Source: Stutzerimonas stutzeri
Lineage (GTDB): Bacteria; Pseudomonadota; Gammaproteobacteria; Pseudomonadales; Pseudomonadaceae
Assembly: GCF_013522825.1 (NCBI RefSeq)
Contig: NZ_JAAMQZ010000009.1
Coordinates: 62,001-126,000, forward strand
Length of the DNA stretch: 64,000 bases
Direction: 5' to 3'
Positions 1-64,000 of this stretch are shown here, piece by piece. Each line of letters begins with the position of its first letter. The stretch's first letter is position 1. The notes beneath the pieces were generated by a model that saw only the letters and a program-made list of their open reading frames with translations, made no database searches and had not been told where the DNA came from. Made by a program: the position numbers and the translations under genes.

Positions 1-1
1 A

Positions 2-700
2 GTGGGCCTGACCGTACAGGACAAACAGGTGGTCTCGATGATCGGCCCCAACGGCGCCGGCAAGACCACCGTATTCAACTGCCTGACCGGCTTCTACCAG
101 CCGACCTCGGGGGAAATCCTGCTGGACGGCGAACCGATCCAGGGCTTGCCGGGACACAAGATCGCGCGCAAGGGCGTGGTCCGCACCTTTCAGAACGTGC
201 GCCTGTTCAAGGACATGACCGTCGTGGAAAACCTGCTGGTGGCCCAGCATCGGCATCTCGACACCGGCCTTCTGTCCGGCCTGCTGAAGACCAGGGCCTT
301 TCGCCGGAGCGAGCGCGAAGCGATGGAGTTTGCCGCGCACTGGCTCGAACAGGTCAACCTCACCGACGTGGCCAACCGCCCCGCCGGCACGCTCGCCTAT
401 GGCCAGCAGCGGCGCCTGGAAATTGCCCGCTGCATGATGACGCGCCCGCGCATCCTCATGCTCGATGAGCCGGCAGCCGGCCTCAATCCGAAGGAAACCG
501 AAGACCTGAAAGCGCTGATCAGCCTGCTGCGCGACTCGCACAACGTCACGGTGCTGCTGATCGAACACGACATGAAACTGGTCATGAGCATCTCCGACCA
601 TATCGTCGTGATCAACCAGGGCTGCCCGCTGGCCGACGGCACACCGGAGCAGGTGCGCGACAATCCGGACGTGATCAAAGCCTATCTGGGAGAGGCGTAA
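2..700 (+). CDS. livG: LivG-type ABC transporter ATPase (5' end cut by window)
   Basis: ATP-binding subunit of a branched-chain amino acid/amide (HAAT) type ABC importer, acting on the cytoplasmic face of the membrane. The visible 232 residues have the Walker A GPNGAGKTT near the start, the family signature LAYGQQRRLEIAR around residue 130 and Walker B ILMLDEPAAGL. LivG proteins are usually about 255 residues with roughly 25 before Walker A; here only about 14 precede it, so the true start lies upstream of the window and the GTG at position 2 is just the first in-frame start. livF follows after 2 bases, so the two are translationally linked. The substrate cannot be read from the ATPase; the deaminase downstream suggests a purine or related compound, but branched-chain amino acids remain possible. 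Confidence 0.9.
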   Translation: MGLTVQDKQVVSMIGPNGAGKTTVFNCLTGFYQPTSGEILLDGEPIQGLPGHKIARKGVVRTFQNVRLFKDMTVVENLLVAQHRHLDTGLLSGLLKTRAFRRSEREAMEFAAHWLEQVNLTDVANRPAGTLAYGQQRRLEIARCMMTRPRILMLDEPAAGLNPKETEDLKALISLLRDSHNVTVLLIEHDMKLVMSISDHIVVINQGCPLADGTPEQVRDNPDVIKAYLGEA

Positions 701-702
701 GC

Positions 703-1404
703 ATGCTGTATTTCGAAAACGTCTCGACCTGCTACGGCAAGATCCAGGCGCTGCACAGCGTCAATGTCGAAATCCGCAAGGGCGAAATCGTCACCCTGAT
801 CGGAGCCAACGGCGCCGGCAAATCCACCCTGCTGATGACGCTCTGTGGCTCGCCCCAGGCCTCCGGAGGCAGCATCCGCTTCGAGGGCGAAGAACTGGTG
901 GGCCAGCAGACCTGCGACATCATGCGCAAGGACATCGCCGTGGTGCCCGAAGGCCGGCGCATCTTCGCCCGCCTGACCGTGGAGGAAAATCTCGCCATGG
1001 GCGGCTTCTTCACCGGCAAGGCGGATTTCCAGGAGCAACTGGACAAGGTGCTGCTGCTGTTCCCGCGCCTGAAGGAGCGTTATCAGCAGCGCGGCGGCAC
1101 CATGTCCGGTGGCGAGCAACAGATGCTGGCCATCGCCCGCGCGCTGATGAGCAAGCCCCGCCTGCTGCTGCTCGATGAACCGTCGCTGGGTCTGGCGCCG
1201 ATCATCATCCAGCAGATATTCGAGATCATCGAGCAACTGCGCGAAGACGGCGTGACCATCTTCCTGGTCGAACAGAACGCCAATCAGGCGCTGAAGCTGG
1301 CTGATCGCGGCTATGTGCTGGAAAACGGTCACATCGTCATGCAGGGCAGCGGCGAAGAACTGCTGAGCGACCCCAGGGTCCGCGACGCCTACCTGGGCGG
1401 CTAG
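703..1404 (+). CDS. livF: LivF-type ABC transporter ATPase
   Basis: Second ATPase of the Liv/HAAT-type importer, pairing with LivG. The 233-residue protein matches the usual LivF length. Walker A is GANGAGKST, the ABC signature is MSGGEQQML and Walker B is LLLLDEPSLGLAP. The ATG starts 2 bases after the livG stop, and the deaminase gene begins 8 bases after the livF stop, so all three lie in one operon. The permease and binding-protein genes are presumably upstream, outside the window. The assignment to the family is secure; the transported substrate is not. Confidence 0.92.
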   Translation: MLYFENVSTCYGKIQALHSVNVEIRKGEIVTLIGANGAGKSTLLMTLCGSPQASGGSIRFEGEELVGQQTCDIMRKDIAVVPEGRRIFARLTVEENLAMGGFFTGKADFQEQLDKVLLLFPRLKERYQQRGGTMSGGEQQMLAIARALMSKPRLLLLDEPSLGLAPIIIQQIFEIIEQLREDGVTIFLVEQNANQALKLADRGYVLENGHIVMQGSGEELLSDPRVRDAYLGG

Positions 1405-1412
1405 GAGAAAGC

Positions 1413-2747
1413 ATGCGGCTCTGGATCAGCAATCCACGCGCGCTTTTCACCGCCAACGATCACCAGGCGCCTGCGGGCCTGGTGATCGAAAACGGCGTGA
1501 TCGTCGAGCTGCTGGGCGCCGGCGCCGTACCCGCCAGCCCGGTCGAGGAAACCTTCGATGCCCGCGACCATGTGGTGCTGCCGGGGCTGGTCAATGCGCA
1601 CCATCATTTCCACCAGACTCTGACCCGCGCCTGGGGACCGGCGGTCAACAAGCCGGTGCTCGACTGGCTGCCGGCGCTGTATCCGCTCTGGTCCGGACTG
1701 ACGCCACGGCAGCTCGCGCTGGCCAGCCGGGTGGCGCTGGCCGAACTGCTGCTCTCGGGCTGCACCACGACGGCGGACCAGCATTACCTGTTTCCCGCCG
1801 GGCTGGAGCAGGCCATCGATATCCAGGTCGAGGCGGTGCGCGAAATGGGCATGCGCGCCACTCTGAGTCGTGGCTCGATGAACGTCGCCGGGTCGCACAA
1901 TAGCGCCTGCGTGCAGAGCGCCGAGGCGATCCTGGCTGACAGCCAGCGCCTGGCCGAGCGCTACCACGAGCGCGGCGAAGGTGCGCAGATCCAGATCGCC
2001 CTGGCCCCCTCCTCCCCCTTCGCGGTGACCCGCGAACTCATGCGCGCCAGTGCCGAACTGGCCCAGACTCACGACCTGCGCCTGCATACCCACCTGGGCG
2101 AAACGCCCGACGAGCAGCAAGCCTGCATCCGCCGCTTCGGCATGCGCAGCGTCGACTACCTGAAAAGCATCGGCTGGCTGGGACCGCAGACCTGGCTGGC
2201 CCACGGCATCCACTTCAACCAGATCGAGATCGACCGCCTCGGCGCGGCGGGCGTCGGCATCTGCCACTGCCCCAGCTCCAACATGCGCCTGGCCTCGGGC
2301 ATCTGCCGGACGCTGCAACTGGAAGACGAGGGCGCGACCATCGGCCTGGGCGTCGATGGCGCGGCTTCGAACGACACCTCGAACATGCTGCTCGAAGCCC
2401 GCCAGGCGCTGTTGCTGCAGCGCCTGCGCTACGGCGCCGAGAAAATCACTCCGCACAAGGTACTCGGCTGGGCCACCCGAGGCTCGGCACGGCTGCTCGG
2501 ACGCCGTGATATCGGCGAGATCGCGCCGGGCAAACAGGCCGACCTGGCGCTGTACCGGCTCGATGAGCTGCGCTTTTCCGGCAGCCACGACCCCATCGCC
2601 GCCCTGCTGCTGTGCGGCGCCGACAGGGCCGACCGGGTGATGATCGCGGGTCGCTGGAAGGTCATCGACGGCCAGATCGAAGGGCTCGACCTGGAACGGC
2701 TGAAAGCCGACCACCGTCAGGCCGCTATAGATCTGGCTGGCGGTTGA
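1413..2747 (+). CDS. 8-oxoguanine deaminase (amidohydrolase)
   Basis: Metal-dependent amidohydrolase of 444 residues, best matched to the 8-oxoguanine deaminase family, which converts 8-oxoguanine to urate and ammonia; relatives include guanine deaminase and the AtzB/TrzN triazine hydrolases. Seen in the sequence: the first metal motif VNAHHHFHQTL near residue 60, the metal-binding His in LHTHLGE, the His in WLAHGIHF, and the catalytic Asp in the GVDGAASND motif. The ATG at 1413 has GGAGAAAGC just upstream. It lies 8 bases after livF, so it is probably co-transcribed with the transporter, which would fit uptake and breakdown of a purine. Substrate specificity within the amidohydrolases is an inference from overall similarity. 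Confidence 0.85.
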   Translation: MRLWISNPRALFTANDHQAPAGLVIENGVIVELLGAGAVPASPVEETFDARDHVVLPGLVNAHHHFHQTLTRAWGPAVNKPVLDWLPALYPLWSGLTPRQLALASRVALAELLLSGCTTTADQHYLFPAGLEQAIDIQVEAVREMGMRATLSRGSMNVAGSHNSACVQSAEAILADSQRLAERYHERGEGAQIQIALAPSSPFAVTRELMRASAELAQTHDLRLHTHLGETPDEQQACIRRFGMRSVDYLKSIGWLGPQTWLAHGIHFNQIEIDRLGAAGVGICHCPSSNMRLASGICRTLQLEDEGATIGLGVDGAASNDTSNMLLEARQALLLQRLRYGAEKITPHKVLGWATRGSARLLGRRDIGEIAPGKQADLALYRLDELRFSGSHDPIAALLLCGADRADRVMIAGRWKVIDGQIEGLDLERLKADHRQAAIDLAGG

Positions 2748-2754
2748 GCAGATC

Positions 2755-2860
2755 GTAGGGTGGAAGACTGCGAAGCATCTTCCACGCGTTGTTGTCAGAC
2801 CAACCAAACGGTGTCGGACCAACCGAACGCGTGGATATGCTTCGCGACATCCACCCTACC
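2755..2860. repeat. Palindromic intergenic repeat (GTAGGGTGGA family)
   Basis: Two arms of about 36 bases, 2755-2790 and 2823-2860, are near-perfect inverted copies. Each begins GTAGGGTGGA and contains its own small palindrome around GCGAAGCAT, ending in CCACGCGTT. The arms are separated by a spacer of about 32 bases containing two copies of a CCAACC motif. The element fills the gap between the 8-oxoguanine deaminase and the end of fghA, which face each other, so it may also work as a transcription end. Repeats of this type are widespread in Pseudomonas and other gammaproteobacteria as I recall; only one copy is in this window. Confidence 0.8.
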
Positions 2861-2871
2861 GGAGCCAGAAC

Positions 2872-3711
2872 TCAGGCCTTCAGGGCCTCGGCATGATGCC
2901 GCAGGTGGTCGTCGATAAAGCTGGCGATGAAGTAGTAGCTGTGGTCGTAGCCGGGCTGGATGCGCAGCGTCAACGGATGGCCAGCTGCTTTGGCTGCGGC
3001 TTCCAGCGCCTCGGGCTTGAGCTGGTTTTCCATGAAATCTTCGCGATCGCCCTGGTCCACCAGCAGCGGCAGCTTCTCGCCCGCCTCGGCCAGCAGCGCG
3101 CAGGCGTCCCATTCGCGCCAGCGCGAGCGGTCCTCGCCCAGGTAGCGGGAAAACGCCTTTTCGCCCCAGGGGCAATTGAGGGGATTGGTGATGGGCGCGA
3201 AAGCCGACACCGAGCGATAGCGACCGGGATTCTTCAACGCACAGACCAGCGCGCCATGGCCGCCCATGGAATGCCCGCTGATGCCGCGCCTGTCGGACAC
3301 CGGGAAATTCGCCTCGATCAGCGCCGGCAGCTCCTGCACCACGTAGTCGTACATGCGGTAGTGCTGCGCCCAGGGCTGCTGGGTGGCGTTCAGATAGAAC
3401 CCCGCGCCCAGGCCGAAATCCCAAGCGCCGTCCGGATCGTCCGGCACATCCGGCCCGCGTGGGCTGGTATCCGGCGCGACGATGATCAGCCCCAGCTCGG
3501 CGGCCAGCCGATGCGCGCCGGCCTTCTGCATGAAGTTCTCGTCGGTGCAGGTCAGGCCCGACAGCCAGTACAGCACTGGCAGTTTCTCGCCCTGTTCCGC
3601 CTGCGGCGGCAGGTACACGGCGAACACCATGTCGCAGTTCAGGCTGCTGGAGCGGTGACGGTAACGCTTGTGCCAGCCGCCGAAGCTTTTCTGGCAGGAA
3701 ATGTTTTCCAT
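2872..3711 (-). CDS. fghA: S-formylglutathione hydrolase
   Basis: Esterase-D-family serine hydrolase that cleaves S-formylglutathione to formate and glutathione, the second step of glutathione-dependent formaldehyde oxidation, in the cytoplasm. The 279 residues match the family length. The nucleophile is Ser148 in GHSMGGHGA; the likely acid and base are Asp222 in VDQGDREDF and His257 in YDHSYYF. The ATG at 3711 has GGAG five bases upstream. It lies downstream of adhC on the same strand, separated by about 98 bases that hold an inverted repeat. It is probably expressed with adhC under the adjacent LysR regulator. Confidence 0.96.
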
Positions 3712-3732
3712 GAAAACTCCGTAAAAGCCGAG

Positions 3733-3798
3733 AAAAGCGCTGAAGGCTGGAGGCTGAACGAAGAAGCGAATCGTCCAGCCTTCAGCCTATGGCGCTTT
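3733..3798. repeat. Inverted repeat, copy 1 (AAAGCGC...GGCTGGAGGCTG family)
   Basis: Left arm 3734-3760 (AAAGCGCTGAAGGCTGGAGG onward) and right arm 3772-3798 are inverted copies with a few mismatches. A second copy with almost the same arm lies at 36108-36136. This copy sits between adhC and fghA, so it will be transcribed in the operon and may form a hairpin that affects stability or termination between the two genes. Confidence 0.75.
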
Positions 3799-3809
3799 CA
3801 ATCGTCTTT

Positions 3810-5001
<1,192 letters not shown>

Positions 5002-5047
5002 ATTGTTGCCCCACAGGGATAATCGAGTCTTTCAGCCAGGAGCCGAT

Positions 5048-5941
5048 ATGAATCGCTGGGAAGGTCTCGACGAGTTCGTCGCCGTCGCCGAATGCGGCAG
5101 CTTCATGCGTGCCGCCGAGCAATTGCGGGTGTCGTCTTCACACGTCAGCCGCCAGGTAGCCCGTCTCGAAGAGCGATTGCAGGCCCGCCTGCTCTACCGC
5201 ACCACTCGGCGCGTCTCGCTGACCGAGGCGGGACACACCTTCCTGGCACGCTGCCAGCGCCTGATCGAAGAACGCGACGAAGCCTTCCATGCCATCAGCG
5301 ACCTGCACACAGCCCCCACCGGGCTGCTGCGCATGACCGCCGCGGTGGCTTACGGCGAGCGCTTTATCGTCCCGCTGGTGAACGACTTCATGGCGCAACA
5401 TCCGCAGTTGCGGGTGGAAATAGACCTGTCCAACCGCACCCTGGACATGGTGCAGGAAGGCTTCGATCTGGCGATACGCCTGGGCCGCCTCGGCGAATCG
5501 CGGCTGGTGGCGACCCGCATCGCACCACGCGCCATGTACCTGTGTGCCGCGCCGGCCTATCTCGAACGCTACGGGCGTCCGCATACGCTGTCCGAACTGG
5601 CGCGGCACAACTGCCTGGTGGGCACCGGCGATACCTGGATGCTGCAGGTCGATGGCCGCGAGCAACCCTTCAAGCCCAGCGGTAACTGGCGCTGCAACAG
5701 CGGCCAAGCGGTGCTGGACGCAGCCCTGCGCGGTTTCGGTCTCTGCCAGTTGCCGGATTACTATGTGCAGGAGCCGCTGCGCCGGGGCGAGCTGGTTTCG
5801 CTGCTCGAAGCCCATCAGCCGCCCAATACCGCCGTCTGGGCCGTCTACCCGCAGCGTCGCTATCCACTGCCGAAGGTGCGCCTGCTGATCCAGGCACTGA
5901 AGGACGGCCTGGCCAGTCGTCCGGAATACCTGCGCACCTGA
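5048..5941 (+). CDS. gfnR: LysR-family regulator, probably GfnR (formaldehyde response)
   Basis: LysR-type transcription factor of 297 residues: N-terminal winged helix-turn-helix (about residues 1-60, with SFMRAAEQLRVSSSHVSRQV as recognition region) and a C-terminal substrate-binding domain starting near residue 90. The start at 5048 (MNRWEGLDEF) follows AGGAG; the longer reading frame from 4946 would overlap the adhC leader and has no good ribosome site. The gene is divergent from adhC-fghA, the arrangement described for GfnR in P. aeruginosa, where it is reported to induce these genes in response to formaldehyde. Identity as GfnR is from synteny; the LysR family call is certain. Confidence 0.82.
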   Translation: MNRWEGLDEFVAVAECGSFMRAAEQLRVSSSHVSRQVARLEERLQARLLYRTTRRVSLTEAGHTFLARCQRLIEERDEAFHAISDLHTAPTGLLRMTAAVAYGERFIVPLVNDFMAQHPQLRVEIDLSNRTLDMVQEGFDLAIRLGRLGESRLVATRIAPRAMYLCAAPAYLERYGRPHTLSELARHNCLVGTGDTWMLQVDGREQPFKPSGNWRCNSGQAVLDAALRGFGLCQLPDYYVQEPLRRGELVSLLEAHQPPNTAVWAVYPQRRYPLPKVRLLIQALKDGLASRPEYLRT

Positions 5942-6000
5942 ACCAGGCCGCCCTGAAACAATGTCTTACTGCCCGTGCGTCCGACTACCTGCTCGGGACA

Positions 6001-6028
6001 GGAACCCCCTTCCTGCAACTACGTCGTA
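6001..6028 (+). promoter_or_regulatory. Weak candidate ECF-sigma promoter upstream of the baeRF gene
   Basis: GAACCC (6002-6007), a 16-base spacer, then TCGTA (6024-6028) resembles the AlgU/RpoE consensus GAACTT-N16/17-TCTGA, with four of six and three of five matches. It would start transcription about 100 bases before the gene. The rest of the 192-base gap shows nothing else clear. Confidence 0.25.
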
Positions 6029-6133
6029 ACCAGTAACCAGTCCCTTCACCCGTTTTGATCGAAGTCGCTTCCGCGCACCGATCATCGGTACATCCCGCGA
6101 GGACCCCAACCACCCAAACGAACGAGGCCGTGC

Positions 6134-7300
6134 ATGAACAGACTGCTCGATAGTAAAACCCTCAATCAGTTGCTGGCCCAGCGTGAGGCCCCCTGCCTGT
6201 CCCTCTACCAGCCTACTCACCGCAGCTTTCCTGAGCGCCAACAGGACCCCATCCGCTTCAGGCATCTGGTTCGCCAGCTGGAAGACTCGCTCAGGCAACA
6301 GGGCTGGAACGGCCAGGCCGAGGCCCTGCTCCGCCCGTTTCTGGAACTGATGAATGATGCCGAATTCTGGAATCACAACCTGGACGGGTTGGCGGTGTTC
6401 GCTTGCCCCGGCTATTTCCAGTTCTTCCGGCTGCAGCGCGGCGTGCCGGAACTGGCCGTCGCCAATGACCGCATGCATGTCAAACCCCTGGTACGCATCG
6501 CGCAATCGGCGGATCGCTATCAGATTCTCTGTCTGTCACGCGACTCGGTACGCCTGCTGGGCGGCAACCGCGATGCGCTCGACGAGATTCCTTTGCACGA
6601 GAACGTCCCCCGCACGCTCGCCGAAGCCCTCGGCACCGAACTGACCGACAAGAGCCAGAGCGGTCTTTCGCAAGGCTATAGCCGCGCCAGCGAGAGAGGC
6701 GACGCCATGCAGGTCGAGGCAGGCGGCAGCGGCAAGCAGGCGGAAATCGACCGCGACCGCGATCGCTACTTCCGCGAGGTGGACCGAACCATTCTCGAAT
6801 ATCACTCGCGCCCCAGCGGTTTGCCGCTGATCCTGGCCGCACTGCCGGAGCAGCAGTCGCATTTCCGTCGCATCAGCCACAACGAGTACCTGCTGCCCGA
6901 AGGCATCGAGGTCGGCCAGGGCGCGCTGACGCTCAACGAGATCAGGGAAGACAGCTGGCTGGTGATGCAGCCGCGTTACCTGAAGCGGCTCGAAGGACTG
7001 ATCAACCAGTTCGGCACCTCCCACGGCAAAGGCCTGGCCTCGGATCAGCTGGAGGAAATCGGCCAGGCGGCGGTACAAGGCCGCGTGGCTACGTTGCTGG
7101 TGGAGGCCGAGCGGCAGATACCCGGTTGCGTCGACAAGACCGAAGGCAAGGCAACGCCGGCGGAAAATGGGGACGCGACAACGCCCGACCTGTTGGACGA
7201 ACTGACCATCTGGACTCTGGAGCAAGGTGGCGAGGTCATTGTCGTTCCGGTGGAACGAATGCCTACACAGAGCGGTGCGGCGGCGATCTATCGCTTCTGA
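6134..7300 (+). CDS. Bacterial archaeo-eukaryotic release factor (baeRF) family protein
   Basis: Protein of 388 residues that I recognise as a member of the baeRF group (family 3), bacterial relatives of the archaeal/eukaryotic peptide-release factor eRF1. The N-terminal PCLSLYQPTHRSFPE and DPIRFRHLVRQLE segment and the C-terminal region beginning around residue 280 (LVEAERQIPG) fit this family. Bacteria normally terminate translation with RF1/RF2, so baeRF proteins are thought to act on stalled ribosomes or under stress; none of this is shown here. It has no signal peptide or membrane segment. It is monocistronic: the LysR gene ends 192 bases before, and ispD is convergent 18 bases after. 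Confidence 0.7.
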   Translation: MNRLLDSKTLNQLLAQREAPCLSLYQPTHRSFPERQQDPIRFRHLVRQLEDSLRQQGWNGQAEALLRPFLELMNDAEFWNHNLDGLAVFACPGYFQFFRLQRGVPELAVANDRMHVKPLVRIAQSADRYQILCLSRDSVRLLGGNRDALDEIPLHENVPRTLAEALGTELTDKSQSGLSQGYSRASERGDAMQVEAGGSGKQAEIDRDRDRYFREVDRTILEYHSRPSGLPLILAALPEQQSHFRRISHNEYLLPEGIEVGQGALTLNEIREDSWLVMQPRYLKRLEGLINQFGTSHGKGLASDQLEEIGQAAVQGRVATLLVEAERQIPGCVDKTEGKATPAENGDATTPDLLDELTIWTLEQGGEVIVVPVERMPTQSGAAAIYRF

Positions 7301-7318
7301 TCGGTAAGGCAGCGTTGG

Positions 7319-8017
7319 TCAGGACTTCCAGCGCTGCTCCAGCCACTGCAGGTCTTCCGGGCGGGTAATCTTCAGGTTGTCCGCCCGTCCTTCGATCAGG
7401 CGCGGTGATTGCCCGGCCCACTCCAGCGCCGAGGCTTCATCGGTGATCACCACCTTTTGTGCCAGCGCATCAGCAAGCGCACCTTGCAGCGCGCCGAAAC
7501 GAAACATCTGCGGCGTATAGGCCTGCCAGATCACGCTGCGGTCCACGGTTTCCAGCACGCGACCGCCAGGGCCGGCACGCTTGAGCGTGTCGCGCACCGG
7601 AACGGCCAGCAGGCCTCCGACCGGGTCGTCCGCCAACTCGGTCAGCAGCCTGTCGAGATCCTCTGGTGCCAGATTGGGTCGCGCCGCGTCGTGAACCAGC
7701 ACCCAGTCGTCGGTGCCGGCTCCCAGCTCACCGAGCAGGCGCAGCCCTCTCAACACTGAATCGGCTCGCTCGGCACCGCCCTCGGCACGATGAATCCGCG
7801 GATCGATAGCGCACTCCAAGGACGGCCACCAGGGATCGTCGCCAGCCAGGCTTACAACCAGGCCTCGCAAGCCCGGATGCCCGAGAAAACAGTCGAGGGT
7901 GTGTTCGAGAATGGTCCGCCCGGCCAGTGGCAGATACTGCTTGGGACGGTCGGCGCGCATGCGGCTGCCCACACCGGCCGCCGGGATCACGACCCAGAAG
8001 GATGGCGCGGCGCTCAT
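7319..8017 (-). CDS. ispD: 2-C-methyl-D-erythritol 4-phosphate cytidylyltransferase
   Basis: Third enzyme of the MEP isoprenoid pathway, joining CTP and methylerythritol phosphate to CDP-ME in the cytoplasm. The 232 residues carry the nucleotide-binding motif PAAGVGSRMRADRPKQYL near the N-terminus and VHDAARP around residue 100, both diagnostic. Its ATG overlaps the ftsB stop by four bases (ATGA), so the two are coupled. ispF, often next in Pseudomonas, is not here; the plus-strand baeRF gene converges on it instead. dxr of the same pathway lies at 29.6-30.8 kb. Confidence 0.97.
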   Translation of the reverse strand: MSAAPSFWVVIPAAGVGSRMRADRPKQYLPLAGRTILEHTLDCFLGHPGLRGLVVSLAGDDPWWPSLECAIDPRIHRAEGGAERADSVLRGLRLLGELGAGTDDWVLVHDAARPNLAPEDLDRLLTELADDPVGGLLAVPVRDTLKRAGPGGRVLETVDRSVIWQAYTPQMFRFGALQGALADALAQKVVITDEASALEWAGQSPRLIEGRADNLKITRPEDLQWLEQRWKS

Positions 8018-8292
8018 TCGCTGAGCTGATAGAGGGTTTCACCCTCTTTGACCATGCCCAGCTCCTGGCGGGCGCGTTCCTCCACGGTTTCCATGCCCTG
8101 CTTGAGCTCCATCACCTCGGCTTCGAGGATGCGATTGCGTTCCAGCAGGCGCTGGTTCTCGCCCTTCTGTTCGGCGATCTGACGGTTCAGCCCGCTGACC
8201 TGGGCCATGCTGCCCTCGCCCACCCAGAGGCGATACTGAAGGCCACCCAGCAGCAGGATCAGAACGACGAACAACCAGTAGGGAGTACGCAT
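8014..8292 (-). CDS. ftsB: Cell division protein FtsB
   Basis: Small bitopic divisome protein (92 residues) linking FtsL and FtsQ. It has one N-terminal membrane segment (about residues 5-21, WLFVVLILLLGGL), then a leucine-rich coiled coil (QIAEQKGENQRLLERNRILE) and the conserved ETVEERARQELGMVK segment. I chose ATG 8292 (MRTPYWLF) from the family length; an ATG three codons earlier at 8301 is equally possible since neither has a strong ribosome site. It is coupled to ispD by an ATGA overlap. A terminator separates it from eno, so it may have its own promoter or rely on readthrough. Confidence 0.93.
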   Translation of the reverse strand: MRTPYWLFVVLILLLGGLQYRLWVGEGSMAQVSGLNRQIAEQKGENQRLLERNRILEAEVMELKQGMETVEERARQELGMVKEGETLYQLSE

Positions 8293-8425
8293 GGACGGCA
8301 TTGAATGAATTCGGTTGGGTTCCAATGAGGGTGTAAAGGCAAGCGGCGACATCATCCGACCCTTTCAATCGCCGATTGATCCACGATGTTGGTCACCCGC
8401 ATCAGAACCGGACTTAAGCTTTCAC

Positions 8426-8452
8426 AAAAAAGGGCGGCTTACGCCGCCCTTT
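8426..8452 (-). terminator. Rho-independent terminator of eno
   Basis: A perfect 10-bp stem (AAAGGGCGGC with GCCGCCCTTT, loop TTAC on the plus strand) is followed on the minus strand by a run of Ts. It begins 14 bases after the eno stop. Confidence 0.88.
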
Positions 8453-8466
8453 CTACCACGTCGGGT

Positions 8467-12284
<3,818 letters not shown>

Positions 12285-12398
12285 TTAAGCGGTCAGCGCC
12301 GCCGGGGGAAAGCGAAGATGCCATTGCGCCACAGGCGGCAATAGCGCAACTGCCACGGATTCGAAGAAACCGCAGAAGCTGTATTGAGACGGGAGCGT

Positions 12399-12427
12399 AG
12401 TCTACTGGAAAGACCCCATCAGCTCAA
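12399..12427 (-). promoter_or_regulatory. Candidate sigma-70 promoter of pyrG-kdsA-eno
   Basis: Reading the minus strand, TTGAGC (12427-12422), a 17-base spacer and TAGACT (12404-12399) match the -35 and -10 consensus at four of six positions each. Transcription would start near 12392, giving a leader of about 130 bases before pyrG. Confidence 0.4.
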
Positions 12428-12434
12428 ACACGCA

Positions 12435-13718
12435 TCACGCCGGTGGCGTCCAGACGAGTGACGCCCGTGCGACATCGAATTGCGGCATATTGGCGACGGC
12501 GACCAGCTCGCCATTGCGGTAGAGCAACGGCAGGCGCGAACGGGCAAAGCCGGGCACCGCAGCCTCATTGAGCAGACGTTTCAGATCACGCCTGCCGCGA
12601 CCAGGCAACGCCAGCGTCTCGCCGCCCTGCCGATAACGCACCTCGAACGAGCCGTGCTCCGCCCCCTCAAGGCTGGCCACGCCATTACCAGGCAGCCTCA
12701 GCGCCACAGAAGTGTCCGGCCAGGGACATACAGCGGAAACCGGCTCAAGCCAGGCCCCGGACAGCCACCACACACGATCCCCCGCACGCCGCAGCTCGCC
12801 ACCCGCCAGACGCCAGCACGGCGCGGCATCCGCAGCGGCATCGCGCAATGCGTCCCAGCCGGCCCAATGGTCCGTGTCCGGCAGCGGGGTCAAAGGGGCC
12901 AGCCAGTGACGCAGCGCATTGCGCTGACGGGCCGGGCTCAGTGAACGCAGGGCCGGCAGATCCAGGCTTGGCAGCGGCAACCAGGGCCAGTCGTCCGATA
13001 CCCGAGCCGCCAGCAAATCCATCTCGGCCAATTCATCGAGCAGCGACTGCGCTTCTGCCAGATGCGCAGCGGTTCGCGCCATATTCGCCGAGGCCTGCGG
13101 CCAGCGCCGCTGCAGCAGCGGCACGACCTGATGGCGAAGATAATTGCGCGAATGATCGAGACACTGGTTGGAGGGATCATCGATCCATTCCAGCCGATAC
13201 GCCTGGGCATGGACCTCCAGCTCCGCACGGCCCACATTCAGCAAGGGCCGCACCAGCCAGCCAGCCCCCAGCGCCCGGCTTGCCGGCATGGCCGCCAGCC
13301 CACGCACCCCGGCGCCACGCAGCAGGCGGAACAGCAGGGTTTCAGCCTGATCGTCGCGGTGCTGCGCGGTCAGCAGCAGCTCGCCATTCTGCAGGCAGGA
13401 GGCAAAGGCCGCATAACGCGCCTCGCGCGCGGCCCGCTCCAGGCTGGCGCCCGCCCGAACCTGCACAGGAATGACCTGCAGCGGCACGCCCAGCCGCGCA
13501 CAGAACTGCCGGCAATGCTCGGGCCAGGCATCAGCCACGGCTTGCAGACCATGATGGATATGGATCGCGGAAATGGGCGGAAGCCGATGTCGCTCGGCAA
13601 GCTGCACCAGGGCATGCAGCAGCACCGTGGAATCCAGCCCGCCTGAAAACGCAACGCGCCAGGCCGGAGCCTGGCGCCATTGAGACAGGGCCTGAAGAAG
13701 ACGGGATTCCAGAGTCAC
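12435..13718 (-). CDS. tilS: tRNA(Ile)-lysidine synthase
   Basis: ATP-dependent enzyme that adds lysine to C34 of tRNA-Ile(CAU), changing both charging and decoding. The 427 residues have the N-terminal PP-loop FSGGLDSTVLLHAL at about residues 24-37 and the two C-terminal TilS domains typical of gammaproteobacteria. It lies between accA (33 bases upstream of its start) and pyrG on the same strand, the usual Pseudomonas order. Confidence 0.96.
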   Translation of the reverse strand: MTLESRLLQALSQWRQAPAWRVAFSGGLDSTVLLHALVQLAERHRLPPISAIHIHHGLQAVADAWPEHCRQFCARLGVPLQVIPVQVRAGASLERAAREARYAAFASCLQNGELLLTAQHRDDQAETLLFRLLRGAGVRGLAAMPASRALGAGWLVRPLLNVGRAELEVHAQAYRLEWIDDPSNQCLDHSRNYLRHQVVPLLQRRWPQASANMARTAAHLAEAQSLLDELAEMDLLAARVSDDWPWLPLPSLDLPALRSLSPARQRNALRHWLAPLTPLPDTDHWAGWDALRDAAADAAPCWRLAGGELRRAGDRVWWLSGAWLEPVSAVCPWPDTSVALRLPGNGVASLEGAEHGSFEVRYRQGGETLALPGRGRRDLKRLLNEAAVPGFARSRLPLLYRNGELVAVANMPQFDVARASLVWTPPA

Positions 13719-13751
13719 CTGCCTTTCACCCTGCCTGTCGCGTGCAGCCTG

Positions 13752-14705
13752 TTATTGCTGAATGCCGTAACTCATCAGCCGCTCGTAACGACGGGCCAGC
13801 AGCGCGTCGGTGTCGAGTCCCTTGAGCATGTCCAGCTGTGCGGTCAGTGCTTCGCGAACGGAGGCCGCAGTGGCGACCGGGTTGCGATGAGCGCCACCGA
13901 GCGGCTCGGGAATGACCTGATCGACGATACCCAGGCTCTGCAGGCGCTCAGCCGTCACACCCATGGCTTCGGCGGCTTCCGGCGCCTTCTCGGCGGTACG
14001 CCAGAGGATCGAGGCACAGCCTTCCGGCGAAATCACCGCGTAGGTGGAATACTGCAGCATGTTCAGCTGGTCGCAGACACCGATGGCCAGCGCGCCGCCG
14101 GAACCACCCTCGCCGATCACGGTTGCGATGATCGGGGTCTTCAGCCGCGCCATCACACGCAGGTTCCAGGCGATGGCCTCGCTCTGGTTGCGCTCTTCGG
14201 CATCGATACCCGGATAGGCACCGGGGGTGTCGATGAAGGTCAGGATCGGCATCTTGAAGCGTTCGGCCATTTCCATCAGGCGGCAGGCCTTGCGGTAGCC
14301 TTCAGGGCGCGGCATGCCGAAGTTGCGGCGCACCTTCTCGCGCACTTCGCGGCCTTTCTGGTGACCGATGATCATCACCGGCTCGCCGTTCAGGCGCGCA
14401 GTACCGCCAACGATGGCGGCATCGTCGGAGAAATGCCGGTCGCCGTGCAGTTCTTCGAACTCGGTGAACAGATGCCTGATGTAGTCGAGGGTATAGGGCC
14501 GCTGCGGGTGCCGGGCCAGGCGAGCGATCTGCCAACTGGTCAGATTGCCGAAGATGCTCTCGGTGAGCGACTCGCTCTTGTCCTGCAGGCGGGTGATTTC
14601 TTCGCCAATGTTCAGCGAATTGTCATTACCAACCAGGCGCAGTTCTTCGATCTTGGCTTGCAGGTCGGCGATCGGCTGTTCGAAATCGAGAAAATTCGGG
14701 TTCAT
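13752..14705 (-). CDS. accA: Acetyl-CoA carboxylase carboxyltransferase subunit alpha
   Basis: Alpha subunit of the carboxyltransferase that forms malonyl-CoA for fatty acid synthesis, paired with AccD encoded elsewhere. The 317 residues match the family, with the glycine-rich [17 protein letters not shown] motif and [11 protein letters not shown] chose ATG 14705 ([10 protein letters not shown]) over the ATG two codons upstream because GGATGA sits at the right distance. It is downstream of dnaE with a 185-base gap containing two perfect dyads. Confidence 0.97.
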
Positions 14706-14792
14706 AGTCATCCGTCATGCGTCGTCGGCCTAGGTGGCCGGGAGCTGTTCCGTTTTTTTGCGCCCTACCTTACGGGACAGGCGCTTTCAGGT

Positions 14793-14833
14793 CGAACAAA
14801 AAATGTTCGTAATCGTGACCCGATCGGATCGGG
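14793..14833. promoter_or_regulatory. Two adjacent perfect dyads between dnaE and accA
   Basis: CGAACA-AAAAA-TGTTCG (14793-14809, 6-bp arms) and CCCGATC-G-GATCGGG (14819-14833, 7-bp arms) lie 9 bases apart, 88-128 bases upstream of the accA start. Neither has a following T run on the minus strand, so they look more like binding sites than terminators. Role unknown. Confidence 0.35.
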
Positions 14834-14890
14834 CCTTCGGCAGCGGTCGGCTCATGCGCCCCTTTTCCGGCGCCGACGCGATGCTGGCCG

Positions 14891-18412
<3,522 letters not shown>

Positions 18413-18574
18413 GGACGAACCTTGAGCTGGTGAAACGACAGGCCGGGGATTGTACCGGCCCTTGCCGGAAACCACAGCTGCCGCCGGGAATCGAACTGCG
18501 ATTGCATAGCCGCAGTTGCAGAGACGCCCGTCTCGCCTCAGGTTCGGAGCAGCAATATCAAGGCTTCGAGCGAC

Positions 18575-18934
18575 TTACTGACCGCGCCCAAGCAGGAACT
18601 CCCGCTGCCTGCGGGCGATATCGAGAATGAAACTGCGGCTTGCCTCATCAAGCCCCTCGAACAGGCTTTCCATCTGCCGGGCCTGGTCACTGGGCAACGT
18701 GGAGCTGCCGCCGACGAGCGCGGCAACCGATACGTCCAGCGCGGCTGCCAGCTCTTCGATCTTCAGCAGCGACGGCAACGCGCTACCTCGCTCCAGTCGC
18801 GAGATGGTTTCTGTTTCCACCCCCACGCGCTCAGCCAGCTGGCTCTGAGTCAGGCCCCGCGCCTGCCGATACCCCCGCACCTGTGCTCCAAGCAACTGGG
18901 CGATACGAGAAGATCTGTTCTTGGGTTTTGACAT
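18575..18934 (-). CDS. XRE-family transcriptional regulator
   Basis: DNA-binding protein of 119 residues with a Cro/CI-type helix-turn-helix at about residues 11-65; LTQSQLAERVGVETETISRL is the two-helix core. The C-terminal 45 residues (QARQMESLFEGLDEASRSFI) may mediate dimerisation. Such small stand-alone XRE proteins often control themselves and a divergent neighbour. Here the neighbour is the membrane methyltransferase gene, and a TAGACA/TGTCTA inverted pair lies between them. It sits in the small accessory patch between dnaE and rnhB. The target is not known. Confidence 0.85.
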   Translation of the reverse strand: MSKPKNRSSRIAQLLGAQVRGYRQARGLTQSQLAERVGVETETISRLERGSALPSLLKIEELAAALDVSVAALVGGSSTLPSDQARQMESLFEGLDEASRSFILDIARRQREFLLGRGQ

Positions 18935-19048
18935 GGTTGGCGCCCTAAGGAGTACGCCGTAAATCGTTGCCTATAGACACATTATGTTGAATGAGGTAAT
19001 TTGCCGTGATACATGTTTTTATGTCTACAACGAGCATAATTGATACGC

Positions 19049-19543
19049 ATGCAGAGACTTATCAAATCCCTCGATACGCTTATCTATGGTTTCGTCGCCC
19101 CTTTCGGAGTCCTCTATGTGTTCCCGCGCTTCTTTCTCGGCCTGGAACAGAACCTGGACATCGAACTGCCGCGCATCCTCGCACTGAAATATACCGGGGT
19201 CTTGCTGATGAACCTCGGCGGCCTGCTGGCGATTACCTGCGCACTATTCATGCACACCCGCAAAAGCGGCACGATCAGCCCTTTCGTTCGACCGACCGAG
19301 CTGGTGCGCCGAGGACCTTATGCCTGGGTGCGACACCCCATGATGTGGGCGGGCAACTTCGTGCTGATCGGACTCATGCTGATATACAGCTCGCCGCTGC
19401 TGGCACTCTGGCTGTTGATATGGAGTCGCTTCGCAGCAATTTATATTGACCGCTACGAAGAGCCTTATCTGGTGAGAATCTTCGGTGACGAATATCGTGA
19501 ATACTGCCGAACGACACCTCGCTGGTGGCCGAAACCCATCTAA
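19049..19543 (+). CDS. Isoprenylcysteine carboxyl methyltransferase-family membrane protein
   Basis: Integral membrane protein of 164 residues with hydrophobic segments near residues 10-30, 45-65 and 100-125, and the C-terminal ICMT/PEMT-type SAM-binding motif RRGPYAWVRHPMMWAG followed by Glu-Glu-Pro-Tyr (YEEPYL) and YREYCRTTPRWWP. Bacterial members methylate unknown small or lipid substrates; proteins are not prenylated in Pseudomonas. The ATG at 19049 is used here; a TTG at 19040 with GAG five bases upstream would add three residues. It is divergent from the XRE gene. Confidence 0.8.
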   Translation: MQRLIKSLDTLIYGFVAPFGVLYVFPRFFLGLEQNLDIELPRILALKYTGVLLMNLGGLLAITCALFMHTRKSGTISPFVRPTELVRRGPYAWVRHPMMWAGNFVLIGLMLIYSSPLLALWLLIWSRFAAIYIDRYEEPYLVRIFGDEYREYCRTTPRWWPKPI

Positions 19544-19602
19544 TAGGCCTCAATGAATACAGACATCTACCTACTGCACAAACAATAGAACATTAGAACG
19601 GC

Positions 19603-19995
19603 ATGAAAATCATATTACTTGCAATTAGCTTGTTCCTATTCGGCTGCACCAGCGCACCAATAAACAACATACAGAATGAAGTCATACCAACAGGATGGAG
19701 CGGAAAGAATTTTGCTATTGAAGAAATAGAGAAAGCAATACTATCCGCATCCCAGAAGCGTGGCTGGAGTTCGCGCATAGTCAGGCCGGGCCTCATAGAA
19801 GCCAGAATTTCGGTCCGCACTCATCGCGCGGAGATAAGCATCCCGTACTCAAAAAACAACTACAGCATTTATTATAAAAGCAGCGAAAAACTTGGCCATC
19901 GCAATGAACGAATACACAGAAACTATAACAACTGGGTGACCCGACTATTCCAGTCAATTCAGAGAGAGCTTGGTGTCAATGCGCAAAAATTTTAA
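19603..19995 (+). CDS. Putative lipoprotein, AT-rich gene
   Basis: Protein of 130 residues with a short signal peptide ending in a lipobox (LFGC, Cys15), so it is probably lipidated and exported. The mature part contains the pattern GWSSRIVRPGLIEA, a beta-rich HRAEISIPYSKNNYSIYY stretch and IHRNYNNWVTRLFQSIQ, which I recognise from other Pseudomonas lipoproteins of unknown function. Base composition and codon use (many AAA, ATA and AAT codons) are clearly more AT-rich than the neighbours, as are the flanking gaps, which suggests acquisition by transfer. Expression signals are weak. Confidence 0.75.
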   Translation: MKIILLAISLFLFGCTSAPINNIQNEVIPTGWSGKNFAIEEIEKAILSASQKRGWSSRIVRPGLIEARISVRTHRAEISIPYSKNNYSIYYKSSEKLGHRNERIHRNYNNWVTRLFQSIQRELGVNAQKF

Positions 19996-20034
19996 CTCTT
20001 AAAATACTTAATAAACGGAAAAAACAGGCCGACA

Positions 20035-20868
20035 TCAGGCGCAGGCCAGCAGCTGCGCCATACGAAGGCATTCGTCAGCGCGTTGGGCGTCTTCGCGGGT
20101 ATGGGTGCCGCCAGTGCATTTTCTCAGCGCCGGAATGTCGAGACCGGCGAAGCGCGCATAACGGCCCTTTTCCACGCCGTAGTGCAGCAGGTTGGCGGCG
20201 ATCACCAAGTCCACATAGTCGGGCAAGGGCTGCCCGGTTTCACGCAGGATAGACTCATGCCCGCGCGCCATCTGCACCAGCTCCTCGGACACCTTCCACT
20301 GGCGCAGCATCATGGCGCCCACATGGGGATGCAGCATCAGCTCGAAATGCAGCCGCTCGGTCGGCGTCAGGTTTTCCTGGCGCTGAAGGAAATCACGCAG
20401 GGGCAGCTTACCGATGTCGTGCAGCAGCCCGCCAAGGGTGGCCAGCTCGGCATCCAGATGCGGAAACGGGGCGGACAGAGCACGGCAGAGCGCACTGATA
20501 TGCGAGCCGCTGGCAACGAAACCGCGTAGGCGCACCTTGTCACCCTGGGTACTCTTCATTGTTTGCAGGATGGCCAATTGGCTGACCAGCAGGCGCACCA
20601 GGTCGAAACCCAGGCCGGCGATGGCCTGCTTCAGGGAACTGACGGGAACGCCCCGGCGCATGACCGAGCTACTGGCTACCTTGACCAGACGGGCAGCGAG
20701 GGCAGGATCGGTAGCGATTTCGCGCTCCAGTTCACCGAGGGTGCAGTTTTCCTGCAGGGTGATCAAACGAACGCGCAACCCCACCTCGGGCAGCGACGGC
20801 AATATCAGCCGGTTGGCTGCGATATCGCTTTGCAACAACGTCAACAGATACTTGGCACGCTCTCTCAC
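20035..20868 (-). CDS. HDOD-domain protein
   Basis: Cytoplasmic protein of about 277 residues made mostly of one HDOD domain (LPSLPEVGLRVRLITLQE through the C-terminus), a family linked to signalling and related to HD-GYP phosphodiesterases. It keeps a GGLLHDIGKLPL motif around residue 155. HDOD proteins generally lack HD-GYP catalytic residues, so phosphodiesterase activity should not be assumed. The start is uncertain: I prefer GTG 20868, which has AGGGG at good spacing; a TTG at 20901 would add 11 residues without a ribosome site. It lies upstream of nothing obvious; rnhB starts on the other side of a gap and may have its own expression. Confidence 0.8.
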   Translation of the reverse strand: MRERAKYLLTLLQSDIAANRLILPSLPEVGLRVRLITLQENCTLGELEREIATDPALAARLVKVASSSVMRRGVPVSSLKQAIAGLGFDLVRLLVSQLAILQTMKSTQGDKVRLRGFVASGSHISALCRALSAPFPHLDAELATLGGLLHDIGKLPLRDFLQRQENLTPTERLHFELMLHPHVGAMMLRQWKVSEELVQMARGHESILRETGQPLPDYVDLVIAANLLHYGVEKGRYARFAGLDIPALRKCTGGTHTREDAQRADECLRMAQLLACA

Positions 20869-21023
20869 TTCAGCCCCTGATTCCCCGGCATAACGTCGCA
20901 ACGGAATTCTGTCACAGAAGATAGCGACCGACTTTGCCGAGGCGGCTTGCTGCTTTGCTCCAGGAAGGGACTTTCCGCAAAACCCATTCTTTCTCGCGCA
21001 ACACGCTGCGAGCAGGCATGTCT

Positions 21024-21653
21024 TCAGACCGAGACTTGCTCAGCGCACGCCAGGTTTTCGACCTCCAGCGCCATCCGCACCGGCGCAAAGCTGCGGCGAT
21101 GAATCGGGGTGGCGCCAAGGCGTTGCAGGGCTTCGAGGTGGGCCGGTGTGGGATAGCCCTTGTGTCCGGCCAGGCCGTAACCGGGATAAACCAGATCGAA
21201 GGCCTGCATCTCACGGTCGCGGCTGACCTTGGCCAGGATCGAGGCGGCGGCAATTGCCGGCACTCGACCGTCTCCCTGGATCACAGGTGCACAGGGCACG
21301 CCAAGCTGCGGGCATCGGTTGCCGTCGATCAGTGCCAGCTTCGGGGTAATGCTCAGCCCCTCCACAGCACGCTGCATGGCCAGCATGGTGGCGTGGAGAA
21401 TGTTGAGACGGTCGATTTCGTCCACCTCGGCACGGGCAATGCACCAGGCCAGGGCCTTCTCGCAGATCTCGTCGAACAATACTTCGCGGCGCGCGGCGGT
21501 GAGCTTCTTGGAATCGTTGAGGCCCTCAATCGGACGCCTGGGATCAAGGATCACCGCGGCGGTGACGACAGGCCCGCACAGTGGCCCCCGGCCCACCTCA
21601 TCGACTCCCGCCACCAGTTCCTCGACGAGATTGAAATCCAGCCCCATCTGCAT
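21024..21653 (-). CDS. rnhB: Ribonuclease HII
   Basis: Cleaves RNA in RNA-DNA hybrids and starts removal of ribonucleotides misincorporated in DNA. The 209 residues show the active-site motif [16 protein letters not shown] with its Asp-Glu pair at about residues 17-18, and the later acidic residues in ALIDGNRCP. The ATG shares one base with the lpxB stop (TGATG). It is the last gene of the lpx block, standard in Pseudomonas. Confidence 0.97.
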
Positions 21654-22786
21654 CAGCCTGCCTCGACCAGTTCGAGCACCGCCTGGGCAGCCCGGTCCGA
21701 CGCATCGCGGCGCAGCGTGCGATGAATGGCGTCAAAGCCTTCGGTTTGCACCTCGCCGTTGCTCAGCAAGGGCGACAGCAATTGCGCCATGGCCTCGGGA
21801 GTTGCCGCATCCTGCAACAGCTCGGGCACCAGCAGGCGCTGTGCAAGCAGGTTGGGCAGTGCGACGTAGGGGCTTTTTACCATACGCTTGAGAATGGCGA
21901 AGGTCAGCGGCGCAACGCTGTAGGCCACCACCATCGGGCGCTTGTACAGCAGGGCTTCGAGCGTTGCCGTACCGGAAGCGATCAGCACCGCATTGCACGC
22001 AGCGAGTGCCTCGTGGGAACGACCATCGAGCAATGTCAGCGGCAGGTCGCGCCCTGCCAGCATCTGCTCAAGCTGCGCCCGACGCTCGGGGCTCGCGCAG
22101 GGCATCACGAAATGGATGCCGGGGCGCATCGCCCGCAGGCGGTCAGCCGCATCCAGGAACAGCTCGCCAAGCCGCCCGACCTCGCCACCACGACTGCCCG
22201 GCATCAGCGCCACGACCTGGCTTTCCCGGGGCAGGTTGAGCGCATCCCGCGCAGCATCGCGATCAGGCTCCAGCGGGATGGCATCGGCCAGTGGATGGCC
22301 AACGAAACATACGGCCACCTGATGCTCGTCGTAGAACTTCGCCTCGAAGGGGAACAGGGTAAGCATCAGGTCGCAGGCGGCGCGAATCTTCAGCACGCGC
22401 TTCTGCCGCCAGGCCCACACCGAAGGGCTGACGTAATGCACGGTCTTGATGCCGGAACGTCGCAGTTTGAGGGCCAGATCCAGGTTGAAATCCGGCGCGT
22501 CGATACCGATGAACACATCGGGACGCAGCTCGCACAGCGTCTGCACCAGACGCTTGCGACGCATCAGCAGCTCCGGCAGGCGACCGAGCACTTCCACCAG
22601 CCCCATCACGGACAGGCGTTCAAGCGGAAAATAGGAAGTGAGGCCCTGAGCCTCCATGCGCGGCCCACCGACGCCGACGAAACGAACATCCGGTCGTTGC
22701 GCCCTGAGCGCCTGCATCAGGCCCGCACCGAGGATGTCGCCTGAAGCCTCACCAGCGACCAGCGCCACTACCAGAGGTCTGGACAT
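21653..22786 (-). CDS. lpxB: Lipid-A-disaccharide synthase
   Basis: Glycosyltransferase (GT19) joining UDP-2,3-diacylglucosamine and lipid X to make the lipid A disaccharide at the inner membrane. The 377 residues begin [17 protein letters not shown], with conserved GVGGPRM and the C-terminal ASGTATLE and PMVVAY motifs. The ATG at 22786 lies one base after the lpxA stop, and the frame upstream of it is not conserved. It overlaps rnhB downstream by one base. Confidence 0.97.
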
Positions 22787-22787
22787 A

Positions 22788-23564
22788 TCAGCGGGTGATA
22801 CCACGGCTGGATGCCTGGATCGAATCACGGAACAGCGCCACTTCCGGGAAGATCCCTGCATCGCCAGCCAGCTCGCCAAGCGCCTGCTCGACGGTAAGCC
22901 CTTTGCGATAGACGATCTTGTAGGCGTTGCGCAGAGCCGCAATGGTCTCGGCACTGAAACCACGACGACGCATGCCCTCGAAGTTCATGCTGCGCGCCGC
23001 TGCCGGGCTACCGAATACCGTGACGAACGCAGGGACATCCTTGCCGATGGCGGTGCCCATCCCGGAGAAGCTGAAGGCGCCAATATGGCAGTACTGATGC
23101 ACCAGGGTGTAGCCGGAAAGAATCGCCCAGTCACCGACATGCACGTGGCCGGCGAGCGCTGTGTTGTTGACCAGAATGCAGTGATTGGCGATGACGCTGT
23201 CATGACCGATATGCGCATAGGCCATGATCAGGTTGTGATCCCCAATGGTGGTTTCGCTGCGGTCCTGTATGGTGCCCCGGTGAATGGTCACTCCTTCGCG
23301 AATCACGTTGTGATCGCCCATCACCAGGCGCGTTGGCTCGCCCTTGTATTTGAGATCGGGGGTGTCCTCGCCTACCGAGGAGAACTGGTAGATACGATTG
23401 TGTCGACCGATCCGGGTCGGCCCCTTGATGACCACATGAGACGCGATCACCGTGCCCTCGCCTATCTCGACGTCCGGGCCGATGATCGACCACGGTCCGA
23501 CCTGAACGTCGTCGGCCAGCCGTGCGGCAGGGTCGACGATGGCGCGAGGGTCAATCAAGCTCAT
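22788..23564 (-). CDS. lpxA: UDP-N-acetylglucosamine acyltransferase
   Basis: First enzyme of lipid A synthesis, transferring a 3-hydroxyacyl chain from ACP to UDP-GlcNAc. The 258 residues are mainly left-handed beta-helix hexapeptide repeats from residue 1 ([13 protein letters not shown]), with the catalytic-His region [12 protein letters not shown] near residue 120 and a C-terminal helical domain. The ATG overlaps the fabZ stop by four bases. Confidence 0.97.
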
Positions 23565-24001
23565 ATCTTCTGTTCCGCACAGATGATTTCAGCCGAGCAT
23601 ACAGGTTTGCCATCAACGCTGGCGCGGCAATCGAACTTCCAGATGCCGCGCTTGGCACTGATGAAGGACGCTTCAAGCACAAGCTGATCGCCCGGCACCA
23701 CGGGCTGGCGAAAACGCAGCTTGTCCGAGCCGACGAAGTAGTAGAGCGTGCCGTCAGCCGGTTTGACGCCCATCATCTTGAAACCGAGCAATCCAGCCGC
23801 CTGCGCCATCGCCTCGATGATCAACACGCCCGGCATGATGGGATGTTGCGGAAAGTGCCCATTGAAAAACGGTTCGTTGATGGTGACGTTCTTGTAGGCG
23901 CGAACACGCTTGCTTTCCGTATCCAGCTCCACCACCCGATCAACCAGCAGAAAAGGATAGCGGTGCGGAAGGTATTCGCGGATTTCGTTGATGTCCATCA
24001 T
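23561..24001 (-). CDS. fabZ: 3-hydroxyacyl-ACP dehydratase FabZ
   Basis: Dehydratase of fatty acid elongation; it competes with LpxA for 3-hydroxyacyl-ACP, which explains their pairing. The 146 residues have the HotDog-fold active site: His49 in FNGHFP and Glu63 in LIIEAMAQ. I chose ATG 24001 ([17 protein letters not shown]) from family conservation. It overlaps lpxA by four bases and lies 94 bases after lpxD. Confidence 0.97.
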
Positions 24002-24095
24002 GTGGGGAAATGCCTGTAATGAGTAGGGAAGCAGCACGCCATCACGGCTGTGCAGCCAGCCGCTGAGTGGCTGGCAGGGCAATCAGAGGATAGGA

Positions 24096-25154
24096 TCAGG
24101 CATCTGAAGACGAATCCCCGTCCGGGGTCACGGCAGCCAGGCTTTTTTCCACCTGTTGCAGTCGGCGGGCCATCTCGTCGAGATGCCGTATTCTGGCGGC
24201 ACTCTTGCGCCATTCAGCGGCAGGCTGCATGGCAGTGCCCGATGAATAGCTGCCTGGCTCGGTGATCGAGCGGGTCACCATGGTCATACCGGTGACGAAT
24301 ACGTTGTCACATATCTCGATATGCCCGACGAGCCCGACACCACCCGCCAGCATGCAGTTGCGACCGATCTTGGCGCTTCCCGAAATCCCGGCACAACCGG
24401 CTATGGCCGTGTTGTCGCCGATCTGCACGTTGTGCGCGATCATGATCTGGTTATCCAGCTTGACGCCGTTGCCGATAAGCGTGTCGGAAAGCGCCCCACG
24501 ATCGATCGTGGTGTTGGCGCCGATTTCGACGTCATCGCCGATCCGCACGCCACCGAGCTGGGCGATCTTCTCCCAGTTGCCCTTTTCGTTGGCGAAACCG
24601 AAACCTTCACCACCGATCACCGCTCCCGGCTGTATCACGACCCGTTCACCGATGCAGACGTCATGGCAGAGGGTGACGCGCGAAGCCAGACGACCACCCG
24701 CGCCCACCCGGCTACGTGCGCCGACGAACGACTGGGCGCCGATCACCACATCCGCGCCAATCCATGCATCCGCCTCGATCACGACCTGAGCGCCGATGCT
24801 GGCACTGGGATCGATCTTCGCGCGCGGATCGACGATGGCGCTGGGGTGAATGCCGCCCGCTGCCTTTGGCCGCGTCTCGAACAGGTGCGAGATGCGCGCA
24901 TAGGCAAGATAGGGATTGGCAACGAGCAACGCGGTACCGGGGTAACCTTCGGCATCCTTCGGTGTAAGCAGGACGGCCCCGGCGCGGGTGCTGGCGAGAT
25001 ACTTGCGGTACTGCGCGTTGGCCAGAAAGCTCAGCTGCTGCGGGCCGGCGTCCTGCAGCGTAGCCAGACCCGTCACCGATTGTGCCGCCTCGCCACGCAA
25101 TGTGGCGCCCAGCTGCTCGGCAAGTTCACCGAGCGTATAGACAGGCCCGTTCAT
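24096..25154 (-). CDS. lpxD: UDP-3-O-acylglucosamine N-acyltransferase
   Basis: Third enzyme of lipid A synthesis, adding the N-linked acyl chain. The 352 residues have an N-terminal uridine-binding domain ([16 protein letters not shown]), a beta-helix of hexapeptide repeats (about residues 100-290, with [17 protein letters not shown] containing the catalytic His) and a C-terminal helix. The ATG overlaps the ompH stop (TAATG). Confidence 0.97.
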
Positions 25155-25657
25155 TAGCGCAGCTGATTCATGCGCTCGATGACCTGGCGGGTAATGTCGA
25201 GCTGAGGTTTGACATCGACCACCGCGCCACGCTCCAGAACCAGATCGTAGTCGCCTTTCTTGATGACTTCCTCGACGGCCTTGTCCAGCTTCGGCTTGAG
25301 CTGCTTGAGCATGTCGCGATCAGCTGCAGCCTTGGATTCATTGAGCTCCTTGGAGAGGAACTGGAAATCACGGGCCTTCTGCTTGAACTCCAGTTCGAGG
25401 CGCTCACGCTCGGCCTGCTGCATCTTGTCGCCGTCCTTGCCGAGACGGTCCTGAATGCGCTTGGCATCGTTTTCAAGCCCTTTGAGCTTGTCCAGCTGAG
25501 GGCCGAATTTCTTTTCCGCATCGACCGAATAACGCTTGGCGGCGTCGGATTCGAGCAATGCCATCTGGTAGTTCAGCACGGCGATTTTCATATCGGCGAA
25601 TGCAGGGGCGGCTGCCAGTGCAGCAACAACGAAAAGCAGTTGGGTCAACTTACGCAC
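25154..25657 (-). CDS. ompH: Periplasmic chaperone Skp/OmpH
   Basis: Chaperone that carries unfolded outer membrane proteins across the periplasm to the BAM complex. The 167 residues have a signal peptide (about residues 1-22, cleavage after APAFA) and a long charged coiled-coil body (residues 40-130) that forms the tentacles. The start is a GTG at 25657 ([10 protein letters not shown] follows); another GTG four codons upstream is possible. It lies between bamA and lpxD, the conserved order. Confidence 0.94.
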
Positions 25658-25707
25658 GGTATATACCACTCTTGAAAGAAAGCCCTGGAGCGAAACGCCC
25701 CAGGTCG

Positions 25708-28113
25708 TTAAAAGGTTTGTCCCAGGGAGAACTGGAAGACTTGGGTATCGGCATCATCCGGCTTGACCACCGGCATCGCCAGGCTGAAGCTCAGCGGGCC
25801 CATAGCGGTGATCCAGGTCAGGCCTACGCCGACCGAGCTGGCCATGTCGCCGAAGTCGATATCGCTGCAATTGTTCGAACCGGAGGGGCAGTTGGTGTCG
25901 AACACATTACCAACATCCCAGAAGACAGAGGTACGCAGCGACCGCTGGTCCTTGACGAACGGCATCGGGAACAGTACTTCGAGGCCACCCTGGACCAGTA
26001 CGTTGCCACCGAAGGGCCTTGGGTCCTGGTCATCGGTACAGGTCGGTCGGCCCTTTCTATCGACGCCACACTGGCCTTCACCATTCAATGGAGCTCCAGT
26101 GACAGGATCATAAGCCTGGCTCGGCGTGCTGCGCGGGCCGAGGCTGCTGTCCTCGAAACCGCGTACCGAGTTGAAGCCGCCGGCATAGTAATGCTCATAG
26201 AACGGCAGGCGCGAAGTGGAGCCATAGGCGTCCCCATAACCCAGGCGCGTGTGCATGCGCAGGGTATAGTTCTGAGTCATGGGCACGAACAGCTGACCGT
26301 TGTAGTCGAGTTTGTAGAACGACAGGTCGCTGCCCGGAATGGTGGTTTCAAACACCAGGCTCTGCGAATGACCACGGGTAGCCAGCACGCCACGGTTCAG
26401 GGTCGATTCGGACCAACCCACCGACGCCTTGAAGTTGAGGAAGCTGTCGCCTTCCTCTTCCATGAAATCGTAGATCTCGTCGACGGTATAACGACCTGTG
26501 CCCAGATCGTCCTGCTGCACGGTAAGCCCGAAGGACAGGCGCGAGGTCTCGCTGATCGGATAACCGATATTGATGCCGCCACCCAGACTGTCCACCGAGT
26601 AGCTGGACACGTCGTAATCGAGCTCGTCGTAGTCGGTGGTGCGGTAGAAGGCGTTGTAGCCCAGGCTCACGCCATCTTCGGTCCAGTAGGGATCGACGAA
26701 GCCGAAGTTGTAGCGCGTCTGGTATTCGCTGCGGTTGAGGCCGATGCTGACGCGGTTGCCGGTGCCGAGGAAGTTGTTCTGGCTGATCGAGCCACCGAGG
26801 ATCAGACCGGCGTTCTGGGCGAAACCGATACTCGCCATGATCGAGCCGGAGGGCTGCTCCTCGACGCTGTAGTTGACGTCGATCTGGTCGTCGGTCCCTG
26901 GTACCTGCGGGGTTTCGACGTTGACTTCCTTGAAGAAGCCCAGACGCTCCAGGCGGGTCTTGGACTGGTCGATCAGATAGGTCGAGGCCCAGCCACCTTC
27001 CATCTGGCGCATTTCGCGGCGCAGTACTTCGTCCTCGGTCTTGGTGTTGCCGCGGAAGTTGATGCGGTTGACGTAGGCACGCTTGCCGGGATCGACCACG
27101 AAGGTGATCGAGACGGTATTGTCCTGGTCATTGGCTTCGGGGATACCGTTGACGTTGGCGAAGGTGTAACCCTCGTTGCCGAGCCGCCGCGTGATCAGTT
27201 CCGAGGTGGTGGTCATGACCTTGCGCGAGAAAACCTGACCTTCCTTCGTCAGTAGCAGCGCCTGCAACTCTTCCTGAGGGACCTTCAGGTCACCACTCAG
27301 TTTGACGTCGCTGACGGTATAGCGGTCGCCTTCGTCGATGTTCACCGTGACGTAGACGTCTTTCTTGTCCGGCGTAATGGATACCTGGGTAGAGGTGATA
27401 TCCATGTTGATGTAGCCGCGATCCAGATAATAGGAACGCAGGCGCTCAAGATCGCCGGAGAGCTTTTCACGGGCATACTTGTCGTCGTTACGGAAGAACG
27501 ACAGCCAGTTGCTGGTCTTCAGCTCGAACAGGTCGGTCAGGTCCTCATCAGCAAAGACCGTGTTGCCCACCACATTGATGTGTTTGATCGAAGCGACCGA
27601 GCCTTCGTTGATGGTGATCTTCAACGCGACACGGTTGCGCGGCTGCGGTACGGCTTCGGTTTCGATGGTGGCCGAGTAACGACCCTGGGCCACATACTGG
27701 CGCTGCAGCTCGTTGCGCACGCCCTCAAGGGTAGCGCGCTGGAAAATCTCGCCCTCGGCCAGGCCTGACTGCTGTAAACCGGAAAGCAGGTCTTCGGTCT
27801 TGATCGCCTTGTTACCCTCGATTTCGATACCGGAGATCGAAGGTCGCTCCACTACGCTGATGACCAGCACATCGCCTTCTCGGCCCAACTCAATGTCTTC
27901 GAAGAAACCGGTGCGGAACAGCGCACGGGTCGCATCGACCAGGCGACGGTCATCAGCGGCCTGGCCAACGTTCAGCGGCAGGGCACCGAAGACGCTGCCG
28001 GCGGAAACCCGCTGCAGGCCGTTGACGCGTATATCGGAGATGGTGAAGGACTCGGCGTGAACTTCGGCAATCATCAGTGCGGAAATCACCGCAGGTAGCA
28101 GCAGACGTTTCAT
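25708..28113 (-). CDS. bamA: Outer membrane assembly factor BamA
   Basis: Central subunit of the beta-barrel assembly machine in the outer membrane. The 801 residues have a signal peptide (cleavage near HAES), five POTRA domains (about residues 20-425) and a 16-strand barrel. The barrel contains the conserved YGDAYGSTSRLPFYEHYYAG and GGFNSVRGFEDSSLGPR, the lid-lock motif, and ends in Phe (FQFSLGQTF) as barrel proteins do. ATG 28113 has AAGGA five bases upstream. Confidence 0.98.
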   Translation of the reverse strand: MKRLLLPAVISALMIAEVHAESFTISDIRVNGLQRVSAGSVFGALPLNVGQAADDRRLVDATRALFRTGFFEDIELGREGDVLVISVVERPSISGIEIEGNKAIKTEDLLSGLQQSGLAEGEIFQRATLEGVRNELQRQYVAQGRYSATIETEAVPQPRNRVALKITINEGSVASIKHINVVGNTVFADEDLTDLFELKTSNWLSFFRNDDKYAREKLSGDLERLRSYYLDRGYINMDITSTQVSITPDKKDVYVTVNIDEGDRYTVSDVKLSGDLKVPQEELQALLLTKEGQVFSRKVMTTTSELITRRLGNEGYTFANVNGIPEANDQDNTVSITFVVDPGKRAYVNRINFRGNTKTEDEVLRREMRQMEGGWASTYLIDQSKTRLERLGFFKEVNVETPQVPGTDDQIDVNYSVEEQPSGSIMASIGFAQNAGLILGGSISQNNFLGTGNRVSIGLNRSEYQTRYNFGFVDPYWTEDGVSLGYNAFYRTTDYDELDYDVSSYSVDSLGGGINIGYPISETSRLSFGLTVQQDDLGTGRYTVDEIYDFMEEEGDSFLNFKASVGWSESTLNRGVLATRGHSQSLVFETTIPGSDLSFYKLDYNGQLFVPMTQNYTLRMHTRLGYGDAYGSTSRLPFYEHYYAGGFNSVRGFEDSSLGPRSTPSQAYDPVTGAPLNGEGQCGVDRKGRPTCTDDQDPRPFGGNVLVQGGLEVLFPMPFVKDQRSLRTSVFWDVGNVFDTNCPSGSNNCSDIDFGDMASSVGVGLTWITAMGPLSFSLAMPVVKPDDADTQVFQFSLGQTF

Positions 28114-28181
28114 GAAGTCCTTTCTTTTCAAACCTGAAAATTGAACCTGCGCAGGGCGCGGCGACATCAAGTTGTAGGCGA

Positions 28182-29534
28182 TTAAAGCCGGCCAATATCA
28201 TTGACCAACGCAAGCAGCATCACCCCGATAACCAGGCTGATACCAATCTGTACTCCCCAACCCTGGACCCTGTCCGACAGGGGACGTCCACGGACCCACT
28301 CGACCAGATAGAAGAGCAGATGCCCGCCATCCAGAACCGGGATAGGCAAAAGATTGAGTACTCCAAGGCTGATGCTCAGGTAGGCGAGGAAGTTTAGAAA
28401 GTCACCCAGGCCGGACTGTGCAGAAGCGCCCGCCACTTTAGCAATGGTTATCGGGCCGCTCAAGTTTTTTACCGAGAGCTCGCCAAAGAGCATTTTCTTC
28501 AAGGAATCGAGGGTCAGAAGGCTCATCGCCCAGGTCCGCCGAAGCCCCTCGCCAATGGCTTCCAGAGGCCCGTAACTGATGGTGCGCAGCATGTCGTCCG
28601 GCCATTCTCCGGCGGCAACACCGGCCCCCAGGTAGCCGCGCAAATCCTCACCTTCGCCACGTGTCGCCAGGGTCAGGGGCAGCTCCAGACGCCGCCCTTC
28701 ACGCTCCACTTCCAGCTGCGCGGACTTGCCGGGCAGCAACCGGACCCGGTCGATGACCTCCTGCCATTCCTGCAACGGCTCGCCATCGAGACTGACCAGT
28801 CGATCCCCCAGACGCACGCCGGCAGCCTGCGCAGGACCTTCGAGATCCAGTTGCGCGACCACCGGGGCGATGGCCGGTCGCCAGGGACGGATGCCCAGCG
28901 AGCCGATCGGGTCGGGCTCTTCGGCGCCTCTCAGCCAGTCGTTCAGCTCCAGCCGTATGGACTGTTCCTGAGTGCTGCCAAGGCTGCGCACACGCATGTC
29001 CAGCGAACCGCTCTCGCCCAGCCGGCGGATCAGTTGCAGGTTGACCTCAGCCCAGCCGGAGGTGGGCTTGCCGTTGACCTCGATGATCTCCTGTCCCGAT
29101 ATCAGACCAGCACGTTCGGCAAGGCTGCCCGCCTCAACGGCGCCCACCACCGGCCGGATCTGCTCGCTGCCGAGCAGCGCCAGCGCCCAGAAAAACACCA
29201 GCGCAAGCAGGAAGTTGGCCAGCGGCCCGGCAGAGACGATGGCGAAGCGCTGCTTCACCGTCTTGCGATTGAAGGTCTGATCGAGCAGTGCGGGCGGCAC
29301 ATCGCCCTCGCGCTCGTCGAGCATCTTCACATAACCGCCGAGCGGGATGGCCGCGATGACGAACTCGGTGCCCTGGCGATCGTGCCAGCGCACCAGGGGC
29401 CGCCCGAAGCCTACCGAGAAGCGCAGCACCTTGACGCCACAACGCCGCGCGACCCAGAAATGCCCGTATTCGTGAAAGGTGACCAGTACACCCAGAGCAA
29501 CCAGGGTGCCGGCAAGCATGTACAGCGCGCTCAT
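28182..29534 (-). CDS. rseP: Site-2 protease RseP (MucP)
   Basis: Inner membrane zinc protease that cuts the anti-sigma factor MucA/RseA in the membrane and so releases AlgU/RpoE. The 450 residues have the zinc motif HEYGH at residues 21-25, two periplasmic PDZ domains (about residues 120-310) and the third metal ligand in PVLDGGHLLF near the C-terminus. ATG 29534 has AGAGGA five bases upstream. It sits between dxr and bamA as in other Pseudomonas. Two AlgU-like promoters in this window (46.2 and 48.0 kb) would depend on its activity. Confidence 0.98.
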   Translation of the reverse strand: MSALYMLAGTLVALGVLVTFHEYGHFWVARRCGVKVLRFSVGFGRPLVRWHDRQGTEFVIAAIPLGGYVKMLDEREGDVPPALLDQTFNRKTVKQRFAIVSAGPLANFLLALVFFWALALLGSEQIRPVVGAVEAGSLAERAGLISGQEIIEVNGKPTSGWAEVNLQLIRRLGESGSLDMRVRSLGSTQEQSIRLELNDWLRGAEEPDPIGSLGIRPWRPAIAPVVAQLDLEGPAQAAGVRLGDRLVSLDGEPLQEWQEVIDRVRLLPGKSAQLEVEREGRRLELPLTLATRGEGEDLRGYLGAGVAAGEWPDDMLRTISYGPLEAIGEGLRRTWAMSLLTLDSLKKMLFGELSVKNLSGPITIAKVAGASAQSGLGDFLNFLAYLSISLGVLNLLPIPVLDGGHLLFYLVEWVRGRPLSDRVQGWGVQIGISLVIGVMLLALVNDIGRL

Positions 29535-29606
29535 AAATTCCTCTGCCTCGAAAGGCCGTTCTGCAGCGATGGGGCTCGCCCGCTCCGCCGGTCCAAGACC
29601 GACCCG

Positions 29607-30797
29607 CTAGCGATTGCGCCCCTCAAGCCAGTGCGACGCCAGCCTGCGCGCCTGCGCATCGGCGCCCAGGACATCACCGAGGCAGTGCACCGCAACCGCC
29701 GCCTCACGATTCAGCACGTCTTCGATGATACTCGCGATTTCAGTGAAGCGAATCCGCCCATCAAGGAAGGCATCGACGGCCACCTCGTTGGCGGCATTGA
29801 GCATCGCCGGCGCCGTCCCGCCATTGTGCGCTGCCTGACGCGCCATGCGCAGACAGGGAAAGCGCCACTCATCCGGCGCATGGAAATCCAGCCGACCAAT
29901 GCGCACCAGATCCAGCGCGGATACGCCAGAGTCGATGCGCTCCGGCCAGGCCAGCGCATGGGCAATCGGCGTGCGCATGTCGGGATTGCCCAACTGCGCC
30001 AGCACCGAGCCGTCGACATAATCGACCATCGAGTGGATGACGCTCTGGGGATGGATCACCACCTCGACCTGATCCGGGCGCGCATCGAACAGCCAGCACG
30101 CCTCGATCAGCTCCAGGCCCTTGTTCATCATGCTCGCCGAATCCACCGAAATCTTGCGGCCCATGGACCAGTTGGGATGCGTGCAGGCCTGCTCGACAGT
30201 CACGTCAACCAACTGCTCCAGCGGCCACTCGCGAAACGGCCCACCGGACGCGGTGAGCAATATGCGCCTGACGCCGACGCCCGCAAGGCCCTGGGCATAA
30301 TCACCGGGCAGGCACTGGAAAATCGCATTGTGTTCGCTGTCGATGGGCAGCAGCACCGCCTTGCTCTGGCGCAGCGCCTGCATGAACAGCGCGCCGGACA
30401 TGACCAGGGCTTCCTTGTTCGCCAGCAATACGCGCTTGTCGGCCTGCACCGCCGACAGGGTCGGACGCAAACCCGCCGCACCGACGATGGCCGCCATCAC
30501 CACATCGGTTTCGGGATGGGCCGCCACTTCGCTCAACCCACCCTCACCCACCAGCACACGGGTCTGCAGGTCATCGCCGAACAACTGATCCTGCAACAGC
30601 CGCGCCTGATCGCTGTTCGCCACCACCGCGTAACGCGGACGATGCAGGCGACACAACTCGCGCAACTCGGCAATGCGATTGAAGGCCGTCAGGGCGAAAG
30701 CCTGATAGCGCCCCGGATGACGCGCGATCACGTCCAGCGTGCTCAGACCGATCGAACCCGTCGCGCCGAGCACCGTTATCTGCAAGGGCTCAGTCAC
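29607..30797 (-). CDS. dxr: 1-deoxy-D-xylulose 5-phosphate reductoisomerase
   Basis: Second step of the MEP isoprenoid pathway, NADPH-dependent. The 396 residues have the nucleotide motif [27 protein letters not shown] and the metal/substrate region ILPIDSEH-like ([15 protein letters not shown]). The start is a GTG at 30797 that overlaps the cdsA stop by four bases (GTGA), giving the expected family length; the longer frame adds eight unconserved residues. Confidence 0.97.
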
Positions 30798-31609
30798 CAG
30801 GCACCCCAGCCGGCGAGCCACAGCAGGACGGCAAATACGGGCACGGCTGCGGTCAGGCTATCGATACGATCCATGACGCCGCCGTGGCCCGGCAGCAGTT
30901 GACTGCTGTCCTTGATCCCCGCACTGCGCTTGAACATGCTTTCGGTCAGGTCACCCACCACCGATATCAGTACCACCACTGTCGCCCCCAGCAGCGCCAG
31001 CACCAGCTCACGTGCGGACCAGCCGCGATAGAGCCCGACCCCGAGCGTAACCAGCAGGCTGGTCAGCAGGCCGCCCACCAGCCCTTCCCAGCTCTTGCCG
31101 GGACTGACCTGCGGTGCCAGCTTGCGCCGCCCGAAACGCTTGCCGGAAAAATAGGCACCGATATCGGCGACCCAGACCAGCACCATGACGGCAACGATAA
31201 GCCAGTTGCCTTGCGGCCACTGCTTGAGCACAACCAGCGCCTGCCAGGCCGGCAGCAGGATCAGCAGGCCGATCACCAGGCTGCCTGCCCGGCCACGCCA
31301 GTGGCGCTGGCTGTCCGGGTAATTCAGCACCAGTGCCGTCGCCGCCAGCCACCAGAGCACGCTGGCGGCCAGCAGCCAGGGCGCCAGTGCCGGAAGCTGG
31401 TAGAGCACGGCCAGCAGCGCGACCACGAACAGCGCATAAGCCACCCGCGCTGGCTGACCGACATGCCCGGCCAACCTTGCCCACTCCCAGGCGCCGAGGC
31501 TCACCACCACACCGATGAACAGGGCGAAGGAGAGCCCTTCGAGCAGGAAAAAACCGATCAGCGCGATCGGCAGGAGAATCGCAGCGGTGATGATGCGTTG
31601 CTTCAACAT
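30794..31609 (-). CDS. cdsA: Phosphatidate cytidylyltransferase
   Basis: Makes CDP-diacylglycerol, the precursor of all phospholipids. The 271 residues form about eight membrane helices, with the C-terminal family signature [20 protein letters not shown] and [10 protein letters not shown]. Seven bases overlap with uppS and four with dxr, so this stretch is tightly coupled. Confidence 0.97.
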
Positions 31610-32364
31610 TCTGCACGAACCTCTGTTTCGAGCTGATCGCCGGTTCTGCCGAAGCGCCGCTGCCGCCTGGCGAAATCAGCCAGTGCGGTGCGCATTGCTT
31701 CGTGCTTGAAATCCGGCCAGAACAGGTCGGAGAAATAGAGTTCGGCGTAAGCCATCTGCCACAGCAGAAAATTGCTGATGCGCCGCTCGCCACCCGTGCG
31801 GATGCATAAATCCGGCAGCGGCATATCGCCGGTGGCCAGGTAGCTCTGGAAAAGCGATGCGGTGATCGCGTCGGCATCAAGCTGGCCCGACCGGACCTCG
31901 CGTGCCATGCGCTGCGTAGCCTGGAGAATGTCCCACTGCCCGCCATAGTTGGCCGCCACCTGGAGCACGAAGCGATCATTGCCGGCCGTCATCGCTTCGG
32001 CCTCGGCCATCGCCAACTGCAATTCGTGATGGAAACGCGTGCGGTCGCCAATGATGCGCAGACTGATACCGTTTTCATTGAGCTTGCGCGCTTCGCGGCG
32101 CAGGGCCGACAGAAACAGCTCCATCAGCGCGCCCACTTCATCAGCCGGTCTTTGCCAGTTCTCGCTGGAAAAGGCGAACAGGGTCAGGACTTCGACGCCC
32201 TCCTCGGCACATACCTCGATGACCGCCCGCACCGCATCGACGCCCGCCTTGTGCCCGGCCACGCCAGGCAGGAGACGCCGCTTTGCCCAGCGATTGTTGC
32301 CATCCATGATAATTGCGACATGACGGGGTACATTCCGCCCGGCAATCGGCCTGACCTTTTCCAT
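31603..32364 (-). CDS. uppS: Undecaprenyl diphosphate synthase
   Basis: Cis-prenyltransferase making the lipid carrier for peptidoglycan and O-antigen. The 253 residues show the pyrophosphate-binding HVAIIMDGNNRWAKRR near residue 15 and the C-terminal LCIRTGGERRISNFLLWQ and ELYFSDLFWPDF. ATG 32364 is used; upstream in-frame starts are TTG only. About 150 bases separate it from frr and contain no clear signal. Confidence 0.97.
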   Translation of the reverse strand: MEKVRPIAGRNVPRHVAIIMDGNNRWAKRRLLPGVAGHKAGVDAVRAVIEVCAEEGVEVLTLFAFSSENWQRPADEVGALMELFLSALRREARKLNENGISLRIIGDRTRFHHELQLAMAEAEAMTAGNDRFVLQVAANYGGQWDILQATQRMAREVRSGQLDADAITASLFQSYLATGDMPLPDLCIRTGGERRISNFLLWQMAYAELYFSDLFWPDFKHEAMRTALADFARRQRRFGRTGDQLETEVRAEC

Positions 32365-32516
32365 GAAACGACTACCTGCGCTCAATCACGCTGCAAACAA
32401 TAGGAGAAACAACCAGCGGAATTCCGGGGATACGACTCATCAGCCCCACGCATGCCAGTCCGATGCGGCCTGGCATGCTGTAAGCGAGCAGTACGAAGCG
32501 TGCCGACACGGCTCGG

Positions 32517-33074
32517 TCAAACCGCCATCAAGTCGTTTTCCTTGTTTTCCAGCGCCTTGTCGATTTCCGTAACGTACTTGTCGGTGAGCTTTTGAACGTC
32601 ATCCTGGCCACGACGTTCCTCGTCTTCGCTGATTTCCTTTTCCTTCACCAGATCCTTGAGCTGGGCAATGGCGTCACGACGGATGTTGCGCACCGCGACA
32701 CGGGCATTCTCGGCCTCGCTACGCGCCTGCTTGGTGAAGCCCTTGCGCGTTTCCTCGGTCAGCGCCGGCATCGGTACGCGGATAGTGGTGCCGGCAGTGG
32801 CCGGGTTCAGGCCCAGGTCGGAGGTCATGATGGCTTTTTCCACCGCCTGGATCATGCTCTTGTCGAAGATGGTCAGAGCCAGGGTGCGCGAATCCTCGAC
32901 GGTGACGTTGGCAACCTGACGCAGCGGTGTATCGCTGCCGTAGTAGGACACCATCACGCCATCGAGAATGCTCGGATGCGCGCGGCCCGTGCGGATCTTG
33001 GCGAAGGCGCCTGCCAGCGACTCCAGGGTTTTCTTCATGCGCTCCTGCGCATCTTGCTTGATCTCGTTGATCAT
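32517..33074 (-). CDS. frr: Ribosome recycling factor
   Basis: Splits post-termination ribosomes with EF-G. The 185 residues are the exact usual length, starting [18 protein letters not shown], with [14 protein letters not shown] and the C-terminal charged helix [20 protein letters not shown]. The ATG overlaps the pyrH stop by four bases (33071-33074). The long frame upstream of this start lies out of phase inside pyrH and is not real. Confidence 0.98.
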
Positions 33075-33814
33075 TGATTCGGCTCCTCGATCAGGGTTCC
33101 TTCGGCACCGCCAAGCACGATATTGAGCAGGGCGCCGGGTTTGTTCATGTTGAATACCCGCAGCGGCATCTCGTGGTCGCGACACAGGCAGATGGCGGTC
33201 AGGTCCATCACGCCGAGCTTGCGGTCGAGCACGTCATCATAAGTCAGTTGCTCGAACTTCTCGGCATTAGGATCCTTGAAAGGGTCGGCGGTGTAGACAC
33301 CATCGACCTTGGTGGCCTTGAGCACGACGTCGGCGTGGATCTCGATGGCGCGCAGGCATGCCGCCGAATCGGTGGTGAAGAAGGGGTTGCCGGTCCCGGC
33401 GGAGAAAATCACCACCTCACCGGTCTTCAGATGACGCATCGCCTTGCGACGGTCGTAATGATCGGTCACGCCGACCATGGAAATGGCGGACATCACCAGC
33501 GCAGGAATATTCGAGCGCTCCAAGGCATCGCGCATGGCCAGGGCGTTCATTACGGTCGCCAGCATGCCCATGTGATCGCCGGTGACCCGATCCATCCCGG
33601 CAGCCGACAGCGCCGCGCCACGGAACAGGTTGCCACCACCAATGACCAGCCCCACCTCAACGCCGATGCCGACCAGTTGCCCAACTTCCAGAGCCATGCG
33701 ATCGAGCACTTTGGGATCGATGCCGAAATCTTCCGAACCCATCAGGGCTTCGCCACTCAATTTGAGCAGAATGCGTTTGTAGCGTGGGTTGCGTGCACTC
33801 ATCTGCTGAGCCAT
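33071..33814 (-). CDS. pyrH: Uridylate kinase
   Basis: Hexameric UMP kinase of pyrimidine synthesis. The 247 residues contain the phosphate-binding [21 protein letters not shown], and the ATP/UMP region [21 protein letters not shown] 33814 ([14 protein letters not shown]) has AGGAG about ten bases upstream; the frame before it is not conserved. It is coupled to frr, and separated from tsf by 348 bases holding a MITE-like repeat and a terminator. Confidence 0.97.
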
Positions 33815-33962
33815 TGGCGTTGTTTCTCCTGCGGCGTTATGACCAGGTTGCATGTCGGTTCGGGCCACACAACCAGAAATATCTGCGCTATGACAGCGCG
33901 ACTGCGTTTTGGTGCCAAGCGGTGACTATACAGGGACAAATAACCATTTCTTTATCCCTATC

Positions 33963-34097
33963 AGGCCGTTGAAAAACTACCTGCGTTGGCAATACTGCGT
34001 TAAAAACAGGCTCGGAATGCTTATTTAGAAGACTAAACTCCGCTTCCTCGCCTGTTTTTGCCTTGTCTTGCCTGCCTCGCCTACGTTTTTCATCGAC
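33963..34097. repeat. MITE-like palindromic repeat between tsf and pyrH
   Basis: About 135 bases in which the left half (GCCGTTGAAAAACTACCTGC onward, AAAAACAGGC, then a GGAATGC segment) is repeated inverted in the right half (GCCTGTTTTTGCC, then CTACGTTTTTCATCGACC). The centre is an AT-rich stretch around TTATTTAGAAGACTAAAC. The element occupies most of the 348-base gap 33815-34162. I recall very similar elements scattered in P. stutzeri and P. mendocina genomes; no transposase is encoded. Confidence 0.8.
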
Positions 34098-34107
34098 CTT
34101 CTATTCG

Positions 34108-34145
34108 ACAAAGAGGCCGCGCGCGTGAGCGGGCAGCCTCTTCGA
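34108..34145 (-). terminator. Probable terminator of rpsB-tsf
   Basis: AAGAGGC (34111-34117) pairs with GCCTCTT (34136-34142) around a GC-rich loop, starting about 20 bases after the tsf stop on the minus strand. The T run is short (TTT), so its strength is uncertain. Confidence 0.55.
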
Positions 34146-34162
34146 GGGACAGCAGGAAGCTG

Positions 34163-35032
34163 TTACTGCTTGGTCGCGGCGACCTGAGCGGCCACTTCGG
34201 CAGCGAAGTCGACCTCGGCACGCTCGATGCCTTCGCCTACTTCGTAACGCACGAAGGAAACGATTTCGGCGCCGGCTTTCTTCACCAGCTCACCGACCTT
34301 GACTTCCGGGTCCATGATGAAGGCCTGCTCGACCAGGCTGGCTTCGGCGAGGAACTTGTTGATGCGGCCCTTGACCATGTTCTCGACGATGTTTTCCGGC
34401 TTGCCGGCGATCTTCTCGGCGTTCAGTTGCAGGAAGATTTCCTTTTCCTTGGCAATCAGCTCTTCGGACACCTGATCCGGGCTGACTACGGCCGGGTTGC
34501 TGGCGGCGACGTGCATGGCAACATGCTTGGCCAGCTCTTCGCTACCACCCTTGAGCACCACCAGGACACCGATGCGGTGACCATGCAGGTAGGCACCCAC
34601 GGTTTCGCCGGCAACGGCGGTCAGGCGACGAATGTTGACGTTCTCGCCGCACTTGGCGACCAGCGCTTCGCGATTGCTTTCCTGAGCGGCGATCAGCGGA
34701 GCGGCATCAGTCAGGTTTTCGGCGAAAGCCTGCTCGACGCTGTTGTTGACGAAATTCTTGAAGTCTTCCTGCAGGGCCAGGAAATCGGTCTGGGAGTTGA
34801 CTTCGATGATCACGGCACGCGAGTTGTCATCGGCGACCTTGATCGCGATGGAACCTTCGGCGGCGATGTTGCCGGCTTTCTTGGCTGCCTTGATGGCACC
34901 CGCAGCACGCATGTCGTCGATGGCTTTTTCGATATCACCACCAGCAGCGGTGAGTGCCTTTTTGCAATCCATCATGCCTTGGCCGGTACGCTCGCGCAGT
35001 TCTTTAACCAGGGCTGCAGTAATCTCTGCCAT
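34163..35032 (-). CDS. tsf: Elongation factor Ts
   Basis: Nucleotide exchange factor for EF-Tu. The 289 residues begin MAEITAALVKELRERTGQGM with the conserved UBA-like N-domain and MDCKKAL, and contain the core TDFLALQEDF near residue 80. ATG 35032 is chosen from conservation; the 11 residues before it are not conserved. It follows rpsB with a 126-base gap that holds a hairpin terminator. Confidence 0.98.
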   Translation of the reverse strand: MAEITAALVKELRERTGQGMMDCKKALTAAGGDIEKAIDDMRAAGAIKAAKKAGNIAAEGSIAIKVADDNSRAVIIEVNSQTDFLALQEDFKNFVNNSVEQAFAENLTDAAPLIAAQESNREALVAKCGENVNIRRLTAVAGETVGAYLHGHRIGVLVVLKGGSEELAKHVAMHVAASNPAVVSPDQVSEELIAKEKEIFLQLNAEKIAGKPENIVENMVKGRINKFLAEASLVEQAFIMDPEVKVGELVKKAGAEIVSFVRYEVGEGIERAEVDFAAEVAAQVAATKQ

Positions 35033-35100
35033 GTTCGCAAATCCTCTCGATTCGTTATCGATCATCGCCCTTCACCAGAGCGATCAAATTCGGAAGTGGC

Positions 35101-35122
35101 AAAAAGGGGGCATAGCCCCCTT
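35101..35122 (-). terminator. Intercistronic hairpin between rpsB and tsf
   Basis: On the minus strand AAGGGGGC-TAT-GCCCCCTT is followed directly by more Ts, a compact intrinsic terminator. It lies 37 bases after the rpsB stop and 69 before tsf, so part of the transcripts would end here, setting more S2 than EF-Ts synthesis or requiring readthrough. Confidence 0.8.
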
Positions 35123-35158
35123 CTTGTTCACCGGGTTCAACTAGGCGGTACTGCTCAC

Positions 35159-35899
35159 TCAGCCTTGAGCGGCCTCGGGGGCGGCTTCTTCGACGAATTC
35201 GTCAGCACCACCGGCGCCATTCTGACGGCCACGCACTACGGCGTCGGCCATTGCGCCGAGGTAGAGTTGCACGGCGCGGATGGCATCATCGTTACCGGGG
35301 ATGATGTAATCGACGCCTTCCGGGCTGCTGTTGGTATCGACGATGCCGATGACCGGGATGCCCAGCTTGTTGGCTTCGGAGATGGCAATGCGCTCGTGAT
35401 CGACGTCAACGACGAACATGGCGTCCGGCAGACCACCCATGTCCTTGATGCCGCCCAGGCTGCGATCCAGTTTTTCCAGATCGCGGGTGCGCATCAGTGC
35501 TTCTTTCTTGGTCAGCTTGTCGAAAGTGCCGTCCTGGGACTGGGCTTCCAGCTCACGCAGGCGCTTGATCGAGGCGCGGATGGTCTTGTAGTTGGTCAGC
35601 ATGCCGCCCAACCAGCGATGATCGACATACGGCGAGCCGCAACGAGCAGCCTCTTCGCGAACGATCTTGCCAGCGGAACGCTTGGTGCCGACGAACAGAA
35701 TCTTGTTCTTGCCTGCGGCCAGCTTCTCGACGAACTGCAGTGCGTCGTTGAACATCGGCAGGGTTTTTTCAAGATTGATGATATGAATCTTGTTGCGCGC
35801 ACCGAAGATGAACTTGTTCATTTTCGGGTTCCAGTAACGGGTCTGGTGGCCGAAGTGCACACCGGCCTTCAGCATGTCGCGCATGGTGACTTGAGTCAT
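35159..35899 (-). CDS. rpsB: 30S ribosomal protein S2
   Basis: Small subunit ribosomal protein needed for S1 binding. The 246 residues start [21 protein letters not shown] and contain [30 protein letters not shown] and the C-terminal [23 protein letters not shown] 35899 has a GAGGAAG upstream. It is divergent from map, and its leader is long and structured. Confidence 0.98.
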
Positions 35900-36040
35900 T
35901 GATACTTCCTCGGATAAAACGGGTTAGGCCTCCACGCGCCCCGATATCCAACTCTTTCGAGCACCCAGGATACCGTGTCGACACGTGTGTGGGGTCAGGC
36001 GCAACGGGCTGTCCCGTCGAGCGGCGCGTTTTATAGCATA
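35900..36040 (-). promoter_or_regulatory. rpsB leader and candidate promoter
   Basis: On the minus strand a TATAAA (36035-36030) preceded by TATGC and followed by a GC-rich stretch looks like a -10 with a stringent-type discriminator, though no good -35 is visible. The following roughly 120-base leader contains two perfect palindromes: ACGGG-CTGT-CCCGT (36004-36017) and CGTGTCGACACG (35974-35985). Gammaproteobacterial rpsB leaders are known to bind S2 for feedback control, and this leader could do the same. Confidence 0.4.
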
Positions 36041-36139
36041 GAAAGCAGCTACAAGCTACAAGCTACAAGCTGGAGGCTGGACGAAAATGCCGAACCTGGA
36101 TCACTTGTCGTTCAGCCTCCAGCCTTCCAGCGCTTTTGT
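36041..36139. repeat. Inverted repeat, copy 2, with AGCTACA tandem repeats
   Basis: 36047-36071 holds three tandem AGCTACA units. GCTGGAGGCTGGACGA (36069-36084) and its inverted partner within 36108-36136 form a hairpin. The right arm read in reverse (AAAAGCGCTGGAAGGCTGGA onward) is nearly identical to the arm at 3734-3760. It lies in the divergent rpsB/map gap (35900-36216). Confidence 0.75.
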
Positions 36140-36216
36140 CGGCTCTGCGCCTATTTGGTTTATCATTCGAACTTTCCTTTTTTCGCCGGGCTTCCCGGCA
36201 CCCTCTGAGGTTTTGC

Positions 36217-36999
36217 ATGACTGTCACCATCAAGACGCCTGAAGATATCGAGAAGATGCGCATTGCCGGCCGCCTGGCGGCCGAAGTGCTGGAAATGATC
36301 GGTGAACATGTGAAGCCGGGCGTCACCACCGAAGAGCTGGATCGACTCTGCCACGAGCATATCGTCAATGTGCAGCAGGCCATTCCGGCGCCGCTCAACT
36401 ACAAGGGCTACCCGAAGTCGATCTGCACCTCGATCAATCACGTGGTCTGCCATGGCATTCCCAACGACAAGCCACTGAAGGATGGCGACATCCTCAATAT
36501 CGACATCACCGTGATCAAGGACGGCTATCACGGCGACACCAGCAAGATGTTCATCGTCGGCAAAGCCCCCGAATGGGCCGAGCGCCTGTGCAGGGTGACC
36601 CAGGAGTGCCTCTATAAAGGTATCGAACTCGTGCGCCCCGGCGCGCGCCTCGGCGATATCGGCGAAGTGATCCAGAAGCACGCCGAGAAGAACGGCTTCT
36701 CCGTCGTACGCGAATACTGCGGTCATGGCATCGGCAAGGTGTTCCACGAAGAGCCGCAGGTGCTGCATTACGGACGTGCCGGCACCGGCCTGGAGCTGAA
36801 GGAAGGCATGACTTTCACCATCGAACCGATGATCAACCAGGGCCGCTCGGAAACCCGCCTGCTGGGCGACGGCTGGACGGCCATCACCAAGGACCGCAAG
36901 CTGTCCGCGCAATGGGAGCACACGCTGGTGGTCACCGCCGATGGCTACGAAATCTTCACCCTGCGCAGCGATGACACCATAGCCCGCACCCGCCCCTGA
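36217..36999 (+). CDS. map: Methionine aminopeptidase, type I
   Basis: Removes the initiator methionine from new proteins. The 260 residues carry the metal ligands in NIDITVIKDGYHGDTSKMF, the His in EYCGHGIGKVFHEEPQVLHY, the Glu in FTIEPMI and the Glu in WEHTLVV. ATG 36217 has GAGG upstream; the 27 residues before it come from the repeat-containing gap. glnD follows 23 bases later. Confidence 0.97.
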   Translation: MTVTIKTPEDIEKMRIAGRLAAEVLEMIGEHVKPGVTTEELDRLCHEHIVNVQQAIPAPLNYKGYPKSICTSINHVVCHGIPNDKPLKDGDILNIDITVIKDGYHGDTSKMFIVGKAPEWAERLCRVTQECLYKGIELVRPGARLGDIGEVIQKHAEKNGFSVVREYCGHGIGKVFHEEPQVLHYGRAGTGLELKEGMTFTIEPMINQGRSETRLLGDGWTAITKDRKLSAQWEHTLVVTADGYEIFTLRSDDTIARTRP

Positions 37000-37022
37000 A
37001 TACTGCTTGATGGAGAACTGGC

Positions 37023-39725
37023 ATGCCACAGGTTGATCCCGAACTCTTCGACCGCAGCCAGTTCCAGGCGGAGCTGGCGCTCAAGGCCAGCCCGATTCCC
37101 GCATTCAAGAAGGTCATCAGCAAGGCACGTCAGGTGCTGGACGCACGCTTTCTCGCAGGCTGCGACATTCGCCGCCTGATCGTCGACCGCGCCTGGTTCG
37201 TCGACCAGATCCTGCGCGCCGCCTGGTCGCGCTTCGACTGGAGCAAGGGGGCCGACATCGCCCTGGTAGCCGTTGGCGGCTACGGGCGCGGCGAATTGCA
37301 CCCCTATTCCGATATCGACCTGCTGATCCTGCTCGACGACAGCGATCAGGAACTGTTTCGCGACGCCATCGAAGGTTTTCTGACCCTGCTCTGGGACATC
37401 GGCCTGGAGGTCGGGCAGAGCGTGCGCTCGGTGGCCGAATGCGCCGAAGAGGCTCGCGCAGACCTGACCGTCATCACCAACCTGATGGAAAGCCGCACCA
37501 TTGCCGGTCCCGAGCGCCTGAGGCAGAACATGCTGAAGGTCACCAGCCCGAGTGAAATGTGGCCAAGCAAGGAGTTCTTCCTCGCCAAGCGCAACGAGCA
37601 GCGCGCCCGCCATGCAAAATACAACAATACCGAATACAACCTGGAACCCAACGTCAAAGGCTCCCCGGGCGGATTGCGCGACATCCAGACGATCCTGTGG
37701 ATCGCGCGGCGCCAGTTCGGCAGCCTGAACCTGAGCGCCATCGTCGATCAGGGCTTTCTCACCGAAGGTGAATATTCGCTGCTGGTGTCCAGCCAGGCCT
37801 TTATCTGGCGGGTCCGCTACGGGTTGCACATGCTCGCCGGGCGCGCCGAGGACCGCCTGCTGTTCGATCACCAGCGCAGCCTCGCCACGCTGCTCGGCTA
37901 TGAAGACAGCGATGCCAAGCTGGCCATCGAACGCTTCATGCAGAAGTACTACCGGGTGGTGATGAGCATTTCCGAACTCAGCGACCTAGTGGGCCAGCAC
38001 TTCGCCGAAGTGATTCTCTGGGAAGGCGACAGCGGCGATGCCGTCCCGCTCAACAGCCGCTTTCTGGTGCGTGATCGTTACCTGGAAGTCGCCAGGGACT
38101 CGGTCTTCGTCCATCGTCCCTTTGCGCTGCTGGAAGTCTTCGTGCTGCTCGCACAGCACCCCGAGATCAAGGGCGTGCGCGCCGAGACCATCCGCCTGCT
38201 GCGCGATCACCGCCACCTGATCGACGACGAATTTCGCAGCGATATCCGCAACACCAGCCTGTTCATCGAACTGTTCAAATGCAAGGAAGGCATCCACCGC
38301 AACCTGCGGCGGATGAACCGCTACGGCATTCTCGGACGCTATCTGCCGGAGTTCGGCCATATCGTCGGGCAGATGCAGCACGATCTTTTCCACATCTATA
38401 CCGTCGACGCCCACACGCTCAACGTCATCAAGTACCTACGCAAGCTGAGCAAGCCCGGCGTCGCCGAGAAATACCCGCTGGCCAGCAAACTGGTGGGGCT
38501 GCTGCCCAAGCCGGAACTCATCTACATCGCCGGTCTTTATCACGATATCGCCAAGGGCCGCGGCGGCGATCATTCCGAACTCGGGGCGGTCGATGCCCAG
38601 GCGTTCTGCGTGCGGCACAAGCTGCCGGCCTGGGACACGCGCCTGGTGGTCTGGCTGGTGGCCAATCACCTGATCATGTCCACCACGGCACAACGCAAGG
38701 ATCTTTCCGATCCACAGGTGATCAACGATTTTGCCCAGATGGTCGGTGACGAGACGCATCTGGACTATCTCTACGTGCTCACCGTGGCAGACATCAACGC
38801 TACCAACCCGACGCTCTGGAACTCCTGGCGCGCCAGCCTGCTGCGCCAATTGCACAACGAGACCAGGCGAGCCCTGCGGCGCGGTCTGGAAAACCCGCTG
38901 GAGCGCGAGGAACAGATCCGCCAGACCCAGCGCGCCGCACTCGACAGCCTGGTACGCAACGGCACCGACCCGGACGATGCCGAACAGCTCTGGGCGCAAC
39001 TGGGCGATGACTATTTCATGCGTCACTCGCCGACCGATGTGGCCTGGCATACCGAAGCCATACTCCAGCATGGCGACAGCAGCGAGCCGCTGGTACTGAT
39101 CAAGGAAACCACCCAGCGCGAGTTCGAGGGTGGCACCCAGATCTTCATCTACGCCGCCGACCAGCATGACTTCTTTGCCGTGACCGTGGCCGCCATGGAT
39201 CAGCTCAACCTGAACATCCATGACGCCCGCATCATCACCTCAAGCAGCCAGTTCACCCTCGACACCTATATCGTGCTGGACGTCGATGGCGCGCCGATCG
39301 GCCACGATCCGGAACGCATCCAGGAAATCCGCCACGGGCTGATCGAGGCGCTGCGCAGACCGGAAGAGTACCTGACGATCATCAAGCGGCACGTGCCCCG
39401 GCAACTCAAGCACTTCGCCTTTCCGCCGCAGGTCACCATCCACAACGACACCCAGCGTCCGCAGACCATCATCGAGGTCATCGCACCGGATCGCCCCGGC
39501 CTGCTGGCACGCATTGGCCAGCTGTTCCTGGACTTCGACCTGTCGGTGCAGAACGCCAAGATCGCCACCATGGGCGAGCGGGTGGAGGACGTGTTCTTCG
39601 TGACCAATGCCGATAATCAGCCACTGTCGGACCCGCAGCTGTGCCTCCAACTGCAGGAGGCGCTGGTCAGGCAGCTATCGCAGGAAAACGAGCATCAGGC
39701 ATCGCCCAGCAGCATCGAGATCTGA
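37023..39725 (+). CDS. glnD: Bifunctional uridylyltransferase/uridylyl-removing enzyme
   Basis: Sensor of nitrogen status that adds UMP to PII proteins when glutamine is low and removes it when glutamine is high. The 900 residues have the nucleotidyltransferase motif [19 protein letters not shown] near residue 85, the HD hydrolase motif [17 protein letters not shown] around residue 505, and two C-terminal ACT domains (about residues 705-785 and 815-890, the latter starting [16 protein letters not shown]). It probably shares a transcript with map. The Mrp operon converges on it 24 bases after its stop. Confidence 0.98.
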
Positions 39726-39749
39726 ACAGCCCGCCTTGCCAAGCGCCGT

Positions 39750-40079
39750 TCAATCCCAAGGCCGGCCCTTGGTGCGCTCGACGCTGAACAGCTTCTGCTG
39801 CATGGCCGCCTTGGCCAGCATGTGAGCGCTGACCGGGGCGGTGATGAACAGGAACAGGGTTATCAGCAGTTCGTGCAGGCTCAGGCCATCGTTTTGATAG
39901 CTGAAGAAAAGCATCGAGGCGACAAGTATCCCGCCCACTCCGAGGGTGGTGGCCTTGGTCGGCCCATGCAGACGAGTATAGAAGTCGGGCAGGCGATACA
40001 GGCCTATCGCTCCGATCAGCGCAAAGATGCTTCCGACGATCAGACAGACGCTGACCAGCAATTCAATCCAGAACGGCAT
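39750..40079 (-). CDS. mnhG: Mrp/Mnh cation:proton antiporter subunit G
   Basis: Small membrane subunit (109 residues) of the multi-subunit Na+(K+)/H+ antiporter, with three membrane helices; PDFYTRLHGPTKATTLGVGG is the family hallmark. It is the last gene of the operon, 9 bases after mnhF. It converges on glnD with only 24 bases between and no clear terminator. Confidence 0.93.
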   Translation of the reverse strand: MPFWIELLVSVCLIVGSIFALIGAIGLYRLPDFYTRLHGPTKATTLGVGGILVASMLFFSYQNDGLSLHELLITLFLFITAPVSAHMLAKAAMQQKLFSVERTKGRPWD

Positions 40080-40088
40080 GTGCTCTCC

Positions 40089-40358
40089 TCAATCGATGAT
40101 GTCGCCGTGCAGCAAATGCTTGCCTACCGCAACGGTACTGACGAAGCCCATCACCGCAATCAGCAGCGCGGCCTCGAAGAACAGATCGGAAGCCAGCCAG
40201 ATACCGAACAGCACGATCAGCGCCAGGCCATTGATATACAGCGTATCGAGCGCCAGCACCCGGTCTGGCATGTCCGGCCCCCTGACCAGGCGAATGAGAT
40301 TGAGCAGCACCGCCACACCCAGCAGGCCCATACAGAAGAGAATCACGTAGGCTAGCAT
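40089..40358 (-). CDS. mnhF: Mrp/Mnh antiporter subunit F
   Basis: Membrane subunit of 89 residues with three helices; LVRGPDMPDRVLALDTL and LLHGDIID are the conserved family segments. It overlaps mnhE by seven bases. Confidence 0.92.
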   Translation of the reverse strand: MLAYVILFCMGLLGVAVLLNLIRLVRGPDMPDRVLALDTLYINGLALIVLFGIWLASDLFFEAALLIAVMGFVSTVAVGKHLLHGDIID

Positions 40359-40846
40359 TCGAAAATCTCCAGCAGCGGCGCCTCATAGCGGCTCTTCACC
40401 TCGGTGACCACCGTCTCTATATCGGGTGCATCCAGCGCATGCAGAAGCAAGCTCCTGTGATCGGCACTGAGGCCAGCCGATACTGTACCGGGCGTCAGCG
40501 AGATGATGCTGGTCAGCGTCGCCAGTACGAATTCGTTTTCAATCAGCATCGGCACTTCGATGAACGCAGGCTGCAGTTTCTCCTTCGACCCGAGCACCAG
40601 CCTGGCCACATGAATGTTGGCGATCACGATGTCATAGAACACCATCAGCATGAACAGGCACAGCTTGAGCGGCTTGCGCACAGGCGGCACATCGATCAGG
40701 AAGCCTGCGACCAACAGCGGGATCACCCAGCCGAGGAACAACCCCAGTACGATGTGACCGACCCCCAGGGTATTGTTCATCAGCAGCCAGAGTGCAGCCA
40801 ACAGCAGCGTCAGCATGGGATTGGGCAGCAGACGGAACCTCTTCAT
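40352..40846 (-). CDS. mnhE: Mrp/Mnh antiporter subunit E
   Basis: Membrane subunit of 164 residues with two or three N-terminal helices and a soluble C-terminal half containing the conserved SIISLTPGTVSAGLSADHRS. It overlaps mnhD by four bases (ATGA) and mnhF by seven. Confidence 0.92.
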   Translation of the reverse strand: MKRFRLLPNPMLTLLLAALWLLMNNTLGVGHIVLGLFLGWVIPLLVAGFLIDVPPVRKPLKLCLFMLMVFYDIVIANIHVARLVLGSKEKLQPAFIEVPMLIENEFVLATLTSIISLTPGTVSAGLSADHRSLLLHALDAPDIETVVTEVKSRYEAPLLEIFEC

Positions 40847-42351
40847 GCACCACCTCCCTGAATGATCTGCAGATAAGGACCGAGGTCGAACAACTGTGCA
40901 GCCGTGGCCTGGACATACGCCTGCACCGGCTGTGCGGAAACGACCAGCAGCACGCTGCCCAGCAACAAGCCAAGAGTCGCCAGCAAGCGCAGCGAATCGG
41001 ACGGCGCCCCTACAACCTCTGCTACCGCATCGCTCGGTCGCCAGAAGATCGTGCTCCCAGCGCGGCTCAGGGTGATTACCATGCCCAGCCCGCCCACCAG
41101 CACCACAGGCCAGAGCGCCAGGGCGCCGTTACCGGGCGATACCGCCTGCAACAGCATCACCTTGCCCAGAAAGCCGGAAAAAGGTGGCAGTCCGGCAACC
41201 GAAATGGCACCAAAAAAGAACAGCGCCCCCAGCAGCAACGGCTGCCTCAGCGCTGGCGCCGATACCAGCTCTGAGCCCTTCTCACCCCGCTGACAGGCAA
41301 TCAGATCCGCCAGCAGGAACAGCCCACCGGCGACCAGCGTACTGTGCAGCAGGTAGTAGAGCGCAGCGCTCAGGCCCTGCTCGGTGCCCAGGGCAAACCC
41401 GGCCAGCAGGGTTCCCACCGAAACCACCACCAGATACGCCAACAGCATCTGCAGATTGCGCGCCGCGAGCGCGCCCAGCACGCCAGCGGCAAGGGTGAGC
41501 ATCGCCAGCGGCCACAGCCAGTCGAGCACCATATTGTTCAGGATGCCTGCCTCGCTGCCGTAAACCAGCGTGAATACCCGGACAATCGCATACAGACCGA
41601 GCTTGGTCATGATCGCGAACAGCGCCGCAACCGGTGCCGTCGCCGCGGCATAGGCGCGCGGCAACCAGAAGTACAACGGCAGAATCGCACCTTTCAGCGC
41701 AAATACGATCAGCAGCAGATAGCCCGCCGCCGCCAGCAGGGGTGCATCGGCAGGATCGGTCGCGCCGACCCGGATGGCCAGATCGGCCATGTTCAAGGTT
41801 CCGGTGAGGCCGTACAGCATGCTGACCCCGATCAGGAACAACCCCGAACCCAGCAGGTTCAACACCACATAGTGAATACCGGCCTGCACGCGCTTCGCCC
41901 CGTTGCCATGCAGCAACAGCGCATAGGATGAAATCAGCAGGATCTCGAAGAACACGAACAGGTTGAACAGGTCACCAGTCAGGAAGGCGCCGTTGATGCC
42001 AGCCAGCTGAAACTGGAACAGCGCATGGAAATTCGGGCCTTTTTCATCGTCTCCACGCGAGGCGTAAAGAACCGCAAAGCCCGCCAGCACTGCCGTCACC
42101 AACAGCATCATCGCACTCAGGCGATCGAGCAGCAGCATGATGCCGAACGGTGGCAACCAATTGCCAAGCTGGTAGACGAACAGCGTTCCGCTATTGGCTT
42201 GCAGCAGCAGCCACAGGGCCAGCGGCACAAGCAACCAGGTCGCCAGCAAGGACAGCAGACGCTTGAAAGGCGTACCCATTCTATGGGTCAGCAACAGCAG
42301 ACTGCCGACGAGCAACGGCAGCAGGATCGGAAGGATCAACACATGATTCAT
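40843..42351 (-). CDS. mnhD: Mrp/Mnh antiporter subunit D (NuoM/N-like)
   Basis: Proton-translocating subunit of 502 residues and about 14 helices, homologous to the NuoM/NuoN subunits of complex I. Key charged residues of the family are present in FFEILLISSYALLLHG (TM5 Glu), LKGAILPLYFWLPRAY (TM7 Lys region) and SVAGLPPFSGFLGK. It overlaps mnhC and mnhE by four bases each. Confidence 0.94.
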   Translation of the reverse strand: MNHVLILPILLPLLVGSLLLLTHRMGTPFKRLLSLLATWLLVPLALWLLLQANSGTLFVYQLGNWLPPFGIMLLLDRLSAMMLLVTAVLAGFAVLYASRGDDEKGPNFHALFQFQLAGINGAFLTGDLFNLFVFFEILLISSYALLLHGNGAKRVQAGIHYVVLNLLGSGLFLIGVSMLYGLTGTLNMADLAIRVGATDPADAPLLAAAGYLLLIVFALKGAILPLYFWLPRAYAAATAPVAALFAIMTKLGLYAIVRVFTLVYGSEAGILNNMVLDWLWPLAMLTLAAGVLGALAARNLQMLLAYLVVVSVGTLLAGFALGTEQGLSAALYYLLHSTLVAGGLFLLADLIACQRGEKGSELVSAPALRQPLLLGALFFFGAISVAGLPPFSGFLGKVMLLQAVSPGNGALALWPVVLVGGLGMVITLSRAGSTIFWRPSDAVAEVVGAPSDSLRLLATLGLLLGSVLLVVSAQPVQAYVQATAAQLFDLGPYLQIIQGGGA

Positions 42352-42677
42352 TCGCGCGGCTCCCGACCGTCCACATGATCGGTTTTCAGCTCACCCAGAC
42401 CACGCAGAGACAGCACCACGACAAATGCAGTCATGGCAAAGCCGATGACGATGGCGGTCAGTACCAGCGCCTGCGGGAGCGGATCGCCATATTCCGCGCT
42501 TCTGCCGATGACAGCCGGCATGCCCGTGGTCAGCCGGCCCATGGAAAAAATGAACAGGTTCACAGCGTAGGATATGAGCGTCAGCCCCATCACCACCGGA
42601 AATATTCGCGCACGCAACAGCAGATAGACACCGCTGGCCATCATGATTCCCAGCGTTATCGCCAGTACAGCTTCCAT
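42348..42677 (-). CDS. mnhC: Mrp/Mnh antiporter subunit C (NuoK-like)
   Basis: Membrane subunit of 109 residues with three helices, homologous to NuoK (SYAVNLFIFSMG and DPLPQALVLTAIVIGFA). I chose ATG 42677 ([10 protein letters not shown]), which shares one base with the stop of the A-B gene; the six residues before it are not conserved. Confidence 0.93.
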   Translation of the reverse strand: MEAVLAITLGIMMASGVYLLLRARIFPVVMGLTLISYAVNLFIFSMGRLTTGMPAVIGRSAEYGDPLPQALVLTAIVIGFAMTAFVVVLSLRGLGELKTDHVDGREPRE

Positions 42678-45469
42678 CAGAGCACCTCCTTGCACGATTC
42701 ATCCTGGCTGACGTGGCCGATATTGGACAGGATCAGCAGGGTTGCACCGACTACCGCCAGATATACGCCCAGGTCGAACAGCATGGCCGTAGCCAGCTCG
42801 AACTCACCAATGAATGGAAGATGGAAATGGTCGAAGGCTGAGGTCAGGAACGGATAACCGAACAGCCAGCTGCCCAACCCGGTCAGACCTGCGGTGAGAA
42901 CACCGAGGCCGGCGATGCCGTGGTAGCTGAAGGGTTGGCGCTGCTGCGCCCAGGTCACGCCGTGGGAAATGTATTGCAGGATCAATGCGACCGCCGTAAT
43001 CAGGCCTGCAATGAAACCGCCACCCGGCAGGTTGTGCCCACGCAGGAAAATGAACACGGAAATCAGCAAGGCCATCGGCAGCAACGCACGGGCCAGTGTG
43101 TCCAGGACCATCGGGTGGCTGTCGGTGCTCCACAGCCTACCGCCGTAGTCACGCAGCGGATGGGGCAGATGCAATCCATAGAGCAATCCATAGATGCCCA
43201 CCGCAGCGATGGCCAGGACCGATATTTCGCCGAGCGTATCGAAGCCACGGAAGTCCACCAGAATCACGTTGACCACGTTGGTGCCGCCGCCACCCGAAAC
43301 GCTGTTCTCCAGAAAGAAGGATGCGATGCTCTCGTAAGGCCGCGTCAGTACCGCATACGTGAGCAAGGCGATCATGGTGCCGAAACTGCCGGCAAGGATC
43401 AGGTCACGGAAGCTGCGCAGGCTGCTCGACTCCGCCGGAGTTCGGTCAGGCATGAAGAACAGCGCCAGGATGAGCAGGATGATGGTCACCACCTCGACCG
43501 ACAGTTGCGTCAAGGCGAGGTCTGGCGCCGAATAGCGAGCGAAGGCCAGCGCCACCATCAGCCCGACCACGCTCAGCACCATGAGCGCCACGAGTCGCCG
43601 ACGGTGGAAAAGCACTGTCAGCAGCGATGCCAGACTGAGGATCGCCATTCCGCCGACAGTGATGATATCCAGAGGGGTGAGTGCAACCGGACCACTGAAG
43701 ATCTTCAGCGGCGTCAGGGCATAGATCACCAACAGCAGCGAACTGAACAGTACCAGCATCAGGTAGCGCTGCAATGAACCGTTCTCCAGGCGTTCGGTCA
43801 CCCAGCGCGCGCCTGCGGTAAGGTCGCTGATCACACGCCTGAAAACCTCCAGCGAATCGACCCGGGGAAGCCCTTCGTACCAGAGGAATATCCACTTGCG
43901 CAGTCCATAGATGAGCACCCCACCGAGCAACGCGACAAAACTCATCAACAGCGGCAGGTTGAAGCCGTGCCAGATCGACAGGCTGTATTCGGGCACCGTG
44001 CCATTCAGGGTTCCGGCAACCGCAGTCGCCAGCAGAGGCGCCACGGTGTAGGCCGGCAACATGCCGACCATCAGGCAGAGCAGCACCAGGATCTCCACCG
44101 GAATCTTCATGTAGCGCGCCGGCTCATGCGGTGGGTATTTGGGCAGGTCGATCGGCTCGCCATTGAAGAACACGTCATGCACGAAGCGAAGCGAATAGGC
44201 TACCGAGAAAGCGCCAGCCAGGGTCGCCAGCGCCGGGATGGTCCAGTAGAAGCTGCCCAGCAGATGCTGGTCGAGGGTCTCGGCGAAGAACATTTCCTTG
44301 CTCAGGAAACCATTGAGCAGGGGCACGCCGGCCATCGCCAGCGAGGCGATCATCGCCAGTACTGCCGTGTGCGGCATGTATTTCAGCATGCCGTTGATAC
44401 GCCGCATGTCGCGGGTTCCGGTCTCGTGATCGATGATCCCTGCGGCCATGAACAGCGAGGCCTTGAAGGTGGCGTGGTTGATGATGTGAAAAATCGCCGC
44501 CACCGCCGCCAGCCGCGAGTCGAGACCGAACAACAGGGTGATCAGCCCCAGATGGCTGATGGTCGAGTAGGCCAGCAGCCCCTTGAGATCGTGCTGAAAC
44601 AGCGCCATCACGGCGCCGATCAGCAGCGTTGCCAGCCCGGTCATGCTGACCAGGTAGAACCACCACTCCGAATCCGACAGCGCCGGATACAAGCGCGCCA
44701 GCAGGAACACTCCGGCCTTGACCATGGTGGCCGAATGCAGAAAGGCCGAAACCGGCGTCGGCGCGGCCATCGCCTGCGGCAGCCAGAAATGGAACGGGAA
44801 CTGTGCGGACTTGGTGAAAACCCCGAGCAGCACCAGAATCAGCGTCAACGGATACAAGGCATGCGCCCGAATCAGGTCGCCGGAGACCAGCACCGCACTC
44901 AATTCGTAGCTGCCAACGATATGACCGATCAGCAGGATGCCGGCCAGCAATGCCAGCCCGCCGCCCCCCGTCACCGCCAGCGCCATGCGAGCGCCCTGGC
45001 GCGCATCGGAGCGATGATTCCAGAAGCCGATCAGCAGAAAGGAAGAGAGGCTCGTCAGCTCCCAGAACATCAGCATCAGCAACAGGTTTTCGGACAGCAC
45101 CACGCCAAGCATCGCGCCCATGAACAGCAGGAAAAAACTGTAAAAGCGCCCCATCGGCTCATGTTTCGACAGGTAGTAACGCGCATAGAGAATGACCAGC
45201 AAGCCAATGCCCAGAATCAACAGGGCAAACAGGAAGCCCAGCCCGTCGAGCCTCAGGCTCAGATTCAGACCGAGCTCCGATAGCCAGGGCAACATCTGCA
45301 CTTCGACTTCGCCGTCGAACACCGCGGCACGTTTGGTCATGAGGAGAATCAGCGCCGCCAGTGGAGCCAGGCCTGCACCGAAAGCACAGGCGGACCGGCC
45401 AAGCCTTTCGAACAGCAACGGCAGGCAGATTCCGAGGAATGGCAGAGCGATTATCAGCGCAAGCGCCAT
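42677..45469 (-). CDS. mnhA: Mrp/Mnh antiporter fused subunit A-B
   Basis: Largest subunit (930 residues, about 20 helices). The N-terminal two-thirds is NuoL-like MrpA, with the TM5 Glu in [18 protein letters not shown] and Lys in [17 protein letters not shown]. The C-terminal part from about residue 770 ([20 protein letters not shown]) is the MrpB domain. Fusion of A and B marks a group 2 Mrp operon, which therefore has six genes. ATG 45469 has AAGGGG eight bases upstream; a TTG two codons earlier is too close to it. The complex exchanges Na+ or K+ for protons and supports alkali and salt tolerance. Confidence 0.95.
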
Positions 45470-45560
45470 GAGCAAAACCCCTTGAGCCGCGCAAGTGCGC
45501 AGCGGTTATATCCTTTGGTAGGCCAGCACTCAGCCCAAAGAGGCATGACGGCGTGCGACG

Positions 45561-45589
45561 ATTATCCACACCGACTACCGTAACGTCAT
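45561..45589 (-). promoter_or_regulatory. Candidate sigma-70 promoter of the mnh operon
   Basis: On the minus strand ATGACG (45589-45584), a 17-base spacer and GATAAT (45566-45561) match the -35 at four and the -10 at five of six positions. Transcription would start about 85 bases before mnhA. Confidence 0.4.
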
Positions 45590-45605
45590 GGATTGATATA
45601 TTTCT

Positions 45606-45641
45606 AAAAACGAAAGCGCGATCCGCTTGCGTGGATCGCAC
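45606..45641 (-). terminator. Terminator after the glycine-zipper lipoprotein gene
   Basis: GCGATCC (45618-45624) pairs with GGATCGC (45633-45639); on the minus strand the stem is followed by GCTTTCGTTTTT. It lies about 70 bases after the lipoprotein stop, upstream of the mnh promoter, and would insulate the two. The remainder of the gap 45470-45707 shows only the mnh promoter. Confidence 0.6.
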
Positions 45642-45707
45642 TTCTTCGCATGACGGGCTCAACCTAACAACTGGAGCGGTACAAAACCACCGCACCAGCC
45701 GAAAGTA

Positions 45708-46169
45708 TCAGGGCGCTATACGACTGGTGCCATTGACGGTCATGACCCGCACCCGCTGGCCCACTCGAAATACCTGATTGGGCTCGACCTGCTGCACATA
45801 GGCACGCAGGCTGCCATCGTCCTCACGCAGCGTAATCTCGACGCCCTGGGTGCGCGTGATACCTTCTTCCGCTGCGGCACCCAGCATGCCGCCAGCCACC
45901 GCACCGATCACGGCGGCCACCGCACTGCCACGTCCACCACCGACACCACTGCCAGCTATGCCACCCACAACGGCGCCAGCGCCGCCGCCTATGGGCGTCT
46001 TGGTCCCTTCGATCTGGACCGGACGGAGCGACTCGATGGTTCCATAGCGAACGGTCTGCACCGTTCGCGCTTCATCGCGGGAATAGGAATCACCGGTCAG
46101 ATTGGATGTACAACCGCCCACGGCCAGCGCCATGACGGTGAACGAAGCAACTAAGACAGGGTTGCGCAT
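45708..46169 (-). CDS. Glycine-zipper 2TM outer membrane lipoprotein (SlyB-like)
   Basis: Envelope lipoprotein of 153 residues. The signal peptide ends in a VGGC lipobox (Cys20). The middle has two glycine-zipper segments (GGGAGAVVGGIAGSGVGG and AVIGAVAGGMLGAAAEEG), and the C-terminus a small beta domain (VEITLREDDGSLRAYVQ). SlyB-like proteins stabilise the outer membrane under stress. ATG 46169 has AGGAGAG seven bases upstream. A near-consensus AlgU/RpoE promoter lies about 60 bases before it, fitting envelope-stress control. Confidence 0.88.
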   Translation of the reverse strand: MRNPVLVASFTVMALAVGGCTSNLTGDSYSRDEARTVQTVRYGTIESLRPVQIEGTKTPIGGGAGAVVGGIAGSGVGGGRGSAVAAVIGAVAGGMLGAAAEEGITRTQGVEITLREDDGSLRAYVQQVEPNQVFRVGQRVRVMTVNGTSRIAP

Positions 46170-46234
46170 ATGTACTCTCCTGAAACGATATTGACCCGGC
46201 GCTGGGTAGGCCTGTGGCGAAGAATCCCTTGGCA

Positions 46235-46261
46235 ACAGACTCGTCCTGACTCAGCATGTTC
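46235..46261 (-). promoter_or_regulatory. Candidate AlgU/RpoE promoter of the SlyB-like gene
   Basis: On the minus strand GAACAT (46261-46256), exactly 16 bases, then TCTGT (46239-46235). Against GAACTT-N16-TCTGA this is five of six and four of five. Start near 46229, about 60 bases before the ATG. Confidence 0.55.
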
Positions 46262-46385
46262 AGGCTATCCTGGTCCTTCATCCCGGTCCGATGAAACATA
46301 ACAGACCTTGGCAAGGCCCTACTGTACCCGAGGCTATAGCGCCCCGCACAGGCGAAAAGCCCTCTGCAACTCATGAGACTTCTCC

Positions 46386-46616
46386 ATGGATTACTTCATC
46401 ATAGCCGTCACCACCATTGCCGGCCTGGCATTTCATGCCTGGCTGTTCGTGCGTTTCAGACGCTGGGCCGACCGCGACCTGGCACTTTCCCTGGCAGGGA
46501 ATGACCCGGATAGACGCACCTGGATATTGGAAAGACTGGCAGCCGCCAAAGCGGCGAAAGTCAAAAGAAAGGATTTGCAAAGCTGGCTGGAACGGGAGCT
46601 GGAAAATCACACCTGA
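46386..46616 (+). CDS. Small hypothetical membrane-anchored protein
   Basis: Protein of 76 residues with one N-terminal hydrophobic helix (about residues 3-22, [19 protein letters not shown]) and a highly basic cytoplasmic tail ([16 protein letters not shown], then [20 protein letters not shown]). No function known to me. The last 10 bases overlap the end of pdxH, which converges on it. Coding is supported by sensible codon use and by a similar small protein beside pdxH in other Pseudomonas, as I recall. Confidence 0.65.
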
Positions 46617-47227
46617 ACGAGCCGGTAATTGAGTCGATCATGCAACCGACTCGAACGCCCCTGCCAGAACTCCATCCGTTCCGGAAGCAACCGATAACCG
46701 CCCCAGTGCGGCGGACAATGCGGCTGTTTGTCGAGAAACCGCTGCTCGGCTTCGGCCAGCATCCGCTCCAGTTCGGCTCGATCACGGATCACCCGGCTTT
46801 GCGGCGAAGCCCAGGCACCCAGGCGACTGCCCAGCGGTCGTACCTGATAGTAGGCGTCCGAATCGGCAGCACTGACCTTCTCGACTCGCCCCTCGATGCG
46901 CACCTGCCGTTCAAGGCTAGGCCAGAAGAAGGTCATCGCTGCAAACGGGCAGACCTCAAGCTGTTCGGCCTTGGCGCTTTCGTAGTTGCTGAAAAAGGTG
47001 AAGCCGCGTTCGTCCAGCGCCTTGAGCAGCAGCACGCGACAATGCGGACGACCCTGGGCATCGACCGTGGCCAGGGTCATGGCGTTCGGCTCGACCGGCA
47101 ACTGCTCGGTCTGCACGGCATCGCTGAACCACTGACGGAACAGGCCGAAAGGCTCGTTCGGCGCATTGGCTTCACTGAGTCCATTACGCGTGTAGTCGCG
47201 GCGCATATCGGCCAGGGTCTGGGTCAT
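46607..47227 (-). CDS. pdxH: Pyridoxamine 5'-phosphate oxidase
   Basis: FMN enzyme that oxidises pyridoxine/pyridoxamine 5'-phosphate to pyridoxal 5'-phosphate. The 206 residues start [17 protein letters not shown] and contain [33 protein letters not shown], and the C-terminal [19 protein letters not shown] with RLHDR. ATG 47227 is preferred; the ATG three codons earlier sits too close to the AGGA. Confidence 0.97.
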
Positions 47228-47344
47228 CGCAGGCATTCCTGAAACAGTCGGAGTCGAAGCTTAGTCGGTTTGGCGCCATACTCCGCTTGACTCAGCGCAA
47301 AACAAACCCAAACAGTTGCCTGCACAAGGCAGCAACGGCATGGG

Positions 47345-47977
47345 TTACTTGGCCTTGCTCACCTCGGCGGCTGCGACCTGAGTCTGCTCGGTCGGCGGCG
47401 TATTGTATTGACTGATCAGGGCGAGCAGCGTGGCTTGCGGTGCAAGCATCATCTCCACGCGACGATTCAACGCGCGGCCTTCTTCATGCTCGTTCGACGC
47501 TCGCGGCATATCCGAGCCCATGCCCCGAATGCGCAACCGGTCATGCTTGAGCCCGCTGAGGCGGAAGATAGCCGCCACGGCACCCGCGCGCTGGCGACTG
47601 ATGGTGCGATTGATTTCCAGCGAACCCGTGCTGTCCGCATGCCCCAGCACCACGACTGCAGTTTTCTCATCCCCTTCGACCATCTTCGCCACGCGGCTGA
47701 TCGGCCCCAGCGTCACTGGCAGCAACATGCCAGGGCGATCCGGGTTGAAGCTGGCATCCACTGGTGCCGTGACCACCAGCATCCCTTCCTTGCGCCGCTC
47801 GACTTCGAAACGGCTTTCTTTCAGGGCATCGCGCAGGCGTGGCTCGTAGTCATCCAGCCAGGCATGATCGATCACCGGTTCCGGCAGCGCCGCCGCTTCG
47901 GTTGGCTTCTCGCTTTTGGAACTGCAGCCGGCAAGGATCATGAGCAGGATCAGGGAGGTGCTTTTCAGCAGGTTCAT
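47345..47977 (-). CDS. OmpA-family lipoprotein
   Basis: Outer membrane lipoprotein of 210 residues that probably binds peptidoglycan. The signal peptide ends in LAGC (Cys18). The OmpA_C domain occupies about residues 80-190, with VVVLGHADSTGSLEINRTIS and NEHEEGRALNRRVEMML. It lies upstream of pdxH on the same strand but 117 bases apart. An AlgU-like promoter with a perfect -10 lies about 70 bases before its ATG, which would make it an envelope-stress gene. Confidence 0.88.
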   Translation of the reverse strand: MNLLKSTSLILLMILAGCSSKSEKPTEAAALPEPVIDHAWLDDYEPRLRDALKESRFEVERRKEGMLVVTAPVDASFNPDRPGMLLPVTLGPISRVAKMVEGDEKTAVVVLGHADSTGSLEINRTISRQRAGAVAAIFRLSGLKHDRLRIRGMGSDMPRASNEHEEGRALNRRVEMMLAPQATLLALISQYNTPPTEQTQVAAAEVSKAK

Positions 47978-48048
47978 GTAGCGGATTCCATGAATGTGAA
48001 TGTTGATGCGGCAGATAACGGGTGGGACAGCTTAAGCAAGGATTTGCT

Positions 48049-48075
48049 TCAGATTGTGGACGCAGGTCCTTGTTC
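48049..48075 (-). promoter_or_regulatory. Candidate AlgU/RpoE promoter of the OmpA-like lipoprotein gene
   Basis: On the minus strand GAACAA (48075-48070), exactly 16 bases, then TCTGA (48053-48049). The -10 is a perfect match to GAACTT-N16-TCTGA and the -35 matches four of six. Start near 48043, about 66 bases before the ATG. Confidence 0.55.
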
Positions 48076-48109
48076 TGAAAAGTCGTGTTGGCACAAACAG
48101 ACGAGCGGC

Positions 48110-49258
48110 TCAGCCCAGACAGGCGTTCACCACCCGCGCCAGACGCTGCGCTCGCGGGTCCATCAGCACATAAGGCCCCAGGGTATTGGTGACAAAACCG
48201 AATGCCAGTTCACGCTGCGGATCGGCGAAGCCAATGCAGCCGCCCGCGCCCGGATGGCCAAAGGCGCCCGGCCCCATGCCGAAGGTAGCATTGGCCACAC
48301 CCGGCTGGTCCAGCCAGCAACCCAGAGCGAAGCGGGTGCGCGCCAGCAGGGTGCGATCTTCGCCGATACTGTGCTCGCGTGTCATTTCCGTAAGCGACAT
48401 CGGATCAAGCAGGTCGCCGTTCAGCAGCCCCTGGTAAAAGCCTGCCAGTGAGCGCGCATTGCCATGCCCGTTGGCCGCAGGCTGCGTCATGCGTCGCCAT
48501 TCAGGCTTGTTGGCGCTGTTCATGACCGACGGCGGATTGGTGAAGGCCCGCCCCGTGAGCGACTGCGGATCGCCCATCATCGCCTTGAGCAGGCGCTGGC
48601 TGGCCTCATCGCCAAAGTTGTTCTTCTGCCGTGTCAGGTAGGCGACACGATGGTCCTCGGCGGCATCGAGCCCGATATGCAGATCCAGATTCAGCGGGCG
48701 GGCGATGCGCGCCACTATCGCCTCGCCCGGCTCACGCCCATCGGCGCGACGAATCAGCTCGCCCAGCAGCCAGCCATAGGTGATCGCGGCGTAGCCATGC
48801 CCTTCGCCCGGCGTCCACCACGGGCGCTCGGCGGCCAGCGCGGCAACCATGGTGTCCCAGTCGTACAGCGCCTCAGCGGGCAACGGCTGACGAATCGCCG
48901 GCAACCCGGCCTGATGGCTGAGCAAGTGGCGCAGGGTGATGTCCCGCTTGCCGTTTGCGGCAAATTCGGGCCACAACCGTGCAACCGGTGCATCGAACTG
49001 GAGCTTGCCCTCCTCCACCAACTGCATCGCCGCCACGGCGGTGAGGGTCTTGGTGCAGGAAAACAGATTGACCAGGGTGTCACTTTGCCAGACCTGCTCG
49101 CCGGCATTGTCGGCGCTGCCGGCCCAGAGATCGACCAGGGTTTCACCGCCAATCATCACGCAAACCGCCGCGCCACGCTGGCCGGTCTGTTCGAACAATT
49201 CCTCAAAACAGTCCCTGACCGCCTCGAAACGCAAATCGAAATAGCCCTGAATCTGCAT
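48110..49258 (-). CDS. Serine hydrolase/esterase of the class C beta-lactamase fold (EstB-like)
   Basis: Cytoplasmic protein of 382 residues with no signal peptide, which argues against a real beta-lactamase. Seen: the nucleophile motif Ser67-Cys-Thr-Lys70, the conserved Tyr region EGHGYAAITYGWLLGELI near residues 153-168, and a C-terminal GHPGAGG in place of the KTG box, typical of family VIII esterases. ATG 49258 has GGAGAA eight bases upstream. dinG ends 34 bases before on the same strand, so they are probably co-transcribed. Confidence 0.87.
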   Translation of the reverse strand: MQIQGYFDLRFEAVRDCFEELFEQTGQRGAAVCVMIGGETLVDLWAGSADNAGEQVWQSDTLVNLFSCTKTLTAVAAMQLVEEGKLQFDAPVARLWPEFAANGKRDITLRHLLSHQAGLPAIRQPLPAEALYDWDTMVAALAAERPWWTPGEGHGYAAITYGWLLGELIRRADGREPGEAIVARIARPLNLDLHIGLDAAEDHRVAYLTRQKNNFGDEASQRLLKAMMGDPQSLTGRAFTNPPSVMNSANKPEWRRMTQPAANGHGNARSLAGFYQGLLNGDLLDPMSLTEMTREHSIGEDRTLLARTRFALGCWLDQPGVANATFGMGPGAFGHPGAGGCIGFADPQRELAFGFVTNTLGPYVLMDPRAQRLARVVNACLG

Positions 49259-49292
49259 GTGTTCGCTTCTCCGATAATATTCAGCGGGCCTG

Positions 49293-51437
49293 CTAGCCGA
49301 TTTCCCGGCGAAACGGCGGCAACGCATTGAGAATCGCCTTGCCATAACGCTGGGTCACCACCCGCCGGTCGAGCAGGGTTATGGTGCCGCGATCCTCTTC
49401 GCTACGCAGCAACCGACCACAGGCCTGCACCAGGCGCAGGGAGGCATCCGGCACTGCGATCTCCATGAACGGATTGCCGCCGCGCGCCTCGATCCACTCC
49501 GCCAGCGCCGCCTCGACCGGGTCGTCGGGCACCGCAAAGGGGATTTTGGCAATCACCACATGCTCGCAGTAAGCGCCGGGCAGATCGACCCCCTCGGAAA
49601 AGCTGGCCAGCCCGAAGAGCACACTGTCCTGGCCCTCGTCCACACGCGCCTTGTGCTTGTTGAGGGTTTCCTGCTTGGACAGGTTGCCCTGGATAAGCAC
49701 CCGCTTGCGCCAGTCGCGCTCCAGGCCATCGAATACATCCTGCATCTGCTTGCGCGACGAGAACAGCACAAGAGTGCCGCGTGAACCTTCCACCAGTTGC
49801 GGCAGTTCGCGCACGATGGCCGCGGTATGCGCCGTGGCGTCACGCGGATCGGCATTCAGATCAGGGACCCGCAGCACGCCGGCGTCGGCATGCTGGAAGG
49901 GGCTCGGCACCACGGCGGTCACCGCGCAGCGCGGCAGGCCGGCGCGCATGCGATAACGGTCGAAACTGTTCAGCGCGGTGAGCGTCGCGGAAGTCACCAG
50001 CGCGCCGTAGCAGACGTTCCACAGATTGCGCCGCAGGGTTTCAGCCGCGAGGATCGGGCTGGCATTGACCTCGATATCGAACAGCGCGCCGCCCTCGGCC
50101 AGCGTCAGCCAGCGGGCCATCGGCGGACTGTCTTCGGGATCGTCGACGGTGAATGCGGTCCACAGCTCCCAGTTGCCCTGGGCACGTGTCAGCAGGCTGC
50201 CGAACAGCGGATACCATTCCTCGGCCTGATGACTGGCAATGCCGACCCCGGACTCGCCATCCATCGCTTCCTTGAGCAGCTCGGCCAGGCGCGTGAACAG
50301 ATCGGTCAGTTTGGAAAAACCCTTCTTCAGCTCGACGCCCATTTCAAGCAGATGCTCGGGCACCACGCCGCCAACGAACCGGTGCCTGGGCCGCTCTCGG
50401 CCCTCCATGTCCTCGCCGGCCTTGAAATCGGCCAGCTGTTCGCAGGCGCTGAACATGAACTGCTGCTGGCCGCGCAGATCGCGGGCGATTTCCGGCACCG
50501 CCTCGATCAATCGCCCCATATCGCCTGGCAAGGGATGCTGGGCCAGCAGTTTGGTCAGATTCTTTTCGACCTGGCCAAGCCAGTCTGCCGTGGAGCGCAG
50601 GCGGGTGAAATGGGCGAAATGGCCGATGGCCTTGTCCGGCAGATGGTGGCCTTCGTCGAACACATAAAGCGTGTCACGCGGATCGGGCAGTACCGCGCCG
50701 CCGCCCAGCGCCAGGTCGGCCAGCACCATGTCGTGGTTGGTCACGATCACATCGACCTTGGTCATGCCTTCGCGGGCCTTGTAGAAGGCGCACTGCTGGA
50801 AATTCGGGCAGTGGCGACCCGTGCACTGACTGTGATCGGTAGTCAATCGCGCCCAGTCGGGGTCGGCCAGTTCTTCCGGCCAGCTGTCGCGGTCACCATC
50901 CCAGCGATTGCCGGCGAGCTTCTCGATCATGTTGCCGAAGAGCTTCTGGCTGCGCTCGTCCACATCGATGCGAAAGCCCTCCTCCTCGAACAGCTGAGCG
51001 GTGGCGCTTTGCGCCTGGCCTTCCTGCAACAGCACATCGAGCTTGGACAGGCACAGATAGCGACCACGCCCCTTGGCCAGCGCGAAGGAAAAGTTCAGGC
51101 CGCTGTTGCGCATCAGATCCGGCAGATCCTTGTGCACGATCTGCTCCTGCAAGGCGACCGTGGCGGTGGCGATGACCAGCCGCTTGCCAGCCGCCCTGGC
51201 CGCAGGAATCGCCGCCAGACTGTAGGCGACCGTCTTGCCGGTCCCGGTGCCGGCCTCGACCGCGACGACTGCAGGTTCGCCATCACGACGGCCTTCGTCG
51301 TCAGCCTTGATCGCGCCCAGCACTTTCGCCACCTCGGCAATCATCAGGCGCTGGCCATAACGAGGCTTCAGGTTTTTGGCCTCGAGAAAGCGGGAGTAGG
51401 CGCCCTGGATCTGGGTCTTGAGTTCAGTGCTGAGCAT
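49293..51437 (-). CDS. dinG: ATP-dependent DNA helicase DinG
   Basis: Superfamily 2 5'-3' helicase of the XPD/DinG type that unwinds DNA and resolves R-loops and G-quadruplexes. The 714 residues have Walker A EAGTGTGKT near residue 55, four iron-sulfur cysteines between motifs Ia and II (YLC, then CTGRHCPNFQQCAFYKA), motif II VFDEGHHL (a DEGH variant) and motif VI ACGRLLRSEEDRG. ATG 51437 is chosen from conservation. No clear LexA box was seen in the short gap upstream. Confidence 0.96.
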   Translation of the reverse strand: MLSTELKTQIQGAYSRFLEAKNLKPRYGQRLMIAEVAKVLGAIKADDEGRRDGEPAVVAVEAGTGTGKTVAYSLAAIPAARAAGKRLVIATATVALQEQIVHKDLPDLMRNSGLNFSFALAKGRGRYLCLSKLDVLLQEGQAQSATAQLFEEEGFRIDVDERSQKLFGNMIEKLAGNRWDGDRDSWPEELADPDWARLTTDHSQCTGRHCPNFQQCAFYKAREGMTKVDVIVTNHDMVLADLALGGGAVLPDPRDTLYVFDEGHHLPDKAIGHFAHFTRLRSTADWLGQVEKNLTKLLAQHPLPGDMGRLIEAVPEIARDLRGQQQFMFSACEQLADFKAGEDMEGRERPRHRFVGGVVPEHLLEMGVELKKGFSKLTDLFTRLAELLKEAMDGESGVGIASHQAEEWYPLFGSLLTRAQGNWELWTAFTVDDPEDSPPMARWLTLAEGGALFDIEVNASPILAAETLRRNLWNVCYGALVTSATLTALNSFDRYRMRAGLPRCAVTAVVPSPFQHADAGVLRVPDLNADPRDATAHTAAIVRELPQLVEGSRGTLVLFSSRKQMQDVFDGLERDWRKRVLIQGNLSKQETLNKHKARVDEGQDSVLFGLASFSEGVDLPGAYCEHVVIAKIPFAVPDDPVEAALAEWIEARGGNPFMEIAVPDASLRLVQACGRLLRSEEDRGTITLLDRRVVTQRYGKAILNALPPFRREIG

Positions 51438-51458
51438 GGGCGTGGGGGCTGTATATAT

Positions 51459-51487
51459 TTTCAGTACTTCGAAGGGATGGCTATGAT
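51459..51487 (+). promoter_or_regulatory. Candidate promoter of the CopD-like gene
   Basis: TTTCAG (51459-51464), a 17-base spacer and TATGAT (51482-51487) form a plausible sigma-70 promoter, followed by a GC-rich stretch, 35 bases before the ATG. AT-rich sequence at 51452-51460 may serve dinG on the other strand. Confidence 0.35.
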
Positions 51488-51522
51488 AGCGCGCGTTTCC
51501 CCAACTGCCACCGGAGATTTCC

Positions 51523-51987
51523 ATGACCCCTTTCGCCCTGCTCTATTCGCTGCATGTACTGGCCGCCATGGTCTGGGTAGGCGGCATGTTCTTCGCCTGG
51601 ATGGTGCTGCGCCCTGCCGCCGTGTCCGAACTGCAGCCGCCCGAACGCCTGAAACTCTGGGCCGAGGTATTTCGTCGTTTCTTCCAGTGGGTCTGGGCCG
51701 CGGTGCTGCTGTTGCCGATCAGCGGTATCGGCCTCTGGCACATGCGTTTCGACAGCCTGGTCGCGGCGCCTCGCTATGTGCATGTCATGGCGGGCCTGTT
51801 CCTGGTCATGCTGGCGCTGTTCCTGCGCATCCAGATGCTGCAGCTTCCCCAACTCAAGCGCGCAATTGCCGCGCAGAACTGGCCTGAAGGCGGCGCAACC
51901 CTGGGGCGCATTCGCCGGCTGGTAGGCATCAACCTGTTGCTGGGGCTGGGCGTGGTGGTGCTGGCCAGTGCTCGTCCGCTGTTCTAA
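51523..51987 (+). CDS. CopD-like integral membrane protein
   Basis: Protein of 154 residues with four membrane helices (about residues 4-28, 52-72, 85-105, 132-150). The N-terminal LLYSLHVLAAMVWVGGMFFA with its His, and the YVHVMAGLFLV His, are typical of the CopD/YphA-like four-helix family with paired histidines; a haem- or copper-related role is possible but unproven. It is divergent from dinG. ATG 51523 has GGAG upstream. Confidence 0.8.
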   Translation: MTPFALLYSLHVLAAMVWVGGMFFAWMVLRPAAVSELQPPERLKLWAEVFRRFFQWVWAAVLLLPISGIGLWHMRFDSLVAAPRYVHVMAGLFLVMLALFLRIQMLQLPQLKRAIAAQNWPEGGATLGRIRRLVGINLLLGLGVVVLASARPLF

Positions 51988-52000
51988 CAGTTTTTTTCAC

Positions 52001-52031
52001 GCATGAAAAAGCCGGGCGAGGTGCCCGGCTT
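52001..52031 (-). terminator. Terminator of the OmpA-like gene
   Basis: AAGCCGGGC (52009-52017), five-base loop, GCCCGGCTT (52023-52031): a perfect 9-bp stem with a T run on the minus strand, starting 19 bases after the OmpA-like gene's stop. The plus strand lacks a good T run after the stem, so it mainly serves the minus strand. Confidence 0.88.
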
Positions 52032-52049
52032 CGTGGTTTCACCAGTCCG

Positions 52050-52688
52050 TCAAGGACGCGCTTCTACCTCGGCTTCCACGCGGCGGTTGATGGCGCGGCC
52101 TTCCGCGGTCGAGTTGTCGGCAACCGGGCGGGATTCACCATAGCCGACTGCGTCGACACGGCTGGCATCGAGGCCGTGCTGATTGACCAGCACATCGCGC
52201 ACGGCATTGGCCCGACGCTCGGACAGGCGCTGGTTGTAGGCGTCAGTGCCTACCGAGTCGGTGTGGCCTTCAACGACGGTGGAGGTCTGGCCGTACTGCT
52301 TCATGAAGTCCGCCAGATCCTGGATGTCGCTCATGCTGTCCTGCTTGACCACGGCGCGATCGAAATCGAATTTGACGTCAAGTTCGACACGCACAGGCTC
52401 GGCCATCGGCTCGGGTTCCGGCTCGGCAACCGGGGTGGGTTCGACCGTCTCGACCAGCGCGACGGTCTGCTCCTCGGTGCCGTTGGCCCAGCAATAAGCC
52501 GCGCCTACGCCTGCACCAATCAACGCCCCGTAACCGGTGTAGGTACTGCTTTCTATCGCGCCCAGGGCCGCCCCCGTCACGCCGCCGACCGCAGCGCAGG
52601 TGGGCCAATCCTGTTTTTGTACTCCTGCACAACCGGCCAGAAAGGTGGTCATTACAATCACGGGTACTGCTGTCCGTAAGCTACTCAT
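52050..52688 (-). CDS. OmpA-family lipoprotein with glycine-rich segment
   Basis: Outer membrane lipoprotein of 212 residues. Lipobox LAGC (Cys20), then a glycine-zipper-like segment (GGVTGAALGAIESSTYTGYG), a Pro-Glu-rich linker (PTPVAEPEPEPMAEP) and a C-terminal OmpA peptidoglycan-binding domain from about residue 100 (FDFDRAVVKQDS, VEGHTDSVGTDAYNQRLSE, YGESRPVADN). ATG 52688 has AGGAGG upstream. The 268-base gap to the divergent YchJ gene (52689-52956) shows no clear promoter. Confidence 0.92.
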   Translation of the reverse strand: MSSLRTAVPVIVMTTFLAGCAGVQKQDWPTCAAVGGVTGAALGAIESSTYTGYGALIGAGVGAAYCWANGTEEQTVALVETVEPTPVAEPEPEPMAEPVRVELDVKFDFDRAVVKQDSMSDIQDLADFMKQYGQTSTVVEGHTDSVGTDAYNQRLSERRANAVRDVLVNQHGLDASRVDAVGYGESRPVADNSTAEGRAINRRVEAEVEARP

Positions 52689-52956
52689 CGGTAAAGCCTC
52701 CTGGTTTGAAATCGGCTAGAGCGCATGCAGCAAGCACAAGCGGCTCCAGTTAGAACGAGACTAGGCCGGCAAGCGCCGCCGCGCTAGTCTTTAAGCCCAT
52801 AGAGGCTGCAAAAAGACGCGCAGGCCGCAACAACGAACGAACAGGCCCTGCTCACTGCATGTGTGACCCGCCTGGGCGCTAGCAGGTTCCGAATCGTTGA
52901 CGTGCAAACCGGGTCTGATCCACAGCTGCCGAAACAAGACTGATAGTGAGTGAACG

Positions 52957-53442
52957 ATGAACATTGAGAATCCCGGCAATGCCAGTTGCCCCTGCGGCAG
53001 CGGCGACATACTCGGTGCCTGCTGCGGGCGCTATCACGCCGGAGCACCGGCACCCAGCGCGGAATTGCTGATGCGCTCGCGTTACAGCGCCTATGTACTG
53101 GGCCTGATCGATTACCTGCAGGCTACCACCCTGCCTGCCCAGCAAGCATCGCTGGACCTGCAGTCAATGCGAGACTGGAGCGCCGCCAGCACCTGGCTGG
53201 GGCTGGAGGTGGAGCATAGCCAGGTACTCGGCGGCCAGCCGGAACATGCTCTGGTGACCTTCACCGCCCGCTGGCACGACCAGACGGGAGAGCACGCCCA
53301 ACACGAGCGTTCGGCTTTTGTGCAACATGGCGGCCAGTGGTATTTCATCGATCCGACCGTTGCGCTGAAAGCAGGCCGGAACGATCCCTGCCCATGCGGC
53401 AGCGAGCAGAAGTTCAAGAAATGTTGCGCGGCCTATCTATGA
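52957..53442 (+). CDS. YchJ/UPF0225 family SEC-C motif protein
   Basis: Cytoplasmic protein of 161 residues with a zinc-binding SEC-C motif at each end ([17 protein letters not shown] at the N-terminus, [13 protein letters not shown] at the C-terminus) around an NTF2-like YchJ domain ([17 protein letters not shown]). Function unknown; SEC-C motifs are found in SecA and other metal-binding or nucleic acid-associated proteins. fpr converges on it with a 54-base gap. Confidence 0.93.
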
Positions 53443-53496
53443 AAAAGGCCGGCAGACGCATCGCGCCAGCCAGCCTTCGTCAATACGTGCGAGCTG

Positions 53497-54273
53497 CTAC
53501 TTCTCGACGAAGGCCCGCTCGATCAGGTAATGCCCCGGATCGCCCATTCGCGGCGAAGCCTTGAGTCCGAAGCTGTTCAACACTTCGCTGGTTTCGCTCA
53601 GCATGCTCGGGCTGCCGCAGATCATCGCGCGGTCATCCTCGGGATTGATCGGTGGCAGGCCGATGTCACGGAACAGCTTGCCACTGCGCATCAGATCGGT
53701 GAGCCGGCCCTGATTCTCGAAGGGTTCGCGCGTGACCGTCGGGTAGTAGATCAGCTTCTCCTTCAGCGCTTCGCCGAAAAACTCGTTTTGCGGAAGATGG
53801 CTGGTGATGAAATCACGGTAGGCGACCTCGTTGACGTAGCGCACACCATGTACGAGCACGACCTTCTCGAAGCGCTCATAGACTTCCGGGTCCTGGATGA
53901 CGCTCATGAAAGGTGCGAGACCGGTACCGGTACTGAGCAGATACAGGTGCTTGCCCGGCAGCAGATCATCGAGCACCAGGGTGCCGGTCGGCTTGCGACT
54001 GATCATCAGCGAATCCCCTTCCTGGAGATGCTGCAGACGCGATGTCAGCGGCCCATCCGGCACCTTGATGCTGAAGAACTCCAGGTGCTCTTCGTAGTTC
54101 GGACTGGCAATGCTGTAAGCCCGCATCAGGGGGCGGCCTGCCACCTCCAGGCCGATCATTACGAACTGGCCATTCTCGAAGCGCAGCCCGGGATTGCGGG
54201 TGGTTTTGAAACTGAACAGCGTGTCGTTCCAGTGATGCACACTGAGGACTCGCTCGACGTTCAGGTTGCTCAT
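53497..54273 (-). CDS. fpr: Ferredoxin-NADP+ reductase
   Basis: FAD enzyme exchanging electrons between NADPH and ferredoxin/flavodoxin, used in redox stress and iron metabolism. The 258 residues contain the FAD motif RAYSIASP near residue 51, the NADP region LLSTGTGLAPFMSVI and MICGSPSML, and end in AFVEK, typical of the subclass I bacterial enzymes. It is divergent from finR, with a perfect dyad between them. Confidence 0.97.
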   Translation of the reverse strand: MSNLNVERVLSVHHWNDTLFSFKTTRNPGLRFENGQFVMIGLEVAGRPLMRAYSIASPNYEEHLEFFSIKVPDGPLTSRLQHLQEGDSLMISRKPTGTLVLDDLLPGKHLYLLSTGTGLAPFMSVIQDPEVYERFEKVVLVHGVRYVNEVAYRDFITSHLPQNEFFGEALKEKLIYYPTVTREPFENQGRLTDLMRSGKLFRDIGLPPINPEDDRAMICGSPSMLSETSEVLNSFGLKASPRMGDPGHYLIERAFVEK

Positions 54274-54336
54274 GTATGAATACCCCTTCTAGTGCGCGAT
54301 GGCGCATCAAATCTATGCGAAGTCTAGCGGGACGAC

Positions 54337-54359
54337 TAATATTCGTTAAATGAATATTA
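54337..54359. promoter_or_regulatory. Candidate FinR operator, perfect 8-bp dyad
   Basis: TAATATTC-N7-GAATATTA is a perfect inverted repeat of the T-N11-A LysR type, lying 64 bases upstream of fpr and 28 upstream of finR. Position and symmetry strongly suggest the LysR binding site. Confidence 0.65.
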
Positions 54360-54386
54360 ACGATATGCTTTATCGGTTATATAGAT

Positions 54387-55313
54387 ATGCACTTTACTTT
54401 GAGGCAACTTCAGGTATTCGTTTCCGTCGCCCGCCAGGAGAGCGTTTCACGCGCGGCGCAAAGCCTGGCGCTTTCGCAATCGGCGACCAGCACTTCGCTG
54501 GCCGAGCTGGAACGCCAGTCCGGCTGCCAGCTGTTCGACCGCGCCGGCAAACGCCTGTGGCTCAACGCCCTGGGCCGCCAGTTGCTGCCGCAGGCAGTGA
54601 GCCTGCTCGACCAGGCCAAGGCCATCGAGGACCTGCTTGCCGGCAAGACAGGCTTTGGCTCCCTCCATGTCGGAGCGACGCTGACTATCGGCAATTATCT
54701 CGCGACCCTGCTGATCGGCAGCTTCATGCAGCGCCACCCCGAATGCCGGGTGAAACTGCACGTTCAAAACACGGCGCACATTGTCCAGCAGGTCGCGCAA
54801 TATGAACTTGATCTGGGCCTGATCGAAGGCGATTGCCAGCACCCCGATATAGAGGTGCTGCCCTGGGTCGAAGATGAGCTGGTAGTGTTCTGCGCGCCGC
54901 AGCATCCTCTGGCCGGGCGTTCGATGATCACGCTGGAAGACTTGTCACGAGAAGCCTGGATTCTGCGTGAACAGGGCTCGGGAACCCGGCGAACCTTCGA
55001 CCACGCCATTGACAGCCACTCGCTCAGACTCAATATCCGCCTCGAACTGGAGCACACCGAAGCAATCAAGCGCGCCGTCGAGTCAGGGCTGGGGATCGGC
55101 TGCATATCCCGCCTGGCGCTGCGCGATGCTTTTCGACGCGGGAGTCTGGTGGCGCTGGAAACACCCGATCTGGACCTGACCCGGCAGTTCAATTTCATCT
55201 GGCATGCGCAGAAGTACCAGACAGCCGCCATGCGCGAATTTACCGAACTGTGTCAGGCACTTACCGAGGGGGTGCGGCGCAGCGACGAAATAGTGCTGCC
55301 GGCAATTGCCTGA
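54387..55313 (+). CDS. finR: LysR-family regulator FinR
   Basis: LysR-type transcription factor of 308 residues: N-terminal HTH (RQLQVFVSVARQESVSRAA through LSQSATSTSLAELE) and C-terminal effector domain. Divergent from fpr, the arrangement reported for FinR in P. putida and P. aeruginosa, where it activates fpr under superoxide or oxidative stress. Identity follows from synteny; the LysR family is clear. Confidence 0.9.
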   Translation: MHFTLRQLQVFVSVARQESVSRAAQSLALSQSATSTSLAELERQSGCQLFDRAGKRLWLNALGRQLLPQAVSLLDQAKAIEDLLAGKTGFGSLHVGATLTIGNYLATLLIGSFMQRHPECRVKLHVQNTAHIVQQVAQYELDLGLIEGDCQHPDIEVLPWVEDELVVFCAPQHPLAGRSMITLEDLSREAWILREQGSGTRRTFDHAIDSHSLRLNIRLELEHTEAIKRAVESGLGIGCISRLALRDAFRRGSLVALETPDLDLTRQFNFIWHAQKYQTAAMREFTELCQALTEGVRRSDEIVLPAIA

Positions 55314-55376
55314 GCAACGCCGGCACTGCATGCCATGCACCGAAGCTTCGCGCCAGTCAAGGCAACCAGGCCGTCA

Positions 55377-56027
55377 TCAATTGGCTGGAATGGAACCCAT
55401 CTGCTGCAGCAGCAAGGCTGCCTGGGTCCGGGTGCGAACACCGAGCTTGCGAAAGATCGCCGTCACATGCGCCTTGATGGTCGCCTCGGAGACGCTCAGT
55501 TCATAGGCGATCTGCTTGTTCAGCAAACCGTCGCAGACCATGGTCAACACTCGGAACTGCTGGGGCGTGAGACTGGCAAGGCCTTCGCTGGCCGCCTTGG
55601 CCTCGGGACTGACATGCGCTACGTCCTGAATGTTGCTGGGCCACCAGGCGTCGCCGTCAAGCACGGCTCGCACCGCTTCCTGAATAGTCTCCAGCGAACT
55701 GGATTTGGGAATGAAGCCACTGGCGCCGAACTCGCGAGAGCGGGCAACCACCGCGGCATCCTCCTGGGCGGAGATCATCACGACTGGCAACTGCGGATAT
55801 TGTCCCCTGAGCAGGACCAGCCCGGAAAACCCATAGGCGCCCGGCATATTCAGGTCCAGCAGCACCAGATCCCAGTCCGAGGTTCGGTTCAGTAATGTTT
55901 CCAGCTCGGCAATACTGGCTGCTTCGCAGAGCCGTACCTCGCTCCCCAGTCCAAGCGTCAGCGCTTGCTGGAGCGCACTACGAAACAGTGGATGATCATC
56001 GGCGATAAGGATTTCGTAAGCAGCCAT
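55377..56027 (-). CDS. erdR: Response regulator ErdR (LuxR/NarL type)
   Basis: Two-component response regulator of 216 residues. The receiver domain has Asp10-Asp11 (LIADDHPLFR), phosphoacceptor Asp58 (LVLLDLNMPG) and Lys108 (FIPKSS). The C-terminal LuxR HTH runs from SLTPQQFRVLTM through VSEATIKAHVTAIFRKLGVR. The sequence matches ErdR, which in pseudomonads works with the sensor MxtR (CrbS-like) to control acetyl-CoA synthetase and acetate use, and links to ethanol oxidation genes. ATG 56027 has AGG seven bases upstream; the 47 residues before it are not conserved. Confidence 0.9.
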   Translation of the reverse strand: MAAYEILIADDHPLFRSALQQALTLGLGSEVRLCEAASIAELETLLNRTSDWDLVLLDLNMPGAYGFSGLVLLRGQYPQLPVVMISAQEDAAVVARSREFGASGFIPKSSSLETIQEAVRAVLDGDAWWPSNIQDVAHVSPEAKAASEGLASLTPQQFRVLTMVCDGLLNKQIAYELSVSEATIKAHVTAIFRKLGVRTRTQAALLLQQMGSIPAN

Positions 56028-56270
56028 TGGCAGACCTATAGTTTTTATTGGCGCTTTCATCGGCCTGAGCCGAATCCGACAGACTGTCGTCAGGGGGAGC
56101 CCGAAATTATAGTTCGGAAATGGTATGGCGTGATGATATCGCGCCACCACCCGGAATTCGATTGGCAACCCGCATTTAAATCAGGCGGCGCAAGCATGCC
56201 GGCCTGGGAATAAGTGGTCAAGTCAATCGTTTTGAGGCAAAGTTCCCGCCTTTTCCCGACGAGTCCAGAC

Positions 56271-57197
56271 ATGCGCAACCAGGCCCTTCGCGCCGACTTT
56301 CTGATGCTGATCACTGCGATGATCTGGGGTACCGGCTTTGTTGCGCAGCGGATCGGCATGGATAACATCGGTCCGTTCCTGTTCACCGGCCTGCGCTTCG
56401 CCTTGGGCGCCATGGTTCTGCTGCCGCTGCTGCTGCGCCAGGGCCGCGGCCCCACACGGCACGAACCCTTCCTCAAACGCAGCATGCTGCTGGGTGGCTT
56501 GTGCATGGGGCTCGCACTGACGCTGGGCATCAACCTGCAACAGGTCGGCCTGCTGTTCACCAGCGTGACCAACTCCGGCTTCATTACCGGACTCTACGTC
56601 ATCGTGGTGCCCCTGCTGGGGCTGATCATCGGTCAAAGAACCGGAATGGGCACCTGGCTGGGCGCGACCCTGGCGGTCGTGGGCATGGCGTTGCTGAGTA
56701 TCAGTGATGACTTCACGGTGGCTTCCGGCGACTGGATCCAGCTGGCCGGCGCCTTCGTCTGGGGTGTCCACGTCCTGCTGGTGAGCTTTTTCGTCGGTCG
56801 ACACGACGCCATTCGTCTGGCATTCGTGCAATTCGTCACCTGCGCGGTGGTGAGCCTGGCACTGGCGGCGCTGTTCGAGGAAACCAGCCTGAACAGCATC
56901 TGGCTGGCCGCGCCGGCACTCATCTATGGCGGCATGTTCGCCGTCGGCGTCGGCTACACGCTGCAGGTCGTCGCGCAGAAACATGCGATTGCCTCCCACG
57001 CGGCCATCATTCTTTCGCTCGAAGCGGTATTCGCGGCGATCGCCGGCGCGCTGTTTCTCGATGAAAGCCTCAGCCTGCGCGGTTATTTCGGCTGCGCCCT
57101 GATGTTCATCGGCATGCTCGCCGCCCAGCTCTGGCCACGCAAGCCGGCCCCGCCACTGACGGACAGCGACGTCATGCCAGCAGCATCTAAAACCTAG
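56271..57197 (+). CDS. EamA/DMT-family transporter
   Basis: Drug/metabolite transporter superfamily permease of 308 residues with about ten helices in two EamA repeats (about residues 8-140 and 152-290). LITAMIWGTGFVAQRIGM and LRFALGAMVLLPL are typical of the first repeat. Substrate unknown. I chose ATG 56271 (MRNQALRADF); the 19 residues before it are not hydrophobic or conserved. Its last 11 bases overlap the end of the DTW-domain gene, which converges on it. Confidence 0.9.
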   Translation: MRNQALRADFLMLITAMIWGTGFVAQRIGMDNIGPFLFTGLRFALGAMVLLPLLLRQGRGPTRHEPFLKRSMLLGGLCMGLALTLGINLQQVGLLFTSVTNSGFITGLYVIVVPLLGLIIGQRTGMGTWLGATLAVVGMALLSISDDFTVASGDWIQLAGAFVWGVHVLLVSFFVGRHDAIRLAFVQFVTCAVVSLALAALFEETSLNSIWLAAPALIYGGMFAVGVGYTLQVVAQKHAIASHAAIILSLEAVFAAIAGALFLDESLSLRGYFGCALMFIGMLAAQLWPRKPAPPLTDSDVMPAASKT

Positions 57198-57897
57198 CCG
57201 CCAGCATCCGATGGGCGGCATCGTCCAGACTGGGCGCGCGCTGATGCTTGGCCGCCAGATAGTGATCGGTGAAGACGTCGAGCCAGGCGTCCAGCGCAGT
57301 CGAGGCCTGGACATCACCCGCAAGCCCCAGACACAACGCCGCCACTTCGGCGGTACACAGATGTTCGCTGCGCGTGGAGCGTCTCAGTCGATAGCGCGAC
57401 AACACCTCGGCCTGCAGACTCAGCACCGGCAGGCGGTTCAGGTATGCACTCTTGCGAAACATCTTGCGCGCCTCGGTCCAGGTCGCATCGAGCAGGATGA
57501 ACAGTGGCCGCTTGCCCGTATCGACCTGAACCGTTTCGACCACGCGCTCAGGCGCGGCATACTCGCCGGGAAAGACCACGAACGGCTGGTATTGCGGATC
57601 GGCCAGCAATTCGATCAGCGCCGGTTCGACCGCCGTGCGCTGCCAGCCGAAGGCATGGGTATCAGCGACCACGTCGGCGATCAGCCAGCCGGTGTTGCTC
57701 GGCTTCAGCGGCTCGATATCGTGCATGATCAGGCATACCACACTGTGCGCCTCCACCTGCGGTAGCCAGGCGCACAGGCAGTGGCTGTCCCGGACACGAC
57801 AACGGACGCAGCGCGGAGCACGCGAGCCTCTGGCAATGAAGGGCTTGAGGCTGCGCTCAAGGCGCGCCTCGCGCAGACGGGCTACGGCATGGGGCAT
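57187..57897 (-). CDS. DTW-domain tRNA-uridine aminocarboxypropyltransferase
   Basis: Protein of 236 residues of the TapT/YfiP/DTWD family, which uses SAM to put the acp3 group on a tRNA uridine (U47 in E. coli). The DTW motif is DATWTEARKMF near residue 137. The N-terminal cysteines CVRCRVRDSHCLCAW form the expected metal-binding cluster, with NTGWLIADV and SEHLCTAEVAALCL also conserved. Overlaps the EamA gene by 11 bases tail to tail. Confidence 0.9.
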   Translation of the reverse strand: MPHAVARLREARLERSLKPFIARGSRAPRCVRCRVRDSHCLCAWLPQVEAHSVVCLIMHDIEPLKPSNTGWLIADVVADTHAFGWQRTAVEPALIELLADPQYQPFVVFPGEYAAPERVVETVQVDTGKRPLFILLDATWTEARKMFRKSAYLNRLPVLSLQAEVLSRYRLRRSTRSEHLCTAEVAALCLGLAGDVQASTALDAWLDVFTDHYLAAKHQRAPSLDDAAHRMLAARF

Positions 57898-58003
57898 GGG
57901 TATTGAAACGACTGAGGCTGCGAGTGGGCCGGCAGTCTAGCAAAGGGCAATGAACCGCGCAGGCAGCCATCGGTCGAACGACGGCAGTCATCAGGAGATC
58001 GCC

Positions 58004-58399
58004 ATGTACCGCACGACCGCTTTATTCACACTTTGTCTCGCCCTGCCCTTCAGCCACATCGCCGCGGCGCAGGAGCAGCAGACACTGACCCAACTGCTCG
58101 AAAAGGTCGCTCACGAAAGCAGCGTCGGCACGCCCCGCGCCATCAATGAAGACCTTCTTGACGAAGGCTACACCGTCGATGGCAACGAGCTGGTCAACCA
58201 CCTGAGCGTCCGACCACGTCATGCCGCGCAGATGCGCGACAACCCCCAGCAGGTCCGTAGCCAACTGGCATCGAGCGTGTGCAATAACGACGGCCTGCGC
58301 CAGTTGATGGCCCAGGGTGCCGTGCTGCGCTTCGAGTTCAACGAATACCAGAGCAAGAAGCCGATCACCCGCGAGCGCTACCGCGCCAGCGACTGCTAG
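58004..58399 (+). CDS. Small secreted protein, QSregVF/PA3611-like
   Basis: Exported protein of 131 residues with a signal peptide (MYRTTALFTLCLALPF, cleavage near AAAQ). The mature part, with ESSVGTPRAINEDLLDEGY and CNNDGLRQLMAQGAVLRFEF, resembles P. aeruginosa PA3611, the founder of a Pfam family labelled putative quorum-sensing-regulated virulence factor. Two cysteines (in SVCNND and at the C-terminal Cys) could form a disulfide. Role unknown; the virulence label should not be taken over without evidence. ATG 58004 has AGGAG six bases upstream. Confidence 0.8.
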   Translation: MYRTTALFTLCLALPFSHIAAAQEQQTLTQLLEKVAHESSVGTPRAINEDLLDEGYTVDGNELVNHLSVRPRHAAQMRDNPQQVRSQLASSVCNNDGLRQLMAQGAVLRFEFNEYQSKKPITRERYRASDC

Positions 58400-58453
58400 A
58401 CATGAAGTGCCGGAGCAGTGCGAACTGCCCGGCCTCTCGACTGCAGCAGCCTG

Positions 58454-60859
58454 TTAGCGCAGCACGTCTGGATCACCTTTACCAGCCACGGCAGCGGCCT
58501 CGTCGGCCTTGAGCAGCGCCGTGCGCGGCATACCCAGCAGCCGTGCGCAGGCGGCCAGCACGTTCGCCCAAGAGGCACGGTTGGCGAACTGCATGCCCGC
58601 TTCGTCCAACGTCCCGCCCCGATTGCGATAACCCAGCACCGAGCTGCAACGCGCATCCGGCAAGATGGGCCAGAGATGGCCACGCAGCACCTCGGGGCGC
58701 ATGTGCGTCAGCATGACCCTAAGCGCCATCCGTTCGGGAAACAGTCGCTCGCTGACGCCATCTGCCGCCAGCGCATCGATTTCCCAGCGGTCGCGCGGTG
58801 CGCGGAAACGCCCCGGTTCCTGTAGATAAACCAGTCGATAGGCGACACCCGCCTCCTTCAGACGCAGCGCCGCCCGCTGCATTTCGCTCAGTTGGTAACT
58901 GCCGTTGGCGATCAGCAGGACGGGGCTGTCGCCGATCTGTTCATCGACGACGATCGCGCCATCCCTGGCCAACTGCTCGGCCTGATCGCGATTGAAGAAC
59001 CCCGGTCGATCCCGCTTGGGCATCACCAGGCAGGCCAGCTCACCTCGTGCCTGATAGATCGATGGCAGCAGCGCCAGGGCACTGTTGTGGTCGGCGGGAA
59101 AGAGCACCCGCACCATATCGTTCATTTCTCCCAGCAGCGCCTCGCAGAAGGTGGTGTCCTGATGGGATTGCTGATTCTTGCCATTTTCCCAGGTGTGCGA
59201 CGTCGCGATCAGCGGCCAGCCGAGCCAGCCAGCCGGGCGACCGACTTCCTTCTGCTGACGCGAGAAGATCAGGGACTGGCGCACCGCGCCGAGCATCTTC
59301 ACGCAGAACGCTTCGTAGCTGGCCACCAGGTTGAGCCCGCCCTGGTTGGCCAGGCAGGCGGAAACCACGGCCTCTTCGTTGAGTGCGGTAATGATCTGGC
59401 CATCGACCGCCTCAAGCTCGCTTTCCGGGTCGATCACACGATGCTTGAGCGCCCTGAGCACGCCACCCAGGCGGTTGCTGGCAAGCTCGTCGGGGTTGCC
59501 GACACGCGGGCGCAGCGACGGATTGGCCCGGGTCAGCGCCACGAAGAAATCATCGACCGCCGTCATGGGCGAGCAGCTGTCATCGCGATAGTTGAGTGCC
59601 GGCATCGTCGGCTCGTCGGGGTGACGTCGCGCCAGCGCATTGTCGCGCTCCAGTGGACGTCCCTGGCGGTGCTTGAGCAGCAATTCACGCGCGGCGCGCA
59701 GCTCGTCCTGCGGGACGAACAGTGGTGCGACGTGCTCGTTGAACAGATCGCGTGAAACCTCGTCCCGGGACGGATTGCCCGGCAGCGGCAGGTTGTGCGA
59801 GGCATTGCTGCCGGCGCCATAGAAACCGAAGCCCTTCACCGTCTCGGCGATACCGTAGGGAATGGGCAACGGGTAGTTGAGAATGCCCCGCTCCTTTTCC
59901 TCGACGCGCCTGGCCAGGCGCTGCTCCATCTCCCACAGCATGCAGACGAAGGCAGCCGGATCGCGACCATCGAAAAGAACCGGATCGAAGCCGCAGCCAC
60001 TCAGATGCTGGCGGAACCCTGCCAATCCCTCATCGGTGCCGAGCTGGGTGCGCTGCTCGATGCGCCGGCCATTGGCAATCATGATCGGCAGCGCCATGCC
60101 GCAATCCTCGGCCCGCCACCAGCGTGGAATCCAGTCACTGCCGCGCTGCTCTTCAGCCGCGCCGTCCGAAAGAAAGGCCACCAGCGTTTCGCCCGGCAGC
60201 GGCATGTGCGCGTACTGCAATTCGGCGAAGCCAAGATAGCCGCCTTCGGCTATTCCACCGGCGGTATGCGGATTGACGTGACTGCCCAGCGGCGCGGCAG
60301 GGCTGCCATCAGGCGCGAGGTGATAGCCGTAGAAATCCTGGAGCAGGCGATTGATGCCCGCCTCACCGCCACCATAGGCCTGTGCCTGCTCGGGATGCAG
60401 GTTGTCGGTGAGCAGGTTCAGCGCTTCGATTGCCGCCACGCAATGGCCCTGCCCCATCAGCCAGGCGCGGGTTGTTCCTGTCAGGGCATTGAGCCCCAGG
60501 TAGCCGGCATAGGCCGGGACCATGTTCAGCGAACCGCCCGTATGCCCCTCGGGGGAGGGCTTGAAATCCTCGGCTGCCAGCGGCGAGCCATCGAGTCGGA
60601 CCTGACGCGCATAAGTCATGTGCACCACCAGCCAGAGCCCCGCAGAACTCAGCCGGTCGATGGCCTGCAGCAGGCGATACACGCTGGCAAGATCCTCCTG
60701 CAAACCAGCCTGGACCAATTGGTGGGCCAGACGAAAAACCGCCGCCTGGGTTTCCAGTGAATGCTCGAACGGACCATAACCGGCTCGCCAGACGCCAAAT
60801 TCCGGTTGAAGTTCGGCGTGGCGGTCCATTTCGGCAAGACTGGGCAGTAGTTGATTCAT
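58454..60859 (-). CDS. Divergent phosphoketolase-family TPP enzyme
   Basis: Protein of 801 residues with the phosphoketolase (Xfp) layout of N-terminal, middle and C-terminal domains and clear family segments: GHTGGSLNMVPAYAGYLGL (about 106-124), MGQGH (135-139), GSHVNPHTAGGIAEGGYLG (192-210), SYEAF (514-518) and SHQD (565-568). Classical enzymes split xylulose 5-phosphate or fructose 6-phosphate to acetyl phosphate. Several hallmark motifs differ here: GDGEAETGP is SDGAAEEQR, GPGHGGP is GQGHCVA, and HNGFSHQD is GKNQQSHQD. The reaction may therefore differ; some databases, as I recall, name such proteins xylulose 5-phosphate 3-epimerase. Divergent from the MBL gene, with an FNR/Anr-like box between. 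Confidence 0.8.
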   Translation of the reverse strand: MNQLLPSLAEMDRHAELQPEFGVWRAGYGPFEHSLETQAAVFRLAHQLVQAGLQEDLASVYRLLQAIDRLSSAGLWLVVHMTYARQVRLDGSPLAAEDFKPSPEGHTGGSLNMVPAYAGYLGLNALTGTTRAWLMGQGHCVAAIEALNLLTDNLHPEQAQAYGGGEAGINRLLQDFYGYHLAPDGSPAAPLGSHVNPHTAGGIAEGGYLGFAELQYAHMPLPGETLVAFLSDGAAEEQRGSDWIPRWWRAEDCGMALPIMIANGRRIEQRTQLGTDEGLAGFRQHLSGCGFDPVLFDGRDPAAFVCMLWEMEQRLARRVEEKERGILNYPLPIPYGIAETVKGFGFYGAGSNASHNLPLPGNPSRDEVSRDLFNEHVAPLFVPQDELRAARELLLKHRQGRPLERDNALARRHPDEPTMPALNYRDDSCSPMTAVDDFFVALTRANPSLRPRVGNPDELASNRLGGVLRALKHRVIDPESELEAVDGQIITALNEEAVVSACLANQGGLNLVASYEAFCVKMLGAVRQSLIFSRQQKEVGRPAGWLGWPLIATSHTWENGKNQQSHQDTTFCEALLGEMNDMVRVLFPADHNSALALLPSIYQARGELACLVMPKRDRPGFFNRDQAEQLARDGAIVVDEQIGDSPVLLIANGSYQLSEMQRAALRLKEAGVAYRLVYLQEPGRFRAPRDRWEIDALAADGVSERLFPERMALRVMLTHMRPEVLRGHLWPILPDARCSSVLGYRNRGGTLDEAGMQFANRASWANVLAACARLLGMPRTALLKADEAAAVAGKGDPDVLR

Positions 60860-60917
60860 GAGGTCGCTCCATAACTTGGCGGTTGCGGTAGTCTAGACAG
60901 CACTCGCCCGGCTATCG

Positions 60918-60931
60918 CTGATATGTATCAA
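60918..60931. promoter_or_regulatory. FNR/Anr-type box in the shared divergent promoter
   Basis: CTGAT-ATGT-ATCAA matches the Anr/Dnr/FNR consensus TTGAT-N4-ATCAA at nine of ten positions. Its centre (60924.5) is 41.5 bases from a start site near 60883 implied by a minus-strand TAGACT (60895-60890) for the phosphoketolase-family gene. On the plus strand CATTCT (60954-60959) could be the matching -10 for the MBL gene. Confidence 0.6.
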
Positions 60932-60988
60932 GACACGAAGCCTGGGTAGCGGGCATTCTGGAGTTCATCGTATAGACAGGAACCTACC

Positions 60989-62398
60989 ATGGCTTTGCTC
61001 AGTTTCTTCGGCGCCGTTCAGCAGGTCACCGGCTCATGCTATCTGATAGAGACTCATGACGGGGTTCGCGTTCTGCTCGATTGCGGCATGCATCAGGGGC
61101 GACGCAAGGACGAAGAAGGCAACCGGGCGGCCTTCCCCTTCGATCCGAAAAGTCTGAACGCCGTGGTCCTGTCGCATGCTCACATCGACCATAGCGGCCT
61201 GCTGCCCAAGCTTGTTGCCGAGGGTTTCAAAGGTCCGATCCATGCAACCGATGCGACCTGCAAACTGCTCGAACTGATGCTGTTCGATTCGGCGCATATC
61301 CAGGAAAAGGACGCCGAGTGGGAAAACAAGTGGCGGGCACGCCTGGGCAAGCCGCCGATCAAGCCGCTCTACACCCGAATCGATACCGAGCGCATGCTCA
61401 CACAGCGCCAGGCGCAATCCTACGGCGAACCTTTCGAGGCGGCACCAGGCGTCACCGTGACCTTCCACGATGCCGGTCACATTCTCGGCTCGGCCATCGT
61501 CCAGACGGATGTTACGGACTTCGGGCGCACACGCCGCCTGGTGTTTTCCGGCGACCTGGGTAACGCCTGCTCGCCTCTGATGCACGAACCCGCGACATTG
61601 AGCGAAGCCGACGTGGTACTGATGGAGTCCACCTACGGCGACCGTGATCACCGCGACCATCAGACGACCATCGAAGAACTAGCCGACATCCTGCAGCAGG
61701 CTCACCGGGATGGCGGCAATGTGCTGATGCCCTCCTTCGCCGTCGGTCGCACGCAGGATCTGATCTACTATCTCGGCCTGCTCTATCAACAGGGTCGCCT
61801 GCCGCAACAGGCGGTATTCCTCGACAGCCCCATGGCCATCGGCGCGAACGCCATCTATTCACTGTTCCAGGAGCAACTGGACATCGCTGGTGTCCAGCCG
61901 GGCGATCCGAACGGCAATGGCAGGCAACGCATCGAAAAGTGGCTGCCAATCCTCAAGAGCACGCCCAGCGCGGAAGAGTCGATGACCATCAACCGCTTCA
62001 AGAGCGGCGTCATCATCATCGCCGGTAGCGGCATGTGTAACGGCGGGCGCATCCTGCATCACTTCAAGCACAACCTCTGGCGCAAGGAGTGCCACCTGGT
62101 CATTCCGGGCTTCCAGGCGCGTGGCACTCTGGGCAGGACCATTGTCGACGGCGCGCAGACCGTCAAGCTGCTGCATCAGCGCATCGCGGTGAATGCCCAG
62201 GTCCATACGCTCGGCGGCTTCTCCGCGCATGCCGGGCAATCCCAGTTGATCGACTGGGTCAGCCATTTCAAATCCCGCCCCGAATTGCATCTGATACACG
62301 GCGAACTGGAGAAAATGCAGGTACTGCAGAAGGCGCTGGACGAGCGACTGGACTGGCAGGCCAATATTCCCGAACCCGGTGACCGTATCGCACTCTGA
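60989..62398 (+). CDS. MBL-fold beta-CASP RNA-metabolising protein
   Basis: Metallo-beta-lactamase/beta-CASP family protein of 469 residues, related to CPSF73-like and RNase J-type nucleases. The zinc motif is SHAHIDHSGLLPKL near residue 62; other ligands lie in FHDAGHILGSA and FSGDLGN; the beta-CASP domain has MESTYGDRDHRD and PSFAVGRTQDLIYYL; the C-terminal GGFSAHAGQSQLIDW and LIHGE are conserved. Probably an endo- or exoribonuclease, substrate unknown. It is divergent from the phosphoketolase-family gene and followed by the LOG gene 128 bases later. Confidence 0.92.
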   Translation: MALLSFFGAVQQVTGSCYLIETHDGVRVLLDCGMHQGRRKDEEGNRAAFPFDPKSLNAVVLSHAHIDHSGLLPKLVAEGFKGPIHATDATCKLLELMLFDSAHIQEKDAEWENKWRARLGKPPIKPLYTRIDTERMLTQRQAQSYGEPFEAAPGVTVTFHDAGHILGSAIVQTDVTDFGRTRRLVFSGDLGNACSPLMHEPATLSEADVVLMESTYGDRDHRDHQTTIEELADILQQAHRDGGNVLMPSFAVGRTQDLIYYLGLLYQQGRLPQQAVFLDSPMAIGANAIYSLFQEQLDIAGVQPGDPNGNGRQRIEKWLPILKSTPSAEESMTINRFKSGVIIIAGSGMCNGGRILHHFKHNLWRKECHLVIPGFQARGTLGRTIVDGAQTVKLLHQRIAVNAQVHTLGGFSAHAGQSQLIDWVSHFKSRPELHLIHGELEKMQVLQKALDERLDWQANIPEPGDRIAL

Positions 62399-62526
62399 TG
62401 GGAGCGCAGATCACCTCGTCTCACCACCGGAGCGCATTCCACGCTGGTCGCAGCGCTTCTTCAGTCATCAGCAGATTGCTCAGCCACAGACCGGCTGACA
62501 CAGATATACGTCAAGGGAGCCCCTGC

Positions 62527-63618
62527 ATGCCGTTTGAAACGGACGATTATCTTTCACGCCACTTCAAGACCAGCGGCGCGGACCTGTCGAAAAAGATAGA
62601 CGAGCTGGTCGAACTGGTCATACCGGCCACCAGTCAGAACCTGCCCCTCTACCGGGAGATGCTGGTCACCGTGATCCGGATGGCGCAAGCGGACCGCAAC
62701 CGCTGGGATGCCAAGATCCTGCTGCAGACCATGCGCGAAATGGAACATGCCTTCGGCGTGCTCGACCGCTTCAAGCGACGCCGCAAGGTGACCGTCTTCG
62801 GCTCTGCACGCACCCCCATCGAACATCCGCTGTACGCGCTGGCACGGGAGCTGGGCGCAAACCTGGCGCGACACGACCTGATGGTCATCACTGGCGCTGG
62901 CGGCGGCATCATGGCCGCCGCGCATGAGGGCGCCGGCACGGACAACAGCCTGGGACTGAACATCACCCTGCCCTTCGAGCAGCATGCCAATCCGACCGTG
63001 GGCGGCACTGACCGGCTGCTGTCATTTCATTTCTTCTTCGTGCGCAAACTCTTTTTTATCAAGGAAGCCGACGCGCTGGTTCTTTGCCCCGGCGGCTTCG
63101 GCACGCTGGACGAAGCATTGGAAGTATTGACCCTGATCCAGACCGGCAAGAGTCCGTTGGTGCCTATCGTGCTGCTGGACGAACCCGGCGGTACGTTCTG
63201 GAAGGACGCCCTGAGCTTCATGCGCCACCAACTGCAGGACAATCGCTACATTCTGCCCAGCGACATGCACCTGGTACGCCTGGTCGACAATGCCGAGGAT
63301 GCTGCCAGAGAGATCGACACCTTCTACAGCAATTTCCACTCAAGCCGCTGGGTGAAAGACCGCTTCGTCATGCGCATGAACCATGTGCTGACCGATGCCG
63401 CACTCGACTTCATGAACCGGGAGTTCGCCGACCTGTACCTGCAAGGCCGCTTCGAGCAACAGGCCTGCTGCGAAATGGAACTGGATGAGCCCGAACTGCA
63501 ACGGCTGCCGCGCCTGAGCTTTGCATTCAATGGCCGCGACCACGGTCGCCTGCGCGAACTGACCGATTTCATCAATGAAGAACGCAACTGGGCGGCCCCG
63601 CTGGGCGCGCAGGATTGA
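62527..63618 (+). CDS. LOG-family (TIGR00730/PpnN-like) protein
   Basis: Protein of 363 residues with a Rossmann-type LOG domain at about residues 90-270: VFGSARTPIEHP, ITGAGGGIMAAAHEGA and the family signature CPGGFGTLDEALEVL. LOG proteins hydrolyse nucleoside 5'-monophosphates to base and ribose 5-phosphate; they are often mislabelled lysine decarboxylase. The N-terminal helical extension (about 85 residues) and C-terminal extension are as in larger members. I chose ATG 62527 (MPFETDDYLSRHF), with GGGAG upstream; the frame before it, from 62398, is not conserved. Likely co-regulated with the MBL gene. Confidence 0.88.
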   Translation: MPFETDDYLSRHFKTSGADLSKKIDELVELVIPATSQNLPLYREMLVTVIRMAQADRNRWDAKILLQTMREMEHAFGVLDRFKRRRKVTVFGSARTPIEHPLYALARELGANLARHDLMVITGAGGGIMAAAHEGAGTDNSLGLNITLPFEQHANPTVGGTDRLLSFHFFFVRKLFFIKEADALVLCPGGFGTLDEALEVLTLIQTGKSPLVPIVLLDEPGGTFWKDALSFMRHQLQDNRYILPSDMHLVRLVDNAEDAAREIDTFYSNFHSSRWVKDRFVMRMNHVLTDAALDFMNREFADLYLQGRFEQQACCEMELDEPELQRLPRLSFAFNGRDHGRLRELTDFINEERNWAAPLGAQD

Positions 63619-63639
63619 AGAAGAGAACTCCAACCCAGT

Positions 63640-63664
63640 GGAGCGGGCCATGCCCGCGAAGAGG
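63640..63664. repeat. Pseudomonas REP element
   Basis: GGAGCGGGCCATGCCCGCGA followed by AGAGG is the classical Pseudomonas REP palindrome (GCGGGC with GCCCGC), 22 bases after the LOG gene stop. Confidence 0.85.
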
Positions 63665-63681
63665 AACATGGCCTTGGCAAA

Positions 63682-63833
63682 GGCCGAACAAGTTCGGCCC
63701 TACGCGGAAGGTGCGGCCTTGCAGAGGCTCTGCCTGATCCGGCGCATCCTCATCGGCAACGACACCAATACGCCGGCCCTGCAAGGCCCGAGAGCCATTC
63801 GCCAGGCGCTCGTAGGGCCGAATTCATTCGGCC
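63682..63833. repeat. Inverted pair of GGCCGAA...TTCGGCCCTACG repeats
   Basis: 63682-63704 (GGCCGAACAAGTTCGGCCCT, then ACG) and 63811-63833 are inverted copies of each other with few differences; each is itself a hairpin (GGCCGAA/TTCGGCC). The 106 bases between show no gene. Confidence 0.8.
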
Positions 63834-63882
63834 ACGGATCAACGGATCGCCCCGTTGCGTGTCGCTGGCGCAACCCTGCTTT

Positions 63883-63953
63883 TGTGGGACTTGTCCGCGA
63901 AGCGCTTCCCGAGCATCGGAGTGGCTTCATTCGCGGCCAAGGCCGCTCCCACA
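63883..63953. repeat. Inverted pair of TGTGGGA...CCGCGAA REP-like repeats
   Basis: 63883-63903 (TGTGGGACTTGTCCGCGAAG) and the reverse complement of 63925-63953 (TGTGGGAGCGGCCTTGGCCG onward) share a common core. This is a widespread Pseudomonas REP variant. The gap 63619-64000 holds only these repeats and no convincing gene. Confidence 0.8.
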
Positions 63954-64000
63954 GAAGTCGCCTCACACCTCAAATGCTCGCAACAGCTAACCGGGATATG

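Follow-up and report, generated by a model that had tools for sequence, protein, structure and literature searches.

A single FNR/Anr/Dnr-type box lies between two oppositely read genes in the 64,000-nucleotide stretch of Stutzerimonas stutzeri DNA analysed here (the window), with a phosphoketolase-family (XFP-like) gene on one side and an MBL/β-CASP ribonuclease gene, followed by a LOG-family gene, on the other. Comparison of related sequences shows an architecture in which two divergent predicted class II promoters flank this one central box. Both genes are very probably activated through the box by a regulator that responds to low oxygen or to nitrogen-oxide signals. We lean towards a whole explanation in which one box and two class II promoters activate both genes and the products form one route from RNA to ATP, although the individual parts of this explanation are held with differing confidence.

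One box flanked by two predicted class II promoters

The box, CTGATATGTATCAA, occupies positions 60918–60931 (centre 60924.5, no strand assigned) inside the 129-base gap at 60860–60988 that separates the XFP-like and MBL genes. A check of the sequence confirmed the first-pass annotation, which had placed a box here with nine of ten bases of the consensus TTGATNNNNATCAA; a single base is mismatched. Matches to TTGATNNNNATCAA with at most one mismatch occur five times across the window against 1.32 expected, and 0.19% of shuffled gaps contain a match as good as CTGATATGTATCAA. The genome holding the window (5.0 Mb) contains 171 boxes compared with 17 for the reversed pattern, a suggestive excess over a control of different composition.

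The box is conserved among relatives. A first set comprised 87 loci from 87 genomes, 74 with a divergent MBL start and 13 without, and with each genome contributing a single gap, the 74 divergent XFP/MBL gaps represent 70 distinct sequences from eight genera. A box with at most two mismatches is present in 67 of these 74 gaps compared with 3.1% of shuffled gaps. Conservation in related species was one of the checks that the first-pass annotation had proposed, and because the box passes it we take the match as real rather than as the luck of a whole-window scan. The best box has one mismatch in 45 gaps, two in 22, three in 6 and four in 1. Among 63 distinct gaps preselected for at most two mismatches, a choice that itself favours the box, the inner half-site columns reach 1.96–2.0 bits and most flanking columns stay below 0.8. 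A second, overlapping set of 80 loci includes 79 with a divergent MBL gene (74 distinct gaps), and a box with at most two mismatches is found in 75 of these 79. The closest named relative identified, Stutzerimonas stutzeri V81, encodes an XFP-like protein 93% identical to that of the window. Across the family (119 genomes, read by hand and uncorrected for kinship), an MBL protein of at least about 50% identity occurs in 61 of 64 genomes with XFP and in 9 of 55 without it. In Pseudomonas sp. HMWF032 (G118; L101/L211), the MBL gene contains in-frame stops, the box has three mismatches and the XFP gene is open; in G119, one of the seven gaps with more than two mismatches, the XFP gene is split into two pieces, with a stop.

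Each side of the box carries a −10-like hexamer at the same distance. On the minus strand, TAGACT (60895–60890) starts 29.5 bases from the box centre, from which we infer an XFP transcription start near 60883 with the box centred at −41.5. FNR-activated E. coli promoters are described as favouring −41.5, with 19 of 23 lying within 4 bases of it (PMC3688515). On the plus strand, CATTCT (60954–60959) begins 29.5 bases from the centre, the mirror position of TAGACT, and implies a probable MBL transcription start near 60966. The class II spacing that the first-pass annotation had noted for TAGACT is borne out, as the pattern NANNNT is kept on the XFP side of 66 of 67 box-bearing gaps; the single promoter in that account was incomplete, with the second, MBL-side promoter at CATTCT missed. 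NANNNT stands 28–30 bases from the box centre on the MBL side of 54 of the 67 gaps and on both sides of 53, compared with 129 of 1,198 background windows (10.8%), all −10 counts being counts of sequences from gaps that are related to each other. In the second set, the number of loci with NANNNT exactly 29 bases from the centre is 51 for XFP and 65 for MBL, and at offsets other than 28–30 the 79 loci give a median of 1 (XFP) and 2 (MBL) and a maximum of 15 and 19. A sigma-70-like scan of 60700–62700 returned no match, and the same scan also misses both class II promoters. As a candidate second control site between the MBL and LOG genes, the best box has three mismatches, at 62501.

The three proteins and a candidate route from RNA to ATP

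The XFP-like gene (58454–60859, minus strand) encodes 801 amino acids with XFP_N and XFP domains that score 51 and 142 bits, above the Pfam cut-offs. Against the NCBIfam phosphoketolase models the protein falls below every cut-off listed, its best score being 144 bits compared with 777, and for this reason we label it phosphoketolase-like only; as judged from its sequence, it is a separate phosphoketolase subfamily. An alignment to 3ahc, read by eye, gives identities at H106, H139, H194, H355, H566, E495, S461, R463 and K615, positions that we take to be catalytic and phosphate-binding. In its Pfam domains, and at most of the putative active-site positions that align, the protein matches the Xfp phosphoketolases (3ahc, 3ai7 and others); it differs from them in its distance below the NCBIfam cut-off and in its pocket, where N559 and K561 replace the Gln and His of the solved enzymes. 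The AlphaFold model of XFP was set aside, as its mean pLDDT is 65.9 and values under 50 prevail through much of the active-site region. A DTW-domain gene (57187–57897, minus strand) and a QSregVF-family (PF13652) gene (57950–58399, plus strand) are the neighbours of XFP at its 3′ end.

Both genes on the other side of the box are read from the plus strand. The MBL gene (60989–62398, 469 amino acids) encodes Beta-Casp, RMMBL and Lactamase_B Pfam domains, and the closest solved relative of its product is Ribonuclease TTHA0252, with a full-length match (E = 1.1e-87). The protein has the same domains as the TTHA0252 family, from which it differs by its low-oxygen setting, and its RNase activity is predicted. 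A second MBL/β-CASP gene lies elsewhere in the same genome (G000:C54:7829-9181), its product 35% identical to that of the window gene. The LOG-family (nucleotide phosphoribohydrolase-like) gene is assigned to 62527–63618; its open frame begins at 62398 and the start is probably the second Met, at 62527. Its product belongs to PF03641, carries the motif PGGFGTLDE and has 5wq3 as its closest solved relative. PGGxGTxxE is described as the LOG motif, and type II LOGs are reported to convert AMP to adenine and ribose 5-phosphate, with AMP hydrolysis slow in vitro (PMC5379747). Like the type II proteins 5wq3 and 1wek, the window LOG combines this motif with an extension before the domain; it differs in being longer at the C-terminal side, and its substrate is putative.

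Together these proteins suggest how RNA ribose could serve as an emergency fuel without need of oxygen. A regulator armed by low oxygen or nitrogen-oxide signals would switch on both promoters from one Anr/Dnr-type box; the MBL/β-CASP RNase would then break down RNA, LOG would release ribose 5-phosphate and the free base from nucleoside monophosphates, and housekeeping isomerases would yield xylulose 5-phosphate. Cleavage of xylulose 5-phosphate by the XFP enzyme would give glyceraldehyde 3-phosphate along with acetyl phosphate, from which acetate kinase would make ATP. That the switched-on genes form one such route, from RNA through nucleotides, pentose phosphate and acetyl phosphate to ATP, is a plausible reading that we advance tentatively. 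AckA is encoded in the same genome, and its 4.1-kb locus contains no box match better than three mismatches, so the ackA step would need other control. A search for an AMP phosphorylase elsewhere in this genome gave one weak match only (E = 4.7e-5), which was rejected and makes LOG the candidate for the AMP step. A full-length AMP-phosphorylase-like gene (E < 1e-120) is present in 8 of 36 other same-genus genomes searched (G005, G006, G012, G018, G021, G026, G030 and G032); all eight have LOG, and the two genes are therefore not exclusive. Among the open-licence papers that literature searches listed, none presents itself as linking these genes in one pathway.

Gene neighbourhoods outside the family (Pseudomonadaceae) point in the same direction. 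We considered all 29 loci of this phosphoketolase subfamily listed from class, phylum and order searches (321, 398 and 299 genomes, with differing cut-offs); when 337 more genomes were searched, the one outside locus obtained was already among the 29. Within about 7–8 kb of XFP (less at contig ends), with genes called by similarity and Pfam or NCBIfam checks made on part of the neighbours, acetate kinase is found at 22 of the 29 loci plus one partial, an AMP-phosphorylase-like gene at 19, a PRPP-synthetase-like gene at 19, an MBL/β-CASP RNase at 18 and LOG at 1. The full set of XFP, MBL, phosphorylase, PRPP-synthetase-like and AckA genes occurs at 14 of 29 loci, and three loci (L231, L244 and L245) are without any partner. 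At L290, genes for LOG, AckA, XFP and MBL follow each other in this order and with the same orientation, and the phosphorylase pair is absent. The LOG of the window may do the step done elsewhere by that pair. Three phosphorylases that were checked pass archaeal-type phosphorylase models and score below the AMP phosphorylase cut-off (470–490 compared with 535 bits), so that AMP is a putative substrate for them. At L244 and L245, XFP overlaps the end of a 918-amino-acid open reading frame (4234–6990 and 9369–12125, respectively) that resembles a cation-transporting P-type ATPase by eye. The common purpose that the first-pass annotation had proposed for these genes is strengthened by the neighbourhoods in other lineages, and we continue to infer it. 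With more reserve, the loci may reflect a widespread, undescribed low-oxygen RNA-to-ATP pathway, placed in Pseudomonadaceae under one FNR-type dimer acting on two mirror class II promoters. It is possible to the same degree that the nucleotide-to-pentose-phosphate step of that pathway falls to LOG here and to AMP-phosphorylase-like and PRPP-synthetase-like proteins elsewhere.

The box might instead serve both genes while nothing but a common hypoxia or stress signal unites them, with no joint pathway, and we give this a chance of roughly one in three. XFP would then make acetyl phosphate from any sugar phosphate, and MBL and LOG would attend to RNA and nucleotide housekeeping. The outside loci have further stress-type genes nearby, for example a universal-stress-like open reading frame at L234 and an Hsp20-like one at L290 (both named by eye), which fit such a signal, as do LOG and XFP partners that differ from lineage to lineage. 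However, it is RNase, nucleotide-cleaving and acetyl-phosphate-using genes that recur near XFP, with all five together at 14 of 29 loci, and this recurrence weighs against a signal alone.

Unlinked genes and lineages without the box

Lineages in which the two genes are no longer neighbours indicate how many genes the box serves. In genus g26, the XFP and MBL genes lie apart from each other. All six unlinked MBL genes tested have their own box (1–3 mismatches) with CATAAT, CATACT or AATACT at 29 bases. Of the seven unlinked XFP genes, six carry a box of their own (1–3 mismatches) with a −10 at 28–29, and the seventh (L104) has its box at a distance of 247 bases. Among other MBL genes without an adjacent XFP, three keep both box and −10 (two in g36 genomes, one in a g40 genome) and three have no box (two in g28 genomes, one in a g32 genome). 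The −10 at L130 is CAAGCT, at 29. Because most unlinked copies carry their own box, each gene appears to be targeted independently, with one box in the window serving both. The first-pass annotation had treated the box as common to XFP and MBL, and the mirror-image −10 elements and the separate boxes of unlinked genes both support that view.

It is improbable that the box drives XFP alone, with MBL and LOG under another promoter. Such an arrangement would account for the steadier −10 on the XFP side (66/67 compared with 54/67) and for the exceptions, which track lineage: in g31 and g39 the gaps have an MBL-side −10 at 28–30 in 0 of 7 and 1 of 6 cases, and another regulator, PA3973, affects PA3614, the level of which is reported to fall on PA3973 overproduction (PMC9736018). 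Yet of the 12 MBL genes that lack a neighbouring XFP, 9 retain the box and a −10 at 28–29, and the peak for the MBL-side hexamer falls precisely at 29 bases (65 of 79 loci), as expected if the box serves both genes. A chance match without function, although one-mismatch matches are expected about once per 64 kb, is barely credible and was rejected on conservation (67 of 74 gaps compared with 3.1% of shuffled gaps, over eight genera) and on retention of the box after unlinking.

More distant loci show where the arrangement ends. Four diverged XFPs (52–56% identity) have no box within two mismatches, and in three of these four genomes the MBL gene has merely a three-mismatch site 79–82 bases out. 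At L139 (G138), an XFP of 56% identity is followed by a same-strand MBL of 37–38% identity, with no box of at most two mismatches before XFP. In two genomes of another family of the same order (L244 and L245; XFP 67% identical), a box is followed at 29 bases by TATAAT, 67 bases before the XFP start, and one further outside locus has a perfect box with TAGGCT at 29 bases; most of the 29 loci outside the family have no box within one mismatch before the cluster. Loss of Anr was ruled out as the cause of box loss, as Anr is present in 18 of 18 genomes tested, including those without the box. In two genomes of the same genus as the window, G025 (L119) and G017 (L121), MBL is mostly or wholly lost and LOG, XFP, the box and the XFP −10 are kept.

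The regulator and known divergent promoters

In the genome holding the window there is a gene for an Anr-like protein whose cysteines cluster near the N terminus, and two further CRP/FNR proteins have a recognition helix similar to that of the Anr-like protein; we take the recognition helix and N-terminal cysteines to be marks of an Anr-like regulator. In P. aeruginosa PA7, XFP (78%), MBL (70%) and LOG (74%) genes lie together with a two-mismatch box and a longer MBL leader, and on the basis of this locus and of names we treat PA3613 and PA3614 as the orthologs. Both P. aeruginosa genes are listed as up at low oxygen, with the Anr column blank (PMC8575079, Table 1), and a second table, citing Trunk 2010, gives PA3614 as ‘Anr regulated? 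No’ (PMC13086522, Table 1). Dnr-type proteins are described as using the same site as Anr (PMC6588701). A PA3613 transposon mutant is reported to have mild or no effects in virulence models, in assays that say little on oxygen (PMC4676916). The first-pass proposal of low-oxygen control by Anr thus divides: low-oxygen induction of PA3613 and PA3614 is in print, and the tables partly contradict Anr as the factor. Anr dependence of the gene pair is putative and in part contradicted, and because a published table lists PA3614 as not Anr-regulated, the acting activator may be Anr or another regulator.

Promoters sharing one dimer have precedents. To judge by its title, the work of El-Robh and Busby (2002) reportedly concerns divergent promoters that CRP activates from one target; it resembles the window in having one CRP/FNR-family dimer for promoters on both sides, whereas that system is, again by title, CRP in E. 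coli, and the window has an FNR-type box between two genes whose pairing is natural and conserved. One Anr-type box between oppositely read genes, as in the window, is also described for qor/hemF and cioA/PA3931, in an article whose main text does not name PA3613, PA3614 or PA3615 (Tribelli 2019, PMC6588701). The XFP/MBL gap would add a natural, conserved case of one FNR-type dimer probably driving two class II promoters, for which lineages with a split gene pair serve as natural controls. A testable reason is also offered for the joint low-oxygen induction of an RNase, a nucleotide-cleaving LOG and a phosphoketolase, namely that RNA ribose would fuel respiration-free ATP production. If true, this would assign a function to gene families that have been little studied and help to explain how denitrifiers and their relatives survive without oxygen.
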